Source of the DNA: Lachnospiraceae bacterium
GTDB lineage: Bacteria; Bacillota; Clostridia; Lachnospirales; Lachnospiraceae
Direction of reading: 5' to 3'
DNA length: 64,000 bases
NCBI GenBank assembly: GCA_015056765.1
Contig: SVFQ01000013.1
Span: 1-64,000 of the forward strand
Both the position numbers and the translations under genes were made by a program. Positions 1 through 64,000 of this stretch are shown here, in pieces; within the stretch, counting starts at the first letter, position 1; every line of letters starts with the position of its first letter. The notes under the pieces were generated by a model. That model had not been told where the DNA came from. It was given only the letters and a program-made list of their open reading frames with translations, and ran no database searches.

Positions 1-96
1 CCTCGTATTACATTCTTATTCCTATTATATCATACATGTTTCTAACAAAATAACCCAATAAAATATGCGGAAATTATTCTTAAATTTCTAGAAAAA

Positions 97-176
97 ATAA
101 CCCCCCACGGGGCTTGTGGAGCATTCAGAGAGCCCTTAGAATATGGTTATTGAAAGTATAATGACTTGGAGGTTAT
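97..176 (+). promoter_or_regulatory. Structured leader of the cobalt/nickel transporter operon with competing pairings
   Basis: ATAACC (97-102) can pair with GGTTAT at 145-150, extended by one A-T pair, which encloses a second helix formed by GGGCT (110-114) and AGCCC (131-135). The same ATAACC can pair equally well with a second GGTTAT at 171-176, which overlaps the GGAGG ribosome binding site (168-172) of the first gene. The two pairings exclude each other, so the leader could switch translation. A small CCC/GGG hairpin (103-105 with 110-112) competes with the inner helix. No known riboswitch consensus (cobalamin, NiCo) was recognised, so the role as a regulator is inference. Confidence 0.35.
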
Positions 177-179
177 GTT

Positions 180-1178
180 ATGCATATGGCAGATGCCCTT
201 GTGGCACCGGCAGTTGCCGGAACAATGTATGCTTGCTCTACTGCAGCAGCAGGAGTGAGTGTTCACAAAGTTAGACTGGAAAATGATGCAAAGAAAATTC
301 CTGTTATGGGTATTATGGGAGCATTTGTTTTCGCAGCTCAGATGATTAATTTCACAATTCCCGGAACAGGCTCTTCCGGACATTTATGCGGTGGCATGAT
401 GCTGTCCGCATTACTGGGTCCTTACGCAGGATTCCTGACCATGATAGCAGTGCTTTTGATCCAGTGCCTATTCTTCGCGGATGGCGGCCTTTTAGCACTG
501 GGATGTAATGTGTGGAATATGGCTTTTTATGGATGCTTCATCGGCGCACTTCTGATTTGGAAGCCTATGATGAAAGGGGGCATGAACAAAAAGAAAATCA
601 CCCTTGCATCTATTATTGGATGTGTACTTACCTTGCAGCTGGGTGCTTTGTCTGTAACAATCGAAACATTGATTTCCGGAATCACAGAGTTACCTTTCGG
701 TGTGTTCCTTGGTACCATGCTTCCCATTCACTTGGCAATCGGTTTTGTGGAAGGCCTTATTACAGCAGTAGTTCTTTGCTTTGTTTATGAAGCTAGACCG
801 GAACTGATTTTTGGAGCTGGGGCAATTCAGAAAGAAGACAGATTCTCCATGAAAACTACCCTTACCATTTTAGGAGTAGCTGCACTGGTAATTGGAGGTT
901 TTGTTTCCCTCTTTGCTTCCGCTTTCCCGGATGGCCTGGAATGGTCCATGGAAAGAATTGCAGGTACCACAGAACTAGAAGCAACCGGTAATGTATACGA
1001 TAAGTTTGCAGCAGTACAGGAGAGCACCAGCTTCCTTCCTGATTATGCATTTACAAATTCTGATAGCCCGTTGGGTACTACCGTATCCGGTATTGTAGGT
1101 GGCCTGATTGTATTAGCAGTATGCATCGGAGCCAGCTATGCATTCCGCTTTTTCCGAAACAAAAAAGCAGAAGCTTAA
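180..1178 (+). CDS. cbiM: ECF cobalt/nickel transporter S component, CbiM/NikM fused to a CbiN-like (PDGLE) part
   Basis: This is the substrate-binding membrane subunit of an energy-coupling-factor importer for Co2+ or Ni2+. The N-terminus begins Met-His-Met-Ala-Asp, matching the conserved start of CbiM/NikM in which the second-position His binds metal. Several hydrophobic segments follow, then a C-terminal extension with the PDGLE motif (about residue 250) and a last membrane span, the hallmark of fused CbiN/NikN-like subunits. A GGAGG site seven bases before the ATG supports the start. Genes for the T component and ATPase follow on the same strand, completing the transporter. Sequence alone does not decide between cobalt and nickel; no cobalamin-synthesis or urease genes are nearby. 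Confidence 0.88.
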   Translation: MHMADALVAPAVAGTMYACSTAAAGVSVHKVRLENDAKKIPVMGIMGAFVFAAQMINFTIPGTGSSGHLCGGMMLSALLGPYAGFLTMIAVLLIQCLFFADGGLLALGCNVWNMAFYGCFIGALLIWKPMMKGGMNKKKITLASIIGCVLTLQLGALSVTIETLISGITELPFGVFLGTMLPIHLAIGFVEGLITAVVLCFVYEARPELIFGAGAIQKEDRFSMKTTLTILGVAALVIGGFVSLFASAFPDGLEWSMERIAGTTELEATGNVYDKFAAVQESTSFLPDYAFTNSDSPLGTTVSGIVGGLIVLAVCIGASYAFRFFRNKKAEA

Positions 1179-1221
1179 AAAGACATACACGTTTTCCTAA
1201 AAACTCATAGATATAGATAGC

Positions 1222-1256
1222 CAGCGGGACAATTCTTGTCCCGCTGATTGCTTTTT
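1222..1256 (+). terminator. Hairpin between cbiM and cbiQ, possible partial terminator
   Basis: An 11-bp perfect stem (1222-1232 with 1236-1246, loop TTC) is followed by ATTGCTTTTT. It lies in the 110-bp gap between the first and second genes of one transporter operon. The T-run starts a few bases after the stem, so termination is probably incomplete; it may reduce transcription of the downstream genes or stabilise the upstream mRNA 3' end. Confidence 0.55.
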
Positions 1257-1288
1257 ATGATAGAATAATCCTTGGATGAGTATAGAAG

Positions 1289-2083
1289 ATGAATGAGATT
1301 GGAAAAGCACTTCACGAACTGAATACCATAGATGCTATGGCCAAAGAGGACAAATGGCTAAATCAGATTCATCCCTTGGTGAAACTGATTTTAACCATTT
1401 TTTATATTACGGTTACAGTATCTATCCCCAAGTATGATATGCAGAGGACCCTGTCCATGCTCCTTTATCCGTTGGTGGTGTTTGTGATAGGGGAGATTCC
1501 GGTGAAAGAAAGCCTATACCGCTTGCGTGTGGTATTGCCCCTTGTTTGCATTGTGGGTGTTTTGAATCCATTTTTTGATCATACCCCCATAACCAAACTG
1601 GGAAATTTAATCATAACGGGTGGTATTATATCTGTGCTAACCCTGATGATGAAGGGCGTTCTCACGGTTTTGGCATCTTACTTACTGATTGCCACAACTT
1701 CAGTTGAAAAAATTTGTTACGCCCTTCAATTGCTTCATCTGCCAAAGATTTTTGTGGTACAGATTTTACTGATTTTTCGGTATATTACCGTTCTTTTAAG
1801 AGAAGCAAAGCGTGTGATGAATGCTTACATGCTTCGTGCTCCGGGACAGAAAGGAATTGCATTTGAAGCATGGGGACCACTTCTTGGACAAATGCTGTTA
1901 AGAAGTATGGATCGAGCTGAGGTATTGTATCAGAGCATGTGTGTAAGAGGTTTTCAAGGAGAATTCCACTTGGAAAAACAAGGCTTTCATATGAAAGACG
2001 CTTGTTATTTCCTGTTTTTTGCAGTGGCGATTTTATTACTTCGAATTTTCCCTGTATTTTATATGGTGGGAAGTTTACTGTAG
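1289..2083 (+). CDS. cbiQ: ECF transporter T component (CbiQ/NikQ-like transmembrane protein)
   Basis: A 264-residue polytopic membrane protein of the CbiQ family, the subunit that couples the ATPase to the metal-binding S component. After a short cytosolic N-terminus there are about five to six hydrophobic segments. The cytosolic coupling region is visible as two arginine-containing signatures, one in the MLRAPG stretch near residue 190 and one as CVRGF near residue 225, equivalent to the paired Ala-Arg-Gly motifs of T components that contact the ATPase grooves. The ATPase gene follows after 44 bases. No strong ribosome binding site stands out before the ATG. Its position between cbiM and cbiO supports the assignment. 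Confidence 0.85.
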   Translation: MNEIGKALHELNTIDAMAKEDKWLNQIHPLVKLILTIFYITVTVSIPKYDMQRTLSMLLYPLVVFVIGEIPVKESLYRLRVVLPLVCIVGVLNPFFDHTPITKLGNLIITGGIISVLTLMMKGVLTVLASYLLIATTSVEKICYALQLLHLPKIFVVQILLIFRYITVLLREAKRVMNAYMLRAPGQKGIAFEAWGPLLGQMLLRSMDRAEVLYQSMCVRGFQGEFHLEKQGFHMKDACYFLFFAVAILLLRIFPVFYMVGSLL

Positions 2084-2127
2084 GGAAGAAGCGTGCTTGT
2101 TTTTGAATTGAGATAGAGGATGAGACT

Positions 2128-2868
2128 ATGAGTCATATACATATGGATGTACAAAATGTAAGCTTTGCTTATGAAAAGGATAAACCCATTTTGCAAAAGG
2201 TGTCTTTCCATGCCCATGAAGAAGATGGCATTGGATTAATCGGCGCCAATGGCGTTGGAAAGTCCACCCTTTTAAAACTCTTGGTAGGCCTTGAACTGAA
2301 TTTTCAGGGAGAAATCAGAGTTGAGGAGATTCCCCTTGGCAAGGATACGTTAACAAAGGTTCGAGAAAAAATAGGGTACGTATTTCAGGACTCCGATAGT
2401 CAGCTTTTTATGACTACAGTTCGGGAGGATGTAGCCTTTGCACCAAAGAACTATGGGCTTCCGGCGGAGGAAGTGAATAGACGTGTAGAGAAGGCAATGG
2501 AAGCAGTGCAGATTTCTCATCTGGCAGACAGACCTATCTACAAACTCTCCGGGGGAGAGAAGAAGCTTGCCAGCATTGCCACGATTTTATCCATGCACCC
2601 GGATATTATTTTGATGGATGAACCATCTGTGGCGTTAGATCCAAGAAACCGTAGAAATCTAATCCGGATTTTACAGGGCTTTGATCATTTGAAAATCATA
2701 GCAAGTCATGATTTGGACTTTATTTGGGACACTTGCTCTCGGGTTATCCTGATGAATCACGGGGAAATCATAGCAGACGGTCCTACCGAGGAAATTTTAA
2801 GAGATCAGGCTCTTCTTGAAGCAAATGGATTAGAACTTCCCCTATCATTATCTAGAAGCAGAGGTTAG
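2128..2868 (+). CDS. cbiO: ECF transporter ATPase (CbiO/NikO-like)
   Basis: A 246-residue ABC ATPase that powers the preceding cobalt/nickel importer. Visible motifs in order are Walker A (GANGVGKST, about residues 39-47), a Q-loop in VFQDSDSQLF, the signature LSGGEKK (about 141), Walker B ILMDEP (about 165) and the H-loop ASHD (about 193). The DSDSQLF stretch after the Q-loop is typical of ECF ATPases. One ATPase gene is present, so a homodimer is expected, as in dedicated group I ECF systems. It ends five bases before the next gene, so all four genes are probably one transcript. Confidence 0.9.
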   Translation: MSHIHMDVQNVSFAYEKDKPILQKVSFHAHEEDGIGLIGANGVGKSTLLKLLVGLELNFQGEIRVEEIPLGKDTLTKVREKIGYVFQDSDSQLFMTTVREDVAFAPKNYGLPAEEVNRRVEKAMEAVQISHLADRPIYKLSGGEKKLASIATILSMHPDIILMDEPSVALDPRNRRNLIRILQGFDHLKIIASHDLDFIWDTCSRVILMNHGEIIADGPTEEILRDQALLEANGLELPLSLSRSRG

Positions 2869-2872
2869 AAAC

Positions 2873-5128
2873 TTGAATCAAAGGCAGAACCAGAAACTTA
2901 AGAAATTATCCCTAGGCATAGCACTCATATGCCTGGGGATTTTGTGCGTATTTGGCCTACGGACCAGAAAGGCACCCGAGGTGCTAAATGTAGATTTAAC
3001 CGAACCGTTTTCTTTGGAAAAAGGCGTGTATCAATTGCATCTTCTTTATCATGCAGATAAAGATATGGTGAACACGGTTACGATAGTAGCACCGTCTGCC
3101 GGAGAAAAACTTCGTACCAACACCACAGTACTTTATAAAGGACTGCAGGAAACGAATTTTGACTTCTGGCTGGATCAAGATGCAGAGGATGTGCGAATTG
3201 AAATCGCCCAGGCTGCAGATAGTCATCTTGAAGTACAAGGTGCTTATGTCGTTCTAACAAATGGAAGGGAAAAGCGGCAGTTTGGTATGGCCCTGGGACT
3301 GGTTTTACTGATCCTTGTAGGTACCTGTTTGGCTTGGTCTATCCGGCAGGGAAAAAGCGCATATCATGCCTTACGAAAAAGAGAAAACCGAATGGTAGCA
3401 TATGGGCTTCTGATTCTCCTAGTGGTGGCAAGTTTGCCGCTGATGGTAAAGGGAATCTACACCGGAGCAGATGCTACTTTTCATTTATTACGTATCGAAG
3501 GTACTAAGGAAGCGCTTTTATCGGGACAGATTCCGGTGCGTATTGAGCCTAATTGGCTGCAAGGCCATGGATATGCCTCCGGCATGTTTTATAGCGATTT
3601 CTTTTTAGTGATTCCGGCAGTGCTTAGATGCCTTTCCTTTGATGTAATGGAAGCATATAAAGCTTACCAATTAATCATAACAAGTGTTACCATACTGCTT
3701 TCTTACTGGTGTTTCTACAAAATTGCCAATGAGCGAAGAGCATTGGCTTATGTGGCCACCGCGTGTTATAGCCTTTCTATTTTTCGATTGATTTATATGT
3801 ATTCCATAGAAGGAGTTGGCCAGTACACTGCTTTGACCTTTTTCCCACTGGTGGCATATGGTGTGTTTCGTATTTATGGGAGAGGGATTTTTGCGCCTTA
3901 TGAGAAGACATCTCATGAGAAGTTTCGATTTTTACCTCTTACTTTAGGCATGGCTTTTGTCATTCAATCCCATGTCCTGAGCGTCATTCTTTTGACGTTT
4001 TTCTTAGCGCTTACAGCCCTTTGCTTTGCCAAATGGACATTCCGGAAGGAGACCTTCTGGGAGTTTGTGAAAGCGGCAGTCACCTGCTTCCTTTTACAAG
4101 TTTGGTATTTCCTGCCTATGTTGGAATATAGTCACAGTTTGAAATTCGCGATTTTGGAGGGAAATGCAATCCATAAGAGAATCCAAACCTATGGTATGTA
4201 TGTGAGCCAGCTTTTTACCTTGTGTCCGAAGGCAGGGCTCTATGGGGCATATCCGGTGGAGAATGGTCCGGCAGAAGAGTTGCATTATACCATTGGCCTT
4301 GGACTCATCCTGGTTTTGGTTTTATCTGTCCTTATGCTGCTTTATAAAGGACTATACAAGCGCGTGACAGGGGCTTTCATTGCGGCCTTCCTATTAGGAG
4401 TCAGTGTGTTGTCATTGTGGATGGCTACTTATCATTTCCCTTGGGATGCTATAGCGGATATGCACCCACTGCTGGAAAGAATAGTGGCTTCTATTCAGTT
4501 CCAAACCAGATTTCAATCCATTACGGTTTTGTGTATTTCTCTATTGGCCATCTGGGTTTTGGATGCATCGAAAAAGTATGTCCAATTAGGAATGCTATTC
4601 CTTGTGCTAGTGGGTATCACAATCAGTAGTGGAAGCTTCGTGAAGTCCTTACTGCAGGATGCCGGTACCATGCAGATTTATGATGAAACCTGTATGGGAA
4701 ATGGGTATATTTCAGGTGGAGAGTATATCTTGCTTGGAACAGACTTAAATAGCCTTACCTACGATGATTACAAGATTCCGGATGGAGTAGAAAAGAAGTC
4801 ATCTTACCTGGAAAACGGAAAGTTAACTTTGAAATTAACTAATAGAAACGTTGCCGCTCAGAAAGTGCAGGTACCGCTGTTATATTATCCGGGATACGTA
4901 GCCAAAGGATATAGTGAAACAAACTCTATGGACGTTTCACAAAAACTGGCTGTCCTGCAGGAGGAACAGAAGATAGCGGTGGAGATTCCGGCGGGATTTA
5001 CCGGAAAAGTTGTGGTTCGTTTTCAAGAACCTCTTCGTTGGCGACTTTATGATGGGTTCTCTCTTTTAATAGCGATAATGCTTGTTTTCGGCTTTTTTCG
5101 TTGCCAAGGCAGGGGGAAGACCGTATAA
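2873..5128 (+). CDS. Large polytopic membrane protein, GT-C glycosyltransferase-like
   Basis: A 751-residue membrane protein starting at TTG, with GAGG eight bases upstream. It has one N-terminal span, an extracytoplasmic beta-rich region of about 100 residues, then roughly ten or more spans and a final C-terminal anchor after another exposed domain (about residues 600-725). Just after the third span lies GADATFHLLRIEG (about 197), with an acidic residue, a His and an Arg spaced as in the first outer loop of YfhO/PMT-like GT-C enzymes that use polyprenyl-linked sugars. Such proteins are often labelled as 6-pyruvoyl-tetrahydropterin-synthase-related membrane proteins. A role in surface glycan transfer is inference. 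Its place four bases after cbiO is probably operon neighbourhood, not shared function. Confidence 0.6.
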   Translation: MNQRQNQKLKKLSLGIALICLGILCVFGLRTRKAPEVLNVDLTEPFSLEKGVYQLHLLYHADKDMVNTVTIVAPSAGEKLRTNTTVLYKGLQETNFDFWLDQDAEDVRIEIAQAADSHLEVQGAYVVLTNGREKRQFGMALGLVLLILVGTCLAWSIRQGKSAYHALRKRENRMVAYGLLILLVVASLPLMVKGIYTGADATFHLLRIEGTKEALLSGQIPVRIEPNWLQGHGYASGMFYSDFFLVIPAVLRCLSFDVMEAYKAYQLIITSVTILLSYWCFYKIANERRALAYVATACYSLSIFRLIYMYSIEGVGQYTALTFFPLVAYGVFRIYGRGIFAPYEKTSHEKFRFLPLTLGMAFVIQSHVLSVILLTFFLALTALCFAKWTFRKETFWEFVKAAVTCFLLQVWYFLPMLEYSHSLKFAILEGNAIHKRIQTYGMYVSQLFTLCPKAGLYGAYPVENGPAEELHYTIGLGLILVLVLSVLMLLYKGLYKRVTGAFIAAFLLGVSVLSLWMATYHFPWDAIADMHPLLERIVASIQFQTRFQSITVLCISLLAIWVLDASKKYVQLGMLFLVLVGITISSGSFVKSLLQDAGTMQIYDETCMGNGYISGGEYILLGTDLNSLTYDDYKIPDGVEKKSSYLENGKLTLKLTNRNVAAQKVQVPLLYYPGYVAKGYSETNSMDVSQKLAVLQEEQKIAVEIPAGFTGKVVVRFQEPLRWRLYDGFSLLIAIMLVFGFFRCQGRGKTV

Positions 5129-5163
5129 TAAAAATCGAGAGAATATGAAAAAGTGGGTACAAC

Positions 5164-6831
5164 ATGGGGACAAAACAAGATGATATACTAGAGGCCATTT
5201 TTTATGCGCTTTCTAGTGCGACAGAGGGGACATACTACTTTATATCCAATTTGAAAAAGAAACGTTCGAGATGGTCGAAGGAAGCGGTGGAGTTTTTTGG
5301 ACTTCCCGGTGAATTCATCGACGAAGCGGGTGAAATCTGGGGAGATTATGTTCATCCGGAAGATCGAGAGAGTTTCAAAAAAGATGTAGAGTCGTGCATC
5401 AAGGGCGAAAAAGACATTCACATCATGACCTATCGCGTCAAAACAAAGAGCGGTAAGTATGTGGAATGTACCTGTAATGCAAAAGTGATTCGAGACGATG
5501 ATGGAAATCCGCTTTATTTGGCGGGCTCGATTATTAGTCATGGTGCGCAGAGCAGCATCGATAGAATAACAGGGCTTCGAAACCTGTATGGTTTTTTCAA
5601 TGACATGAAGCGGAAGCGTCAAAAGGAGCAGTCCTGCATTGTGCTTTTGACCGGCATTTCAAAATTTGCCGAAATCAATGACATGTATGGATATACCTTT
5701 GGCAACTTGGTACTGAAGGAACTGGCAAAGTTTTTGACTGACAAGTTCTCAAGCTACACTACTGTGTATCGTATGGAAGGTACGAAATTCGCAGTGGTGA
5801 CGGAAGCCATGACTCTGGAAGAAATGCAAAAGGCCTACCTGGAATTACAACAGGAAGTGTCTCGTCACTTGCGAGTCAATGATTGCCGCGTGAATATTTT
5901 ATTAAGCGGTGGTTTATTCTCTTTTGACGATTTCACCGTGAAGGCACATACGGTTTATAGCTGTCTGAAATATGCATACTACGAGTCCAGAGATTTAAAA
6001 CAGGGTGAACTTGTTATTTTCGATAATCAGGTCTCTTTGGAAGACCGAAAGAGTATGCGCATCATTTCTGCTATTCGAGAGGACATAGTGGATGGCTGCA
6101 AAGACTTCTACATGTGCTATCAGCCGGTGATGGATGCCCAGAAAGAACGACTGATTGGACTAGAGTCTCTTGTTCGCTGGCAGAATGACAAGTACGGAAA
6201 AGTAGAACCAGGGGTGTTTATCCCGATTTTGGAGACGGATACGAATTTTTATCAGCTTGGCAACTGGATTTTGCGACAATCTATGTTGGAAGTGAAGCCT
6301 TTATTGCAGGTGTATCCGGATTTACAGTTAAATATTAATTTATCCTATGCACAGCTTGAAAAAAGTGAGTTCCTCACAAAGCTTTTTGAAATCATGGAGG
6401 AAGTGGAATTCCCGGCGGAGAATCTTTGCCTGGAATTGACAGAACGCTGCAGACTTCTGGATATGAAACTGGTAAAACAGATTACCACGGTGCTAAAAGG
6501 TGAGGGAATCAAGATTGCGCTGGACGATTTCGGCACAGGATTTTCCTCTATGGAAATCATCAATGCGGTGCCGGATATTGATATCATCAAGGTGGATCGC
6601 ACCTTTGTAAAGGATATCGATAAGAGTGAAATCTACCAGGCTATTGTAGAGGGAATCACCAATACAGCAAATAAGCTACATCGAAAGGTGTGCATAGAAG
6701 GTGTCGAGACAGAACAGATGAAAACGGTACTGCAGAAATATAGCCCTGCATCGTTTCAGGGATATCTGTATTCGAAACCTATTCCAATTAAAGAGTTAAA
6801 AGAATGGATAACAGACGAGAAGAAATCATGA
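5164..6831 (+). CDS. PAS / degenerate GGDEF / EAL domain protein, likely cyclic-di-GMP phosphodiesterase
   Basis: A 555-residue soluble signalling protein. Residues about 20-130 look like a PAS fold (WSKEAVEFFGLPGEF, then a PAC-like KTKSGKYVECTCNAKVI). Residues about 140-290 match a GGDEF fold in which the signature has become EGTKF, so cyclase activity is unlikely. Residues about 295-550 are an EAL domain with intact-looking catalytic elements: ESLVRW (about 333), NINLSYAQL, ELTERC, DDFGTGFSS (about 454), IKVDRTFV, EGVET and FQGYLYSKP. It should hydrolyse cyclic-di-GMP, with the PAS and GGDEF-like parts sensing a ligand. The stop codon overlaps the next start (ATGA), so it is translationally coupled to a D,D-carboxypeptidase. 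Confidence 0.88.
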   Translation: MGTKQDDILEAIFYALSSATEGTYYFISNLKKKRSRWSKEAVEFFGLPGEFIDEAGEIWGDYVHPEDRESFKKDVESCIKGEKDIHIMTYRVKTKSGKYVECTCNAKVIRDDDGNPLYLAGSIISHGAQSSIDRITGLRNLYGFFNDMKRKRQKEQSCIVLLTGISKFAEINDMYGYTFGNLVLKELAKFLTDKFSSYTTVYRMEGTKFAVVTEAMTLEEMQKAYLELQQEVSRHLRVNDCRVNILLSGGLFSFDDFTVKAHTVYSCLKYAYYESRDLKQGELVIFDNQVSLEDRKSMRIISAIREDIVDGCKDFYMCYQPVMDAQKERLIGLESLVRWQNDKYGKVEPGVFIPILETDTNFYQLGNWILRQSMLEVKPLLQVYPDLQLNINLSYAQLEKSEFLTKLFEIMEEVEFPAENLCLELTERCRLLDMKLVKQITTVLKGEGIKIALDDFGTGFSSMEIINAVPDIDIIKVDRTFVKDIDKSEIYQAIVEGITNTANKLHRKVCIEGVETEQMKTVLQKYSPASFQGYLYSKPIPIKELKEWITDEKKS

Positions 6832-7922
6832 AACGTCGTAAAAGACGACGTCTCATTCGCCGGATTCAGAGGGATTTGGTGCTCCTTGGGATGTTACTTG
6901 TCCTAGTGGGTATCATTTGGCTCATTAAGCTGGCTGTGGTCAGCATCATCCACCATGTACACAAAGAAACTGCAGTGGAGGAAACGGTGGCCATAGAGAC
7001 TGTGGAGTTCCCCACAGAAGAGACCATAGAATCCGAGACAGAAATCATAGAAGAAGAACCTATAGGCAAAGCCGCTTCAGAGGATGCGGCTTTGTTTTAT
7101 GAAGGATATCGTATCAGTGATACAGGAAGCAGAACCTACATAGATGCAGCAGAAGATGAGATGAACAGTTCCTATGCCATTTTAATCAACCTGGAAACAG
7201 GGGATGTGGTAGCGCAAAAGGAACCGGATACCATCATCAGTCCTGCATCTATGACAAAAATTCTTACATTGCTGACAGCCTCTGATTATATTACGGATTT
7301 GGATGACACCATCGTAATGAATGAAGAAATCCCCAACTATGTATATGTCCACGATTGTAGCGCAGTAGGCTTCATGCCCGGAGACAGATTGACCATAGAG
7401 GATTTGCTTTACGGTACGATTCTTCCATCCGGAGCAGATGCGGCTTTAGCACTTGCTGATTATGTGGCAGGCTCTCAGGAAGAATTTGTAAAACTGATGA
7501 ATGCCAAAGTAAAGGAGCTTGGTTTATCCCAAACTGCTCACTTTGATAACTGTACCGGAATCTACAGTGAGACAAACAAATGCACTGTAGGGGATATGGC
7601 CATGATTTTAAAAGCGGCTATGGAGCGAGATATATGTAGACAGGTTCTTTCTGCCCACAGCTATACCACCAGCTCTACCCCGGATCATCCGGAGGGCATC
7701 ACCATTTCCAACTGGTTTCTAAGACGAATCGAAGATAAAGAAACAGGCGGAGAGGTTATCGGTGCAAAAACAGGTTTCGTAGTACAATCCGGAAGCTGCG
7801 CGGCCAGCTACTTCAAAAATGCAAAAGGGACGCCCTACATCTGCGTTACCGGAAATGCACACAGCAGTTGGCGTTGTATCTACGATCACGTGTATATTTA
7901 CTCGACATATGCAACTGATTGA
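6828..7922 (+). CDS. D-alanyl-D-alanine carboxypeptidase (peptidase S11 / DacA-like)
   Basis: A peptidoglycan D,D-carboxypeptidase that trims the terminal D-Ala of stem peptides outside the membrane. The N-terminus is strongly basic and followed by one membrane anchor and a Glu/Thr-rich linker of about 60 residues. The catalytic domain shows SxxK as SMTK, the second motif as PSGADAA (Ala where the classical motif has Asn, a form I recall as common in clostridial members), and KTG in GAKTGFV. The start chosen is the ATG overlapping the upstream stop (ATGA); an in-frame ATG eight codons earlier (6804) is possible. No C-terminal amphipathic anchor is seen, in keeping with N-terminal anchoring. 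Confidence 0.85.
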   Translation: MKRRKRRRLIRRIQRDLVLLGMLLVLVGIIWLIKLAVVSIIHHVHKETAVEETVAIETVEFPTEETIESETEIIEEEPIGKAASEDAALFYEGYRISDTGSRTYIDAAEDEMNSSYAILINLETGDVVAQKEPDTIISPASMTKILTLLTASDYITDLDDTIVMNEEIPNYVYVHDCSAVGFMPGDRLTIEDLLYGTILPSGADAALALADYVAGSQEEFVKLMNAKVKELGLSQTAHFDNCTGIYSETNKCTVGDMAMILKAAMERDICRQVLSAHSYTTSSTPDHPEGITISNWFLRRIEDKETGGEVIGAKTGFVVQSGSCAASYFKNAKGTPYICVTGNAHSSWRCIYDHVYIYSTYATD

Positions 7923-7939
7923 GGTAAAATATCATAAGT

Positions 7940-7968
7940 TTGAGGGGATTATCCCGTACTTGTATATA
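7940..7968 (+). promoter_or_regulatory. Sigma-A-like promoter for aspS
   Basis: TTGAGG (7940-7945) and TATATA (7963-7968) are separated by 17 bases, with TG just before the -10 box. It lies between the D,D-carboxypeptidase and aspS and would give a leader of about 30 bases. No T-box leader is present in this short gap. Confidence 0.5.
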
Positions 7969-8003
7969 GAAAAGCTAGAGATATAGATAGAGAGGATTTA
8001 CAA

Positions 8004-9779
8004 ATGATGCAATCACGTACCCATACCTGCGGTGAATTACGTCTGGCTAATGCCGGCGAGCAGGTAACATTAGTAGGATGGATGGAAAATGTCCGTGAAG
8101 TGGGAGCAAACCTAGGCTTCCTGATTCTTCGTGATTTCTATGGAACAACTCAGATTGTCATTGAAACAGAAGAGATGATGAACACTGTAAAGGAAATCAC
8201 CAAGGAATCTACGATTTCTGTTACCGGTGTTGTAAGAGAACGTAGTAATAAAAATACCAAGATTGAAACCGGTGAAATCGAAGTAGTACCTTCTGAAGTA
8301 AAGGTTCTTGGTAAATGCCGTTATAGAGAACTGCCTTTCGAAATCAATCATAGTAGAGAAGCAGATGAGACTACTCGTTTGAAATATCGTTTCCTGGATT
8401 TGAGAAATCCGGAAGTAAAGAAAAACATCGTATTAAGAAGCCAGGTAGTGGCAGCACTTCGTCAGTCCATGACAGAACATGGATTTATGGAAATCACAAC
8501 CCCTATTCTGACTGCTTCTTCTCCGGAAGGTGCAAGAGATTACCTGGTACCTGCCAGAAAGCATCCGGGTAAATTCTATGCATTACCACAGGCACCACAG
8601 CAGTTTAAACAGCTTTTAATGGTATCCGGAATCGACCGTTACTTCCAGATTGCACCTTGCTTCCGTGATGAAGATGCCAGAGGAGACAGAAGCCCGGGTG
8701 AATTCTATCAGCTGGATATGGAAATGGCTTTTGCTACACAGGATGACGTATTTGCAGTATGTGAAGACGTGCTTCCTCCTATTTTTGCAAAATACGGTAC
8801 TTATAACCGTGCAAGCAAATCTCCATTTGTACAGATTCCATATCTGGAAGCTATGGAGAAATACGGTTCTGATAAGCCGGACCTTCGTATCGACTTAACT
8901 GTACAGGATGTGACAGCAGAACTTGGCGGATGCGGTTTTGAGCCATTCGCGGATGAGTGTGTAAAGGCTGTAGTCATCTCTGACTTCCATGAAAGCCGTA
9001 AGTTCATCGATAAGACTTTGGCTGATGTAGAAGTGGTAGCCGGTGCAAAGGGCTACTGGTTCCGCATGGATGAAAACGAAGAAATCGTAGGTGGTATCTC
9101 TAAATTTGTAGCACCTATCAAAGATAAAGTAGTTGCTAAATTAGGACTTAAGAAGGATGACCTGGTAGTGCTTTCTGCTGGTAAGAAGCTTGCAGCACAG
9201 AAGACAGCAGGTGTTATCGTAAAGACCTTTGGTGCAGCAGTACCCGGACATATGGATAAAGAACAGTACAGCTTCTGCTGGATTGTAGATTTTCCTATGT
9301 ATGAAATCGGGGAAGAATCCGGAGAACTGGAATTCTGCCACAACCCATTCTCTATGCCAAGTGGCGGATTAGAGACTTTGGAAAAAGCAGAAAGAGGAGA
9401 AATCGATCCTCTGTCCATCACAGCAGACCAGTATGACTTAGTATGTAACGGCGTAGAGTTATCCTCCGGTGCGGTACGTAACCATGATCCTGAGATCATG
9501 ATCAAAGCATTTGAATTAGTACGTCTGGGTGAGGACGATGTGAAGTCCAAATTCCCTGCATTGTACAATGCATTCTGCTACGGAGCACCACCACACGCAG
9601 GTATTGCACCTGGTGTTGACCGTATGATTATGCTTTTAGCTGGTGAGGACACCATTAGAGAGATTATTCCATTCCCGATGAACAAGAATGCACAGGATAT
9701 TCTTATGGGTGCACCTGGCGAAGTAACAGAGAAACAGTTAGAAGAACTGCATATTCGTACAGTAGATGTAGAAGAATAA
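8004..9779 (+). CDS. aspS: Aspartyl-tRNA synthetase
   Basis: A class II aminoacyl-tRNA synthetase of 591 residues, the usual length of bacterial AspRS. The order is an N-terminal OB-fold anticodon-binding domain (about 1-110), catalytic core with motif 2 in FRDEDARGDRSPGEFYQLD, the bacteria-specific GAD insertion in the middle, and motif 3 in GAPPHAGIAPGVDRM. It charges tRNA-Asp in the cytoplasm; whether it also misacylates tRNA-Asn for an amidotransferase pathway cannot be told here, although an asnB gene at 60 kb supplies free asparagine. Two consecutive ATGs (8004, 8007) could start it. hisS follows after about 50 bases, the reverse of the more familiar hisS-aspS order. Confidence 0.97.
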   Translation: MMQSRTHTCGELRLANAGEQVTLVGWMENVREVGANLGFLILRDFYGTTQIVIETEEMMNTVKEITKESTISVTGVVRERSNKNTKIETGEIEVVPSEVKVLGKCRYRELPFEINHSREADETTRLKYRFLDLRNPEVKKNIVLRSQVVAALRQSMTEHGFMEITTPILTASSPEGARDYLVPARKHPGKFYALPQAPQQFKQLLMVSGIDRYFQIAPCFRDEDARGDRSPGEFYQLDMEMAFATQDDVFAVCEDVLPPIFAKYGTYNRASKSPFVQIPYLEAMEKYGSDKPDLRIDLTVQDVTAELGGCGFEPFADECVKAVVISDFHESRKFIDKTLADVEVVAGAKGYWFRMDENEEIVGGISKFVAPIKDKVVAKLGLKKDDLVVLSAGKKLAAQKTAGVIVKTFGAAVPGHMDKEQYSFCWIVDFPMYEIGEESGELEFCHNPFSMPSGGLETLEKAERGEIDPLSITADQYDLVCNGVELSSGAVRNHDPEIMIKAFELVRLGEDDVKSKFPALYNAFCYGAPPHAGIAPGVDRMIMLLAGEDTIREIIPFPMNKNAQDILMGAPGEVTEKQLEELHIRTVDVEE

Positions 9780-9830
9780 TCCATTACTTAGATACTCGTA
9801 ACAGACAGTTTAGAACAATAAGGAAATACT

Positions 9831-11099
9831 ATGGCATTAAGTAAGAAACCTGTTACCGGCATGAAGGATATTCTGCCGGAAGAAATGGAAATCCGTGATT
9901 ACGTGATTTCTGTGATCAAAGAGACCTACGGAAAGTTTGGATTTACATCCATTGAAACTCCTTGTGTCGAGCATATCGAAAACTTGAACTGCAAAGCAGG
10001 CGGTGAGAATGAAAAGCTTACCTTTAAGATTTTGAAACGTGGTGAAAAACTGAAAATCGATGAAGCAAAGGAAGAAAACGACCTGGTAGATGGCGGCCTT
10101 CGCTATGACCTGACAGTACCTCTTGTTCGTTATTATTCCGCCCATGCGGCAGAACTGCCTGCACCTTTTAAAGCATTGCAGATGGGTAATGTATGGCGTG
10201 CGGATCGTCCTCAGAGAGGTAGATACCGTCAGTTTATGCAGTGCGATATTGATATCCTGGGGGAAGCTTCTAATCTGGCAGAAATCGAACTGATTCTGGC
10301 TACCACTACCACACTTGGCAAACTTGGTTTCAAGAATTTCCAGGTACGTATCAATGATCGCCAGATTTTAAAAGCTATGGCCAGTGCTGCAGGATTTACA
10401 GAAGAGCAGTATGATGACGTATTTATCATCTTGGATAAGCTTGACAAAATCGGCGAAGAAGGTGTGAAAGAAGAACTGGCTAAGGCTGGCTATGCAGATA
10501 CAAGCATCCAGACCTTTGTTGGTTTGGTAACTTCCTTGCAGAATGCAGAGAATCCAATCGCTGTATTACAGAACGATTTGGTTGCCAAAGGAAATTTAGA
10601 TGCCAGCGTAGTAGAAGGATTCGAGCAGATTTTGGATTCTGTAAGAGCTTCTAAAGGGGATTATTTTGAACTGGTATTTGATCCTACTTTAGTGCGTGGT
10701 ATGTCTTACTATACCGGTACCATTTTCGAAATAGCTATGCCGGAGTACGGCGGAAGCTGCGGTGGCGGCGGTCGCTATGACAAGATGGTAGGCAAATTCA
10801 TTGGCAATGATGTACCTGCTTGTGGATTCTCCATCGGCTTTGAACGTATTATCATGCTCTTATTAGAGAACGGTTTCAAAGTACCGGGAGCAGATAAAAA
10901 GACTGCTTATTTAATCGAAAAAGGCATGTCAAAAGAGCGCGTCAGTGACATTATGAAAGAAGCCCAGGCTGCTCGTGCAAACGGACAGACTATCCTGGTT
11001 GCTATGATGAATAAAAACAAGAAGTTCCAGAAAGAACAGTTAAATGCACAGGGATATGAAGAATTCAAAGAATTCTATAAAGAAGAACTGAAACACTAA
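9831..11099 (+). CDS. hisS: Histidyl-tRNA synthetase
   Basis: A class II synthetase of 422 residues that charges tRNA-His. Motif 2 is visible in VWRADRPQRGRYRQFMQCD, the histidine-binding region in LVRGMSYYTGTIFE, and the Gly-rich motif 3 area in GGSCGGGGRYDKMVGKF. The C-terminal alpha/beta anticodon-binding domain covers about the last 95 residues. The start ATG is preceded by AAGGAAA. It shares its transcription unit with aspS and probably reads into the zinc-ribbon gene 20 bases downstream, as no terminator is seen between them. Confidence 0.97.
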   Translation: MALSKKPVTGMKDILPEEMEIRDYVISVIKETYGKFGFTSIETPCVEHIENLNCKAGGENEKLTFKILKRGEKLKIDEAKEENDLVDGGLRYDLTVPLVRYYSAHAAELPAPFKALQMGNVWRADRPQRGRYRQFMQCDIDILGEASNLAEIELILATTTTLGKLGFKNFQVRINDRQILKAMASAAGFTEEQYDDVFIILDKLDKIGEEGVKEELAKAGYADTSIQTFVGLVTSLQNAENPIAVLQNDLVAKGNLDASVVEGFEQILDSVRASKGDYFELVFDPTLVRGMSYYTGTIFEIAMPEYGGSCGGGGRYDKMVGKFIGNDVPACGFSIGFERIIMLLLENGFKVPGADKKTAYLIEKGMSKERVSDIMKEAQAARANGQTILVAMMNKNKKFQKEQLNAQGYEEFKEFYKEELKH

Positions 11100-11119
11100 A
11101 CAGAAGGGGAGAATGAAAC

Positions 11120-12829
11120 ATGAAATGTCCTAATTGTGGCCAAGAGATAGCAGATGGCAGTAAGTTCTGTATCTTCTGCGGTACTGTAGTAGAAGAGAAA
11201 AAACCGGAACCTATAGTAGAGCCAGCTCCAGAACCAGTTGCAGAACCTGCACCAGAAGTAGAAGCTCCAAAGATGCAGAAGAAAGAAGTATGTAGCAACT
11301 GTGGTCAGGAACTTGCTCCAGGCGCTGTATTCTGCACAAATTGTGGAACAAAGAAAGGAGCAGCACCTGCTCCTGCACCAGCTCCAGAACCAAAGAAGGC
11401 TGTATGTGCTAACTGCGGCGCAGAATTGAAACCTGGCATGAAATTCTGTACCAATTGCGGTACCAAAGTAGGGGAGGCAGCCCCAGCAGCACCTAAGACT
11501 GTGCCAACACCTCCACCTGCAGCACCAAAAGCTGCACCAAAGCCAGCACCTGCTCCGGCACCACAGCCAGCACCTGCTCCGGCACCACAGAAACCTGCGA
11601 AAGCACCTAAGCCACCCAAGGCTCCAAAAGCTCCAAAGGCTCCGAAACAGCCAAAGGAGAAAAAAGGAAAAGGCGGACTCATCTTTTTAATCATTCTGCT
11701 GATTCTTGTACTATTAGTAGGTGGTGGATATTTCTATCTGTCTCAGGTACAGGGTGTGGATCCTATTGAATATGTCACCGGATTCTTCCAGAAAGACAAG
11801 AACGCTGACACTGAAGATGCGGACAAGGAAGAAGACAAAGAGGAAAAGAAGGATGCTACGGAAGCTTCTGAAAGCCAAGAAGCCGGTGAAGTAGACTTAG
11901 ACGAACTCTTTAAGGATACAGATGCTTCTTATGAAGAAGCTAAGAAACTGTATGACGAACAGTCCTATACAGAAGCAATCGATAAAGCAAAAGCAGCATT
12001 AGAAGAGTACACCAAATTAGCAGCTGACAATGAAGTAAAAGAAGGTGCTAAAGAAAGAGTACAGAATGCTTATAAAGTATACACAGATTCTATCATGGCT
12101 TATTCTGCTATCATCGAGCCTCAGAACATCGGTGCTGTAGGTTATGAGACTATGGCTGGTTATACAGCAGATGCAGATGCTTTGACGGAAAGCCTGAAAG
12201 CAGACTACGAAATCGATTCTGCAAACTATGAGCTTTACTCTCAGGGATTGGTAAATCGTTATCGTGACAAATACATCGCAGCCATCAATGACATCACCAA
12301 TAGAGAGCAGTGGTCCAGAGATGAAGCATGGTCTTGGGCTGAAGAAGCTTACTCCATCCAGAAAGATGGCAAGCTTGTGATGTTTGACGAAAGTCAGCTT
12401 GATGATCCACTGAGACTTCGTTATGTATATTGCCTTGCTTGGATTACCACCAAACGTTGTGAAACAGGTGTAGCAGATGGTAGCATGACTGCAGCAGACG
12501 CTGCAAACGCTATCGCAAGCATTTTGGCTGAAACAGATTACAACCCACTTTTGATTCAGGAATACATCAATTATGCTGCTGCAGCAGGTATGGATACCAG
12601 CAATGCACAGAGCGCATATAATGATGTAGTGAACGCACTGAAGACCTATCAGAATCTGTCTATTGTAACTACCGGTGTAAACTCTGGTACCAGCGTAGAT
12701 TTGAGACATTTCTGGTATTTCAATGACTTAGATGGAGAGGATCAGTACAAAGTCGATATCCACAACGGTACCACAAAAGAAACCCGTGAGTGGATTAGAA
12801 CGAACGTAGCTAAGTGGTTCGCACAGTAA
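11120..12829 (+). CDS. Triple zinc-ribbon, single-span membrane protein with helical C-terminal domain
   Basis: A 569-residue protein of unknown function. Three CxxC-x9-10-CxxC zinc ribbons lie near residues 3-22, 57-78 and 92-113, each ending in FCxxCG. They are followed by a Pro/Ala/Lys-rich linker, a single membrane span near residues 190-212, a very acidic linker (about 225-265) and a helix-rich region beginning like a TPR (YEEAKKLYDEQSYTEAIDKA). The C-terminal third has no family I recognise. The layout suggests zinc ribbons inside and the helical domain outside the membrane. AGAAGGGGAGAA supports the start. Its stop overlaps the start of the metallophosphoesterase gene, a strong hint of joint function. 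Confidence 0.72.
   Translation: MKCPNCGQEIADGSKFCIFCGTVVEEKKPEPIVEPAPEPVAEPAPEVEAPKMQKKEVCSNCGQELAPGAVFCTNCGTKKGAAPAPAPAPEPKKAVCANCGAELKPGMKFCTNCGTKVGEAAPAAPKTVPTPPPAAPKAAPKPAPAPAPQPAPAPAPQKPAKAPKPPKAPKAPKAPKQPKEKKGKGGLIFLIILLILVLLVGGGYFYLSQVQGVDPIEYVTGFFQKDKNADTEDADKEEDKEEKKDATEASESQEAGEVDLDELFKDTDASYEEAKKLYDEQSYTEAIDKAKAALEEYTKLAADNEVKEGAKERVQNAYKVYTDSIMAYSAIIEPQNIGAVGYETMAGYTADADALTESLKADYEIDSANYELYSQGLVNRYRDKYIAAINDITNREQWSRDEAWSWAEEAYSIQKDGKLVMFDESQLDDPLRLRYVYCLAWITTKRCETGVADGSMTAADAANAIASILAETDYNPLLIQEYINYAAAAGMDTSNAQSAYNDVVNALKTYQNLSIVTTGVNSGTSVDLRHFWYFNDLDGEDQYKVDIHNGTTKETREWIRTNVAKWFAQ
11543..11590 (+). repeat. Two perfect tandem copies of a 24-bp unit encoding a Pro/Ala-rich linker
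   Basis: The units 11543-11566 and 11567-11590 are identical and encode Pro-Ala-Pro-Ala-Pro-Ala-Pro-Gln repeats inside the cytosolic linker of the zinc-ribbon protein. Exact nucleotide identity suggests a recent in-frame duplication, so the linker may vary in length between strains. Confidence 0.75.
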
Positions 12830-14025
12830 TGAAACGCAGAAATAGAAGACAAAAAAGAAACTTAAAACAAGGTATTCTCATGGGAGCAGTGCTGGTATTA
12901 GCACTGCTTCTTGGGCTTACAATAGGAGCTCTTTTGACCAGAGAAAAAGAAGAGCAACCGGAAGAAACAGAGACGGAATCTCTATGGGAAACCGTAGAAG
13001 AGGAGCCAGAGACTGAAACCACAGAAGAGACGAAAGAGGCAAAGGATTACCCAGCACCGGTGTATCAGTTCCGTGAAGAAGAAGTGACTGTCGAGGTTGA
13101 GGGGTTAGAGAAAGAGTATACATTGGCCTTTGTCAATGATATCCACATGATATCTGATTTTGAAGCAGGCCCCGTTACCGAAGAATCTCTGCCCACTATT
13201 CAGCAGCGATACGATGAGATGTTCATCACCAATGATGGAAAAGGTATCCCATCTGTAGAACTTTGGCCTGAAATCGTGAAGTACCTCAATCATTATGATT
13301 TTGATGGAGTAATTTTCGCAGCCGACCTTTTGGACTATAGCAGCACCACAAATGTGCAGAAGCTAAAAGAAGGAATGGAGGAACTGAAGTATCCTTTGGA
13401 TAAAATGATGTATCTACGTTCCGACCATGACTATGGCGGATGGTATGGTGGTGAGGCCTATACAGATGATGATGGGGTAAAGGCACAGGAAGATATCTTA
13501 GGTGGAGATAGCATGGAGCAGGTGCTGGACTTTGGAGATTTCCAAGTGGTGGGTATCAATCGCTCTCACAAGAATATTTCTGCAGAACAACATGCCTTTA
13601 TCGATAAGCAGTTGGATAATGGAAAACCAACCATTATGGTAACGCATGTGCCATTTTATTCCGAAGTAGATGAGTCTTTATTAGATTTATCCATGCAAGT
13701 GAGAAATAAAATCTACTATTGGCACCCGCAAGCACCAAACTATGTGCCGGATGGAGAGACCCAGGGCCTTATTGATAGAATGTATCATGGAGATGCCAAT
13801 GTGGTAGAAATCCTGGGCGCCCACATTCACGCATCCTGGGATGGACAGGTGACGGATAGCCTTCGTGAGCATGTGTTTGGCCCTTGCTATCAGGGACAGA
13901 TTGGTATCGTACATGTGATTCCCAAGGGTGGAAAAGTGACGGTCAATATCCATGAAGGGGAAGAGACCGAAGAAGAAACAGAAGAAACAGAGACAGCTGA
14001 AACAGAAAGTACAGAGAGTAACTAA
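12829..14025 (+). CDS. Membrane-anchored metallophosphoesterase-like protein
   Basis: A calcineurin-like phosphoesterase fold behind an N-terminal basic stretch, one membrane span and a Glu/Thr-rich linker, so it should act outside the cell. Metal-site motifs appear in order: DIH (in VNDIHMI), AADLLD for the usual GDxxD, RSDHDYG where the usual GNHD is expected, THVPFY, and GAHIH. The Asn of GNHD is replaced by Asp, so metal binding or substrate choice may differ. The C-terminus is a Glu/Thr-rich tail of about 25 residues. The chosen ATG overlaps the previous stop (TAATG); an in-frame GTG at 12814 is less likely. The substrate is unknown. Confidence 0.75.
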   Translation: MKRRNRRQKRNLKQGILMGAVLVLALLLGLTIGALLTREKEEQPEETETESLWETVEEEPETETTEETKEAKDYPAPVYQFREEEVTVEVEGLEKEYTLAFVNDIHMISDFEAGPVTEESLPTIQQRYDEMFITNDGKGIPSVELWPEIVKYLNHYDFDGVIFAADLLDYSSTTNVQKLKEGMEELKYPLDKMMYLRSDHDYGGWYGGEAYTDDDGVKAQEDILGGDSMEQVLDFGDFQVVGINRSHKNISAEQHAFIDKQLDNGKPTIMVTHVPFYSEVDESLLDLSMQVRNKIYYWHPQAPNYVPDGETQGLIDRMYHGDANVVEILGAHIHASWDGQVTDSLREHVFGPCYQGQIGIVHVIPKGGKVTVNIHEGEETEEETEETETAETESTESN

Positions 14026-14029
14026 AACC

Positions 14030-15058
14030 ATGAACAAGATGATGAAAATAGGACGCGGCGCAGCAGCTATCTGCTTAGCAATCACAACTTTGTTGGCAGG
14101 AGTACTCACAGCCCCCATCACAGCTTATGCCGGTGAAGTAGCTCATATTGAGAAAAGTAAACCGGGAGATTTGATGCCTTATGATGCACCAAACCCTATT
14201 CCGGAAAGCTTTAATGTACCTACCCAGGTATTTGGTTATGGCGGAGAGTACTTTGTATTAGATGCCTATAATCAGCAGATTCTTCATAGTAAAAATGTGT
14301 ATAACGCACCGGAGAGTTGGAATGTCATGGGGAATAAGCTCTATAGACCTCATGCCCTTGCTACAGATGGCATACTTTATGTGGCGGTGGATACCGATAA
14401 TGATAGAGTCGTAACCTATGGAAAGAATGAAAAGGGCTTCCAGGTAGTGGAGACCTTTGAAGGGGTAGGCATCAGACCACACTATGTTACTTACGACCAA
14501 ACTACAGGATTTTTCTATGTTTGGAGTTCGATGACGGGTGTTATGTATCTATATCAGAGAGTACCAAACACCTTACAACTGCAGCTTGTAAAGGCAGTGC
14601 CAGTAGCGGATCTCTATGGGGCCTACACCAGAAGCTTTACCATCGATGGCAATTATATCTACTTCCCAAGTATGGGCAAAAATGCCATTTACGTGGTAGA
14701 TAAAAAGACCTTCAAACTCTTGGCAGTTTACCCGGTAGCACAGGAATTAGGTGGCATGGTACAGGTATTACATATCCAGAACTATTACTACCTGGTAACC
14801 AGCTCAGATGCGGCCGGTGACCAAAAGAAGCAGGCCTTTGTGCGATCTGCATCTTTAGCCGGATTCGTACCGGGAGGCTACGAAGATGCATCTGCTTTAA
14901 TGGGTGGCCTGGATGGCGTACCTTATTACATTACCCAGCTGGAAGATGGTAGATACTACACTCCGGTCATTATGGGGTACTACACATTACCTTATATCTG
15001 CAGATTTGAAATCGTGAATGATACCTTTACCAACGTGAAGCAGATGAAGTATAAATAA
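14030..15058 (+). CDS. Secreted propeller-like protein of unknown function
   Basis: The protein begins with a clear signal peptide (MNKMMKIGRGAAAICLAI, cleavage likely after the Ala-Tyr-Ala near residue 34). The mature part of about 310 residues is made of short beta-rich repeats with patterns such as FVLDAYNQQILH, LYVAVDTDNDRVVTYG and IYVVDKKTFKLLAVYP, which look like NHL/YncE-type propeller blades. The start chosen lies five bases after the metallophosphoesterase stop with AGAGAG upstream; a longer reading from 13952 would overlap that gene by 74 bases and bury the signal peptide. It follows the zinc-ribbon and phosphoesterase genes and is closed by a strong terminator, so the three look like one cassette. 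Confidence 0.7.
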   Translation: MNKMMKIGRGAAAICLAITTLLAGVLTAPITAYAGEVAHIEKSKPGDLMPYDAPNPIPESFNVPTQVFGYGGEYFVLDAYNQQILHSKNVYNAPESWNVMGNKLYRPHALATDGILYVAVDTDNDRVVTYGKNEKGFQVVETFEGVGIRPHYVTYDQTTGFFYVWSSMTGVMYLYQRVPNTLQLQLVKAVPVADLYGAYTRSFTIDGNYIYFPSMGKNAIYVVDKKTFKLLAVYPVAQELGGMVQVLHIQNYYYLVTSSDAAGDQKKQAFVRSASLAGFVPGGYEDASALMGGLDGVPYYITQLEDGRYYTPVIMGYYTLPYICRFEIVNDTFTNVKQMKYK

Positions 15059-15081
15059 GATTTTCGTAAACTGATTTAAGA

Positions 15082-15118
15082 AAGAGCAACTACAAAAATG
15101 TGGTTGCTCTTTTTCTTT
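15082..15118 (+). terminator. Strong intrinsic terminator after the propeller gene
   Basis: A 13-bp stem (15082-15094 with 15099-15111, AAAA loop, one wobble) leads directly into TTTTTCTTTT. It separates the zinc-ribbon/phosphoesterase/propeller cassette from the AAA+ cassette. Confidence 0.88.
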
Positions 15119-15255
15119 TGAAAACGCCGAAAAAAGGGCAGAAAATACAAAATAAGATGTTGAAGAATTGGAGGGTGCATGATATTATTTTAACAGATTG
15201 GTCCTAATGTAAATTGGCTGGACAATTTTAAAACTTAAGAAATGAGCATTTAGAA

Positions 15256-17373
15256 ATGACAGAGTGCGGTAGACTGATAGACATCATCGTAGAAACAGGA
15301 AACGGTGATCAAGACCTGATTGGTGCGGTGTTAGCCAGCGAGATGCTTCCGGTAGAGAAGTATGTTAGACTGCGTACCATCCGAGAGGGACAGGATAAGG
15401 TTGATATTGATTTTGCTTTAGCTTTGAGGGACGATTCTCCGAAACTGAAAGGGAAAGGCACAGCAACCTATGATCTGGGCAGACCACTACCGGAAGGCAC
15501 CCTTGTCATTTTTTGTTTGCAAATCGATGAGAATCACCACTTCAACACACGTATAGATGTGCCGGAATTCAAGATCAGCTCCAGCATGGAATTTGACCCG
15601 GATTGGTGGTCAGAAGAAACAGAAGCATGGCTGGCTGAAATGGATGTAGAAGCATGTCCACAAGGACAGACCCAGCAGGACACCGTAGAAGAATCCTATC
15701 AGGTACAGTGCTCCTTGCCGGAACTCATGGACCAATTGAATAGTTTGATTGGACTAAAGGAAGTTAAAGAGCAGGTACAAAAGCGTATCAATCAGGTAGA
15801 GGTAGAGCAGAAAGCCAGAGAAGCCGGTGCACAGCGCATCGGTGGTATCGGTAGCCTGCATATGCTTTTCACCGGTAACCCAGGTACAGGTAAGACCACC
15901 ATCGCTAGGATGTTAGGCCAGATGTATCAGCAACTGGGTGTTTTGCCAAATGGTTCTAAAGTGGTGGAATGCACCAGAGGTAATCTGGTGGGTATGTACC
16001 AGGGCCATAGTGCCAAAAATGTACAAGATAAGTTTGAAGAAGCAAAGGGCGGTATCCTTTTCATCGATGAGGCGTACTCCATTTGCAGAGATAGCAATGA
16101 TAACTTCGGACAGGAGACGATAGATGAAATCGTAGCCCAGATGGAGAATCACAGAGACTCTGTCATGGTAATCCTAGCCGGTTATGAGCGTGAGATGGAG
16201 GAGTTCCTACGGAAAAATTCCGGTCTCAGCAGTCGAATTCGTAATAAAATTACGTTCCCTGACTACAACGTGAAAGAGATGGTAGAGATTTTCAAACAGT
16301 TCTGCGTCGATAGACACATGAATCTGGAAGATGGATCAGATGCCATCCTAGAGAATCTCCTAAGCATCCAGAGTAAACAACCTGACTTTGGCAATGCACG
16401 TGGCGTGCGTAATCTATTTGAAGAAGTGCTGGAAAGTCAGAATGAGCGCATCATGCAGGAACTGGCAGAGGGTGCGGAGCTTACTTCTGCTGACTATGAC
16501 ACGATTCAAAAAGCAGACCTAGAAAAAGTGGCCGGAGAGAATCTAAAGGAAGAAAAGACCATCGATGACCTGCTGACAGAGATGAATGCACTGGTAGGTC
16601 TCTCTGAGGCAAAAGCCAAGATTCAGGAGATGGTAGATAATATCCAGGTGCGTCAGGTCATGAAGCAGAGAGGCATGGCAGTACCGGAGGACCATGGTAC
16701 CTTGCATCTGATTTTTACAGGAAATGCGGGAACCGGAAAGACCAGTCTGGCTAGACTTCTTGGAGAAATCTACACCAAACTTGGTGTATTGCAGAAAAAT
16801 ACCTTCGTAGAGGTCAGCAGAGCAGACCTGGTGGGACAGTATCAGGGACATACTGCACAGCTGGTTATGAATAAATTAGAGGAAGCCGATGGCGGTATCC
16901 TCTTTATCGATGAAGCTTATACCCTGACCAATGGTGACAACGATAACTTCGGACAGGAAGCCATCCAAACCTTGGTGGCTGAGTTAGAGAATCGACGTAG
17001 CCATTTGATGGTGATTTTAGCCGGCTATCCAAAGGAAATGAGTGAGTTCCTGAATGTGAATTCCGGACTGGCCAGTAGACTATCCAATGAAGTTTACTTC
17101 GCAGACTATACGCCGGAGGAACTGACCAAAATCTTTTTCCATATGGCAAAGAAGCGAGGCCTCATGGTGGATGAATTGCCGGAGGACCAGGTTCGAGAGT
17201 GGATTGTTTCTCACAAGGAGAACCAGCGTGACTTTGGTAATGCCAGAGGGGTGCGTAACCTCTTAGATACCGCGATGCGCAAAAAAGACAGCCGTATCGC
17301 AGCTATGATCCGCAATGGCGAAGCACTGACGGATGAGGCAATCACCATGCTGACAGTGGAAGATTTACAATAG
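15256..17373 (+). CDS. Tandem CbxX/SpoVK-type AAA+ ATPase with a beta-rich N-terminal domain
   Basis: A 705-residue cytosolic protein with two complete AAA+ modules of the CbxX/CfxQ/SpoVK family. Module 1 (about 160-410) has Walker A GNPGTGKTT (about 206) and Walker B GGILFIDEA (about 265). Module 2 (about 440-690) has GNAGTGKTS (about 489) and GGILFIDEA (about 546). Both carry pore-type YQGH segments and sensor/arginine regions (GLSSRIR, GLASRLS). Residues 1-115 form a beta-rich region whose spacing (VDIDFALALRDDS, then ATYDLGRPLPEG) recalls the Hsp70 substrate-binding sandwich; that link is tentative. No good ribosome binding site precedes the ATG. The small Sel1-like gene follows 18 bases later. 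A remodelling or chaperone role is inferred. Confidence 0.82.
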   Translation: MTECGRLIDIIVETGNGDQDLIGAVLASEMLPVEKYVRLRTIREGQDKVDIDFALALRDDSPKLKGKGTATYDLGRPLPEGTLVIFCLQIDENHHFNTRIDVPEFKISSSMEFDPDWWSEETEAWLAEMDVEACPQGQTQQDTVEESYQVQCSLPELMDQLNSLIGLKEVKEQVQKRINQVEVEQKAREAGAQRIGGIGSLHMLFTGNPGTGKTTIARMLGQMYQQLGVLPNGSKVVECTRGNLVGMYQGHSAKNVQDKFEEAKGGILFIDEAYSICRDSNDNFGQETIDEIVAQMENHRDSVMVILAGYEREMEEFLRKNSGLSSRIRNKITFPDYNVKEMVEIFKQFCVDRHMNLEDGSDAILENLLSIQSKQPDFGNARGVRNLFEEVLESQNERIMQELAEGAELTSADYDTIQKADLEKVAGENLKEEKTIDDLLTEMNALVGLSEAKAKIQEMVDNIQVRQVMKQRGMAVPEDHGTLHLIFTGNAGTGKTSLARLLGEIYTKLGVLQKNTFVEVSRADLVGQYQGHTAQLVMNKLEEADGGILFIDEAYTLTNGDNDNFGQEAIQTLVAELENRRSHLMVILAGYPKEMSEFLNVNSGLASRLSNEVYFADYTPEELTKIFFHMAKKRGLMVDELPEDQVREWIVSHKENQRDFGNARGVRNLLDTAMRKKDSRIAAMIRNGEALTDEAITMLTVEDLQ

Positions 17374-17391
17374 GCGTTTGGAGGATAAAAG

Positions 17392-17748
17392 ATGGCAAGG
17401 GAAAATGGAGTTACCTACGACATCATATTGGAAAATGGTTTAGATGGATATGAAGCCTTTGATACAGGCCTGGATTATTACCAGGGTGAAAATGGAAAGC
17501 CACAGGACTATGCCCAGGCAAAGTATCTATTTGAACAAGCAGCAAAGTATCACATCGCCAATGCTTGCGGCATGTTAGGCGGCATGGCGGAAGACGGCAT
17601 TTTGCTAACTGCACCGGATTTGGCACAGGCTTTATCTTGGTACGAACTGGCTTATCGTTATGGAAATGATGAAGCGACTGATGATATAGATCGGGTAAAA
17701 ACTGCTATGAGTAGACCCGCTTTTCATACAAAAAAATCATTCTTTTAG
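17392..17748 (+). CDS. Small Sel1-like repeat protein
   Basis: A 118-residue protein with two Sel1-like helix pairs: ALA-rich stretches DYAQAKYLFEQAAKYHIANA and DLAQALSWYELAYRYGNDEA carry the A-x-x-W/L-F/Y-x-x-A pattern of these repeats. Such repeats bind partner proteins. There is no signal peptide or membrane span. A TTGGAGGAT site lies just before the ATG. It sits between the AAA+ gene and two PH-like membrane proteins, the second of which contains its own Sel1 repeat, so it may be an adaptor in that group. Confidence 0.65.
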   Translation: MARENGVTYDIILENGLDGYEAFDTGLDYYQGENGKPQDYAQAKYLFEQAAKYHIANACGMLGGMAEDGILLTAPDLAQALSWYELAYRYGNDEATDDIDRVKTAMSRPAFHTKKSFF

Positions 17749-17757
17749 GAGGGAAAC

Positions 17758-18267
17758 ATGGAGTTTCTAGTAAAATTAGCCCTATTTATAGCGGCGATTG
17801 TCTTTTTCTACAAAGGCTCTAAGTACAAAACAAAACCGGAGAAGATCAATCAGAAGGACATCAATCCGCAGTGTGATTGGGTTCAGAAGATGCGCGATGC
17901 AGAGACTCAGAAATCAAGAGTATGTGGCCTGAATCCACAGTTTAGGGATTTGGAATTCTTATATTCCATCCATAATCAGTCGGATAGTAGTGTCATTATG
18001 ACTAATAGAGGCTTTCTCTATACACAGCAGAAAGTTTTAATTCCATATCAGAGTATCAATTCCTATCGTTTTGATAAGGTGATAATTACCAATAATCATA
18101 ACAATGGCATCACATCTACCAGCAATAACCAGTATTGGAAGAAATTCCGATTTGAGTATTACACGGATGACGGTCAGTTGAATTCAGCGGACTTTAATAT
18201 CAGAACAGAAGAAGTAGCTGTATTTACAGATATGTTTATGACTATTATGAGACAGGTACAGGGTTAG
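17758..18267 (+). CDS. Small membrane protein with PH-like domain
   Basis: A 169-residue protein with one N-terminal membrane span (about 1-20), a basic stretch, then a beta-rich domain (about 70-165). The segment VIMTNRGFLYTQQKVLIPYQSINSY has the pattern of bacterial PH-like domains, in which a turn reading is followed by an I-P-Y/W-x-x-I strand. It resembles the N-terminal part of the next protein, so the two are likely paralogues. GGAGGG precedes the ATG by a few bases. Function unknown. Confidence 0.6.
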   Translation: MEFLVKLALFIAAIVFFYKGSKYKTKPEKINQKDINPQCDWVQKMRDAETQKSRVCGLNPQFRDLEFLYSIHNQSDSSVIMTNRGFLYTQQKVLIPYQSINSYRFDKVIITNNHNNGITSTSNNQYWKKFRFEYYTDDGQLNSADFNIRTEEVAVFTDMFMTIMRQVQG

Positions 18268-18276
18268 GAGGAACAC

Positions 18277-19923
18277 ATGGCTTTACTAATTATTCTATTG
18301 ATAGCTTCCCTAGTGTTCTATTTCACTAGAAAAAAAGCAGCCGAAAAATATATGTATCCCTATGAACTAAGGATGATCAACGAAGGTGGACATGATGAAA
18401 CCCAAACTACTTTAGACTGGGTTCGTAATTTCCTTGGTAATCCGGGATTATTTTTTACTGTACTGGATACAGATGCTAAAGAGGTGGTGTTTACTGACTA
18501 TGGTATTGCCATCAGAGGAAAAGGACTTATCCCTTATAACACCATCCAGTCCATTAGTGACCCAAAGGTACGAAATGATGCCAACGTGAAAGATAGCGGA
18601 TGGTTCCGTTATGTCACCGTTACTTTGAAGGATAAGAAACAGCTTACTTTCACTTTTTTGAATGTCAAAGGTAACTCCTTTGCCGGTATGATTCGCAATA
18701 TCCAGACATATGGCGTGCCGAGACAGGGCGTTGAATATGTAGAAAATGACGCTATTTTAGCAGATGGTACTTATACAGCACCTGTACAGGTACAGCAGCC
18801 TACCTCAACACCAGCACCAGCGCCACAGCCAGTTGCGCCTGTGCCACAGCCGGTAGCACCAGCGCCACAGGCTGAAGCTATGACCAGAACTCCACAGATT
18901 GTGGAGCCTGTACCTGCACCTCAGCCAGCACCAGTAGTTGAGAAACCTAGCATCCAGACCCTGGATAACGGACTTCCTATGGTACGAGCTACAGGAAATC
19001 CACAGGTAGATGAGCATTTACAGAAAGCATACGCAGGAGATGTAGTGTCTCAGCGTATTTTAGGTATCATGTATGCCAACGGACAGGAAGTAGAAAAAAA
19101 CGAAGAAATCGCCAAATGCTTCCTGAGAGTGGCAGCAGCACAGGGTGACCAACCTGCTAAGAATGTATTATCTGTATTAGAAGAAGCTGCACCTGCACCT
19201 ACTCCGACTCCTGCAGCACCGTCACCTGCACCAGTACCTACACCACAGCCAGCGCAGCCAGTACAACCGGTTCAGCCACAGCAGCCGGTACAGCCAAAAG
19301 CAACCAGACAGGCAGACCCTACTTACAGCCCATGGGGTACCATGAACCTAGTTTTAGGTGGAATTGGTTCCGTTGCAATCGCATTAGCTGTTTATCTGAT
19401 TATTCAGGGTGGCATGTCAGAAGAGGCGGCAAAGACGATGGGTATTCTTGCTGTAGGTATTGCAGCAGCTGCTTGGCTTTTTGTACGTAATCTGAAACTG
19501 GGTGATATGAAGAAGACCATTTTAAACACCCTATTTGCTGTTTTGCTTGGAGGCGTGCTTTTTGCTGTGACATTTGTACTTTGGCTTTTGCGCAACATAG
19601 GTTTTGGTATTGCAATAGCTACAGGTGGAGGCGCAAAATATAAATCCTTTGTAAGCACCATGAATCTCCTCTTGAAACCATTTCAGGGAAAGATGGTAAG
19701 CCCAAGCGACTATAGAAGTGGTGACAGCTATGATTTTAGCGCTGGCGATTACCAAATGCCTACAGGCAGTGAATCCGGCACTCAGCCTCAGGGTTATGAA
19801 TTCTCCAAAGAAGAGGATGTGAATGCCCAGATGCTTGGCTATGCGGATGCACAGCAGTATCAGGATTTGACCGGTTATAGCGGACACAACATCGACCCTA
19901 ATGATGACTATCTGAAAAACTAA
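18277..19923 (+). CDS. Multidomain membrane protein: PH-like domain, Pro-rich linkers, Sel1 repeat, membrane spans
   Basis: A 548-residue protein of unknown function. In order: N-terminal membrane span (1-16), PH-like domain (about 60-150, with VVFTDYGIAIRGKGLIPYNTI), a Pro/Gln/Ala-rich linker (about 170-230), a Sel1-like unit (about 240-305, AYAGDVVSQRILGIMYANG), a second Pro-rich linker, three hydrophobic segments (about 355-450) and a polar C-terminal tail. It combines the folds of its two upstream neighbours in one chain. AGGAGG precedes the start. A terminator follows directly, closing the cassette. Confidence 0.65.
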   Translation: MALLIILLIASLVFYFTRKKAAEKYMYPYELRMINEGGHDETQTTLDWVRNFLGNPGLFFTVLDTDAKEVVFTDYGIAIRGKGLIPYNTIQSISDPKVRNDANVKDSGWFRYVTVTLKDKKQLTFTFLNVKGNSFAGMIRNIQTYGVPRQGVEYVENDAILADGTYTAPVQVQQPTSTPAPAPQPVAPVPQPVAPAPQAEAMTRTPQIVEPVPAPQPAPVVEKPSIQTLDNGLPMVRATGNPQVDEHLQKAYAGDVVSQRILGIMYANGQEVEKNEEIAKCFLRVAAAQGDQPAKNVLSVLEEAAPAPTPTPAAPSPAPVPTPQPAQPVQPVQPQQPVQPKATRQADPTYSPWGTMNLVLGGIGSVAIALAVYLIIQGGMSEEAAKTMGILAVGIAAAAWLFVRNLKLGDMKKTILNTLFAVLLGGVLFAVTFVLWLLRNIGFGIAIATGGGAKYKSFVSTMNLLLKPFQGKMVSPSDYRSGDSYDFSAGDYQMPTGSESGTQPQGYEFSKEEDVNAQMLGYADAQQYQDLTGYSGHNIDPNDDYLKN

Positions 19924-19935
19924 TTATTGATATTG

Positions 19936-19984
19936 AAGAGGCTAAAGAGTTTTGCAGTTCGCAATTCTCTTAGCCTCTTTTTAT
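19936..19984 (+). terminator. Intrinsic terminator closing the AAA+ cassette
   Basis: AAGAGGCTAA (19936-19945) pairs with TTAGCCTCTT (19970-19979); an inner AGAGTTTTGC/GCAATTCTCT segment lengthens the helix. The stem runs directly into TTTTTATT. Confidence 0.88.
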
Positions 19985-20020
19985 TATGAATGCAACGTTT
20001 CGGTTTTGCGAAAAAAACGA

Positions 20021-20026
20021 TATAAT
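20021..20026 (+). promoter_or_regulatory. Putative -10 box for the SDR/CNNM pair
   Basis: A consensus TATAAT lies 34 bases before the SDR start codon. The -35 region 17 bases upstream reads TTTCGG, a weak match, so only the -10 box is called. Confidence 0.4.
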
Positions 20027-20060
20027 GATATCAGATTGGGCACAGATGGAGGGTTACGTT

Positions 20061-20840
20061 ATGGGAAATTCCTATGCTGTCATTACCGGAGCCAGCTCCG
20101 GACTTGGAAAATGCTTTGCTGAAATCATGGCAGAGCATGGATACAATCTGGTACTAATCGCCAGAAGAGAAGAAGAATTGAAAAAACTGGCTGCCAACAT
20201 GGAGCATCGATATGGCTGCAGTACTGTGGTAGTGCGGGCAGATTTAGGCGACATGAAGCAAGTACAGCAGTGCTTTGCGGTGCTGAACAGGTTGGATGTG
20301 GAAATCTTTATCAACAATGCAGGATTTGGGGAAGCAGGCAGATTTACAGAGACATCTTTGGAGAAGGAACTCTCTATGATTGATGTGAATATAAAAGCCA
20401 TGCACATCTTTGCAAAGATGATGACCAAGTATTTTGCAAAGCGCGGAAGAGGCTATCTTTTAAACGTGGCAAGTTCAGCGGGGCTTTTCCCGGCAGGACC
20501 TTTTATGGCCACCTATTACGCCAGCAAAGCGTATGTGGTAAGTTTGACAAAGGCCATTGCAGAAGAGGTCAGACAGGCAGGCATCAATCTGTATGTGGGA
20601 TGTCTATGCCCGGGACCTGTGGATACAGAGTTTAATAAAGTGGCAAATGTGGATTTTGCTTTAAAGGGTATCACTCCACAATATTGTACACAATACGCGT
20701 ACCAGGAAATGATGAAGGGCACCATGGTGATTGTGCCGACGCTGCGCATGAAGGCTGCGGTTTTGGCCTCTAAGGTGCTACCGGAAAGCCTGGTGTTACG
20801 CATTACTGCTATGCAGCAGAAACGAAAGAAAGGACTTTAA
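20061..20840 (+). CDS. Short-chain dehydrogenase/reductase (classical SDR)
   Basis: A 259-residue NAD(P)-dependent oxidoreductase. It shows the cofactor motif TGASSGLG, an NNAG motif in IFINNAGFGEAG, the catalytic Ser in NVASSAGLF and the YxxxK pair in YYASKAYVVSLTK. LIARRE after the second strand suggests NADP use. The start chosen has GGAGGG seven bases upstream; an earlier in-frame ATG at 19986 would overlap the terminator. The substrate cannot be named. The CNNM/CBS gene begins three bases after its stop, so both are probably co-transcribed. Confidence 0.87.
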   Translation: MGNSYAVITGASSGLGKCFAEIMAEHGYNLVLIARREEELKKLAANMEHRYGCSTVVVRADLGDMKQVQQCFAVLNRLDVEIFINNAGFGEAGRFTETSLEKELSMIDVNIKAMHIFAKMMTKYFAKRGRGYLLNVASSAGLFPAGPFMATYYASKAYVVSLTKAIAEEVRQAGINLYVGCLCPGPVDTEFNKVANVDFALKGITPQYCTQYAYQEMMKGTMVIVPTLRMKAAVLASKVLPESLVLRITAMQQKRKKGL

Positions 20841-20843
20841 TAC

Positions 20844-22127
20844 ATGGATACCACCGGTGTCATACAACTTTTTATACTATTGATTCTTGTGCTGCTATCG
20901 GCGTTTTTCTCCTCTGCGGAGACCGCACTTACCAGCGTCAGTAAAGTGCGAATCAGGACTTTGGCTGAGGATGGAAATAAGGCAGCTCTGCGGGTACAGA
21001 AAATCCATGAGCAGTATTCTAAAATGCTTAGTACCGTCCTGGTTGGCAATAACATCGTCAATATCAGCGCGTCCGCACTGGCGACAGCAGCTACCATTCG
21101 GATGTTTGGCAATGCTTATGTAGGACTTGCCACAGGCGTGCTGACGCTTTTTGTGCTGCTTTTTGGTGAAATTGTACCAAAGACCTGGGCCACCAGCCAT
21201 GCGGATACGGTGAGCCTGGCTTATAGTGGTGTAATCTATGGATTGATGGTGGTTTTGACACCCATCGTGTGGGTTGTGGATACCATCGCCAAAGGTATTA
21301 TCAAACTATTCCGTTTAGACCAAAATAAAGCAGAAAATCTTACAGAAGATGAGCTTCGTACCTACGTAGATGTAGGAAAGGAAGAAGGTGTTATCGAGCA
21401 TGAAGAGCATGAGATGATCAATAACGTGTTCGATTTCTCGGACTCTTGCGCAGCAGATATTATGATTCCACGAATCGATATGTCTTCCGTACCGTTAAAT
21501 GGTAGTTATTGGCAGGTACTTCGCATGTTTCAAGATACCATGTACTCTAGACTTCCGGTGTATGATACAGAGCCGGATCAGGTTGTAGGTGTCATTCTCA
21601 TGAAGGACTTTTTCTTCGTAAAGGATGCCAGAAGTTTCAACATCAAACAGATTTTAAGAGACGTGTACTACACCCATGAGCGCAAAAAAACTTCCGATCT
21701 TTTGATGGAAATGCGTAGCAAAAGTCAGAGCATTGCCTTTGTACTGGATGAGTATGGCGCTACAGTTGGTATGATTACCATGGAAGATTTGCTGGAAGAA
21801 ATCGTAGGAGAAATCCGGGATGAATACGATGCTGACGAGGAAGAGCAAATCAAAGCAGTGGACGAAAATATCTACCTTATCGAAGGTAATATGAAAATCG
21901 ATGATATCAATGAGGCCCTGGATTTGGAGATAGAATCCGAGGATTACGACACCATCGGCGGCCTTTTCATGGAGTATTTAGACAGAGTGCCGGAACAGAA
22001 CGAGATGATCACACTGAAAAACGGCATTATGCTACAGGCAAAAGGCATCGATCAAAATCGTGTAGATAGGGTACTTTTATTACTGCCAAAAGAAGAGAAA
22101 AAGACAGAAGAAAGTACGGAAGTATAG
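20844..22127 (+). CDS. CNNM/CBS-domain membrane protein (HlyC/CorC family)
   Basis: A 427-residue member of the CorC/HlyC (TlyC) family, associated with divalent cation, chiefly Mg2+, efflux. Residues about 5-180 are a CNNM membrane domain beginning LLILVLLSAFFSSAETALTS, with GEIVPKTWA in a conserved loop. Two CBS units follow (about 205-325, containing MIPRIDMSSVP and FVLDEYGATVGMITMEDLLEEIVGEI), then the C-terminal CorC_HlyC domain. No haemolytic activity should be assumed from the family name. It follows the SDR gene closely. Confidence 0.88.
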   Translation: MDTTGVIQLFILLILVLLSAFFSSAETALTSVSKVRIRTLAEDGNKAALRVQKIHEQYSKMLSTVLVGNNIVNISASALATAATIRMFGNAYVGLATGVLTLFVLLFGEIVPKTWATSHADTVSLAYSGVIYGLMVVLTPIVWVVDTIAKGIIKLFRLDQNKAENLTEDELRTYVDVGKEEGVIEHEEHEMINNVFDFSDSCAADIMIPRIDMSSVPLNGSYWQVLRMFQDTMYSRLPVYDTEPDQVVGVILMKDFFFVKDARSFNIKQILRDVYYTHERKKTSDLLMEMRSKSQSIAFVLDEYGATVGMITMEDLLEEIVGEIRDEYDADEEEQIKAVDENIYLIEGNMKIDDINEALDLEIESEDYDTIGGLFMEYLDRVPEQNEMITLKNGIMLQAKGIDQNRVDRVLLLLPKEEKKTEESTEV

Positions 22128-22140
22128 CCCTATAAAGTCT

Positions 22141-22168
22141 TTTATTTGGCTAGGATTTGTGCTATACT
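22141..22168 (+). promoter_or_regulatory. Putative promoter for secDF
   Basis: TATACT (22163-22168) with a weak TTTATT (22141-22146) 16 bases upstream. The 75-base leader holds a small hairpin (GTATC 22187-22191 with GATAC 22200-22204). Confidence 0.42.
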
Positions 22169-22242
22169 CGTAATGTTGCTTGTCGTGTATCTAAATCTGG
22201 ATACGAGATAAGAAAAAACAAGTAAAATCGGGAGAAATCATT

Positions 22243-24417
22243 ATGAAAACAAAGACAAAAGCAGTCCTGAGTCTGATTTTAATGCTCGCTCTTCTTGTTC
22301 TGTTTGGTTATTCCGCAGGATTTGGATGGGGCGCAGAAAAAGCTCTCTCTGGAAAAGACATCAAATTAGGATTGGACCTTGCAGGTGGTGTCAGCATTAC
22401 GTATCAGGTAGTTGGCGAAGAAAAGCCAAGTGCTGAAGATATGAGCGATACCATTTATAAATTGCAGCAGCGTGTGACTCAGTACAGCACCGAAGCACAG
22501 GTATATCAGGTAGGTGATAATCGTATCGCAATCGAAATCCCTGGTGTATCCAATGCAGATGAGATTTTAGCTCAGCTCGGTAAGCCAGGTTCCTTGTCCT
22601 TTATGGACGTAAATGGAGCAGAAGTACTGACAGGTACTGATGTAAAAGAAGCTACAGCAGCTACACAGCAGGACAACATGGGCAACATCGAAAACGTTGT
22701 TCGTCTTGTTTTAACAGACGAAGGTGCAAAGAAGTTTGCAGCAGCTACAAAAGCAGCTTATCCAAATCATGACCCTATTTACATCATCTTTGATGGTCAG
22801 ATTATCAGCTATCCTGCTGTACAGAATGAGATTACAGATGGTAACTGTGTCATCACCGGTAACTTCACAGCAGAATCTGCTTCTAACTTAGCCAGCACCA
22901 TCCGTATCGGTGGTTTGTCTCTGGAACTGGAAGAGTTACAGAGTAAAGTTGTAGGTGCACAGCTTGGTAACGATGCAATTCAGAGTGCATTAAAGGCCGG
23001 TGCCATCGGTTTTGCTCTTGTAGCAGTACTGATGATTGTGATTTACTTATTACCTGGTTTTGCAGCAGCATTGGCACTTGCTATGTATGTAGCACTTGTT
23101 ATCATTATGCTTTCTGCATTTGATATTACTCTGACTCTGCCGGGTATCGCAGGTATCATCCTTGGTATTGGTATGGCAGTGGATGCCAATATTATTACCT
23201 TCTCTCGTATTCGAGAAGAAATCGTAGCAGGCAGAACTGTAAAGGCCGCTACTACAGAAGGTTACAAAAAAGCTTTTTCCGCAATCTTAGATGGTAACGT
23301 AACTACTTTGATTGCTGCTATCGTTTTAGGATGGAAGGGCACAGGTCCTATCAGAGGCTTTGCACAGACTCTTGCATTAGGTATTATCCTCTCCATGTTC
23401 ACTGCACTTGTCATCACACGTATCTTTATGTGGTGCTTCAATGAGATGGGCCTTGATAAGGCTAAACTCTTTGGTGCAAAGAAGAGAGACAAAGTCTTTG
23501 CTTTCATGAAATATAGAAGAATCTTTGTTGCAGTTTCCACCATTATCATTCTGGCAGGTTTTGTTGGAATGGGTGTACACAACTCCAAGGGAGACGACAT
23601 CTTAAACTACAGCCTTGATTTCAAGGGTGGTACAGAGACTACAGTAGAATTTACACAGGCTTACAGCCTGGAAGATATTTATTCTCAGATTGTTCCAAAG
23701 ATTTCCGATGCAATCGGTGATACAAACGTACAGCCTCAGACTGTAAATGAGAACAATCAGGTTATCTTCAAAACCAAAACCTTAACAGTTGAAGAACGTA
23801 CAGCTTTAGATAATATGCTGAAAGCGGATTATGGCCTTACAGATGAGCAGATTCAGACTGAGACCATCAGCTCCACCATCAGCCACGAGATGAGAAGTGA
23901 CGCTATCGTAGCAGTACTTCTTACAGCAGTATTTATCATGATTTACATCTGGATCCGTTTCGGTGATTTGAGATTCGGTACCAGTGCTATCGTAGCATTG
24001 ATTCACGACGTGCTTGTTACTTTGACATTGTATGCACTTGCTCGTGTTTCTGTAGGTTCTACCTTTATTGCTTGTATGTTGACCTTAGTAGGTTACTCCA
24101 TCAACGATACTATCGTCGTATTCGACCGTATCCGTGAGAACCTTCGTGCAGCAGGCGCTAGACCTGACAAAGAGAAACTGCAGACTGTAGTAAATACTTC
24201 TCTTAGCCAGACTCTTTCCCGAAGCTTATTTACCAGTATCACTACCATCATCATGGTAGCGACTCTGTACATCTTCGGTGTAGCCAGCATCCGCGAATTT
24301 GCATTGCCACTTCTTGTTGGACTTGTAGCAGGTACTTATTCTTCTATCTGCATCGCATCTCCACTGTGGTATGTACTTCGTACCCGCTTTGGTAAGAAAG
24401 CAAAAGCAAAGAAATAA
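22243..24417 (+). CDS. secDF: Protein translocase subunit SecDF (fused SecD and SecF)
   Basis: A 724-residue RND-type membrane protein that uses proton-motive force to help complete Sec export. The SecD half shows LGLDLAGGVSITYQV near residue 42, a large extracytoplasmic region and the membrane motif GIGMAVDANIITFSRIREE. The SecF half begins near residue 415, with YSLDFKGGTETTVEF and the matching GYSINDTIVVFDRIREN. Each half has about six spans. A single chain is the common form in several Firmicutes. GGGAGAAA precedes the start. A strong terminator follows, so it is probably monocistronic. Confidence 0.95.
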   Translation: MKTKTKAVLSLILMLALLVLFGYSAGFGWGAEKALSGKDIKLGLDLAGGVSITYQVVGEEKPSAEDMSDTIYKLQQRVTQYSTEAQVYQVGDNRIAIEIPGVSNADEILAQLGKPGSLSFMDVNGAEVLTGTDVKEATAATQQDNMGNIENVVRLVLTDEGAKKFAAATKAAYPNHDPIYIIFDGQIISYPAVQNEITDGNCVITGNFTAESASNLASTIRIGGLSLELEELQSKVVGAQLGNDAIQSALKAGAIGFALVAVLMIVIYLLPGFAAALALAMYVALVIIMLSAFDITLTLPGIAGIILGIGMAVDANIITFSRIREEIVAGRTVKAATTEGYKKAFSAILDGNVTTLIAAIVLGWKGTGPIRGFAQTLALGIILSMFTALVITRIFMWCFNEMGLDKAKLFGAKKRDKVFAFMKYRRIFVAVSTIIILAGFVGMGVHNSKGDDILNYSLDFKGGTETTVEFTQAYSLEDIYSQIVPKISDAIGDTNVQPQTVNENNQVIFKTKTLTVEERTALDNMLKADYGLTDEQIQTETISSTISHEMRSDAIVAVLLTAVFIMIYIWIRFGDLRFGTSAIVALIHDVLVTLTLYALARVSVGSTFIACMLTLVGYSINDTIVVFDRIRENLRAAGARPDKEKLQTVVNTSLSQTLSRSLFTSITTIIMVATLYIFGVASIREFALPLLVGLVAGTYSSICIASPLWYVLRTRFGKKAKAKK

Positions 24418-24435
24418 TAGAATAAAAGCTTTGAC

Positions 24436-24475
24436 AGAGACCCTCGTTAGTAAAGATGCGAGGGTCTCTTTTTTG
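24436..24475 (+). terminator. Intrinsic terminator after secDF
   Basis: An 11-bp perfect stem (24436-24446 with 24459-24469) is followed by a run of six or more T. Confidence 0.9.
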
Positions 24476-24505
24476 TTGTGATGGGATATGCATGTCATAT
24501 ACAAT
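24476..24505 (+). promoter_or_regulatory. Putative promoter for the Fe-S/FAD oxidoreductase
   Basis: TTGTGA (24476-24481) and TACAAT (24500-24505) at 18-base spacing, about 70 bases before the start. It begins in the tail of the secDF terminator. Confidence 0.42.
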
Positions 24506-24577
24506 AAAAGGGAGTGAAGGCTGTTTGGGAACAGCAAAAGGGAAAACATCTATATCTTATGAGAGAAAGGAATACTT

Positions 24578-27391
24578 ATGGGAAAAAGTAGGAAAGAGTG
24601 GAAAATCGGGGACCCAATGATCAATGAAAATGATTATTGGCAGGATCCAAATTATGTGGCAGAGGATCCGGAGAAGGAAAAACTGGTTTTGAAACTAGCG
24701 ACCTTAATCACAGATCGCTATGTGAAGAAATTCACCGGCAAGATTAATAATCATGATCCGGAGTATTGGATGCTGGATATGATTCTGAATAAAGAGCAGG
24801 TGAAGTTTCTTTTGAACTTCAAAAAGACCAGGGTGCCATACAGTTTAGAAGAACTGGCACAAATGAATCAGATGAGTCTGGAAGATACCGAGAAGATGGT
24901 AGAAAGACTCAAATGGATTGGTATCATTGAGATGAATCGTGCGAAGACACCGGATAAGCACAAACAGTATGAACTGCCTATTTTTGTGCCGGGATCTGCA
25001 GAATTCATGATGATGCAGGATAAGCTGACGGATGAGTTCCCTCAGCTGGCTACTTTCTTTAACTTGATGACGCAGTTACCATTAGGCGGAATTACGCAGA
25101 TGGTACCTCCCGGAGGTGCCGGTATTGGTATGCACGTTATTCCGGTTGAGAAAGCAATTAAGTTGGAAAATCAATCTGTTCCTGTAGAGCATCTCTCCAG
25201 ATGGATTGATATGTATGATAAATTTGGTATTTCCGAATGCTCTTGCCGTAAGCAGCAGACCATGCGTGGCGAGGGTAGCGGCGAGATTCGTGGTGAGTAC
25301 TGTATCGGTATGGGCGATATGGCAGAGTACATGGATAGCCGTGGAATCGGTCATTATATCACCAAAGAAGAAGTGTATGAAATCCTTGAGCGTGCAGAGC
25401 GCCATGGCTACGTACATCAGATTACCAATATCGATGGCGAAGGAAAAATCGTAGCGATCTGTAACTGTGCTCCCGGTGTATGTAATGCTCTTCGTACTTC
25501 TCAGTTATACAACACACCGAATATGTCTGCGTCTGCTTATCGAGCACATGTAGAAAAGGATAAGTGTGTCGCTTGTGGCAAGTGTGTGGAGGTCTGTCCT
25601 GTAGGCGCTGCTAAGCTTGGACAGAAGCTTTGCAAGAAAGACGGCAGTACGTTAACCTATCCCAAGACAGAGCTTCCTAATGCGAAAAAGTGGGGCCCTG
25701 AAAAATGGAATTACAACTATAGAGATGATGCAAAAATCAACTGCTATGAGACAGGTACCGCTCCATGTAAGACTGCCTGTCCGGTACATCTATCTGTACA
25801 GGGCTATATCAAGATGGCAGCGGAAGGTCGTTATGAAGACGCTCTGAAACTGATTAAGCAGGATAATCCGTTCCCAATGATTTGCGGTGCTGTATGTAAC
25901 CGCAGATGTGAGGATGCATGTACCAGAGGTACCATCGATGAGCCTTTGGCTATCGATGAAATCAAGAAATACATTGCTAGCCTGGATTTAAAGAAAGAAA
26001 CCAGATACATTCCACTTTGTGAAAAACATGATGGCGGTATGTGGTCTGATGACTTCAAGATGGCTATCGTAGGTGGTGGTCCAGCAGGCCTTGCAGCAGC
26101 TTATTTCCTACGTAGAGATGGCTACCCTGTTACTGTTTTTGAAAAAGAACAACGGGCCGGCGGTATGCTGATGAATGGTATTCCGAGCTATCGTTTGGAA
26201 AAGGATATCGTGGATGCAGAAATCGACGTCCTAAAAGAAATGGGCGTTGAATTTAAATGTGGCGTAGAAGTAGGTAAAGATGTTACCATTCCACAGCTTC
26301 GTGAGCAGGGCTATAAGGCGTTCTTCTTAGCGATTGGATGTCAGGGCGGCAGACTTGCCGGTGTTCCCGGAGAAGACGCAGAAGGCGTTCAGACAGGTGT
26401 GGATTTCTTGCGCAAGATTAACCTAGATCATACCATTCGCTTAAATGGTGATGCTGTTGTAGTAGGCGGTGGTAATGTAGCCATTGACGTGGCGCGTACT
26501 GCTGTAAGAGCCGGTGCTTCTAAAGTAACCATGCTTTGTCTGGAAAGCGCAGAAGAAATGCCTGCAGCAAAGGATGAAGTAGCAGAAGCTAGGGAAGAAG
26601 GTATCGAAGTAAAGAATGGCTGGGGTCCAAAGGAAATCCTGGTGGAAAACGGCAAGGTTACCGGTATTGTCTTCAAGAAGTGCGTATCTGTGAAAGATGA
26701 AACCGGAAGATTTAATCCAAAATACGATGAAAATGAAACCATCACCATTCCATGTGAAAATGTCCTTCAGTCCATCGGACAGTCCATTGTTTGGGGAGAT
26801 TTATTAAAGGATACCAAGGTAGAACTTCGTCCAAATGGCGGAGTCATCGCGGATAGTCTTACTTTGCAGACAGCAGAGCCTGATATCTTTGCAGGTGGTG
26901 ACGTGTTCACCGGACCTAGATTTGCTATTGATGCCATCGCAGGTGGTAGAGAAGCAGCGGTATCTATGAACCGCTTTGTACATCCGGGTAACAGACTGGA
27001 TTTGGCTCGTGACCGCAGAGAGTTCATCGAATTTGATAAGAACGATATTCAGAAGGAAAGCTTTGACAATGCGCCTCGCCAGATTCCCGGCAAGAAAGCC
27101 GGCGTAGCCAAAGATACCTTTGAAGATTTAAGACTTACTTTGACGGAAGAGCAGGTAAAGGCAGAAGCGCAGAGATGTCTTGGCTGTGGTGCTACTACAG
27201 TAGATGAAAACCGTTGTATCGGTTGCGGTTTATGTACTACCAAGTGCGAGTTTGATGCCATCCATCTAACCAGAGATGTACCGGAAGCAAGTACCATGGT
27301 ACGTGCCGAAGACAAGTTCTCTAAAGTGGGTCCTTATACCATCAAACGTGCCGGCAAAATCGTAATTAACAAAATTACCGGAAAAGAATAA
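24578..27391 (+). CDS. Large iron-sulfur/FAD NAD(P) oxidoreductase with GltD-like core
   Basis: A 937-residue multidomain protein. Residues about 1-320 hold a domain with its own Cys clusters (ECSCRKQQ near 221, CNCAPGVC near 295), then a 4Fe-4S ferredoxin-type motif CVACGKCVEVCPVG (about 329). From about 390 a glutamate-synthase-small-subunit-like module follows: Cys-rich Fe-S region (CKTACPVHLS, CGAVCNRRCEDACTRG), FAD site IVGGGPAGLAAA (about 497), NAD(P) site VVGGGNVAIDVA (about 628), and a C-terminal ferredoxin motif CIGCGLCTTKCEF. It should move electrons between NAD(P)H and an iron-sulfur partner. The true acceptor is unknown; the gene stands alone, and gltB is about 36 kb away. Confidence 0.82.
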   Translation: MGKSRKEWKIGDPMINENDYWQDPNYVAEDPEKEKLVLKLATLITDRYVKKFTGKINNHDPEYWMLDMILNKEQVKFLLNFKKTRVPYSLEELAQMNQMSLEDTEKMVERLKWIGIIEMNRAKTPDKHKQYELPIFVPGSAEFMMMQDKLTDEFPQLATFFNLMTQLPLGGITQMVPPGGAGIGMHVIPVEKAIKLENQSVPVEHLSRWIDMYDKFGISECSCRKQQTMRGEGSGEIRGEYCIGMGDMAEYMDSRGIGHYITKEEVYEILERAERHGYVHQITNIDGEGKIVAICNCAPGVCNALRTSQLYNTPNMSASAYRAHVEKDKCVACGKCVEVCPVGAAKLGQKLCKKDGSTLTYPKTELPNAKKWGPEKWNYNYRDDAKINCYETGTAPCKTACPVHLSVQGYIKMAAEGRYEDALKLIKQDNPFPMICGAVCNRRCEDACTRGTIDEPLAIDEIKKYIASLDLKKETRYIPLCEKHDGGMWSDDFKMAIVGGGPAGLAAAYFLRRDGYPVTVFEKEQRAGGMLMNGIPSYRLEKDIVDAEIDVLKEMGVEFKCGVEVGKDVTIPQLREQGYKAFFLAIGCQGGRLAGVPGEDAEGVQTGVDFLRKINLDHTIRLNGDAVVVGGGNVAIDVARTAVRAGASKVTMLCLESAEEMPAAKDEVAEAREEGIEVKNGWGPKEILVENGKVTGIVFKKCVSVKDETGRFNPKYDENETITIPCENVLQSIGQSIVWGDLLKDTKVELRPNGGVIADSLTLQTAEPDIFAGGDVFTGPRFAIDAIAGGREAAVSMNRFVHPGNRLDLARDRREFIEFDKNDIQKESFDNAPRQIPGKKAGVAKDTFEDLRLTLTEEQVKAEAQRCLGCGATTVDENRCIGCGLCTTKCEFDAIHLTRDVPEASTMVRAEDKFSKVGPYTIKRAGKIVINKITGKE

Positions 27392-27400
27392 CCTATCCCA

Positions 27401-27436
27401 AAAGAGGATGACCACCCAGGCCATCCTCTTTCTTTG
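27401..27436 (+). terminator. Intrinsic terminator after the oxidoreductase
   Basis: AAAGAGGATG (27401-27410) pairs with CATCCTCTTT (27422-27431); the helix is followed by TCTTT. Confidence 0.78.
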
Positions 27437-27505
27437 CCCCTCCCGCCGCACCACCCCGTCAGCAGAGAGCACAGATGGTGTCCCATAAATGGGCGAGTGG
27501 TGTGG

Positions 27506-27511
27506 TATAAT
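27506..27511 (+). promoter_or_regulatory. Extended -10 promoter for recJ
   Basis: TATAAT preceded by TGG gives an extended -10 element 31 bases before the recJ start. No good -35 box is present, as expected for this promoter class. Confidence 0.6.
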
Positions 27512-27536
27512 AGGGCAGGAAGATAAGGAGTAGTGT

Positions 27537-29294
27537 ATGAGTAATTGGGTAGTGTCCGCGAAGAAAGCGGATTTTCAGCATATAGCAGAGAAGTTTGGGA
27601 TAGATCCGGTGATTGCCAGGATTATCCGGAACCGGGATGTGTGTACAGAAGAAGAGATTGAGACGTATCTGCACGGCGGTATAGAAGCACTGCATGATCC
27701 ACATGAGATGAAGGGAATGGATGAGGCTTCACGAATCATTTTAGAAGAGATTCAGAAGGGAAGCAAAATCCGTATCATTGGGGATTATGATGTAGATGGT
27801 ATTTGCTCTACCTACATTTTGGTTAAGGGATTGCAAAGCCTGGGTGCCATAGTGGATGCGGAGATTCCACACCGTATGAAAGACGGGTATGGCTTGAATG
27901 AGCGACTGATTAGAGAGGCTTCTGAAGCAGGGATTGGTTTGATCGTCACATGTGATAATGGCATAGCGGCGAAGGACCAGATTGCCCTTGCAAAAGAGCT
28001 TGGTATGCGGGTGGTAGTGACGGATCACCATGAGGTGCCTTTTGAAGAAAAGGATGGAGAAAAGCAGTACCTTCTGCCGGAGGCAGAAGCGGTGGTAGAT
28101 CCGAAGCAACCTGGAGAGACTTATCCGTTTTCCGGTATTTGCGGAGCGGTAGTGGCTTGGAAGCTATTGCAGGTTTTAGGGGTGAAGCAGGATATCATAG
28201 ACCTTCTGATGGAGCCTGCTGCAGTGGCTACAGTGTGTGATGTCATGGACCTCTTAGATGAAAACAGAGCTTTGGTAAAGCTGGGAATCGAAAGATTAAA
28301 GGAAAGTGGTCATGCCGGCATTCGAGCTTTGATGGAAGTTACCGGTCTGGATAAGGAGAAATTGAGTGTCTATCATTTGGGGTTCGTGTTAGGACCTTGT
28401 ATGAATGCCACCGGTAGATTGGACAGTGCAAAAACAGCTCTTTCTTTATGGCAGACAGAGGACCGTGGGGAAGCCGTTCGGCTTGCCAATGAACTGAAAG
28501 AGATGAATGAAAGCCGTAAGGAAATGACGGAATATGGCAAGAATACAGCCATTGCCATGATAGAAGAGCAGGCAGCTAAAACCGGCAAATTGGATGATGT
28601 TCTGGTGGTGTATCTTCCGGATTGTCATGAAAGTATAGCCGGCATAATCGCAGGTCGCCTAAAAGAAAAGTATCATCATCCTGCAATTGTCCTCACAAAG
28701 GCGGAAGAAGGCGTGAAAGGATCGGGCAGATCCATAGAAGCCTATCATATGTTTGAAAAATTAACGGAAGCAAAAGAATTTCTCACAAAATTCGGTGGCC
28801 ACAAATTGGCGGCCGGTTTATCCTTGAAAGAGGAGAATGTGGAGGTTTTACGGGATTTTTTGAATGCCCATGCAGGACTTTGCCAGAAAGATTTTGAACC
28901 CAAAGTGGTCATTGATGTGCCAATGCCACTTTCTTATATAAGTGAAAACTTAATTCAGCAATTAACTTTACTGGAGCCATTTGGCAATGGAAATCCAAAG
29001 CCGGTGTTTGCCCAAAAGAATGTGGAAGTTTTGTCTCTGAAAATCATAGGAAAGAATCGGAATGTAGTAAAAGGCACAGTACGTACAGATGCCGGAAAGA
29101 CCATGGAACTTATGTATTTCGGAGATATTCCACAGTTTCAGGCTTATTTGGAAGAGAAGGGGTTGGATGCGGCAAGTGTTTTAGAAGGGGCTAGACCCAA
29201 TGGACCTTGCAGAATCACCATGACCTATTACCCGCAGATTTCAGAGTTTCGTGGCAATCGCACCATGCAGGTCATTATGACGGACTTTGCGTAA
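27537..29294 (+). CDS. recJ: Single-stranded-DNA-specific exonuclease RecJ
   Basis: A 585-residue 5'-3' single-strand exonuclease of the DHH superfamily, used in recombination and repair. Visible motifs are GDYDVDG (about 82), CDNGIA (about 139), the DHH signature in VTDHHEVPF (about 161) and the DHHA1 motif GGHKLAAGLSL (about 420), followed by an OB-like C-terminal domain. Its length fits the shorter RecJ class. The start is ATG with AAGGAG upstream. It stands alone between two terminators. Confidence 0.93.
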   Translation: MSNWVVSAKKADFQHIAEKFGIDPVIARIIRNRDVCTEEEIETYLHGGIEALHDPHEMKGMDEASRIILEEIQKGSKIRIIGDYDVDGICSTYILVKGLQSLGAIVDAEIPHRMKDGYGLNERLIREASEAGIGLIVTCDNGIAAKDQIALAKELGMRVVVTDHHEVPFEEKDGEKQYLLPEAEAVVDPKQPGETYPFSGICGAVVAWKLLQVLGVKQDIIDLLMEPAAVATVCDVMDLLDENRALVKLGIERLKESGHAGIRALMEVTGLDKEKLSVYHLGFVLGPCMNATGRLDSAKTALSLWQTEDRGEAVRLANELKEMNESRKEMTEYGKNTAIAMIEEQAAKTGKLDDVLVVYLPDCHESIAGIIAGRLKEKYHHPAIVLTKAEEGVKGSGRSIEAYHMFEKLTEAKEFLTKFGGHKLAAGLSLKEENVEVLRDFLNAHAGLCQKDFEPKVVIDVPMPLSYISENLIQQLTLLEPFGNGNPKPVFAQKNVEVLSLKIIGKNRNVVKGTVRTDAGKTMELMYFGDIPQFQAYLEEKGLDAASVLEGARPNGPCRITMTYYPQISEFRGNRTMQVIMTDFA

Positions 29295-29334
29295 AGTAAA
29301 CCAAATAGAAAACGGGGCATGTCCCCGGTATAAG

Positions 29335-29366
29335 AAAAACGGATATCGTAAGGATATCCGTTTTTT
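29335..29366. terminator. Bidirectional terminator between recJ and the minus-strand lacI-type gene
   Basis: AAAAACGGATATC pairs with GATATCCGTTTTT (loop GTAAG). T-runs follow on both strands, so it can end recJ and the convergent regulator. A second small GC hairpin (CGGGGCATGTCCCCG) precedes it at about 29313. Confidence 0.88.
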
Positions 29367-29370
29367 ATGT

Positions 29371-30420
29371 CTAATTTGTAGAATCGCGATAGATTAAATC
29401 TGTTTCCGTATAGGTGATACGGTAGTTTAAGTCCGGCTGCTCGATTCTGGAAAGTAAAAGGTTCGCTGCAGAGTAGCCGATAATCTGGCTATGGATATGA
29501 CTGGTGGAGAGGGACGGTGTCATAATCTTGGATTCCGGAGAATCATCAAAGCCAAATATTTTGACGTCCTTCGGACAATCCATGCCAAGTTTGCGAAGAC
29601 CATATAATAAGTCGACGGCCACGAAATCATTGGCGCAGATAAATAACTCCGGGAAGTCCTTCATCTCTTGCAGACTTCGATATAAGTATTCTTTATAGTC
29701 CTTACCGTGAGGATGCACCTCAGTGAGACAATACGAATCCTCTATGGTGAGATTGTTGATATACATAGCGTCGCGGAATGCCACAAACCGCTCATAGAAA
29801 GAGCGGCAGTGCGTCACCTGTCCCACAAAGCCGATTTTGGTGATGCCTCGTTTGCGCATGTCATTAACCACGGTGTATATATTAGAAAAATTATCCATGA
29901 GGATCACATCGGCACTTAAAGGTCTCCAATAGCTGGCAACCGGTGCATCTACCATGAGAACAGGAAGTCCCAAGGAACAAAGCATTTCACAATAAGGCTG
30001 GTGAAAAACTTCGATGCACATGATGGCACTGACATTTTCTTGATGAAAGGAAAGTGGAAGGGTAAGTCCTGCCAGGTTGCTTTCATCTACCCGGTGCATG
30101 CTGAGACTATATCCTAATAAAGAAATCTCATGCTGAAACTTATCCAACATGGTAGAAGCAAAATGGGAATTATTTAAGAAACTTCCGGTAAAAAGTGCGA
30201 TTTCGCCACCTGCCTTAGGAGTAGAAAAGGAAGGGGAACGCAAATCGGAAATGGAATTGGCATAAGAAAACTGCTTATAGCCCATCTCGATTGCTTTGTT
30301 TAAAACCTTCTGTCTGGTGGATTCCGCCAAAACGCCGGTATTGTTGATTGCTTTTGAAACTGTATTTCTAGATACACCCAGTGCATCTGCGATGTCTTGC
30401 AAAGTAACTCTTGTAGCCAT
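29371..30420 (-). CDS. LacI-family transcriptional regulator of the adjacent sugar/GH32 locus
   Basis: A 349-residue repressor-type regulator. The N-terminal helix-turn-helix reads VTLQDIADALGVSRNTVSKAINN and the hinge is close to the LacI pattern; the remainder is a periplasmic-binding-protein-like effector domain. It is transcribed away from a sugar ABC transporter and GH32 gene, and should control both by binding the tandem inverted repeats between the two genes; one such site overlaps its own -35 box, implying autoregulation. The start ATG has GGAG upstream. The effector is probably a sucrose or fructan-derived sugar, by context only. Confidence 0.9.
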   Translation of the reverse strand: MATRVTLQDIADALGVSRNTVSKAINNTGVLAESTRQKVLNKAIEMGYKQFSYANSISDLRSPSFSTPKAGGEIALFTGSFLNNSHFASTMLDKFQHEISLLGYSLSMHRVDESNLAGLTLPLSFHQENVSAIMCIEVFHQPYCEMLCSLGLPVLMVDAPVASYWRPLSADVILMDNFSNIYTVVNDMRKRGITKIGFVGQVTHCRSFYERFVAFRDAMYINNLTIEDSYCLTEVHPHGKDYKEYLYRSLQEMKDFPELFICANDFVAVDLLYGLRKLGMDCPKDVKIFGFDDSPESKIMTPSLSTSHIHSQIIGYSAANLLLSRIEQPDLNYRITYTETDLIYRDSTN

Positions 30421-30452
30421 ATCTCCGACTCCGTTTCATTTTTATCTTCTTC

Positions 30453-30481
30453 ATTATAGTGTGACAAAGAGATTGTGTCAA
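30453..30481 (-). promoter_or_regulatory. Consensus sigma-A promoter of the LacI-type gene
   Basis: On the minus strand TTGACA (30481-30476) and TATAAT (30458-30453) are 17 bases apart, a perfect match to consensus. An operator-like site (30474-30489) overlaps the -35 box. Confidence 0.85.
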
Positions 30482-30489
30482 ATGTAAAT
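30474..30489. promoter_or_regulatory. Operator-like site 1 (half match)
   Basis: TGTGTCA-AA-TGTAAAT matches one good half of the TTTTACA-NN-TGTAAAA pattern. Its centre lies 21 bp from site 2 and it overlaps the -35 box of the regulator gene. Confidence 0.45.
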
Positions 30490-30494
30490 ATTAG

Positions 30495-30510
30495 TTTTAC
30501 AAATGTAACA
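30495..30510. promoter_or_regulatory. Operator-like site 2
   Basis: TTTTACA-AA-TGTAACA differs at one position from a perfect 7-2-7 inverted repeat. It lies just upstream of the -35 box of the ABC operon. Confidence 0.6.
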
Positions 30511-30518
30511 ATTTCGTA

Positions 30519-30547
30519 TTGACAACCCTATATAACAGTGCTATATT
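30519..30547 (+). promoter_or_regulatory. Consensus sigma-A promoter of the sugar ABC/GH32 operon
   Basis: TTGACA (30519-30524) and TATATT (30542-30547) at exactly 17-base spacing. Operator site 3 begins inside the -10 box. Confidence 0.85.
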
Positions 30548-30561
30548 TTACAAGTGTAAAA
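30546..30561. promoter_or_regulatory. Operator-like site 3, perfect inverted repeat
   Basis: TTTTACA-AG-TGTAAAA is a perfect 7-2-7 inverted repeat overlapping the end of the -10 box and the likely transcription start, an ideal position for a repressor. It is probably bound by the divergent LacI-type protein. Confidence 0.7.
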
Positions 30562-30566
30562 GGCAA

Positions 30567-30582
30567 TTGTGCAAATGTAAAA
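30567..30582. promoter_or_regulatory. Operator-like site 4
   Basis: TTGTGCA-AA-TGTAAAA carries one perfect half-site; its centre is 21 bp from site 3, mirroring the spacing of sites 1 and 2. Confidence 0.5.
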
Positions 30583-30599
30583 CTTATCTGGGGGCTTAT

Positions 30600-31532
30600 A
30601 TGGCAAAGATAGAAGCAAAGGCAGAAAAGAAGAACGAACTTCATAATACTCTGGTCTATGTGAAACAACACTGGCAGCTCTATGTGTTTTTTATAGGACC
30701 GGCATTCTTACTGACAATCATTTTCAGATACTTACCTATGGGTGGTATCCTCATTGCATTCCAAAAGTACAATCCCATACAAGGTATCTTAGGAAGCCAG
30801 TGGGTGGGCTTAAAATACTTTAAGCAGTTCTTATCCTCACCGGACTTTTTACAGTATTTAGCAAACACCTTAAAGCTGAGTGTGTTTGGACTTTTATGGG
30901 GATTCCCCATGCCAATCATTTTGGCCATCCTGCTAAACAGGGTAGCAAGCAGCAAAATCAAGCAGAAAATACAGCTTGTTTTGTATATGCCAAACTTTAT
31001 TTCCGTTATTGTACTTTGCGGTATGGTTCGAATCCTGTTATCCGTAACGGGCCCTTTGAATCAGATGATGGGTACAAGCATCAACTTCCTGACTATCCCT
31101 GCGGCATTTAGACCAATTTACATCGTCAGTGGAATCTGGCAGGGAGCCGGCTGGGCATCCATTATGTACACAGCTGCATTATCCAATGCCAGCAAGGAAT
31201 TAAAGGAAGCAGCTCAAATCGATGGCGCCAATATCTGGCAGCAGATTAAGGCAGTAGAGTGGCCGGCTATTAAAGATATGGTAGTGATTCAGTTCATTTT
31301 ACAGGCCGGTAACATCATGAGTATCGGATTTGAAAAGGCATACGCACTACAGTCTGATATGAACCTGGCATCTTCTGAAATCATCGCCACCTATGTCTAT
31401 AAGAAAGGTTTGTTAAACGGTGATTACGGATATTCTACAGCGGTAGGTCTTTTCAACACAGTAATCAATGTCATCTTGCTCATCATGGTGAACAAAGTAG
31501 TAGAAAAGCTCAATGATGGACAGGGATTATAG
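30600..31532 (+). CDS. Sugar ABC transporter permease, LplB-like
   Basis: A 310-residue inner-membrane permease of the carbohydrate importer class with about six spans. The EAA-type coupling loop reads ELKEAAQIDGANIWQQIKAVEWP near the last third. It pairs with the second permease 11 bases downstream. The start chosen has GGGGG nine bases upstream; an earlier in-frame ATG at 30519 would overlap the -35 box and operator and is rejected. No ATPase gene is present in the operon, so a shared ATPase such as MsmK must serve it. Confidence 0.88.
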   Translation: MAKIEAKAEKKNELHNTLVYVKQHWQLYVFFIGPAFLLTIIFRYLPMGGILIAFQKYNPIQGILGSQWVGLKYFKQFLSSPDFLQYLANTLKLSVFGLLWGFPMPIILAILLNRVASSKIKQKIQLVLYMPNFISVIVLCGMVRILLSVTGPLNQMMGTSINFLTIPAAFRPIYIVSGIWQGAGWASIMYTAALSNASKELKEAAQIDGANIWQQIKAVEWPAIKDMVVIQFILQAGNIMSIGFEKAYALQSDMNLASSEIIATYVYKKGLLNGDYGYSTAVGLFNTVINVILLIMVNKVVEKLNDGQGL

Positions 31533-31542
31533 GAGGTAGGAC

Positions 31543-32436
31543 ATGAAAAGTGAATTTGCTAGAAGCTCCTTTGGAGACAAAATGTTCCTGCTGGTGGGAT
31601 ATCTGATTCTGGCGCTGTTTGTATTGGCCATTATCGGACCTATGGTATACATCATCGTGGCATCCTTTATGGATCCCATCACCTTACAGAATAAGGGTAT
31701 CGTCTTTGATACCAGCAAGTGGACTTTGACAGCGTATCAACGAGTTATGTCCAATCCGCAGATTTGGATTGGCTTTAAAAACGCGGTTGTGTATTCCGTT
31801 GTATTTAGTTTCGTATCGGTGTTCATCACACTACTTTGTGCATACCCTATGTCCAGGGATGATTTCAAAGGGAAGAAGTTTTTCAATACGGTATTTATCA
31901 TCACCATGTTTTTTGGTGGCGGCTTGATTCCTACCTACTTATTGATTAGTAACTTGGGACTTAAGGACAGCATGTGGGCCCTTATCCTACCGGGTGCCTT
32001 TAGTGTTTGGAACATGATTATTGCCAGGACCTATTACAAAGGTGTACCGGGAGAGCTTCGAGAAGCAGCTGATGTGGATGGGGCAGGAGAGCTTACCTTC
32101 TTCTTCCGTATTTTACTTCCGGTATGTAAGCCACTTATTGCGGTATTGATTTTATGGCAGTTTGTAGGTATGTGGAATAGCTACTTTGACGCCATGATTT
32201 ACTTAGACTCAGCAGACAAGCAGCCTCTGCAGCTTGTACTGCGTGCAATTTTGATTCAAAATGAGCCGGAGCCGGGCATGATTGCAGATATGCAAAGTAC
32301 AGCACAGAGAGCACAGCTTGCGGAACTTTTGAAATATGCAACCATTATTATTTCCAGTTTACCGCTTTTGGTGATGTATCCTTTCTTCCAAAAGTATTTT
32401 GACTCAGGAATTATGGTTGGATCAGTTAAGGGCTAG
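31543..32436 (+). CDS. Sugar ABC transporter permease, YtcP/MalG-like
   Basis: A 297-residue permease with about six spans and the coupling loop ELREAADVDGAGELTFFFRILLP. It starts with GGAGGT upstream of the ATG and is the partner of the preceding LplB-like subunit. Homologues of this pair import oligosaccharides or complex sugars. The gene for the binding lipoprotein follows. Confidence 0.88.
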   Translation: MKSEFARSSFGDKMFLLVGYLILALFVLAIIGPMVYIIVASFMDPITLQNKGIVFDTSKWTLTAYQRVMSNPQIWIGFKNAVVYSVVFSFVSVFITLLCAYPMSRDDFKGKKFFNTVFIITMFFGGGLIPTYLLISNLGLKDSMWALILPGAFSVWNMIIARTYYKGVPGELREAADVDGAGELTFFFRILLPVCKPLIAVLILWQFVGMWNSYFDAMIYLDSADKQPLQLVLRAILIQNEPEPGMIADMQSTAQRAQLAELLKYATIIISSLPLLVMYPFFQKYFDSGIMVGSVKG

Positions 32437-32470
32437 CAAAAAATTTATATAAAGTGAAAAGGAGAAACTT

Positions 32471-34126
32471 ATGAAAAAGAAAGTAGTGAAACTAGCAACA
32501 GGGCTTTTGCTCACTGCACTTTCCGTGGGAACACTGGTAGGCTGCGGTGGCAAGGGGGCAAATGGTAGCGAGGCCGCTAAGGTTTCCTTGGAAAACTTGA
32601 GTTTTCCATTACAGGAGAAGGTAACCATCACAGGTACCATCAGCTACCCGTCCGGAACAGAATCCGAACCAAATAACAGAACCATCTTTAAGAGATTGGA
32701 AGAGGAAACCAATGTACATGTAAACTGGACCGCTATTTCCAGTGATCAGTGGGGTGACAAAATCAGCTTGGCTATGTCAGACAAAGACGCCATGACAGAT
32801 TTTGTATTCAATGCAAGTTTTAGCAACTCTGACCTGATTCGTTATGCAGACCAGGGTGTAATTCTGCCGGTAGAAGATTATATCGATAACTACATGCCAA
32901 ACTTAAAGGCTGTATTTGACAAATATCCGGAATATCGTGCAATGTGTGAAGATTCTGAAGGTCACATCTGGGCACTTCCTTGGATTGAACAGCTTGGTTC
33001 CAACAAGACCGCTATCCAGACAGTAGGCAATAACATGACCTACATCAACAAGAAGTGGTTAGACTTCTTAGGACTTGAAACACCTACAACAGTAGACGAA
33101 TTCGAGCAGGTACTTTTAGCATTTAAAGATCATGCTGCAGAATTACAGGCAGAGTTTGGCATCGATGGTGATATCATTCCAATGTCCTGCATCATGAATG
33201 ACAATGATCCTAGCCTTTTGATCAACGGCTTTGGGGAAGGTTATGGTGATAATGACTTAGGTCAGCACATCGCTGTAACAGATGATAAGAAAGTCATCTG
33301 CACTGCAACCACAGAAGGCTTCAAGAGCGGTATGCAGTGGTTACACAAACTCTATGAAGAAGGCTTAATCGATCCGGAGTGCTTTACGCAGGATTGGGCT
33401 ACTTACGTAGCAAAGGGTAAATCCCACAGATATGGCGTATGCTTCACATGGGATGTGGCAAATATCGACAACCTGGAAGATTATGTTCCACTTGCTGCTT
33501 TGGAAGCAGATACCAAAAACGTAACCCCTATGAACGGTTCCTTCACATCCGGTTTTGATCGTGGCAGATGTGTTGTAACTGCAAAATGTGAGAATCCTGA
33601 ATTCGTATGCGCATGGCTTGACTTCATGTATGATCCATTCCAGTCTCCACAGAACAACTGGGGTACCTATGGGGAAGACGATGATTTCGATATCTTCGAG
33701 CTTAGCACCAATGAACAGGGTGGCAAGATGCTGAAACATGCTGCTCTTGGCGATGCTTCTCCTGTAGAAGTACGTGAAGCAGAGTGCGTAGGTGGTCCTC
33801 TGGCAATCTTAGATGAATACTATGGAGTATACGTAACCTGCCCTGATGATGCACAGTATCGTCTTGATTGGATTAAAGATATCTACACAGATGATATGCA
33901 CTGCAAATATGTATATCCAAATGTATTTATGACAGCAGAAGATACAGAAAAGCTGACTACCATTCAGACTGATCTGATTTCCTATATCAATTCCAGCAGA
34001 AGTAATTTCGTCATGAACGGACTGACAGATGCAGATTGGGAAGAGTATAATAAGCAGGTAGAGAGCTACGGCTTACAGGATTACCTGGCAATTTACCAGA
34101 AATATCTGGACGAATTTTATAAATAA
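32471..34126 (+). CDS. Sugar ABC transporter substrate-binding lipoprotein (family 1)
   Basis: A 551-residue extracellular binding protein. The signal peptide starts MKKKVVKLATGLLLTALSV and ends in a lipobox LVGCGG, so Cys 25 or nearby should be lipid-modified. The length and the placement after two LplB/YtcP-type permeases fit the larger LplA-like binding proteins for oligosaccharides. AAAGGAGA precedes the ATG. The next gene, a cytosolic GH32, implies that the ligand is sucrose or a fructo-oligosaccharide. Confidence 0.88.
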   Translation: MKKKVVKLATGLLLTALSVGTLVGCGGKGANGSEAAKVSLENLSFPLQEKVTITGTISYPSGTESEPNNRTIFKRLEEETNVHVNWTAISSDQWGDKISLAMSDKDAMTDFVFNASFSNSDLIRYADQGVILPVEDYIDNYMPNLKAVFDKYPEYRAMCEDSEGHIWALPWIEQLGSNKTAIQTVGNNMTYINKKWLDFLGLETPTTVDEFEQVLLAFKDHAAELQAEFGIDGDIIPMSCIMNDNDPSLLINGFGEGYGDNDLGQHIAVTDDKKVICTATTEGFKSGMQWLHKLYEEGLIDPECFTQDWATYVAKGKSHRYGVCFTWDVANIDNLEDYVPLAALEADTKNVTPMNGSFTSGFDRGRCVVTAKCENPEFVCAWLDFMYDPFQSPQNNWGTYGEDDDFDIFELSTNEQGGKMLKHAALGDASPVEVREAECVGGPLAILDEYYGVYVTCPDDAQYRLDWIKDIYTDDMHCKYVYPNVFMTAEDTEKLTTIQTDLISYINSSRSNFVMNGLTDADWEEYNKQVESYGLQDYLAIYQKYLDEFYK

Positions 34127-34141
34127 AAATGTGTGAGTTAC

Positions 34142-35620
34142 ATGAGTGAGTTATTAGAAAAAGCAAGAGAATACGAAGAACGAAAAGAAAAAGCCATTGA
34201 GGAGACAAAGAGACCTTTGTTTCACTTATCTCCAAGATGTGGATGGATGAATGATCCAAATGGTTTCTCCTTATATAAAGGGGAATACCACATGTTTTAT
34301 CAGTACTATCCTTATCGCACCGAATGGGGCCCCATGCATTGGGGCCATGCGGTAAGTAAAGATTTGTTGCATTGGCAGTACCTGCCCTGTGCCCTGGCAC
34401 CGGATTCTCCTTATGATAAGGACGGATGCTTCTCGGGAAGTGCCATTGAATTAGAGGATGGCAGACAGCTTTTGGTATATACCGGTGTGCTGAGAAAACA
34501 GGACGAAAATGGGGACTACTACGATGTACAGACCCAGTGCGTCGCTACAGGCGATGGTGTAAACTATGTAAAATACGGTGAAAACCCGGTGATTGCCGGG
34601 GACTTATTACCGGATGGTGCAGGCAAACGAGATTTCAGAGATCCCAAAATCTGGAAAGAACAGGGCGTGTATCATTTGGTGACCGGTAATAAGACCGAAG
34701 ACGGAGATGGACAGATTTTGGAATTTGTCAGCAAAGACGGATTCCATTGGGACTATGAAAAAACAGTCATCAAAAACAACTGTCGCTTCGGTACAATGTG
34801 GGAATGCCCGGACTATTTCCCGTTAGATGACAAACAGATTCTGATGACCAGCCCGCAGGATATGCTGCCGGAAGGATTAGAGTTCCATAATGGAAACGGT
34901 ACCTTATGTGTCATTGGTTCTGTGAATGCAGAGGGTGAATACGTAGAAGAGAATTGCCAGGCCATTGATTATGGTATCGACTTCTATGCACCACAAACCA
35001 TCCTGACAGAGGATGGCAGAAGGGTTATGATTGGCTGGCTTCAAAACTGGGACAATCTCAGCATCAGAAGAGATGACTTCCCATGGTTTGGGCAGATGAG
35101 TATCCCTAGGGAAATACATATTCAGGATGGAAGGCTGATTCAGAATCCAATCCGAGAATTAGAAAACTACTACGGCAAATGTATTACGAGAAAAGGTGTG
35201 TTAATCTCCGATAGTTGCTCCCTTTCCAACATCGAAGGAAGATGCATCGATATGACTGTAGAAGTTCGTCCTAGTCAGGCTGACCACATGTATAAGAAAT
35301 TCGAGATTCGCTTTGCAGATAACGGAAAAGCATATTCCACCATCGAATTTGATCCGGAACAAAACATCGTGAAAATCGATCGTAAGCATTCCGGCAGCAG
35401 ACGTGCCATCGTACATCAGAGAAGATGCAAGGTTTCCGGTAACCAAGGCAAAATCAAACTTCGTATGATTTTAGACCGTTATAGCATGGAGCTTTTCATC
35501 AATGACGGAGAGCAGGCCATGTCTATGGGTATCTTTACAGATATCAATGCAGACGGTATTTGCTTTAAGGCAGCAGGAGAATTACTTTTAGATGTAACCA
35601 TGCATGAACTAAAAAAATAA
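34142..35620 (+). CDS. Glycoside hydrolase family 32 (sucrose/fructan hydrolase), cytoplasmic
   Basis: A GH32 beta-fructosidase of about 492 residues. The nucleophile Asp is in GWMNDPNGF (about residue 37), the transition-state stabiliser in FRDPKIW (about 166) and the acid/base Glu in WECPDYF (about 221). A five-bladed propeller is followed by a C-terminal beta-sandwich. No signal peptide is present, so it cleaves imported sucrose, fructo-oligosaccharides or inulin fragments inside the cell. Because uptake is by an ABC importer and not a PTS, the substrate is probably unphosphorylated. Starts at GTG 34133 or ATG 34142 are possible; neither has a strong ribosome binding site. Confidence 0.9.
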   Translation: MSELLEKAREYEERKEKAIEETKRPLFHLSPRCGWMNDPNGFSLYKGEYHMFYQYYPYRTEWGPMHWGHAVSKDLLHWQYLPCALAPDSPYDKDGCFSGSAIELEDGRQLLVYTGVLRKQDENGDYYDVQTQCVATGDGVNYVKYGENPVIAGDLLPDGAGKRDFRDPKIWKEQGVYHLVTGNKTEDGDGQILEFVSKDGFHWDYEKTVIKNNCRFGTMWECPDYFPLDDKQILMTSPQDMLPEGLEFHNGNGTLCVIGSVNAEGEYVEENCQAIDYGIDFYAPQTILTEDGRRVMIGWLQNWDNLSIRRDDFPWFGQMSIPREIHIQDGRLIQNPIRELENYYGKCITRKGVLISDSCSLSNIEGRCIDMTVEVRPSQADHMYKKFEIRFADNGKAYSTIEFDPEQNIVKIDRKHSGSRRAIVHQRRCKVSGNQGKIKLRMILDRYSMELFINDGEQAMSMGIFTDINADGICFKAAGELLLDVTMHELKK

Positions 35621-35628
35621 GATAAAAA

Positions 35629-35661
35629 CAAAGAAACCCAGACATTCGTCTGGGTTCTTTG
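35629..35661. terminator. Hairpin terminator shared by GH32 and the convergent minus-strand gene
   Basis: CAAAGAAACCCAGAC pairs with GTCTGGGTTCTTTG around an ATTC loop with one bulged A. The T-run is better on the minus strand (TGTTTTTATC) than on the plus strand (TTCTTTGCGTTCTT). The 160-base gap around it holds no gene. Confidence 0.65.
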
Positions 35662-35782
35662 CGTTCTTATGAGGGGGAATGATAGTCGTTACTTTCAACC
35701 GGAGTATCAACTATCTGTAATTAATATAAAAAAGAATTGTGTCCAATTTGTGATCAAAATATGAAATAAAGTTTCACAAATG

Positions 35783-36295
35783 TTAAACTGCACGGCTCAT
35801 TCTGGTTTCGATTCCGTTGACCCACTGTGCTCGTCTGTTGACGAAGAAGTAGTCGACTTTACCGGATTTTGATTTGATACAAATAGATTTTTCTGCTTTA
35901 CCTAAGGTGACGGAAGCGATTTCCTTATAAGGTAGCTTCCAATCTTTTATCTGCATGTTGTTTTTATTGGGATGGAAGACCAGCATATCAGGGAAGAAGT
36001 ATAAGTGACCACCCTTTGCTGCTTTTCCTACCACGTGGTTGGCGAAGCCGCCCATATGAGCGTCGTAGTCAAGCTCCTCATCAGGCTCATCCGTCTCCGG
36101 TAGAGCTACGTGGATGCGGCCTTGTCTGTGGTAGTGAATCATCACAATAAAAAAAGCAATAAACCATGAAATTGTAATGGCGAAAATCTTTACGTCTGTA
36201 ATTAAGACATTTGGGAAAAATACCATGCCAACGAGAATCCCGAAGGCAGAAAGCATCAACCAAATGATGCATAACAAAACAAATCCTATAAACAT
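35783..36295 (-). CDS. Small two-span membrane protein with PH-like domain
   Basis: A 170-residue protein with two membrane spans (about 1-55), a charged linker and a C-terminal PH/GRAM-like domain (about 95-165) with GGHLYFFPDMLVFHPNKNN and the I-x-x-W-x-L-P-Y-x-x-I strand. It resembles, in layout, the PH-like proteins at 17.8-19.9 kb. GGAG lies just before the ATG on the minus strand and a consensus-like promoter precedes it. Function unknown. Confidence 0.65.
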   Translation of the reverse strand: MFIGFVLLCIIWLMLSAFGILVGMVFFPNVLITDVKIFAITISWFIAFFIVMIHYHRQGRIHVALPETDEPDEELDYDAHMGGFANHVVGKAAKGGHLYFFPDMLVFHPNKNNMQIKDWKLPYKEIASVTLGKAEKSICIKSKSGKVDYFFVNRRAQWVNGIETRMSRAV

Positions 36296-36334
36296 ACTCC
36301 AGTCCTTCCTAGTTGCCGAAAAAATACCCTAATT

Positions 36335-36363
36335 ATCATATCTGTAATGCCTGCAGATTTCAA
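36335..36363 (-). promoter_or_regulatory. Promoter of the minus-strand PH-like membrane protein gene
   Basis: On the minus strand TTGAAA (36363-36358) and TATGAT (36340-36335) are 17 bases apart, about 45 bases before the start. It lies back to back with the murE promoter. Confidence 0.65.
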
Positions 36364-36372
36364 TAGTGCATT

Positions 36373-36401
36373 TTGCACAAAACCCCTATTCATGCTAAAA
36401 T
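36373..36401 (+). promoter_or_regulatory. Promoter of the murE-to-rsgA operon
   Basis: TTGCAC (36373-36378) and TAAAAT (36396-36401) at 17-base spacing, with TGC before the -10 box (extended -10). The start codon of murE is 49 bases downstream of the -10 box. Confidence 0.72.
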
Positions 36402-36449
36402 ATTATGAATTATGCCTATTATTTTTAAATGGGAAAAAGAGGGATCGAT

Positions 36450-37922
36450 ATGTACGAATTAAAAGATTTATTAAAAGGATTTTCATATAGCATTTTACAG
36501 GGAGTAGAAGACAGAGAAGTCTCTGATGTAGTCTATGATTCTCGAAAAGTCGTAGAAGGAAGTCTGTTTGTCTGTATCAAGGGAACGAACTTTGACGCAC
36601 ACGATGTGGCAGGAGACGTAGTTGCTGCCGGAGCAAAAGTTCTGGTAGTGGAAAAAGATGTAAAACTACCTGAAGAGGATGTCACAGTTGTGAAAGTGGA
36701 TAGTACCCGTTATGCCATGGCTTTTATTGCTGCCAATTACTATGGTAATCCGGCTGAAAAACTAAAAGTAATCGGTATCACCGGTACCAAAGGTAAGACC
36801 ACCACTACTTATTTGGTAAAGTCTATTTTAGAGCATGCAGGCTACAAGGTAGGACTTGTGGGAACCATCGAAACCATCATCGGGGATACGCATATTCCTG
36901 CAAAGAACACTACGCCGGAGTCCTATGTCTTACAGGAGACCTTCCGTAAAATGGTGGACGCAGGCATTGAAATCTGCGTCATGGAAGTATCCTCTCAGGG
37001 CCTTATGATGCACAGAACTCAGGGATTTACCTTTGAACTGGGCATCTTTACAAACCTGGAGCCGGATCATATCGGCCCCGGAGAGCATGCTAGCTTCGAA
37101 GAATATATGGCTTGCAAAGGTCTGCTTTTCAAGCAATGCAAGAAAGGTATCTTGAATGCAGATGATGCCCATATGGAAAAAGTATTAGAGGGGCATACCT
37201 GCGAAGTAGAGACCTTTGGTATGTCTGATAAGGCTGACCTTAGAGCAACCAATTTAAAACTGGTGAAAAAGCCGGGACAGTTAGGGGTGGCGTTTGACCT
37301 TGCAGGCAGCCTTTCCTACAGTGTGGAAGTAGCCACACCGGGTAAGTTCAGTGTGTATAATGCACTGACTGCAATCAGCATCTGCAAGCATTTTGAGGTA
37401 AAGGAAAAGGATGTACAGGAAGCTCTTTTGAAGGCCCATGTAAAAGGCCGTATCGAAATGGTAAAGGTATCCGATGACTTCACTTTAATGATTGATTATG
37501 CCCACAATGCTATGGCACTGGAGAGTCTTTTGACTACCTTAAAGGAATACGAGCCACACAGACTCATCAGCGTCTTTGGCTGCGGCGGTAACCGTTCCAA
37601 ATTACGTCGATATGAGATGGGAGAGGTAAGTGGTAATTTAGCTGACCTAACCATCATTACTTCTGATAATCCAAGATTTGAAGAACCGCTTGATATCATT
37701 GCAGATATCAAAGTGGGTATGGAAAAGACTAAGGGTAAATATGTAGAAATTCCGGATCGTAAGGAAGCAATCCGTTATGCTATAAAACATGGAGAGCCGG
37801 GAGATATCATCGTACTTGCCGGAAAAGGCCACGAGGATTATCAGGAAATCAAAGGGGTGAAATACCCTATGGATGAAAGAGTTTTGATACAGGAGATCTT
37901 AAGCGAAGAAGCCAATGGGTAA
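36450..37922 (+). CDS. murE: UDP-N-acetylmuramoyl-tripeptide synthetase MurE, meso-diaminopimelate type
   Basis: A 490-residue Mur ligase that adds the third stem-peptide residue in the cytoplasm. The ATP loop is GITGTKGKTTTTYL (about 109). The DNPR motif (about 406, in TSDNPRFEEP) is the signature for meso-diaminopimelate in place of lysine. The C-terminal ligase domain ends with GKGHEDYQ. The start chosen has GAGGG seven bases upstream; the in-frame ATG at 36429 lacks a ribosome binding site. It overlaps priA by eight bases and heads a long operon of translation and cell-wall-signalling genes. Confidence 0.94.
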   Translation: MYELKDLLKGFSYSILQGVEDREVSDVVYDSRKVVEGSLFVCIKGTNFDAHDVAGDVVAAGAKVLVVEKDVKLPEEDVTVVKVDSTRYAMAFIAANYYGNPAEKLKVIGITGTKGKTTTTYLVKSILEHAGYKVGLVGTIETIIGDTHIPAKNTTPESYVLQETFRKMVDAGIEICVMEVSSQGLMMHRTQGFTFELGIFTNLEPDHIGPGEHASFEEYMACKGLLFKQCKKGILNADDAHMEKVLEGHTCEVETFGMSDKADLRATNLKLVKKPGQLGVAFDLAGSLSYSVEVATPGKFSVYNALTAISICKHFEVKEKDVQEALLKAHVKGRIEMVKVSDDFTLMIDYAHNAMALESLLTTLKEYEPHRLISVFGCGGNRSKLRRYEMGEVSGNLADLTIITSDNPRFEEPLDIIADIKVGMEKTKGKYVEIPDRKEAIRYAIKHGEPGDIIVLAGKGHEDYQEIKGVKYPMDERVLIQEILSEEANG

Positions 37923-40143
37923 TGGAATATTTGCAAATGTCATTGTGGATATTGCCCACGAAAAGGTAGACAAGCCTTTTCAATATAAGATACCGGAACA
38001 CCTGCTTGGTATCCTGGAAGTAGGACAGGCGGTAGAGATTCCCTTCGGGAAGGGAGATACATTACGAAAAGGATACGTGGTGGATATCTCTGACGTGCCG
38101 GAATTTCCGGTGGAAAAGATGAAGGAAATCTCCGGAATCGCGGTAGGAGACGTGGCGGTGGAAGACACCATGATAAAGCTTGCTTATTTTATCAAGCAGC
38201 GCTACGGTTCTACCATGTACACTGCCTTAAAAACAGTGCTTCCTGCCAGACAAAAAAAGAAAAATCTGGAAAAGCGAGAGATTCTTCGCAAACTTCCGGT
38301 AGAAGAAATCCGGGAGCTTCGCTACGAAAGTGCCAGAAAGCACTACACCGGTAAAGCAAGACTTTTAGAAGAACTGGAAAAAGAAGAGATACTGCCGGAA
38401 GACTTATTAAAGCAGAAGCTTCATATCAGTCCTACCACCATCAAAACCTTGGAAAAGCAAGGCGTCATTGAAATCAAGACGATTTCCTTTTATCGGAACC
38501 CGGTAAAGGTGGATGCCCAGATGGAAGCAGGGAAGGCACTGAATGAAGAACAGCAACATGTCTTTTCTTCTATTCAAAAAGACATGTCATATGGGTTACA
38601 TAAAACCTACCTCATCCGAGGGGTTACCGGTTCCGGAAAGACAGAAGTATACATGGCGCTCATTGAGTCTTGTATCGCAGCCGGAAAGCAGGCCATTATG
38701 CTGATTCCGGAGATTGCGCTTACCTATCAGACCGTGATGCGGTTTTATAAGCGCTTCGGAGACAGAGTGTCTGTTATGAACTCTACTTTGTCGGCAGGAG
38801 AAAAGTACGATCAGTGCATGCGGGCAAAGAATGGGGATATTGATATCATCATAGGCCCAAGATCGGCGCTTTTTACGCCCTTCCCAAAGGTGGGACTGGT
38901 TATCATAGACGAGGAGCATGAAAGTAGCTACAAAAGCGAGACTATGCCTAAGTATCATGCCAGAGAAGTGGCGGAGGAATTATGTAAACTCCACGGAGCC
39001 AGTTTGGTGCTGGGAAGTGCGACCCCTTCTTTGGACAGCTACTATAGAGCAACCCATGGAGAATACACCTTATTCACCATGGAAAAAAGGGCTACCGGAG
39101 GCATGCTTCCTACGGTAACCATAGCAGATATGAGAGAAGAACTTCGAAGTGGCAATCGCAGTGCCTTCTCCAGAGTTCTGCAGGAAAAAATCGCGGATAG
39201 ACTAGAAAAGGGACAGCAGGTGATGCTGTTTCTAAATAGAAGAGGATATGCTGGATTTGTCAGTTGCAGAAGCTGTGGAGAAGCCATGAAGTGCCCCCAC
39301 TGTGATGTGGCTCTGTCCCAGCATGTGGGTGGTAAGCTCATGTGCCACTATTGTGGCTACGAAGCACCTATGCCAAAGATGTGCCCAAAATGCGGCAGCA
39401 AATATATCATGGGCTTCCGGGCAGGCACCCAGCAGGTGGAGCAAAAACTCCATGAAATGTATCCGAAAGCCAGAATTCTTCGAATGGATGGAGATACCAC
39501 CAAGACCAAGGACAGTTATGACCAGATTTTGTCAGCCTTTGCAGGAAAAGAGGCGGATATCCTCCTGGGTACCCAAATGATTGTAAAGGGGCATGATTTC
39601 CCGGATGTGACCTTGGTAGGCGCTCTGATGGCAGACATGTCTTTATATGCAGGAGACTATCGGGCAGCAGAGAGAACCTTTGATCTTTTGACACAGGCTG
39701 CCGGTAGAGCAGGCCGCGGAACCACGCCCGGCGAAGTGGTGATTCAGACCTATAAGCCTGATCACTATGCTATTGTTCACGCTGCGGATCAAAACTATTT
39801 AAGTTTTTATGAGGAAGAAGCTCTCTATAGAGAACTTGGACATTATCCTCCTGCAGGTCATATGATGGCGGTACTGCTGATGGATTATGATGAAAAAGAA
39901 GTGGAAGAAAAGGCAGATCGTTTGGCAGAGGTGGCCTCAAAAGGAAAGGTGGCTATCCTAGGCCCCGGCGAGGCAAGCCTTTCCAAATTACAGGATATGT
40001 ACCGAAGAGTCTTTTATATCAAGGCCTATGAACTTCCGGAAATCCTGCAGGCAAAAGACCGCATGGAGGCCTACTGGAACGTAGAAGAGAACAGAGGAAA
40101 TTGTCAGGTGAGCTTTGACCTGGATCCACTGCAGTCTTATTAA
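37915..40143 (+). CDS. priA: Primosomal protein N' (PriA helicase)
   Basis: A 742-residue superfamily 2 DNA helicase that restarts stalled replication forks. The N-terminal DNA-binding region is followed by Walker A GVTGSGKTEVYM (about 235), the DEEH box (VIIDEEHESSYK), and a zinc-binding insertion with four CxxC-type pairs (CRSCGEAMKCPHC ... CHYCG ... CPKCGS, about 450-500), then helicase motifs IVKGHDFPDVTLV and QAAGRAGRG. It overlaps murE and lies before def, the usual Firmicutes order priA-def-fmt. Confidence 0.96.
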   Translation: MGNGIFANVIVDIAHEKVDKPFQYKIPEHLLGILEVGQAVEIPFGKGDTLRKGYVVDISDVPEFPVEKMKEISGIAVGDVAVEDTMIKLAYFIKQRYGSTMYTALKTVLPARQKKKNLEKREILRKLPVEEIRELRYESARKHYTGKARLLEELEKEEILPEDLLKQKLHISPTTIKTLEKQGVIEIKTISFYRNPVKVDAQMEAGKALNEEQQHVFSSIQKDMSYGLHKTYLIRGVTGSGKTEVYMALIESCIAAGKQAIMLIPEIALTYQTVMRFYKRFGDRVSVMNSTLSAGEKYDQCMRAKNGDIDIIIGPRSALFTPFPKVGLVIIDEEHESSYKSETMPKYHAREVAEELCKLHGASLVLGSATPSLDSYYRATHGEYTLFTMEKRATGGMLPTVTIADMREELRSGNRSAFSRVLQEKIADRLEKGQQVMLFLNRRGYAGFVSCRSCGEAMKCPHCDVALSQHVGGKLMCHYCGYEAPMPKMCPKCGSKYIMGFRAGTQQVEQKLHEMYPKARILRMDGDTTKTKDSYDQILSAFAGKEADILLGTQMIVKGHDFPDVTLVGALMADMSLYAGDYRAAERTFDLLTQAAGRAGRGTTPGEVVIQTYKPDHYAIVHAADQNYLSFYEEEALYRELGHYPPAGHMMAVLLMDYDEKEVEEKADRLAEVASKGKVAILGPGEASLSKLQDMYRRVFYIKAYELPEILQAKDRMEAYWNVEENRGNCQVSFDLDPLQSY

Positions 40144-40185
40144 GAGAACATGATGTAAAGATTTTTATAGATAAAGGAGAATACT

Positions 40186-40680
40186 ATGGCACTTAGAAAT
40201 ATTAGAGAAGAAGGCGATCCGGTCCTTTATAAAGTATGCAAACCGGTAAAAGAAGTAACCCCTAGAATCAAAGAATTGATTGAGGACATGTTTGAGACCA
40301 TGTATGAAGCAAATGGTGTAGGTCTTGCAGCTCCGCAGGTAGGTATCTTAAAGCGAATCTTCGTCATTGATACCACAGGAGAAGACCCGCATGTATTCAT
40401 CAATCCAACTATTTTAGAGACCAGTGGTGAACAGACCGGAGCAGAAGGCTGCTTATCTGTACCAGGTAAGTCCGGTATCGTCACTAGACCAAACTATGCA
40501 AAAATCGGCGCTTATGACGAAAACATGGAGTACTTTGAATTAGAGGGCACCGAGCTTTTAGCAAGAGCCATATGCCATGAGAATGATCACCTAGATGGTC
40601 ATCTCTATGTGGAAAAGGTAGAGGGCGACTTGTTCGATCCTACCGAGTACATGGAAGAAATAGAAGAGGATGAGGAATAA
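40186..40680 (+). CDS. def: Peptide deformylase
   Basis: A 164-residue metallopeptidase that removes the formyl group from nascent proteins. All three signature motifs are present: GVGLAAPQVG, EGCLS (Cys metal ligand) and CHENDHLDG (HExxH form). A short acidic tail follows. AAGGAGA precedes the ATG and the fmt start follows the stop codon directly, pairing deformylation with formylation. Confidence 0.96.
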   Translation: MALRNIREEGDPVLYKVCKPVKEVTPRIKELIEDMFETMYEANGVGLAAPQVGILKRIFVIDTTGEDPHVFINPTILETSGEQTGAEGCLSVPGKSGIVTRPNYAKIGAYDENMEYFELEGTELLARAICHENDHLDGHLYVEKVEGDLFDPTEYMEEIEEDEE

Positions 40681-41643
40681 ATGAAAGTTGTATTTATGGG
40701 TACACCGGATTTCGCGGTAGAATCCCTGAAGGCATTGTGTGAAGCGGGCGTAGAAGTAACTTTGGTTGTGACACAGCCGGATCGTGAAAAAGGAAGAGGC
40801 AGAGAAGTGCAGATGACACCTGTCAAGGAATACGCCATTTCTCAGAATATCCCGGTGTTCCAGCCTCAGAAAATCAAAGAGGAAGAGGCGGTAGCAGAGC
40901 TTCGTAAGTATGAGGCGGATTTCTTCGTTGTGGCTGCCTTTGGACAGATCCTTTCTCAGGAAATCCTGGATATGCCGAAATACGGCTGCGTCAATGTGCA
41001 TGCATCCCTGCTTCCGAGATACAGAGGTGCGGCTCCTATTCAGTGGGCAATCCTCAATGGAGATGAGGTGGCCGGTGTTACCATTATGCAGATGGAACTT
41101 GGACTTGATTCCGGTCCTATGCTATCCAAGGTAGAAGTGCCTATAGCAGAGAATGAGACTGGGGATAGTCTCTTTGAAAAACTCAGCAAAGCAGGTGCCA
41201 AACTTTTGGTAGAGACCCTGCCGAAACTGATGAATGGCGAAATCACTCCGGAAGCCCAGGACGAATCCAAGGCCACCCATGTGAAGATGCTGAAAAAGGA
41301 AATGGGACGTGTGGACTGGAATAAAGAAGCTATCGTAGTGGAAAGACTGGTAAGAGGCTTAAATTCCTGGCCCGGGGCCTTTTGTACCTTCCGTAACAAA
41401 ACCTTGAAAATCTGGGGAGCCAAAGCAATCAGTGATGCAGAACTGGATCAAATGGACATCCCTTATTTGGCAGAAGTGGAGCCGGGAGAAGCTAGCCTGG
41501 TAACCAAGGATGCCATCTATATCAAAACAGGTGAAGGCTATCTGCGCCTGGACGATGTGCAGATGGAAAGTAAGAAGCGTATGCCTACCCATGATTTCCT
41601 TTTAGGCTATCAGGTGGTGGCAGGAGAACGCTTCAAAGCATAG
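40681..41643 (+). CDS. fmt: Methionyl-tRNA formyltransferase
   Basis: A 320-residue enzyme that formylates initiator Met-tRNA with 10-formyl-tetrahydrofolate. The catalytic Asn-His pair is in VNVHASLLPRYRGAAPIQWA (about 105-125) and the conserved Asp in MELGLDSGPML. A C-terminal tRNA-binding OB-like domain covers about residues 205-315. Its ATG abuts the def stop codon. Confidence 0.96.
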   Translation: MKVVFMGTPDFAVESLKALCEAGVEVTLVVTQPDREKGRGREVQMTPVKEYAISQNIPVFQPQKIKEEEAVAELRKYEADFFVVAAFGQILSQEILDMPKYGCVNVHASLLPRYRGAAPIQWAILNGDEVAGVTIMQMELGLDSGPMLSKVEVPIAENETGDSLFEKLSKAGAKLLVETLPKLMNGEITPEAQDESKATHVKMLKKEMGRVDWNKEAIVVERLVRGLNSWPGAFCTFRNKTLKIWGAKAISDAELDQMDIPYLAEVEPGEASLVTKDAIYIKTGEGYLRLDDVQMESKKRMPTHDFLLGYQVVAGERFKA

Positions 41644-41655
41644 AAAGAAAACGAA

Positions 41656-43023
41656 ATGGCAGAAGTAAACGTAAGAGAAGTGGCACTGAGTACCCTTTTG
41701 GAAATGGAAAGAGAAAAAGAATATTCTCATGTAATGGTGCAGTCTGTACTGGAGAAGTACGACTATTTTGACACCAGAGATAAGGCTTTTTTGAAACGTC
41801 TGTTAGAGGGCACCATTGAGCGTAAAATCACACTGGATGCCGTAATAAATCAGGTAAGTAAGACGCCGGTACAGAAAATGAAGCCACTGATTCGTTCCTT
41901 GATGCGTATGAGCGCGTATCAGATTCTGTATATGGATAAAGTTGGCCCGGCAGCAGCCTGCAATGAAGCAGTGAAGCTTGCCATGGCCCATAAATTTACC
42001 CAGTTAAAGGGTTTCGTAAACGGTGTCCTTCGAACCATCAGCAGAGAGAAAGAATCCCTCTTAGATTTTACGGGAGAGCGATATATAAGTTTCTCTGACA
42101 TACAGCGGGCATCCATCACCTACTCCATGCCGGAGCAGGTTCTGAAAATCTGGCAGCAGGACTATGGGAAGGCAGAGATGCTACGTATGGCAGAAGCCAG
42201 CCTGCAGGTGCGCCCTGTGTACATCCGTATTCGAGAAGATATCACAAAGGCAGAAAAAGAAAAACTGCTCAAGGCGCTGGAAGAGACTGGTGTGGAAGTG
42301 ACACAGTCAAGCTTACTTCCTTATGCCTATGGGCTAAAGAAACTGGATAATCTTACCAAACTTCCGGGATTTGCAGAAGGCTTGTGGACGGTGCAGGATG
42401 TCAGTAGTATGTTCCCGGCAGAAGTGGCGGGCATCAAAGAAGGGGACTTTATTTTGGACCCTTGCGGAGCTCCCGGTGGAAAATCCATGCATGCAGCTAC
42501 AAAGGCAGGTGGCAAAGTACAGGTGGAAGCCAGAGATATCAGCGAGGAAAAGGTTTGGCGTATGGAAGAGAATTTCTCTCGTATGCATTTAACCCAGGCG
42601 AAAGCTACTTGCTTTGATGCTACAGTGCCGGACCCTGATATGCTTGGAAAAGCCGATGTGCTGTTTTTGGATGTCCCGTGTTCAGGCCTTGGCATTATGG
42701 GTCGAAAAAGAGATATCAAGTACCATATTACGGAAGAGGGGTTAGAGAGCCTGATTCCTTTACAAAGAGAGATTATCGATACCTGCATCCCGTATCTGAA
42801 AAAAGGTGGCGTGCTGATTTATAGTACTTGCACCGTCAGAAAAGCAGAGAATGGGGAGCAAGTAGCCTATATCATGGAAAAGCATGGTCTTACGCCGGAG
42901 TCCTTAGATGCTTATTTACCGAAAGAACTACAGGACGAGGACACAAAGAAAGGCATGCTGCAGCTTTTTCCCGGAAAGCAGGATAGCGACGGCTTCTTCG
43001 TGGCAAGACTACGAAAAGATTAA
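41656..43023 (+). CDS. rsmB: 16S rRNA (cytosine-967 C5) methyltransferase RsmB/Sun
   Basis: A 455-residue rRNA methyltransferase. Residues about 1-140 form a NusB-like RNA-binding domain, and the SAM-dependent domain follows with PCGAPGGKSMHAA, DVPCSGLGIMGRKRD and YSTCTVRKAENG, the two latter holding the paired catalytic cysteines of the m5C class. It lies between fmt and rlmN, as in other Firmicutes. Confidence 0.94.
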   Translation: MAEVNVREVALSTLLEMEREKEYSHVMVQSVLEKYDYFDTRDKAFLKRLLEGTIERKITLDAVINQVSKTPVQKMKPLIRSLMRMSAYQILYMDKVGPAAACNEAVKLAMAHKFTQLKGFVNGVLRTISREKESLLDFTGERYISFSDIQRASITYSMPEQVLKIWQQDYGKAEMLRMAEASLQVRPVYIRIREDITKAEKEKLLKALEETGVEVTQSSLLPYAYGLKKLDNLTKLPGFAEGLWTVQDVSSMFPAEVAGIKEGDFILDPCGAPGGKSMHAATKAGGKVQVEARDISEEKVWRMEENFSRMHLTQAKATCFDATVPDPDMLGKADVLFLDVPCSGLGIMGRKRDIKYHITEEGLESLIPLQREIIDTCIPYLKKGGVLIYSTCTVRKAENGEQVAYIMEKHGLTPESLDAYLPKELQDEDTKKGMLQLFPGKQDSDGFFVARLRKD

Positions 43024-43044
43024 TTTCAAAGAATTAAAATAGAA

Positions 43045-44115
43045 ATGATAGAGAACGAAACAAAAAAAGATTTAAAGAACCTTACTTTAAGCGAATTAAC
43101 AGAAGAATTTCTGGCACTGGGAGAAAAGAAGTTTAGAGCAAAACAAGTCTATGAGTGGATTCACCAAAAGCTGGTAGACGATGTGGATGCCATGACCAAT
43201 CTATCCGGTGCTTTTCGAGAGCAGTTGAAAAACAACTATACCATGACCCATTTGGAAATCGAAGATTTACAGATTTCCAAAGAGGACGGAACCAGAAAGT
43301 ATCTGTTTCGATTGGCAGACGGAAATTATGTGGAGAGCGTTTTGATGCGCTATAAGTATGGAAACTCCGTATGTATTTCCTCCCAGGTGGGGTGCCGAAT
43401 GGGTTGTAAGTTCTGCGCCTCCACGTTAGATGGCCTTGCCAGAAACTTAGCGTCTGCAGAAATGTTAGACCAGATTTATCAAATCACCAAAGACACCGGA
43501 GAACGGGTAAGTCATGTGGTGGTCATGGGCACCGGTGAGCCCATGGATAATTATGACAATCTACTAAAATTTATTCATATGCTGACAAATGAAGATGGCT
43601 TACACCTAAGTCAGCGAGATGTGACAGTCAGTACCTGCGGTATTGTTCCGAGAATGCGACAGCTGGCAGATGAAAAACTGCAGATTACACTGGCTCTTTC
43701 TTTACACGCACCCACAGATGAAAAGCGTAAGGCACTGATGCCGATTGCCAATTCCTATAGCTTAGAAGAGCTTATGGATGCCTGTCGGTATTATTTTAAG
43801 CAGACCGGTAGAAGACTGACCTTTGAGTATTCCCTGGTGAAAGGAAAAAATGATGGGAAGGAAGAGGCAGCCGAGCTCATTCGTCTCATCAAAGGCATGA
43901 ACTGCCATGTGAACCTGATTCCGGTAAACCCGGTAAAGGAATGTGGTATGGAAGAAACAGATAGAGGGGATGTGATTTCTTTCCAGAAAGAACTGGAGAA
44001 AGCCCATATCCAGGCTACCATTCGTCGAGAAATGGGTAGGGACATCGATGGAGCCTGTGGCCAACTTAGACGGAGACATTCCCAAAACAGTGACAGTCGT
44101 GGTACACTAAAATAA
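43045..44115 (+). CDS. rlmN: Dual-specificity rRNA/tRNA (adenine-C2) methyltransferase RlmN
   Basis: A 356-residue radical SAM methyltransferase for A2503 of 23S rRNA and A37 of some tRNAs. The cluster-binding motif is CRMGCKFC (about 118-125), with GTGEPMDNYDN downstream and the conserved C-terminal Cys in DGACGQLRRR, the residue that forms the methyl-protein intermediate. No strong ribosome binding site is visible; coupling to the previous gene is possible. Confidence 0.96.
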   Translation: MIENETKKDLKNLTLSELTEEFLALGEKKFRAKQVYEWIHQKLVDDVDAMTNLSGAFREQLKNNYTMTHLEIEDLQISKEDGTRKYLFRLADGNYVESVLMRYKYGNSVCISSQVGCRMGCKFCASTLDGLARNLASAEMLDQIYQITKDTGERVSHVVVMGTGEPMDNYDNLLKFIHMLTNEDGLHLSQRDVTVSTCGIVPRMRQLADEKLQITLALSLHAPTDEKRKALMPIANSYSLEELMDACRYYFKQTGRRLTFEYSLVKGKNDGKEEAAELIRLIKGMNCHVNLIPVNPVKECGMEETDRGDVISFQKELEKAHIQATIRREMGRDIDGACGQLRRRHSQNSDSRGTLK

Positions 44116-44149
44116 GTGTGTGAAACAAGGACATAGGAGAGAAAAAGTT

Positions 44150-44878
44150 TTGCTTAAGACAGCGTCCCTTTCGGATAAGGGGATTAAACGAAAAATGAAT
44201 CAGGACGTGGTCTATACCTCTGATTTGCCGGTGGGAAACCTACCAAATCTTTACATGATTTGTGACGGTATGGGAGGACACAAAGCCGGGGATTATGCAT
44301 CCAGATATGCGGTAGAGACCATTGTAAATCTGGCGGAGAATTCTCATGAGCGTAATGCAGAGAAAATCTTGCAAGCCGGTATCGATAAAGCTACCAAAGA
44401 AATCTTTGACATGGCAAACAACAACGAAAACATGGAAGGCATGGGGACCACCCTTGTTGCAGCGGTTGTGTATAAAGATACCATGAAGGTGGCCAATATC
44501 GGCGATTCCAGACTGTATCTGATCAGAGGGAAAAGTATCAAGCAGATTACAGTGGATCATTCCTTGGTAGAGGAAATGGTTCGACTTGGAGAAATAGATA
44601 GAGAAAGTGCCAGAAATCACCCAAATAAGAATATCATCACCAGAGCCGTAGGGGTAGGAGATGAAGTAGAAGCTGACTTCTATGACGTGCCTATTCAAAA
44701 GGGAGATACCATTCTTCTGTGTTCCGATGGACTTAGTAACATGCTGGAGGACGAAGAAATCCGTATGGTAAGCTCTGCACAGCGAGACCTTTTGGAAAAG
44801 ACAGACGCACTTGTGCGAATTGCAAACCAAAATGGTGGAAAAGACAATATCTCCGTGGTAATGATTGAGGTTGAGTAA
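44150..44878 (+). CDS. stp: PP2C-family Ser/Thr phosphatase (Stp/PrpC)
   Basis: A 242-residue phosphatase that reverses phosphorylation by the kinase encoded next. Metal-binding motifs are KMNQD, CDGMGGHKAGDYAS, VANIGDSRLYL, CSDGLSNML and GGKDNISVV. I chose a TTG start at 44150 because AGGAGA lies nine bases upstream and the N-terminus MLKTASLSDKG then matches the family; a GTG at 44120 would add ten atypical residues. The kinase gene begins two bases after the stop. Confidence 0.92.
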   Translation: MLKTASLSDKGIKRKMNQDVVYTSDLPVGNLPNLYMICDGMGGHKAGDYASRYAVETIVNLAENSHERNAEKILQAGIDKATKEIFDMANNNENMEGMGTTLVAAVVYKDTMKVANIGDSRLYLIRGKSIKQITVDHSLVEEMVRLGEIDRESARNHPNKNIITRAVGVGDEVEADFYDVPIQKGDTILLCSDGLSNMLEDEEIRMVSSAQRDLLEKTDALVRIANQNGGKDNISVVMIEVE

Positions 44879-44880
44879 AC

Positions 44881-46992
44881 ATGATTAAAATAGGAATGAT
44901 CCTAGGCGACCGCTATGAGGTGCTGGAAAAAATCGGCGCCGGCGGTATGTCTGATGTATATAAAGCAAAAGACCATAAGCTAAACCGTCTTGTAGCAGTG
45001 AAAGTATTAAAGCAGGAGTTCAGTGAGAATGCGAATTTCGTTTCCCGCTTTAGTACAGAGGCACAGGCAGCAGCTTGTCTGATGCATCCCAATATCGTAA
45101 CGGTTTATGATGTAGGGGAAGAAAACGGCGTCTATTATATTGTGATGGAACTCATTGAGGGCATCACACTGAAAAAATATATTGAGAAAAAAGCCAGAGT
45201 ATCCGTAAAGGAAGCAGTAAGCATTGCCATTCAGGTGGCTATGGGTATCGAAGCGGCACACAGCAAGCATATCATTCATCGTGATATTAAGCCACAGAAT
45301 ATCATCATTTCCAAAGATGGAAAGGTAAAGGTAACAGACTTTGGTATCGCCAAAGCCGCTACCAGCAAAACCATCTCCTCCAACGTGATGGGAAGTGTAC
45401 ATTATACTTCACCGGAGCAGGCAAGAGGTGGCTATAGTGATGAAAAGAGTGATATCTATTCTTTGGGTATCACCATATATGAAATGCTGACGGGTAGAGT
45501 CCCTTTTGATGGAGATACTACGGTGGCCATTGCCATTAAGCATATTCAGGAGGATATGGTTTCTCCCAGAGAGTATGTACCGGAGATTCCCATCAGCATT
45601 GAAAAAATCGTTATGAAATGCTGTCAAAAGAGTCCGCAACGCAGATATCAGTGCGTGCCGGATTTGATTGATGACCTAAAGCAGTCCCTCTTAAATCCAA
45701 ATAAGGACATTGTAAAGGACATCGAGACTGAGGCTGGCGGCAGTACCAGAATGTACTCTGAGGACGATATGAGTCGTATCAAGAGTGCGTATCATGAACA
45801 GGACTACGAAGATTACGAGGAAGAGTATCCTCCCTATAGAGAAAACAAAAAGAAATCTCGTCGCGATGAAATCCGCTATGTGGATGATTATGATGAGGAA
45901 GAGGAAGACTACGATCCGAAAAAAGAGAAGCTTACCACCATACTTATGATAGTGGCAGCAGCTTTAGTAGGACTTTTGATTGTGCTTTTTGCAGGTCACC
46001 AGATGGGCTTATTCCACTTTGGCGGTGACAGCGCTGAAACCGAGACGGTAGAAGACACTTCCGGCATCACCATGATTGATGCAGTGGGCAAATCCCTGAC
46101 AGATGCAGAGCAAGCCTTAACAGCATTAGGCCTAAAGACTGCCATCAATTATGTGGAGACTTCAGCCTATGATGCCAATACTGTCATTAGCCAGGATGTG
46201 GAGAAAGGCCAAAAAGTAGAGAAGGGCGCTATCATCACCCTGACTGTCAGCACCGGCGGTAAAGGTGTGGAAGTACCGAATGTAGTGGAAAAGACTTACG
46301 AAGAAGCTAAGACAGAGCTGGAAAAAGCAGGTTTTGTCGTAAGTAAAACAGAAACTACCAATGCAGCGGTAAAGGAGAATTATGTCATCAAACAGTCTCC
46401 GGAATCCAGTTCCAAAGCCCCTGCCGGTTCTACTGTTACCTTGACCGTTAGTACAGGAGCAGATGATTCCAAGATTCGCGTACCGAATCTGGTAGGTGTC
46501 ACAGAAGATGAGGCCTTGGCAAAACTAATCGAGGCCGGACTGGAACTGGGCAAGACCAGTTATACAGAAAGCAATGAAGTAGCAGAAGGTCAGGTATGCT
46601 GGCAAAGCGTATCAGAAGGAAGCTACTTAGATGCAGGTGGCGTGGTAGATATCCGTGTCAGCAGCGGCAAGTCAGAAGGCAGCTATAAGTTCAACGGAAA
46701 TATTACAGCACCGACTGCGCAGGAAGATCCGAAATTCAAACCGGGCACACCGGTACAGGTTACCATTACTGCAGGGGATGGTACGGTACTTCGTAATAGT
46801 ACAGAGACCAGTTTCCCAATTGCCGTGAATTATTCCGGCATCAAATCCCCAAATGGTATTGTAACTTTTAATTACACCAATACCACGGATGCGGTGACCA
46901 GTACCAATCCTGAGACTGGGGAAACCACAGTGACAGAAGGTACCAGTACACCGGTATCCATTTCCAGAAAACTGGAATTTGTAGAGGAATAG
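44881..46992 (+). CDS. prkC: PASTA-domain Ser/Thr protein kinase (PrkC/StkP)
   Basis: A 703-residue membrane kinase that senses peptidoglycan fragments and lipid II. The kinase domain (about 10-275) shows GAGGMSDVY, VAVKVLK, HRDIKPQN, DFGIAKA and SPEQARGG. A very acidic, tyrosine-rich juxtamembrane stretch leads to one span (about 360-380). Three PASTA units follow (about 395-460, 461-530, 533-600). After them comes an extra beta-rich extension of about 95 residues (SYKFNGNITAPTAQ onward) rich in Thr and Asn. The phosphatase gene lies upstream and rsgA downstream, the standard Firmicutes arrangement. Confidence 0.95.
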   Translation: MIKIGMILGDRYEVLEKIGAGGMSDVYKAKDHKLNRLVAVKVLKQEFSENANFVSRFSTEAQAAACLMHPNIVTVYDVGEENGVYYIVMELIEGITLKKYIEKKARVSVKEAVSIAIQVAMGIEAAHSKHIIHRDIKPQNIIISKDGKVKVTDFGIAKAATSKTISSNVMGSVHYTSPEQARGGYSDEKSDIYSLGITIYEMLTGRVPFDGDTTVAIAIKHIQEDMVSPREYVPEIPISIEKIVMKCCQKSPQRRYQCVPDLIDDLKQSLLNPNKDIVKDIETEAGGSTRMYSEDDMSRIKSAYHEQDYEDYEEEYPPYRENKKKSRRDEIRYVDDYDEEEEDYDPKKEKLTTILMIVAAALVGLLIVLFAGHQMGLFHFGGDSAETETVEDTSGITMIDAVGKSLTDAEQALTALGLKTAINYVETSAYDANTVISQDVEKGQKVEKGAIITLTVSTGGKGVEVPNVVEKTYEEAKTELEKAGFVVSKTETTNAAVKENYVIKQSPESSSKAPAGSTVTLTVSTGADDSKIRVPNLVGVTEDEALAKLIEAGLELGKTSYTESNEVAEGQVCWQSVSEGSYLDAGGVVDIRVSSGKSEGSYKFNGNITAPTAQEDPKFKPGTPVQVTITAGDGTVLRNSTETSFPIAVNYSGIKSPNGIVTFNYTNTTDAVTSTNPETGETTVTEGTSTPVSISRKLEFVEE

Positions 46993-46993
46993 C

Positions 46994-47872
46994 ATGCAGG
47001 GAAAAATCGTGAAAGGAATTGCAGGCTTCTACTATGTCTATGCGGAAGATGGAAATACCTATGAATGTAAGGCAAAAGGCATTTTTCGTAAGCAAAATAT
47101 CAAGCCCCTGGTGGGAGATAATGTAGAACTGGAGTGCTTGGAAGGACAGGAATTAAAGGGAAATATCATTTCCCTTCTGCCCAGAAAAAGCCAGCTCATC
47201 AGACCGGCGGTGGCCAACATCGATCAGGCCATGGTGATTTTTGCCATTACAAAGCCTGAGCCGAATCTGAATCTATTAGATAGGTTCCTGATTATGATGC
47301 AACAGCAGAATCTAACCACCACTATTTGTTTTAGCAAAAGCGATATTGCCACAGAGGCGGAGAAGGATAACTTAAGACAGGCTTATGAAGCATGCGGATG
47401 CAAGGTACTCTTTATCAGTTCCCATAAAGAGGAAGGCGTGGAAGAAGTGAAAGCTCTTCTAGAGGGAAAGACCACTACATTGGCAGGCCCCAGTGGAGTA
47501 GGAAAGTCTACCTTGATCAATTATCTTTGCCCCAATGCAGATATGGAAGTGGGAGAGATTTCAAAGAAAATCGCCAGAGGGAAGAATACCACCAGGCATA
47601 CACAGATTTTTGCCATCAATCCGCAAAGTTTTATCTTAGATACACCGGGATTCTCTTCTTTAAATCTTTTTGAGCTAGAGAAAGAAGAGTTGCATTTTTA
47701 CTATCCGGAATTTGAACAGTATGAATCAGAATGCAGATTCCGTGGTTGTGCGCATATATCGGAACCGGATTGCGGTGTAAAGAAGGCCCGGGCGGAAGGC
47801 AAGATTAGTGAGATCCGCTATCATAACTATGAGCTTTTGTATGAAGAACTGAAGAACCAAAGAAAGTACTAA
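46994..47872 (+). CDS. rsgA: Ribosome small-subunit-dependent GTPase RsgA (YloQ/CpgA)
   Basis: A 292-residue circularly permuted GTPase used in late 30S assembly. The order is an N-terminal OB fold (about 1-65), G4 motif FSKSD, G1 AGPSGVGKST (about 163-172), G3 DTPGFSS, and a C-terminal zinc-binding part CRFRGCAHISEPDC (about 245-259). RsgA homologues are substrates of PASTA kinases in other Firmicutes, which fits its place one base after prkC. A bidirectional terminator ends the operon. Confidence 0.95.
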   Translation: MQGKIVKGIAGFYYVYAEDGNTYECKAKGIFRKQNIKPLVGDNVELECLEGQELKGNIISLLPRKSQLIRPAVANIDQAMVIFAITKPEPNLNLLDRFLIMMQQQNLTTTICFSKSDIATEAEKDNLRQAYEACGCKVLFISSHKEEGVEEVKALLEGKTTTLAGPSGVGKSTLINYLCPNADMEVGEISKKIARGKNTTRHTQIFAINPQSFILDTPGFSSLNLFELEKEELHFYYPEFEQYESECRFRGCAHISEPDCGVKKARAEGKISEIRYHNYELLYEELKNQRKY

Positions 47873-47886
47873 AAACGATAAAGCAG

Positions 47887-47918
47887 AAACGGAGAGCAGA
47901 TTTTGCTCTCCGTTTTTT
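47887..47918. terminator. Bidirectional terminator between rsgA and the second LacI-type gene
   Basis: AAACGGAGAGCA pairs with TGCTCTCCGTTT around a GATTT loop, followed by TTT on the plus strand; the minus strand reads out into a weaker A/T mix. Confidence 0.85.
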
Positions 47919-47937
47919 ATGTAAATGATAGATGGAA

Positions 47938-48963
47938 TCATCTTGTGGTGCCACCGTCTAAGAAGGCTACCGGCAAAGAAAGATTACTTTCCGGCTTCTT
48001 TCCTTGAATCAAGTCATGTAACATGTACAAACCGGTTTTAGCAATGAGCTCCACCGGCTGGTGAATGGAAGAGACCACCGGTTTTCCGTTGCCGGCGGAG
48101 ACGATACCGTCGAAACCAATGAGTTGCACGTCTAATGGAACACGAATTCCTCGCATGGATAGGATATCTCTTACCTGAACAGCCAGGTGATCGGAACTGG
48201 TAAAGATGCCGTCATATTCAAACTTTGGCTTTCCGTTTTTACTTTTGATATAACTTTCCAGACCCTCGGTAATGGTGAGATTGCTGCTGGCAGAAGGGTA
48301 CATGTAATTGGTATCCTTCTCATTATGCTCTTGATAACGCAGAATCTGGTATTCCATATTATGGTCCTCGCAGTATTTGCGGAAGCCATCGATACGTTTG
48401 GTAGGCTCTGCGTCCTCATCATCTACACCGGTCCAGATACATAGGAGCTTCTCAGCTCCTTTTTCTTTTAAAGTACGGGCGGCTAAATAGCCACCTGCAA
48501 AGTTGTCACAGGAGACACAAGGAATCTCCGGAGAGAGATGACGGTCAAAGGAGACAAAAGCCATGCCACTTAATTCTTCCGGAGGTAATTGGGTATAACT
48601 TACACCGAAGATACCGTCTACACGGGAATTCTTGGCCATAGAAATATAATTCCGCATTTTAGCCGGATCATCTCTGGAGATACAAATCAGCATACGAAGT
48701 CCCTCCTTGGAAAGCTCTGCCTCAATACTATCTAAAAGCGCAGGAAAGAGGGGGTTTTGTAAAGTAGGAACGATGACTGCGATATCCCCGGTTAATTTGG
48801 CCTTTAAACGCTGGGCGTTTGGGTTTGCCTGATATTGCAAATCCTCCATGGCCTTTAGTACTCTTTTTTTGTTTTCTTCTTTTACATAGATGCCATTTAG
48901 TACTTTGGATACAGTACCTAAAGACACGCCAGCTTCTCTGGCTACATCACGTATGGTTGCCAT
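47938..48963 (-). CDS. LacI-family transcriptional regulator of the sucrose-phosphorylase locus
   Basis: A 341-residue regulator with helix-turn-helix ATIRDVAREAGVSLGTVSKV at the N-terminus and a sugar-binding effector domain (IAVIVPTLQNPLFPALLDSI). It is divergent from a kinase/GH13_18/ABC operon, so that operon is the likely target. Palindromes GGGTTAACCC and GGGTATACCC, and AAACGRTT cores, lie in the shared control region. The start ATG has AGGAGAAAC upstream on the minus strand. The convergent rsgA gene shares its terminator. Confidence 0.9.
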   Translation of the reverse strand: MATIRDVAREAGVSLGTVSKVLNGIYVKEENKKRVLKAMEDLQYQANPNAQRLKAKLTGDIAVIVPTLQNPLFPALLDSIEAELSKEGLRMLICISRDDPAKMRNYISMAKNSRVDGIFGVSYTQLPPEELSGMAFVSFDRHLSPEIPCVSCDNFAGGYLAARTLKEKGAEKLLCIWTGVDDEDAEPTKRIDGFRKYCEDHNMEYQILRYQEHNEKDTNYMYPSASSNLTITEGLESYIKSKNGKPKFEYDGIFTSSDHLAVQVRDILSMRGIRVPLDVQLIGFDGIVSAGNGKPVVSSIHQPVELIAKTGLYMLHDLIQGKKPESNLSLPVAFLDGGTTR

Positions 48964-49017
48964 ATCGAATCCAGTTTCTCCTAATAAAAATGAAATAGTT
49001 CAACTAAGTCCTGTACT

Positions 49018-49046
49018 ATTGTATCATAGGGTTAACCCTGTCTCAA
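49018..49046 (-). promoter_or_regulatory. Promoter of the second LacI-type gene
   Basis: On the minus strand TTGAGA (49046-49041) and TACAAT (49023-49018) are 17 bases apart. The palindrome AGGGTTAACCCT occupies the spacer, suggesting autoregulation. Confidence 0.68.
49028..49039. promoter_or_regulatory. Operator-like palindrome AGGGTTAACCCT
   Basis: A perfect 12-bp palindrome within the spacer of the LacI gene promoter. It shares the GGGTWWACCC core with the palindrome at 49140-49151. Confidence 0.55.
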
Positions 49047-49103
49047 TTCTCTGTTTTGCACAAAAACGCTGCGCAATATTAGGTAATAATTCACTATTTA
49101 CAC

Positions 49104-49113
49104 TGAAACGATT
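49104..49113 (+). promoter_or_regulatory. LacI-type core TGAAACGATT
   Basis: The core AAACGATT, with its central CG, resembles LacI-family operator halves and recurs as TGAAACGGTT at 49157. The overall palindrome here is poor. Confidence 0.3.
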
Positions 49114-49139
49114 GTTTGATAACTTGAAAATATACCACA

Positions 49140-49151
49140 TGGGTATACCCA
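49140..49151. promoter_or_regulatory. Operator-like palindrome TGGGTATACCCA
   Basis: A perfect 12-bp palindrome about 50 bases before the kinase start codon. Its GGGTWWACCC core matches the site in the regulator's own promoter, 112 bp away centre to centre. No clear sigma-A promoter for the kinase operon could be fixed in this gap. Confidence 0.55.
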
Positions 49152-49155
49152 AAAT

Positions 49156-49169
49156 ATGAAACGGTTCAT
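49156..49169. promoter_or_regulatory. LacI-type near-palindrome ATGAAACGGTTCAT
   Basis: A 14-bp near-palindrome (12 of 14 symmetric) centred on CG, typical of LacI-family operators. One base short of a catabolite-control cre site in each half, so cre is not claimed. It lies 32 bases before the kinase start. Confidence 0.42.
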
Positions 49170-49201
49170 TTTTGAAACCGGGATTATAGTTAGAGGAAAT
49201 T

Positions 49202-50137
49202 ATGAAAAAAGAAAGTTTAGAAGCTTTATTACCTTGGACAGGAATTCAGGTTCCTGCGGACATTCCTCATGGCGATATGCCAGGGGATAAAGTAGAGATT
49301 TCAGAAGAGCATATCAGAAAAGCAACGACCATTTTTCCAGAATTGATTGGTGAAATGATTAAGGTTTTGGAAAAAGGAAATTCAGAAAAAATCGTGGTAG
49401 CTGTATGCGGCGGCTCCGGTGTAGGCAAGTCTGAAATCGCTTCCTTACTGGCATTTTATTTAAGAGAATCCGGCATTGGTGCATATACTTTATCCGGTGA
49501 CAATTACCCACATCGTATTCCGATGTACAACGACGCAGAGAGACTGAAAGTATTCCGGGAAGCCGGAATGAGAGCCATGGCAAAGGCTGATGCTCTGACA
49601 AAAGAACGGGTGGAAATCATCAGAGACTTCCAAGCAAAGGAAGTGGATGCAGACCAGGGACTCCTTCAGGAAAACCCTTGGATGGCACCTTATTTAGAAG
49701 GTGGCAGAGCTGCATTAAAGGATTACCTGGGTACTCCAAATGAGACAGATTTTGATGAAGTTTCTGACATCATCAAAGCCTTCCATCAGGGACAGAGCAG
49801 CATTTATTTAAGACGTATGGGCAGAGACGATACAGCCCTTTGGTATGAGAAGGTAGATTTCTCACAGGTAGATGTTTTACTTGTAGAGTGGACCCATGGC
49901 AACAGCGACTATCTGCAGGGAGTAGATATTCCGGTCCTTCTAAACAGCACACCGGAGGAGACACTGGCCCACAGAAGAGCCCGTAACCGAGATGGAAAGT
50001 TAGATAGCCCATTCACCATGATGGTACTGGCATTGGAACAAGAAAAATTACATCACCAGGCAAAAAAAGCAAAGATTATTCTTTCCAAAAATGGAGAGCT
50101 TTTGAGCTTTGCAGAGTATGAAAAGGTGATGGCATAA
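49202..50137 (+). CDS. P-loop kinase of the uridine-kinase/phosphoribulokinase-like class, substrate unknown
   Basis: A 311-residue protein with Walker A VCGGSGVGKSE (about 67-77), the segment LSGDNYPHRIPMYNDAERL typical of small-molecule kinases where the Asp contacts the acceptor, and a lid-like RRARNRDGKLDSPF near residue 260. AGAGGAAA precedes the start. It is the first gene of an operon with a GH13_18 phosphorylase and a sugar ABC importer. By context it may phosphorylate the sugar released by the phosphorylase, such as fructose, or glycerate-type acceptors; usual fructokinases are of other folds, so this is inference. Confidence 0.72.
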   Translation: MKKESLEALLPWTGIQVPADIPHGDMPGDKVEISEEHIRKATTIFPELIGEMIKVLEKGNSEKIVVAVCGGSGVGKSEIASLLAFYLRESGIGAYTLSGDNYPHRIPMYNDAERLKVFREAGMRAMAKADALTKERVEIIRDFQAKEVDADQGLLQENPWMAPYLEGGRAALKDYLGTPNETDFDEVSDIIKAFHQGQSSIYLRRMGRDDTALWYEKVDFSQVDVLLVEWTHGNSDYLQGVDIPVLLNSTPEETLAHRRARNRDGKLDSPFTMMVLALEQEKLHHQAKKAKIILSKNGELLSFAEYEKVMA

Positions 50138-50147
50138 AGGAATTCAA

Positions 50148-51815
50148 ATGAGTAAGAATCATACAGTAGATAACGGACCTATGCTGAATGCTTATCCGGA
50201 CAGCGTAGGTGGTACACTTTCCGATATCGTTGCATTTTTAAAAAAGAAAGATTGTGAGGATGCGTTCTCATCCTTTTACATCTTACCAAGCCTGTTTCAT
50301 ACAGACTTGGACCGCGGATTCTCTGTCATCGACTATGGCCTTAACAGAGAATTGGCACGAAAGGAAGACCTGCAGGCTATTCGAGACCTTGGTATAGATT
50401 TAAAACTGGATTTTATTCTGAACCATGCATCTGTCTTATCTGCAGAGTTCCAGGATCTGATTCAAAAAGGGGACGAATCAGAGTATAAAGATTTCTTTAT
50501 TAACTGGAACACCTTTTGGGAGGGAAAGGGTCATATGACCCCAGAAGGTTACATTCAACCGGAGGAAGAATATATAAAGGATATGTTTTTCCGAAAACCT
50601 GGATTACCAATCCTGATGGTACGTATGCCGGACGGCAAAGACGTTCCCTATTGGAATACGTTCTATCAGGAAGTACGGTATCCAAGATACGATGCAGTAG
50701 ATTTGATGAGACAGGTGCAGATGCAATATGGCACCGCTGAAAAAATCGCTGCAAGATTAAAAGAAGGTTTGGATGCAGGAAAGAAACCTGCAGACTGTGA
50801 TTTTGGCGGTGTAGAAGAATATAAGGATGCGGTTGTAAATCTTTTGGAACAAAACCGTACCTATTTAGGCCAGATGGATTTGAACATCAAATCTCCGCTG
50901 GTTTGGAAACACTATGACAAGGTTTTACATACCTTATCTGACTATGGTGCAAAAATTGTCAGACTGGATGCATTTGCCTATGCACCGAAGGAGCCGGGAA
51001 AGAAGAATTTCTTAAATGAGCCGGACACCTGGGAAGTACTGGGTAGAGTAAAGGAATTAGCCGACAAATACGGCCTGTCCTTACTGCCGGAGATTCATGC
51101 AAGCTATGGAGAAGGCACTTACGCAAAAGTAGCAAAGATGGGCTATATGACCTACGACTTCTTCCTGCCGGGACTCCTCATTGATGCATTAGAGGAGAAA
51201 AACGGCGAAAGACTTGCAAAATGGGCTACTGAACTGACAGAGAATCACATCAAAGTCGTGAATATGCTGGGATGCCATGATGGTATTCCGATGCTGGACT
51301 TAAAGGGATTCCTGCCGGATGAGCAGATAGAAAAACTGATTGACACCATTGTGAAACGTGGAGGACTTGTAAAGAACCTACACGGTAAGAAGAACATGTA
51401 CTATCAGGTGAACGCCACCTACTACAGCGCACTGGGAGAAGATGATAAGAAGATGCTTCTTGCCAGAGCCATCCAGATGTTTATGCCGGGTAAGCCACAG
51501 GTGTGGTACCTAGATCTGTTTGCAGGCAAAAACAATATGGAAGCAGTAAAACGAGCAGGTGAAGGCGGACACAAAGAAATCAATCGGACCAACCTTTCTT
51601 TACAGGAAGTGGAAGACTTATTAGGACAGGAAATCGTACAAAAGCAGCTAGCACTTTTGAAATTACGAAATACCTATCCGGCCTTTGGATTTGACAGCAA
51701 ATTTACTGTCACGACAGAAGGCCACAAGATGACCATGAGCTGGGAGAAAGATGAGTATAAAGCTGTATTAAAGGTGGACTTTGATACATATTCTTATGAG
51801 ATTACCACAAATTAA
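50148..51815 (+). CDS. GH13_18 sucrose-phosphorylase-like enzyme
   Basis: A 555-residue retaining alpha-glucosyl phosphorylase-like protein. Catalytic residues appear as the nucleophile Asp in IVRLDAFAY (about 274), the acid/base Glu in LLPEIHASYG (about 315) and the stabilising Asp in LGCHDGIPMLDLKG (about 377); later GKKNMYYQVNATYYSALGEDD and GGHKEINRTN match the family. It should split a glucoside with phosphate into glucose-1-phosphate and the free partner sugar. Sucrose is the best guess; sucrose-6-phosphate or glucosylglycerate are possible in this subfamily. It is some 50 residues longer than typical sucrose phosphorylases. No signal peptide. Confidence 0.85.
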   Translation: MSKNHTVDNGPMLNAYPDSVGGTLSDIVAFLKKKDCEDAFSSFYILPSLFHTDLDRGFSVIDYGLNRELARKEDLQAIRDLGIDLKLDFILNHASVLSAEFQDLIQKGDESEYKDFFINWNTFWEGKGHMTPEGYIQPEEEYIKDMFFRKPGLPILMVRMPDGKDVPYWNTFYQEVRYPRYDAVDLMRQVQMQYGTAEKIAARLKEGLDAGKKPADCDFGGVEEYKDAVVNLLEQNRTYLGQMDLNIKSPLVWKHYDKVLHTLSDYGAKIVRLDAFAYAPKEPGKKNFLNEPDTWEVLGRVKELADKYGLSLLPEIHASYGEGTYAKVAKMGYMTYDFFLPGLLIDALEEKNGERLAKWATELTENHIKVVNMLGCHDGIPMLDLKGFLPDEQIEKLIDTIVKRGGLVKNLHGKKNMYYQVNATYYSALGEDDKKMLLARAIQMFMPGKPQVWYLDLFAGKNNMEAVKRAGEGGHKEINRTNLSLQEVEDLLGQEIVQKQLALLKLRNTYPAFGFDSKFTVTTEGHKMTMSWEKDEYKAVLKVDFDTYSYEITTN

Positions 51816-51873
51816 TGGGGAATCCGTAAGGGGAGGTCAATGTTGTTTTGAAAAAGAAAGGGAGCAAAAAACA

Positions 51874-53241
51874 ATGAAAAACAAAAACATGAAACTTGGC
51901 GCTTTGGCTTTGACCGGTGCTATGACAATCTCTATGTTAGCCGGTTGTGGCAACGCAGCAGCACCTGCTACTCCGGCAACAGAAGGCGGAGAGACTACTA
52001 CAGCAGAAGGCGGCGAAAGCACAGCAGCTACTTCTGAGCTTGCAGGAGAATCTATCACAATCTTGAACTCCAAAGGTGAGATTCAGAGTGCATTGGAAGA
52101 ATCCGCAAAGACATTTGAAGAGGAGACAGGCATTCACCTTGAAGTACTTGCTTGCGGTGCAGGTGAAGTGCCTTATACAAAAGTAACTTCCATGTACAAT
52201 TCCGGTACAGCACCGACCATGGCTATTCTGGATACTACAGACGTAGTAGCTCTTGGTGCAGAGTATGGCGTAGATTTAACAAACGAATCCTGGGTACAGT
52301 ACTGCGAATCCATGGTAACAAAAGTAGATGGAAAGATTTACAGCTTCCCATTCTGTGTAGAAGGTCGTGGTATCATCTACAACAAGACTGCAATTGAAGA
52401 GACATTAGGTACATCTTTTGATCCTGCTTCTATCAATTCTACAGAGAGCTTCGAAGCACTTTGCAAATCCTTAAGAGATGCAGGTATGGAGAACCCTGTT
52501 GTTCTTTCTAAAGAAGACTGGTCTTTAGGTGCACATGATTTCGGTTATGTATATGACACAAAAGACGGCACAACAGAGGGCGCTATGGAAGTAATCGGAC
52601 AGCTTGAATCCGGTGACTTAGACATCGCTAGCTATGACAGATTCACACAGTTCATGGATACCATGGATGTAGTACTTGAGTACAACTACAACAAAGAAGA
52701 TCCTCTTGGTGCAATCTATGATGAAGATCCTATGCACCTGGTAGATAAAGAAGCAGCATTCTGGTTAAACGGTAACTGGGCATGGCCTAACTTAGAGTCC
52801 GCAGGCGCTTCCACAAGTGATGAATATGGTTTCTTACCATTCTTCATGGGAAATGATACTTCTGACTTTGCAAACAATGCCATGCAGGCTTCTCCTACCA
52901 AACAGCTTATGGTAGATAAGAAACAGTCTACAGAAAATCAGCAGAAAGCAGCACTTGCATTTATCGACTGGCTTGTAAACTCCGAATCCGGACAGAAAGC
53001 ACTTGTTGAAAAATGCGCACTGATTCCTGCTTGCACAAACAACACAGTAGCACCACTTGATCCACTTTCCAAAGATATCGTAGCAAAGATGGGTGCTGGT
53101 AAGACCTATTCCTCCAGCTTCATTGCTCCTTCCGATCATTGGTCTGTAGTAGGTGCAACAATGCAGAAATATGTAGGTGGTCAGATTGACCGCGCAGGTG
53201 TAGCTTCTGAAGTAGCAGAATACTGGGCTGCACAGAAATAA
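51874..53241 (+). CDS. Sugar ABC transporter substrate-binding lipoprotein
   Basis: A 455-residue extracellular binding protein of family 1. The signal peptide (MKNKNMKLGALALTGAMTIS) ends in lipobox MLAGCGN, followed by an Ala/Thr/Glu-rich linker. GGGAG lies ten bases before the chosen ATG; an earlier in-frame start at 51781 would overlap the phosphorylase gene and mask the signal peptide. Two permease genes follow. The ligand is probably the glucoside used by the phosphorylase. Confidence 0.9.
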   Translation: MKNKNMKLGALALTGAMTISMLAGCGNAAAPATPATEGGETTTAEGGESTAATSELAGESITILNSKGEIQSALEESAKTFEEETGIHLEVLACGAGEVPYTKVTSMYNSGTAPTMAILDTTDVVALGAEYGVDLTNESWVQYCESMVTKVDGKIYSFPFCVEGRGIIYNKTAIEETLGTSFDPASINSTESFEALCKSLRDAGMENPVVLSKEDWSLGAHDFGYVYDTKDGTTEGAMEVIGQLESGDLDIASYDRFTQFMDTMDVVLEYNYNKEDPLGAIYDEDPMHLVDKEAAFWLNGNWAWPNLESAGASTSDEYGFLPFFMGNDTSDFANNAMQASPTKQLMVDKKQSTENQQKAALAFIDWLVNSESGQKALVEKCALIPACTNNTVAPLDPLSKDIVAKMGAGKTYSSSFIAPSDHWSVVGATMQKYVGGQIDRAGVASEVAEYWAAQK

Positions 53242-53270
53242 GATTTAGTTTCACAGAAAGGTGGACGTGT

Positions 53271-54161
53271 ATGGAACTCTTGGGGCGTACAAAAGGGGAT
53301 AAAATTAAAAGCTTTTTGATGTTTGCACTACCGGGCACATTTGTGTTCCTGTGTGTAGTCATCATTCCATTCCTCTATGGTTTTTATCTGACCTTTACAG
53401 ATTGGGACGGCATCAAAGCTGTAAAAACCATGGTAGGATTTGAGAACTATTCAGCATTATTAAAAGATAAAGACTTCTGGACATCTATGGTACTTACTTT
53501 GAAGTATGTGGCATTGTCCGTTGTACTGGTAAATGTATTTGGTTTCCTGTTTGGATATTTATTATCCGGCAAGGTACTGAAGGGACAGAACTTCTTCCGA
53601 GCAGGTTTCTTTACCCCTAACCTGATTGGTGGTGTAGTACTTGGTTTTATTTGGCAGTTCGTATTCTCTCAGGCACTTGTAAAAATCGGCAAGAACTTTG
53701 GATGGGAGATTTTCTCCAAATCCTGGCTTGCTGATCCGGATAAAGCATTCTGGTCTTTGGTGGTAGTCAGTGTTTGGCAGCTTGCAGGCTATATGATGCT
53801 GATTTATATCGCCGGATTTACCGGAATCTCCGAGGATGTCTTAGAGGCAGCCAGCATTGATGGGGCAGAGAAATGGACAAAGATGCGTCACATCATCTTG
53901 CCGCTGATGGTTCCAAGCTTTGTAATTTGTATCTTCCTGACGCTCTCTAGAGCTTTCATGGTATACGATATTAACTTAACACTAACCGGTGGTGAACCTT
54001 ACGGTTCTACCAGACTGGTAGCAATGCATGTATATGAGAAGGCCTTTACCGCACGTAAGTATGGTATCGGCCAGGCGGAAGCAGTATTCTTGTTCATCGT
54101 AGTAGCAGTAATCTCCGGTTTACAGGTTTACTTTGGTAAAAAGAAGGAGGTGGAAGCATAA
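53271..54161 (+). CDS. Sugar ABC transporter permease, MalF/UgpA-like
   Basis: A 296-residue permease with six predicted spans and the coupling loop DVLEAASIDGAEKWTKMRHIILP. AAAGGTGG precedes the ATG. Its stop overlaps the start of the second permease (TAATG). Confidence 0.9.
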   Translation: MELLGRTKGDKIKSFLMFALPGTFVFLCVVIIPFLYGFYLTFTDWDGIKAVKTMVGFENYSALLKDKDFWTSMVLTLKYVALSVVLVNVFGFLFGYLLSGKVLKGQNFFRAGFFTPNLIGGVVLGFIWQFVFSQALVKIGKNFGWEIFSKSWLADPDKAFWSLVVVSVWQLAGYMMLIYIAGFTGISEDVLEAASIDGAEKWTKMRHIILPLMVPSFVICIFLTLSRAFMVYDINLTLTGGEPYGSTRLVAMHVYEKAFTARKYGIGQAEAVFLFIVVAVISGLQVYFGKKKEVEA

Positions 54162-55042
54162 TGGCTGGTAGCGCTAATACCACACCGGTTACCATGCAGG
54201 TAGGCGGCGTAAAGAAACTAATCAGCGACATTGTGATTTTCATCCTGCTGATTATTGCGGCAATCTTTTTCCTGATTCCGTTTTTCATGGTGATTGTGAA
54301 TTCTTTCAAAACCAAACGCGATATTATTCGAAATCCTATGGCGCTTTTGGGCGAACAGGGCTTTAGCTTTGTAAACTATGTGAAAGCTTTTCAGCAAATG
54401 GAATTCTTAAAAGCCTTCGGAAACTCCCTGTTTATCACAGGTCTCGCAACTTTATGTGTAATCATGCTGTCTTCCATGGTGGCATATTACATTGTTCGTT
54501 CCGGAAGCACCATTGGTAAAATCATTTTCGCCATGATGATCGCATCCATGATTATTCCGTTCCAGGCTGTCATGATTCCACTGGTATCCATTTATGGTGC
54601 ACAGCTTGGCGTGTTGAATCATCGTGTATCTTTGATTTTCATGCATACGGGATTTGCCATGAGTATGTCCGTATTCATGTACAACGGCTTTATCAAATCC
54701 GGTGTACCTAAATCCTTAGAGGAAGCTGCTTACATCGACGGATGTACCAAGATGCAGACCTTCCTGAAGGTGGTATTTCCGCTTTTGAAGCCTGTTACAT
54801 CCACTTTAATCATTCTGAATGCCATGCAGTTTTGGAATGATTACCTTTTACCAAGCCTTGTACTTGGGAAAAAGCCATTATATACCTTGCCATTGTCGAC
54901 TTACTCCTTCTATGGCACATACAGTTCCGATTACGGACTGATAATGGCTGCGCTTGTACTTACCTTGTTACCAATCCTGCTTCTGTATTTCTTCTTACAG
55001 AAACAGATTATTGCAGGTATGGTTGCCGGCGCTGTAAAATAA
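54161..55042 (+). CDS. Sugar ABC transporter permease, MalG/UgpE-like
   Basis: A 293-residue permease with six predicted spans and coupling loop SLEEAAYIDGCTKMQTFLKVVFP. GAAGGAGG lies before the overlapping ATG. As in the first sugar locus, no ATPase gene is present. A terminator-like hairpin follows at 55075. Confidence 0.9.
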   Translation: MAGSANTTPVTMQVGGVKKLISDIVIFILLIIAAIFFLIPFFMVIVNSFKTKRDIIRNPMALLGEQGFSFVNYVKAFQQMEFLKAFGNSLFITGLATLCVIMLSSMVAYYIVRSGSTIGKIIFAMMIASMIIPFQAVMIPLVSIYGAQLGVLNHRVSLIFMHTGFAMSMSVFMYNGFIKSGVPKSLEEAAYIDGCTKMQTFLKVVFPLLKPVTSTLIILNAMQFWNDYLLPSLVLGKKPLYTLPLSTYSFYGTYSSDYGLIMAALVLTLLPILLLYFFLQKQIIAGMVAGAVK

Positions 55043-55074
55043 AATAGGTTGTTGCGATTTAAATCGATAACGGC

Positions 55075-55123
55075 AGTCCCTGCCATGCGGTTTCCCCAAG
55101 AGCCCATGGCGGGGACTTTTTTT
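55075..55123 (+). terminator. Intrinsic terminator after the ABC permease, abutting the next start codon
   Basis: A 13-bp stem (55075-55087 with 55105-55117, one G-T pair) is followed by seven T (55117-55123). The presumed ATG of the radical SAM gene is only four bases later. A 12-bp palindrome CGATTTAAATCG (55055-55066) lies just upstream. Confidence 0.82.
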
Positions 55124-55126
55124 AGA

Positions 55127-56062
55127 ATGATGAAGAAAGTATCAGAATATCTCAAAGAAAAGTATCATACAAAAGTATATAAATTGTCCTTAAGTAGCGG
55201 ATGTACCTGTCCAAACCGAGATGGCACCATTGGAACCGGGGGCTGCATCTTTTGTTCTGAAGGAGGAAGCGGAGACTTTGCCGCAGAATTTGCGCCCATT
55301 GAGCAGCAAATCGCAGAAGCCAAGGAAAAGGTGGCGGCGAAAATTCCGGCGTCTATACCGGAAGAGGAGCGGAAGTATATTGCGTATTTCCAATCCTTCA
55401 CCAATACCTATGGGGATGAAGATAGACTCATAGCGTTATTTCAAGAGGTGCTTTCTTATCCGGAAATCGCAGGCATTTCCATCGGTACCAGACCGGACTG
55501 CCTATCAGATAAAATGATTCATGCATTAAAGAAGATGAACCTACGAAAGGAAGTCTGGGTGGAACTTGGCCTTCAAACCATTCACGAAAAGACAGCATCC
55601 TATATTCGAAGAGGCTATGAACTGCCGGTGTTTGCAGACGCCTATGAGAGACTGACCGGGACGGAAGAGGACGATGCCGGAGGATTGCTGCCCGGACTGA
55701 AGGTCGTTACCCACGTGATTCTGGGCTTACCGGGAGAGACAGAGGCAGATATGCTGGAAACCGTCCGGTATCTGGCAAATCTAAAACCCACCTTATTTGG
55801 CATCAAATTGCAGCTTTTACATGTGTTAAAGGGAACCGATTTGGCGAAGGAGTATGAAGCGAATCCTTTTCCGATTTTTACATTAGAAGCGTACTGTCAG
55901 GTGGTAGGAAAGTGCCTTCAGATTTTACCCAAGGAAACCATCATCCATAGACTCACGGGAGATGGGCCAAAGCGTCTTCTAATCGAGCCATTGTGGAGTG
56001 CAGATAAGAAGAGAGTCATGAATACCATGCGAGCTTATTTGGCAGGTCTTCCCGGTCTATAA
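55127..56062 (+). CDS. Radical SAM protein, YtqA/TIGR01212-like
   Basis: A 311-residue radical SAM protein. The cluster region reads SSGCTCPNRDGTIGTGGCIF and then C, matching the atypical spacing of the YtqA/TIGR01212 family; ISIGTRPDCLS, WVELGLQT and HVILGLPGET are further conserved strands. The biochemical role is not known to me. Start ATG 55127 (or 55130) fits family N-termini, but no ribosome binding site precedes it because the upstream bases are the T-run of a terminator; a TTG at 55049 would run the reading frame through the hairpin. Confidence 0.82.
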   Translation: MMKKVSEYLKEKYHTKVYKLSLSSGCTCPNRDGTIGTGGCIFCSEGGSGDFAAEFAPIEQQIAEAKEKVAAKIPASIPEEERKYIAYFQSFTNTYGDEDRLIALFQEVLSYPEIAGISIGTRPDCLSDKMIHALKKMNLRKEVWVELGLQTIHEKTASYIRRGYELPVFADAYERLTGTEEDDAGGLLPGLKVVTHVILGLPGETEADMLETVRYLANLKPTLFGIKLQLLHVLKGTDLAKEYEANPFPIFTLEAYCQVVGKCLQILPKETIIHRLTGDGPKRLLIEPLWSADKKRVMNTMRAYLAGLPGL

Positions 56063-56127
56063 GACAGCCTTTGGATGGCTTGTACTTTAGGCTAAAAAGG
56101 GGTACACTTAGAACGTTGTTTATTGCT

Positions 56128-56133
56128 TATAAT
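56128..56133 (+). promoter_or_regulatory. Putative -10 box for ddl-murF
   Basis: Consensus TATAAT 50 bases before the ddl start. The -35 region is weak (CACTTA), so only the -10 box is called. Confidence 0.42.
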
Positions 56134-56182
56134 TAAGTAAACTTTAGAAGATAGAATCAATCATAGAATGGAGTTTTTCAAG

Positions 56183-57211
56183 ATGAATATCGTAGTTTTA
56201 GCAGGCGGATTAAGTACAGAACGTGACGTATCTTTTGTCACAGGAACAGAAGTAGCCAAGGCGCTTCGCTCCAGAGGACACAAAGTTCTTTTATTAGATG
56301 TATTTATGGGTCTGTTCGAAGAGGAACAGGAGATTACGGATGCCTTTGAACGTACAGAGGAATTAAGCATCCATGTAGAGGGTATTCCGGAAATCGCACC
56401 GGACTTACAGAAAGTAAAAGCCAGCAGAAAAGACCAGAGTGATTGCTTTTTTGGTCCAAATGTCATTCAGCTCTGCCAGAAAGCAGATATTGTCTTTATG
56501 GCTTTGCATGGCGAAAACGGCGAGAATGGTAAAGTACAGGCAGCGTTTGATCTCTTCGGTGTAAAATACACAGGTACAGGCCACTTAAGCAGTGCGGTAT
56601 CTATGGATAAAGGTGTTACGAAATTATTCCTGCGTCAGGCAGGGGTTCCATTCCCGCAGGGTCAGGTTGCCAAAAAGGGAGAAAAGATCGCGCCACATTT
56701 GCCATGCGTTGTGAAACCTCTTTGTGGTGGTTCCAGCATCGGTGTTTCTATCGTCGATAAACAGGAAGACTTAGATGCAGCATTACAGGAAGCATTCCGC
56801 TGGGAAGATGAAGTAGTAGTAGAAGATTATGTAAAAGGTAGAGAGTTCTCTGTAGGTGTCATTCAGGGTAAGGCACTGCCTATTATCGAGATTGCGCCGA
56901 TTCAGGGCTTCTACGATTATAAGAACAAATACAAAGCAGGCTCTGCCGTAGAGACTTGCCCAGCACAGATTTCCGAGGAAAAGACCAAAGAAATGCAGGG
57001 TTATGCAGAAGCAGCTGCAAAAGTATTGGGACTGGATACTTATTCTCGTATTGACTTCCTCATGGATGAAAAAGAAAACTTATTCTGCCTGGAGGCAAAT
57101 ACTTTACCGGGTATGACACCTACCAGCTTACTGCCACAGGAAGCTAGAGAAATCGGCTGGTCCTTTGCAGATTTGTGCGAGAAACTAATCCAGATTTCCT
57201 TAGAAAAATAG
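56183..57211 (+). CDS. ddl: D-alanine--D-alanine ligase
   Basis: A 342-residue ATP-grasp enzyme that makes the D-Ala-D-Ala dipeptide for peptidoglycan. The N-terminus MNIVVLAGGLSTERDVS, the loop MALHGENGENGKVQA, the ATP region VVKPLCGGSSIGVSIV and the C-terminal EANTLPGMTPTSLLP are all family signatures. The start chosen has GGAG nine bases upstream; an ATG five codons earlier (56168) lacks one. murF, which uses its product, follows after 34 bases. Confidence 0.94.
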   Translation: MNIVVLAGGLSTERDVSFVTGTEVAKALRSRGHKVLLLDVFMGLFEEEQEITDAFERTEELSIHVEGIPEIAPDLQKVKASRKDQSDCFFGPNVIQLCQKADIVFMALHGENGENGKVQAAFDLFGVKYTGTGHLSSAVSMDKGVTKLFLRQAGVPFPQGQVAKKGEKIAPHLPCVVKPLCGGSSIGVSIVDKQEDLDAALQEAFRWEDEVVVEDYVKGREFSVGVIQGKALPIIEIAPIQGFYDYKNKYKAGSAVETCPAQISEEKTKEMQGYAEAAAKVLGLDTYSRIDFLMDEKENLFCLEANTLPGMTPTSLLPQEAREIGWSFADLCEKLIQISLEK

Positions 57212-57245
57212 AAAAAACGTATCGAAATCGAAAAAGAAAAGCAGT

Positions 57246-58721
57246 ATGAAAGAACTTACATTAACTAAAATAGCAGAGGTATGTCACGGCACTCTGGTGG
57301 GACAGAATCTTCATCCGGAGAAAACCGTATCCTCTGTGGTAATCGATAGCAGATTGGTGGAGGCAGAGGGCCTCTTTGTAGCCATTCCGGGAGAGCGTGT
57401 AGACGGACATAGCTTTGTGAAGTCCGTACTGGAAAAGGGCGCTTTAGGTGCGCTAGTAGAGCGTATTCCGGAAGACCTGCTTCTGGAAAATGGTGAGCCG
57501 AATCCGGAACTTCTTCCAGGAGGACTGATTCAGGTGGCATCTACTACCCAGGCGCTAAAGGATTTAGCAGCATTCTATCGTTCCGTATTGGATATTAAAG
57601 TAGTGGGTATCACCGGTAGTGTTGGGAAAACCAGTACCAAGGAAACTATCGCAGCAGTCCTTAGCCAAAAGTATAGCGTATTAAAGACCGCTGGGAATTT
57701 CAACAATGAAATTGGATTGCCTCTTACAGTATTCCGCATTCGAGACGAGCATCAGGTAGCTGTTTTGGAGATGGGTATCTCTGATTTTGGCGAAATGGAT
57801 CGCCTGGCGAAAATTGCGAAGCCGGATATCGGCGTCATTACCAATATCGGTACCTGTCATCTAGAGAACCTAGGGGACAGAGATGGCGTCCTAAAGGAAA
57901 AGTCCTGCATGTTGAAGTTCTTACAGCCTGGTGGTGTAGCTGTACTAAATGGCGATGACGATAAGCTTTCTACTTTGCAGAATCGTTTCAAAGAAGTAGT
58001 AGGTGTAGAGCCTGTGAAACTGGACTTCTTTGGGGTGAGAGAAGAAGGCGTGACAGAACTATTACCTACCGCTGATTTGAAAGCCTATGCTACAGATATC
58101 GAGAATCTGGGACTGGATGGCGTGGCCATGAAACTGCATGCGCAGGAGTCTGGTGAAAAAGACGAGACTTCCTTCGATGCCAGAATCAGTATCCCGGGAA
58201 GACATAATGTGTATAACGCACTGGCAGCTACCTGCGTAGGATTAGAACTTGGTCTGTCTATCGAAGAGATTCAAAAGGGCCTTGCGGAAGCAAAGACCAT
58301 ACAGGGACGTACGAACCTCATTCACCATAAGGATATGATTCTCATCGATGATTGTTATAATGCAAACCCTATGTCCATGAAGGAAGCTCTTCATGTACTG
58401 GAAAATGCAAAGGGACGTAAAATAGCCGTACTTGGTGATATGGGAGAGCTGGGTGAGAGAGAAGCTGAACTCCACGGTGAAGTGGGAGAAGCTTTTGCAG
58501 CATCCACAGTTGATACCGCATTTTTGGTCGGTAAGCTCATGAAGAACTTCCAGGAGAAAGCAAAGAAGCTTGCACCTGAAAAAGAAGTTTACTACTTTGA
58601 AGATAGAGAATCCATGACAAAGGCATTGCTGGATTATGTGAAGGCAGGAGATGCAGTCCTAGTAAAAGCTTCTCACTTTATGCAGTTCCCTAAAGTCATC
58701 GATGCATTGATGGAGAAATAA
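57246..58721 (+). CDS. murF: UDP-N-acetylmuramoyl-tripeptide--D-alanyl-D-alanine ligase MurF
   Basis: A 491-residue Mur ligase that attaches D-Ala-D-Ala to the UDP-MurNAc tripeptide. The ATP loop is GITGSVGKTSTKET (about 119), followed by NFNNEIGLPLT, the substrate region MGISDFGEMDRL, and DDCYNANPMSMKEAL in the C-terminal domain. It is the direct partner of the upstream ddl and of murE at 36 kb. Confidence 0.95.
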   Translation: MKELTLTKIAEVCHGTLVGQNLHPEKTVSSVVIDSRLVEAEGLFVAIPGERVDGHSFVKSVLEKGALGALVERIPEDLLLENGEPNPELLPGGLIQVASTTQALKDLAAFYRSVLDIKVVGITGSVGKTSTKETIAAVLSQKYSVLKTAGNFNNEIGLPLTVFRIRDEHQVAVLEMGISDFGEMDRLAKIAKPDIGVITNIGTCHLENLGDRDGVLKEKSCMLKFLQPGGVAVLNGDDDKLSTLQNRFKEVVGVEPVKLDFFGVREEGVTELLPTADLKAYATDIENLGLDGVAMKLHAQESGEKDETSFDARISIPGRHNVYNALAATCVGLELGLSIEEIQKGLAEAKTIQGRTNLIHHKDMILIDDCYNANPMSMKEALHVLENAKGRKIAVLGDMGELGEREAELHGEVGEAFAASTVDTAFLVGKLMKNFQEKAKKLAPEKEVYYFEDRESMTKALLDYVKAGDAVLVKASHFMQFPKVIDALMEK

Positions 58722-58733
58722 AAGAAAACAGGT

Positions 58734-59879
58734 ATGGGCGCGTTTACAACAAAAGAATACCGTAATTTCTTTAAGGAAATCGGTAAGACAGAAACAGAAA
58801 TACAAGAAAGATTAAAGGAAGTCGTGGCGACTTTCTTCTATGATCCGGAAGATAGAATCTATCATGCAGTAGGAACGGATATGGGATACCTGACTGACAC
58901 CGGCAATGACGATGCCAGAACAGAAGGTATGTCCTACGGTATGATGATGTGTGTACAGCTGGATATGAAAGAGGAATTTGATCGTATCTGGAAGTGGGCG
59001 AAAACCTACATGTACTTAGAAGAGGGCGAAAATGAAGGCTATTTTGCTTGGTCCTGTCAGACAGATGGGACGAAGAATGCCGATGGCCCTGCACCGGATG
59101 GAGAAGAATTCTTTGCCATGGCTCTTTTTTTTGCTTCCCACAAATGGGGAGACGGAGAGGGCATCTTCGCTTATTCTGCGGAGGCAAAGAAGCTTCTGAC
59201 AGCCATGGTACACAAAGGGGAAAACGGGAGAAAAGGCTGCCCTATGTGGAATCGGGAAAATAAACAGATTCTCTTTGTACCGGGAATCGGATTTACAGAC
59301 CCTTCCTATCATTTGCCACATTTCTATGAGCTTTTTGCACTTTGGGCAGAGGAAGAAGACAGAGCATTTTTCAAAGAGGCGGCAGAAGTGAGTCGCGAAT
59401 ATCTAAAGAAAGCCTGCCATGCAAAGACGGGGCTTAGTCCGGAGTATGGTAATTTTGATGGAACTCCTATGGATGAGGAATTACCATGGGGACAGTTTGG
59501 AGACTTCTTCAGTGATGCCTATCGCACTGTGGCCAATATCGGTCTAGATGCTATCTGGTTTGGAAAAGACGAGGCTTTAAAGGACATACCGGTGAGAATG
59601 ATGCGATTCTTTGGTACCAGCTTAGAGGCGGTTCGTTGTAGCTATAAGGTAGATGGGACTCCCCTAGAGAGACCTGTCCTACATCCCTATGGCCTCTTGG
59701 CCACTATGGCACAAGGAGCTCTGGCCATTGAAATGGATAGCCCGGATTATGAGATGGCAAAGAAGTGGGTGAACTGGTTTTGGGAACAGCCCCTTCGTAA
59801 GGGAGTCAGAAGATATTATGATAATTGCCTGGCCATCTTTGCTTACCTTGCTTTATCCGGAAATTATAGAATTTATTAA
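58734..59879 (+). CDS. GH8 reducing-end-xylose-releasing exo-oligoxylanase (Rex-like)
   Basis: A 381-residue (alpha/alpha)6-barrel enzyme of glycoside hydrolase family 8. The segment TDTGNDDARTEGMSYGMMM holds the general acid Glu (about residue 64) and FGDFFSDAYRT the base Asp (about 261), in the positions of characterised Rex enzymes. There is no signal peptide, so it removes xylose from the reducing end of imported xylo-oligosaccharides in the cytoplasm. It starts 12 bases after murF and shares no obvious pathway with it; no xylan transporter or xylosidase is nearby. Confidence 0.87.
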   Translation: MGAFTTKEYRNFFKEIGKTETEIQERLKEVVATFFYDPEDRIYHAVGTDMGYLTDTGNDDARTEGMSYGMMMCVQLDMKEEFDRIWKWAKTYMYLEEGENEGYFAWSCQTDGTKNADGPAPDGEEFFAMALFFASHKWGDGEGIFAYSAEAKKLLTAMVHKGENGRKGCPMWNRENKQILFVPGIGFTDPSYHLPHFYELFALWAEEEDRAFFKEAAEVSREYLKKACHAKTGLSPEYGNFDGTPMDEELPWGQFGDFFSDAYRTVANIGLDAIWFGKDEALKDIPVRMMRFFGTSLEAVRCSYKVDGTPLERPVLHPYGLLATMAQGALAIEMDSPDYEMAKKWVNWFWEQPLRKGVRRYYDNCLAIFAYLALSGNYRIY

Positions 59880-59888
59880 AAAAAGTGC

Positions 59889-59917
59889 TTGACAGTTGAT
59901 AGCCTGTCATGTAAACT
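59889..59917 (+). promoter_or_regulatory. Promoter of the asnB-glnN-gltB region
   Basis: TTGACA (59889-59894) and TAAACT (59912-59917) at 17-base spacing, beginning nine bases after the GH8 stop codon. The predicted transcription start is near 59924, only about 13 bases before a terminator hairpin. Confidence 0.65.
59890..59909. promoter_or_regulatory. Inverted repeat TGACAG-N8-CTGTCA inside the asnB promoter
   Basis: The two 6-bp arms overlap the -35 box and fill the spacer, so a bound dimer would block or control the promoter. It does not match TGTNA-N7-TNACA (GlnR/TnrA). As RNA it could also form a hairpin, but it lies before the predicted start. Confidence 0.5.
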
Positions 59918-59936
59918 CATACTCAATGAAGGCAAA

Positions 59937-59975
59937 GGCGCCTTGGAGTTATACGCTCCAAGGCGCCCTTTTTTT
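59937..59975 (+). terminator. Intrinsic terminator in the asnB leader (possible attenuator)
   Basis: A perfect 12-bp GC-rich stem (59937-59948 with 59956-59967, loop TTATACG) is followed by CTTTTTTT. It lies between a consensus promoter and asnB with no room for another promoter downstream, so asnB expression would need readthrough. Confidence 0.85.
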
Positions 59976-60005
59976 GTTTAAAAACGCTTGAGGGAGTGAA
60001 AGAGG

Positions 60006-61589
60006 ATGTGTTCAATCATTGGGTTTTGCGGAACAGACAGCAGTGAATCAGAGATTCGAACTGCTTTGATGAAAACCATTTCCAGAGGACCGGATGCCAG
60101 CAGATTGGTAGATACCGGCAATGGCTACCTGGGCTTTAATCGCCTTTCCATTATGGGTTTGACAGAGGAAGGCATGCAGCCTTTTCAAAAAGAAAATCTG
60201 ATACTGGTGTGCAATGGAGAGATTTACGGCTTTCGCAAGATGAAAAAGGAATTGCAGGAAAAAGGATACACTTTTCAAAGCGACTCAGACTGTGAGATTT
60301 TGCCGGCATTGTACCGGGAATATGGTACTGAGATGTTTGCCGGATTAGATGCGGAGTTTGCACTGATCCTTTATGACAAAGAAACGGATACCTATATCGC
60401 TGCCAGAGATCCTATTGGTATCAGACCTCTTTATTATGGGCAGACCAAAGAAGGCACTTACGTCTTTGCATCAGAACCGAAAAACCTGATAGAACTGGTA
60501 GATAAAATCAAACCTTTCCCACCGGGACATTACTTCCAAAATGGTACATTTACCTGCTATAAGGACATGGCAAAAGTAGAAAGCTATCACCAAGATACCC
60601 AGGAAACCATCTATGAGAAAATCCATGATTTGCTTGTGAAAGGAGTGGCGAAAAGGCTGGATGCTGATACACCCGTTGGGTTTCTACTCTCCGGGGGACT
60701 GGACTCCTCTTTGGTATGTGGGATCGCTGCGAAACTTCTGGATCAGCCACTAGAGACCTGGGCCATCGGTATGGACAAGGATGCCATTGATTTGAAATAT
60801 GCCAGAGAAGTGGCAGATTATATACATTCCAATCATCATGAAGTCATCATTTCGGAGCAGGATGTGATAGAAGCTTTGGATACTGTGATAGAAGCCTTAG
60901 GAACTTATGATATTACCACTATTCGAGCTTCTATCGGCATGTATCTTTTGTGTAAGGCCATTCATAACTACTCGGATTTACGAGTGATTCTCACGGGAGA
61001 GATTTCGGATGAAATCTTTGGTTATAAGTATACGGACTTTGCACCTAGTGCAGAAGCTTTTCAAAAGGAATCCGAAAAGCGTATCCGGGAACTGCATATG
61101 TATGATGTCCTAAGGGCAGACAGATGCATCAGTGTGAATTCGCTGGAAGCCCGAGTTCCATTTGGAGATTTGGACTTTGTAGCTTATTGTATGGCGATTC
61201 CACCCGAAAAAAAGCTGAATACCTATGGTAAAGGAAAGTACCTGCTTCGAAAAGCTTTTGAAAGAGACTATCTCATACCGGAAAGCATTTTATGGAGAGA
61301 AAAAGCCGCCTTTTCCGATGCGGTAGGCCACTCCTTAAAAGATGACCTGGCAGCCTTTGCGGAAAAGCAATATACAGACGAAGAGTTCCTGGCAAAAAAA
61401 GAGAAATACGCCTTCGCTAAGCCCTTTACCAAAGAGTCTTTGCTTTACCGAGAAATCTTTGAAAAGTATTATCCGGGACAGGCAGAAATGGTAGTGGATT
61501 TCTGGATGCCGAATAAAGAGTGGGAAGGCTGTAACGTGAATGATCCATCTGCCAGAGTGCTGGCTAACTATGGGGCAAGCGGAACTTAA
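60006..61589 (+). CDS. asnB: Glutamine-hydrolysing asparagine synthetase
   Basis: A 527-residue enzyme making asparagine from aspartate, glutamine and ATP. Cys2 is the glutaminase nucleophile (MCSIIGFCG), RLSIMG and NGEIYGF complete the class II glutaminase site, and the synthetase half has the PP-loop [11 protein letters not shown] (about 225-235) and [21 protein letters not shown] lies nine bases before the ATG. It is somewhat shorter than the Bacillus-type enzymes and close to the AsnB class of Escherichia coli in length. glnN follows, grouping amide-nitrogen genes. Confidence 0.94.
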
Positions 61590-61666
61590 CTGTACAGAAA
61601 AGTCAAAAATCCAACAAAAGATGGAAAAGAATACCTATAGAAAAGGAAAACAAGGAGGATTTAAAA

Positions 61667-63766
61667 ATGGGAAAACAAAGTGTACCTGAACTATTTGGAG
61701 ATTTGGTATTTGATGACAGAGTGATGAGAGCAAGACTCTCTGCCTCTGTATATAATTCTCTCAGAAAGACCATCGATGAGAATGAAAAACTGGATGAAAA
61801 GGTAGCGGAAGCCGTTGCAGTAGAGATGCGAGACTGGGCAGTAGAAAAAGGAGCTACCCACTTTACCCATTGGTTCCAGCCTTTAACCGGCGTTACAGCA
61901 GAAAAGCATGACAGCTTCATTTCTCCATCTCCGGATGGCGGTGTCATTATGGAATTTTCCGGAAAGGAACTGATCAAAGGGGAACCGGATGCGTCTTCTT
62001 TCCCGTCAGGCGGTTTGAGAGCTACTTTTGAGGCAAGAGGCTATACGGCTTGGGATCCTACCAGTTATGCCTTTATCAAAGATCACACCTTATGTATCCC
62101 AACTGCATTTTGCTCCTATTCAGGAGATGCACTGGACAAAAAGACACCACTGCTTCGCTCTATGCAGGCTCTGAATAAACAGGCAAAACGTATCTTAAAG
62201 CTTTTTGGCACAGAAGCCAAATTCGTCAGAACCAGCGTAGGACCGGAACAGGAATACTTCCTGGTAGACAAGGAAATGTTCGAGAAACGTCCAGACCTGG
62301 TATACACAGGCAGAACCTTATTTGGCGCTATGCCACCTAAGGGGCAGGAATTAGATGATCACTACTTTGGCGTCATCAAACCAAGAGTATCTGCTTTTAT
62401 GGAAGAGCTAAACGAAGAACTCTGGAAACTGGGTATCTTAGCTAAGACAGAGCACAACGAAGTGGCACCTGCACAGCACGAGCTGGCACCTATCTTTTCC
62501 ACCACCAACGTGGCTACAGACAATAACCAGTTGACCATGGAAATCATGCAGAAAGTAGCCAGAAAGCATGGCATGGTATGCCTTTTACATGAGAAACCAT
62601 TTGCCGGCGTCAATGGATCCGGCAAGCATAATAACTGGTCCATGGCTACAGACACTGGAGTAAACCTATTATCTCCCGGAGAGACACCATATGAAAATGC
62701 ACAATTTCTCCTCTTCCTCTGTGCAGTGATTCAGGCAGTAGATGAATATTCGGATTTGTTACGTCTCTCCGTAGCTACTGCCGGCAATGACCACAGACTT
62801 GGCGCCAACGAGGCACCGCCGGCTATTATCTCCGTATTTCTTGGAGATGAACTAACCGGTATCTTAGAAGCCATTAAGAACGACACCCCATATCAGGGAA
62901 CAGAGAAAGTGATTATGAAGCTTGGGGTACATACCTTGCCTCGCTTCTCCAGAGATACCACAGATAGAAACCGTACTTCACCCTTTGCCTTTACCGGTAA
63001 TAAGTTTGAATTCCGTTCACTGGGCTCTTCCAACAGCATCGCCTGCTGCAACATCATGTTGAATGCAGCAGTAGCAGAAAGCTTGAAACAGTATGCAGAT
63101 CGATTGGAAGGTTCTGTAGACTTTGAAAAAGATTTACATGACCTGATCAAGGAAGTCATCAAAAAACATGAGAGAATTCTCTTTAACGGTAACGGCTATG
63201 GCGAAGAATGGATTGAGGAAGCTACCAAGGTACGTGGACTTTCCAACTTGAAAACCACGGCAGATGCCATGCCACACTTATTAGATAAAAAGAACATGGA
63301 TATGCTGATGGCGCACAAGGTCTTCACAGAAACAGAACTTCACAGTAGATGCGAAATCATGCTGGAAAACTACTGCAAGACCGTGAATATCGAAGGCCAC
63401 ACCATGGTGGATATGGTGAGAAAGAATTACCTGCCGGCTATCGAAGGCTACTTATACAGCCTGGCGAAATCCACAGCCATGATGAAGTCCGTTAGTGACA
63501 AAGTAAAATGCAACTACGAAGTCTCCACCATGGAGCGCCTGTCGGAACTGACAGATACCATCTTAGAGAAAGTAGAAGCTCTGGAAAAAGCTTTAGCTGA
63601 CCTAAAGGAACAGACAGAAATCATCAAAACTTCCGAAGCTGTACGTGACGACGTACTTCCGAAGATGGAAGAACTTAGAAAATATGTAGATGAAGCGGAA
63701 ATGCTAACAAGTGAGGAATGTTGGCCATTCCCAAGCTACGGAAAATTGTTATTCAGTGTTTATTAA
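61667..63766 (+). CDS. glnN: Type III glutamine synthetase (GlnN)
   Basis: A 699-residue GS of the GSIII class, much longer than the ~450-residue GSI. It begins with [15 protein letters not shown], a GSIII N-terminal feature. Further recognisable parts are [58 protein letters not shown], the ATP/Glu region [10 protein letters not shown] and [14 protein letters not shown]. It makes glutamine from glutamate and ammonia in the cytoplasm. AAGGAGG precedes the ATG. gltB begins 35 bases later, completing a GS-GOGAT pair. Confidence 0.96.
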
Positions 63767-63800
63767 AATGTAAGGAAACTCATAGCCAGGAGGAGGGCAT

Positions 63801-64000
63801 ATGTCAAATTCATTAGAGGAAGTTCAGCAAAAAGGATTATATCATCCCAGTTTTGAACATGATAATTGTGGTATTGGTGCCATCATTAATATTGAAGGGA
63901 AAGCCAGCCATAAAATCGTGGATGATGCACTTTCCATTGTAGAGAACTTAGAGCATAGAGCAGGAAAAGATGCGGAAGGGAAAACCGGTGACGGTGTAGG
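63801..64000 (+). CDS. gltB: Glutamate synthase large subunit, 5' part (cut by the window end)
   Basis: Only the first 66 codons are inside the window. The start has AGGAGG upstream. The stretch EHDNCGIGAI contains the Cys that becomes the N-terminal nucleophile of the glutaminase domain after propeptide removal, here at about position 23, and NLEHRAGKDAEGKTGDG is also a family signature. It converts glutamine and 2-oxoglutarate to two glutamate, working with the upstream glnN. A gltD-like small subunit may follow outside the window. Confidence 0.9.
   Translation, partial: MSNSLEEVQQKGLYHPSFEHDNCGIGAIINIEGKASHKIVDDALSIVENLEHRAGKDAEGKTGDGV

Follow-up and report, generated by a model that had tools for sequence, protein, structure and literature searches.

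The four genes g1 to g4 of this Lachnospiraceae bacterium probably encode a derived, membrane-tethered member of a chaperone module, found in Lachnospiraceae and related Clostridia, that combines Hsp70, a tandem CbbX-clade AAA+ protein and Sel1 proteins. The variant is best read as species-restricted, with the client-gripping domain of Hsp70 fused to the remodeller. The module may also represent an undescribed class of bacterial chaperone, a reading for which we judge the case evenly balanced: the capture of clients by Hsp70 would be firmly coupled to a two-tier AAA+ remodeller of the CbbX type and to Sel1 adaptors, in most cases through an Hsp70-AAA-Sel1 operon. Here the coupling would take the form of a fusion of an Hsp70 substrate-binding domain (SBD) with two AAA domains, which PH-like proteins would bring to the membrane.

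Cassette organisation

The cassette consists of four open reading frames on the forward strand, spanning positions 15256-19923 of the window (the whole stretch of 64,000 nucleotides that was analysed) and separated by gaps of 18, 9 and 9 bases (g1/g2, g2/g3 and g3/g4; Table 1). Clear Shine-Dalgarno sequences stand ahead of g2, g3 and g4, and none is clear for g1. Both borders are formed by Rho-independent terminators. A simple terminator scan missed them, and RNA folding against 200 shuffled sequences recovered them, with energies of -20.0 kcal/mol (z -6.8) for positions 15080-15122 and -24.8 kcal/mol (z -5.9) for positions 19932-19990; no shuffled sequence was as stable in either case. The initial annotation, which had proposed four closely spaced genes between two terminators, is borne out on both points by the reading frames and the folds, and the evidence supports g1 to g4 as one transcription unit. 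Promoter-like sites such as the candidate upstream of g1 are about as frequent in the window as in shuffled sequence. The neighbours of the cassette are housekeeping genes (aspS, hisS, CNNM-CBS, secDF), with no defence island. The host is a gut-type bacterium, and its assembly is 84% complete.

Table 1. Features of the cassette and its borders, in window coordinates.
Feature	Position	Strand	Description
Upstream terminator	15082-15118	+	Rho-independent, from RNA fold; end of the upstream unit and upstream border of the cassette
Candidate promoter	15160-15188	+	TTGAAG-17-TATTAT with TG before the -10; consensus match only
g1	15256-17373	+	705 aa; Hsp70 SBD-like N-terminus and tandem SpoVK/CbbX-clade AAA+ ATPase
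g1 N-terminal domain	15268-15645	+	About residues 5-130; Hsp70 SBD-beta-like sandwich, then short helix
g1 AAA domain 1 and lid	15739-16527	+	Residues 162-424; Walker A GNPGTGKT, ILFIDEA, GY, Asn-4-Arg finger, FGNARGVRN
g1 AAA domain 2 and lid	16585-17370	+	Residues 444-705; Walker A GNAGTGKT, ILFIDEA, GY, Asn-4-Arg finger, FGNARGVRN
g2	17392-17748	+	118 aa; small free protein, two Sel1-like repeats
g3	17758-18267	+	169 aa; one N-terminal TM helix, then PH-superfold domain
g4	18277-19923	+	548 aa; N-terminal TM, putative PH-like region, one Sel1-like repeat
Downstream terminator	19936-19984	+	Rho-independent, from RNA fold; downstream border of the cassette

The AAA+ domains of g1

As the initial annotation had it, g1 is a double CbxX/SpoVK AAA+ ATPase: the domain search found two AAA and two AAA_lid_6 domains, and the best family model, TIGR02881, scored above its cut-off at 485.5 bits summed over the two domains. 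g1 belongs to the SpoVK/CbbX/EccA clade (PMC10659427), with which both of its AAA domains share the Walker A and B motifs, the GY signature of sensor 1 (LAGY at residues 307 and 588), a conserved Asn just ahead of the first Arg finger (NSGLSSR and NSGLASR) and the second Arg finger of sensor 2 (FGNARGVRN at residues 378 and 660). The motifs are intact in both rings, and both domains look active. Known members of the clade serve as dedicated chaperones; their N-terminal recruitment domains have been swapped, they have no peptidase partners, and they act on one dedicated target that is often located in the envelope (PMC10659427). g1 shares the variable N-terminal recruitment domain and the lack of a peptidase partner, but differs in having two AAA domains per chain, an Hsp70 SBD-like N-terminus and Sel1/PH membrane partners.

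g1 is none of the three namesakes itself. It has two AAA domains where a SpoVK orthologue would have one, both fall outside the SpoVK group in the tree, and a separate SpoVK-like gene (L078) is present elsewhere in the same genome. The Rubisco neighbours expected of CbbX are missing near the cassette. As for EccA, no EssC/EccC secretion ATPase was found in the 84% complete assembly, the best match being FtsK-like with 101.6 bits against a cut-off of 778.

The N-terminal domain of g1

The first 130 or so residues of g1 are well supported as an Hsp70 substrate-binding beta-domain by a low-confidence model together with profile and shuffle controls. An AF2 model of residues 1-150, made without any alignment, shows a seven-strand sandwich and a helix (pLDDT 55). 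When this model was compared with the PDB using Foldseek, the top 50 matches were almost all Hsp70, DnaK or HscA, with probabilities of 0.87-0.99, E values of 0.005-0.05 and TM scores of 0.3-0.45. In a search of 551 proteins with a profile built from the SBDs of neighbouring Hsp70s, g1 ranked first among the non-Hsp70 proteins (E 0.009, the next at 0.13); its score of 13.3 was reached by none of 2000 shuffles, the maximum being 7.0. The domain is colinear with the Hsp70 SBD across most of its length, at a sequence identity of about 14-20%. No Pfam model matches it, nor does a sequence search against PDB chains, and the kinship is visible only by profile and fold searches. The Hsp70 nucleotide-binding domain is absent: g1 starts directly with the SBD, its listed matches do not include PF00012, and a reading frame for such a domain is lacking from the 197 bases in front of the gene. 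The initial annotation had overlooked the N-terminal domain.

Relatives of g1

The tree places the AAA domains of g1 in a clade of 19 rows (100/99). D1 clusters there with its D1 counterparts in AAA proteins encoded in Hsp70 operons (99/96), as D2 does with the D2 counterparts (100/99). A lidless Hsp70, composed of the nucleotide-binding domain and SBD-beta, immediately precedes the AAA gene on the same strand in all nine relatives for which upstream sequence was available (the eight closest and L069). The more distantly related loci for tandem or single AAA proteins, about 30 in number, have no adjacent Hsp70, except for a single fusion and one locus with an Hsp70 at a distance of six genes. 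The clade membership of g1 and the Hsp70 linkage of its relatives are direct results of these computations, and the presence of a separate Hsp70 beside a related AAA+ motor in the nearest relatives points to an undescribed chaperone machine.

Hsp70-AAA-Sel1 operons or fusions occur in Lachnospiraceae and their kin at L063-L067, L069, L071, L095, L096 and L124. Their AAA proteins are tandem or triple, mostly with a TPR/divergent-AAA N-terminus; Sel1 genes lie near the AAA gene in most of the operons, which often also encode a protein of about 155 residues with an 'LRxPRS' motif. L071 is an Hsp70-AAA-AAA fusion whose D1 and D2 are more distant from g1, and a further relative, L068, is a fusion of six Sel1 repeats with two AAA domains. 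Some relatives have a nuclease gene of the GIY-YIG type or a PP2C phosphatase close by. The cassette resembles the operons in its AAA domains and, most of them encoding Sel1 proteins, in its Sel1-like component, but where they keep a whole lidless Hsp70 it lacks such a gene directly upstream of g1 and has the fused SBD-like domain instead; nothing in the operons corresponds to g3 or to the PH part of g4. The host genome encodes Hsp70s of two full-length types and, at 84% completeness, no lidless copy.

The partner proteins g2, g3 and g4

The initial annotation had named a free Sel1-like protein and a Sel1 repeat in one of the membrane proteins, and Sel1-like stretches are present: two in g2, at 29.7 bits just below the Pfam cut-off of 30.7, and one in g4 (17.4 bits, E 0.0068). 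They are degenerate, since a genome-wide Sel1 scan returned nothing at E 1e-3, not even these two proteins. BLASTP detected no similarity between g2 and g4.

Of the two PH-like membrane proteins that had been proposed, g3 is the firmer case. Its match to bPH_3 is below the cut-off (E 0.0036), and its predicted structure comprises seven strands and a C-terminal helix, with Foldseek matches to Rtt106, SSRP1, FERM-F3 and PTB; a PH superfold is thus well supported by the model. In g4, the N-terminal TM and the PH-like region are accompanied by Pro/Ala/Gln-rich linkers and the Sel1-like repeat, with clustered hydrophobic segments on the C-terminal side and a hydrophilic tail. The g4 N-terminus has no Pfam PH match and may be PH-like by its faint resemblance to g3, which is equalled by 13 of 2000 shuffles and not significant in BLASTP.

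Distribution

The complete four-gene set was found in this genome alone among the genomes searched, and the expectation that the genes stay together in relatives failed. g3 and g4 have no homologue in 60 relatives, low-complexity matches to g4 aside. A query joining pieces of the g1 N-terminal domain, g3 and the PH or C-terminal parts of g4 found none in 397 genomes of the same family, although weak matches may be lost when pieces are joined in this way. No relative of g1 or g3 turned up in viral contigs, and plasmids and phages hold AAA relatives only, at <60% identity. In the genus- and family-mates read, rearrangement of the flanks leaves no clean empty site. No Hsp70-CbbX-Sel1 system was found in the literature (open-licence papers).

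Proposed mechanism and alternatives

In the relatives, the lidless Hsp70 presumably passes clients to the tandem or triple AAA+ protein encoded next door. In the cassette, the separate Hsp70 is missing and the SBD-beta-like domain would take its place at the N-terminus of the AAA+ protein. Six g1 subunits could assemble into a double ring, in which the SBD-like domains would grip a client segment in extended form and pass it into pores driven by the two ATPase tiers. In the absence of a peptidase, the outcome would be remodelling or activation, as with CbbX and SpoVK, rather than degradation. g2 may serve as a soluble adaptor, and g3 and g4, through their TM and PH-like parts and the Sel1-like repeat of g4, may dock the ring at the membrane; alternatively, they could themselves be membrane-bound clients or receptors. 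The initial annotation envisaged an ATPase acting on membrane clients via Sel1. The link between ATPase and Sel1 (related operons, L068 fusion), the single transcription unit and the PH fold of g3 agree with that idea, but the four genes were not found together in the related genomes searched, and the SBD of g1 and the Hsp70 context of its relatives shift the picture to Hsp70-type capture coupled to AAA+ remodelling.

How clients move from Hsp70 to AAA+ proteins is a central question, and most of what is known about it comes from the DnaK-ClpB pair. Like that handover, the cassette would combine a client-gripping beta-domain with a two-tier AAA+ ring, and the relatives of g1 encode Hsp70 beside the AAA gene; unlike it, g1 has neither nucleotide-binding domain nor lid, and its AAA domains are of the CbbX clade, not the ClpB type. 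If our reading is correct, an evolutionarily separate pairing of Hsp70 and CbbX-clade AAA+ proteins provides a second solution for comparison, and the natural fusions (L071 and g1) offer a way into the SpoVK/CbbX/EccA clade, which is target-specific and poorly understood. In g1, the fusion of the SBD alone would suggest that clients can be captured even when the ATPase switch of Hsp70 is lacking. That a lidless Hsp70 lies directly upstream is a rule that can easily be tested across databases.

An unlikely alternative, though one to be taken seriously, is an envelope-assembly chaperone in the sense of EccA or SpoVK, with g3 and g4 as dedicated clients and with g1 activating or assembling either these or a surface export device, Sel1 and SBD conferring specificity only. 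Known members of the clade do serve single dedicated targets, often in the envelope (PMC10659427), and g3 and g4 share a unit with g1 and are absent elsewhere in our sample, as lineage-specific clients would be. However, the T7SS component EssC was not found beyond the sub-threshold, FtsK-like match, SpoVK is a separate gene in this genome, and the Hsp70-operon relatives lack a g3-like partner. We regard it as most improbable that the N-terminus of g1 is an unrelated beta-domain resembling the Hsp70 SBD, which would make g1 a plain SpoVK/CbbX-like chaperone that has lost Hsp70 and gained a new recruitment domain. The profile score is marginal, the model confidence low, and N-terminal beta-domains of various kinds occur across the clade (PMC10659427), but a fold search without Hsp70 input returned almost only Hsp70 at the top, the shuffle and rank controls favour the SBD, and an SBD fusion is the simplest source of the domain because the closest relatives are Hsp70-linked.

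There is also a slim chance that the cassette is a defence or stress-threshold system, resembling the AAA+/chaperone conflict systems of Kaur et al. 2020 or the CoCoNuT III-A extensions that contain SpoVK, in which the chaperone restrains g4 as a membrane-active effector until a trigger arrives. The logic of chaperone and membrane effector would fit, as would the patchy distribution and the nuclease or phosphatase genes near some relatives, and Hsp70s and SpoVK-like AAA proteins have been described in conflict systems (PMC7159879, PMC11090510). Against this, PADLOC gave no specific anti-phage match beyond a similarity to IetA of about 52 bits that is generic to AAA proteins, the setting is housekeeping, and no relative was found on viral contigs. 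CoCoNuT type III-A and Hsp70 conflict systems do contain tandem SpoVK-like AAA domains and Hsp70 nucleotide-binding or substrate-binding parts in multi-gene arrangements (PMC11090510, PMC7159879), but the cassette lacks their McrBC, vWA, CARF and nuclease parts, and has no MoxR or effector domain. Only the C-terminal AAA domain looks active in CoCoNuT (PMC11090510), as against both in g1.

Results

Four forward-strand genes, g1 to g4, are separated by 18, 9 and 9 bases, and each of g2, g3 and g4 is preceded by a strong Shine-Dalgarno site, with g1 lacking one. On both sides the cassette is flanked by a hairpin with a T-run that folds much more stably than shuffled sequences (-20.0 kcal/mol, z -6.8, and -24.8 kcal/mol, z -5.9). 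From this layout it follows that g1-g4 is a genuine unit with clear borders; spacing and hairpin z-scores agree with the closely spaced four-gene unit between terminators proposed in the initial annotation. The setting is one of housekeeping genes: aspS, hisS and secDF (names assigned from their sequences), and genes for a zinc-ribbon membrane protein, a phosphoesterase, an SDR and a CNNM-CBS protein. One protein encoded in the window carries three zinc ribbons at its N-terminus, together with a Pro/Ala/Lys-rich linker and a single TM; a zinc-ribbon protein of similar appearance adjoins groES-groEL in the same genome. One ORF upstream of g1, in its longest form, runs 74 bases into the preceding gene (end 14025), and its true start is likely internal.

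Coordinates of the cassette and of related features (loci other than the window carry L-numbers)
Feature	Location	Strand	Length
g1	window 15256-17373	+	705 aa
g2	window 17392-17748	+	118 aa
g3	window 17758-18267	+	169 aa
g4	window 18277-19923	+	548 aa
Three-zinc-ribbon protein	window 11120-12829		
ORF with likely internal start	window 13952-15058		
Zinc-ribbon protein beside groES-groEL	L078:858-3233		
LRxPRS protein	L064:9619-10086		
LRxPRS protein	L065:9986-10450		
LRxPRS protein	L066:10381-10989		
LRxPRS protein	L096:4608-5162		
LRxPRS protein	L124:6333-6953		
Hsp70-AAA fusion	L071:7380-10637		1085 aa
Sel1-AAA fusion	L068:14694-18035		1113 aa
Enlarged Hsp70-AAA operon	L067:7468-18622		
Enlarged Hsp70-AAA operon	L069:1-13358		
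Bacteroidota AAA cassette	L056:5227-9049		
Bacteroidota AAA cassette	L058:1376-5459		

g1 contains two AAA and two AAA_lid_6 domains (Pfam), and its top NCBIfam models are SpoVK, CbbX and EccA. The Walker A motif is GNPGTGKT in one AAA domain and GNAGTGKT in the other; both share ILFIDEA, the GY signature, FGNARGVRN and an Asn just ahead of the first Arg finger. Together, these features define the SpoVK-CbbX-EccA clade (Delerue et al., PMC10659427). Proteins known from this clade serve as dedicated chaperones; they recruit through N-terminal domains that vary between members, and they have no peptidase partner. g1 is not SpoVK itself, because a separate SpoVK-like gene lies elsewhere in the genome (L078).

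Residues 1 to ~130 of g1 matched no Pfam family and, by sequence search, no PDB entry. By eye, they resemble the C-terminal part of the Hsp70s encoded beside the AAA genes of relatives. We built a profile from the substrate-binding regions of nine such Hsp70s and searched it against 551 proteins encoded in the window and in the retrieved loci; g1 ranked first after all Hsp70s (E 0.009; next protein, 0.13). Residues 1-150 scored 13.3 bits, equalled by none of 2000 shuffles (maximum, 7.0). An alignment-free AF2 model, made with no Hsp70 information, is a seven-strand sandwich with a helix (pLDDT 55), and nearly all of its top 50 Foldseek matches in the PDB are Hsp70, DnaK or HscA, at probabilities of 0.87-0.99; the E-values, however, are no better than 0.005-0.05, with TM-scores between 0.3 and 0.45. 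Given that profile rank, shuffles and Hsp70-blind fold search agree, this region very probably represents an Hsp70 substrate-binding β-domain (SBD-β), an assignment short of proof because model confidence is low. The nucleotide-binding domain and lid of Hsp70 are both missing from g1, and the 197 bases upstream contain no reading frame for a nucleotide-binding domain.

The nearest relatives of g1 share 46-57% identity with it across the two AAA domains. They are from different genera within its own family, which gene content and named relatives suggest is Lachnospiraceae, and from a second family in the class. In the eight best, and in L069, the directly preceding same-strand gene encodes a lidless Hsp70 (nucleotide-binding domain plus SBD-β) of ~495 residues; that of L124, at a contig end, has 441. 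L097, which starts at a contig end, was left out of this count. Some 30 weaker relatives have no adjacent Hsp70, bar the fusion L071; L079 has one six genes away. In a tree, the first AAA domain of g1 groups with the first (99/96), and the second with the second (100/99), of the Hsp70-linked proteins, whose whole clade has support of 100/99.

Most Hsp70-AAA operons have Sel1-repeat genes close to the AAA gene, and some of these Sel1 proteins carry C-terminal membrane helices, like g4; in L124, LRR and TPR-like repeats take their place. L071 encodes a full Hsp70 and two CbbX-clade AAA domains in one chain, and L068 six Sel1 repeats and two such domains. Through shared operons and fusion chains, Hsp70, tandem AAA and Sel1 are thus linked with one another, which backs the core idea of the initial annotation, a remodeller working with Sel1 partners. 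Several operons also encode a ~155-residue protein with an LRxPRS motif. This family (~155-205 residues, C-terminal half conserved) was seen solely next to Hsp70-AAA genes, and the members tested had no match in Pfam, NCBIfam or PADLOC. L067 and L069 are enlarged operons with several Sel1/LRR (BspA-type) proteins and with membrane proteins; L069 additionally has a PP2C phosphatase.

g2 has two Sel1-like stretches slightly below the Pfam cut-off, and g4 a single weak one. A search of the whole genome for Sel1 gave no match at E 1e-3, which marks these repeats as degenerate. g3 has one TM helix and a domain modelled with seven strands and a C-terminal helix at low confidence (pLDDT 57); the PDB matches of the model are PH, PTB and FERM-F3 domains, consistent with a weak Pfam match to bPH_3. 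The g4 N-terminus is 27% identical to g3, with LIPY..I.S in common; 13 of 2000 shuffles score equally well, and BLASTP gave no significant match. Beyond this region, g4 has linkers rich in Pro, its Sel1-like stretch and several clustered hydrophobic segments.

Among 60 relatives there was no real homologue of g3 or g4, two g4 matches lying in a Pro-rich stretch, and a joined query (pieces of the g1 N-terminus, g3 and g4) matched none of 397 genomes of the family. The set is also missing from two genomes of the same genus, both incomplete (76-77%). The cassette is known so far from one genome, and the expectation, set as a refutation point in the initial annotation, that its four genes keep together in related genomes was not borne out.

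Discussion

Most likely, g1 would assemble as a two-tier ring, presumably hexameric, in which SBD-like domains would grip extended segments of clients and the ring would remodel them without degradation. g2 would most likely act as an adaptor, and g3 and g4 as anchors that dock the system at the membrane, or as receptors or clients. The main rival is an envelope chaperone for which g3 and g4 are the clients. Within the limits of an assembly that is 84% complete, a role in T7SS can be excluded, and we found no specific support for a defence role.

We file the cassette as a new variant of the dedicated AAA+ chaperones of the SpoVK/CbbX/EccA kind; the wider Hsp70-linked module is the more novel reading. 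A literature search found no published description of an Hsp70-CbbX-Sel1 system, the nearest being conflict systems that contain Hsp70 or SpoVK (PMC7159879, PMC11090510).

A second conserved cassette surrounds an AAA gene in seven Clostridia genomes of several families (L126, L127, L128, L129, L100, L070, L099). It comprises a multi-AAA SpoVK-like protein of 900-1500 residues, a ~150-residue protein with 4-5 TM helices and a ~200-residue protein mostly with one TM, preceded in some loci by a DUF4236-type membrane protein (Pfam-tested in L129). Two Bacteroidota loci have, downstream of a tandem CbbX-clade AAA gene, genes for a zinc-ribbon protein and, judged by eye, a putative PP2C-type phosphatase.
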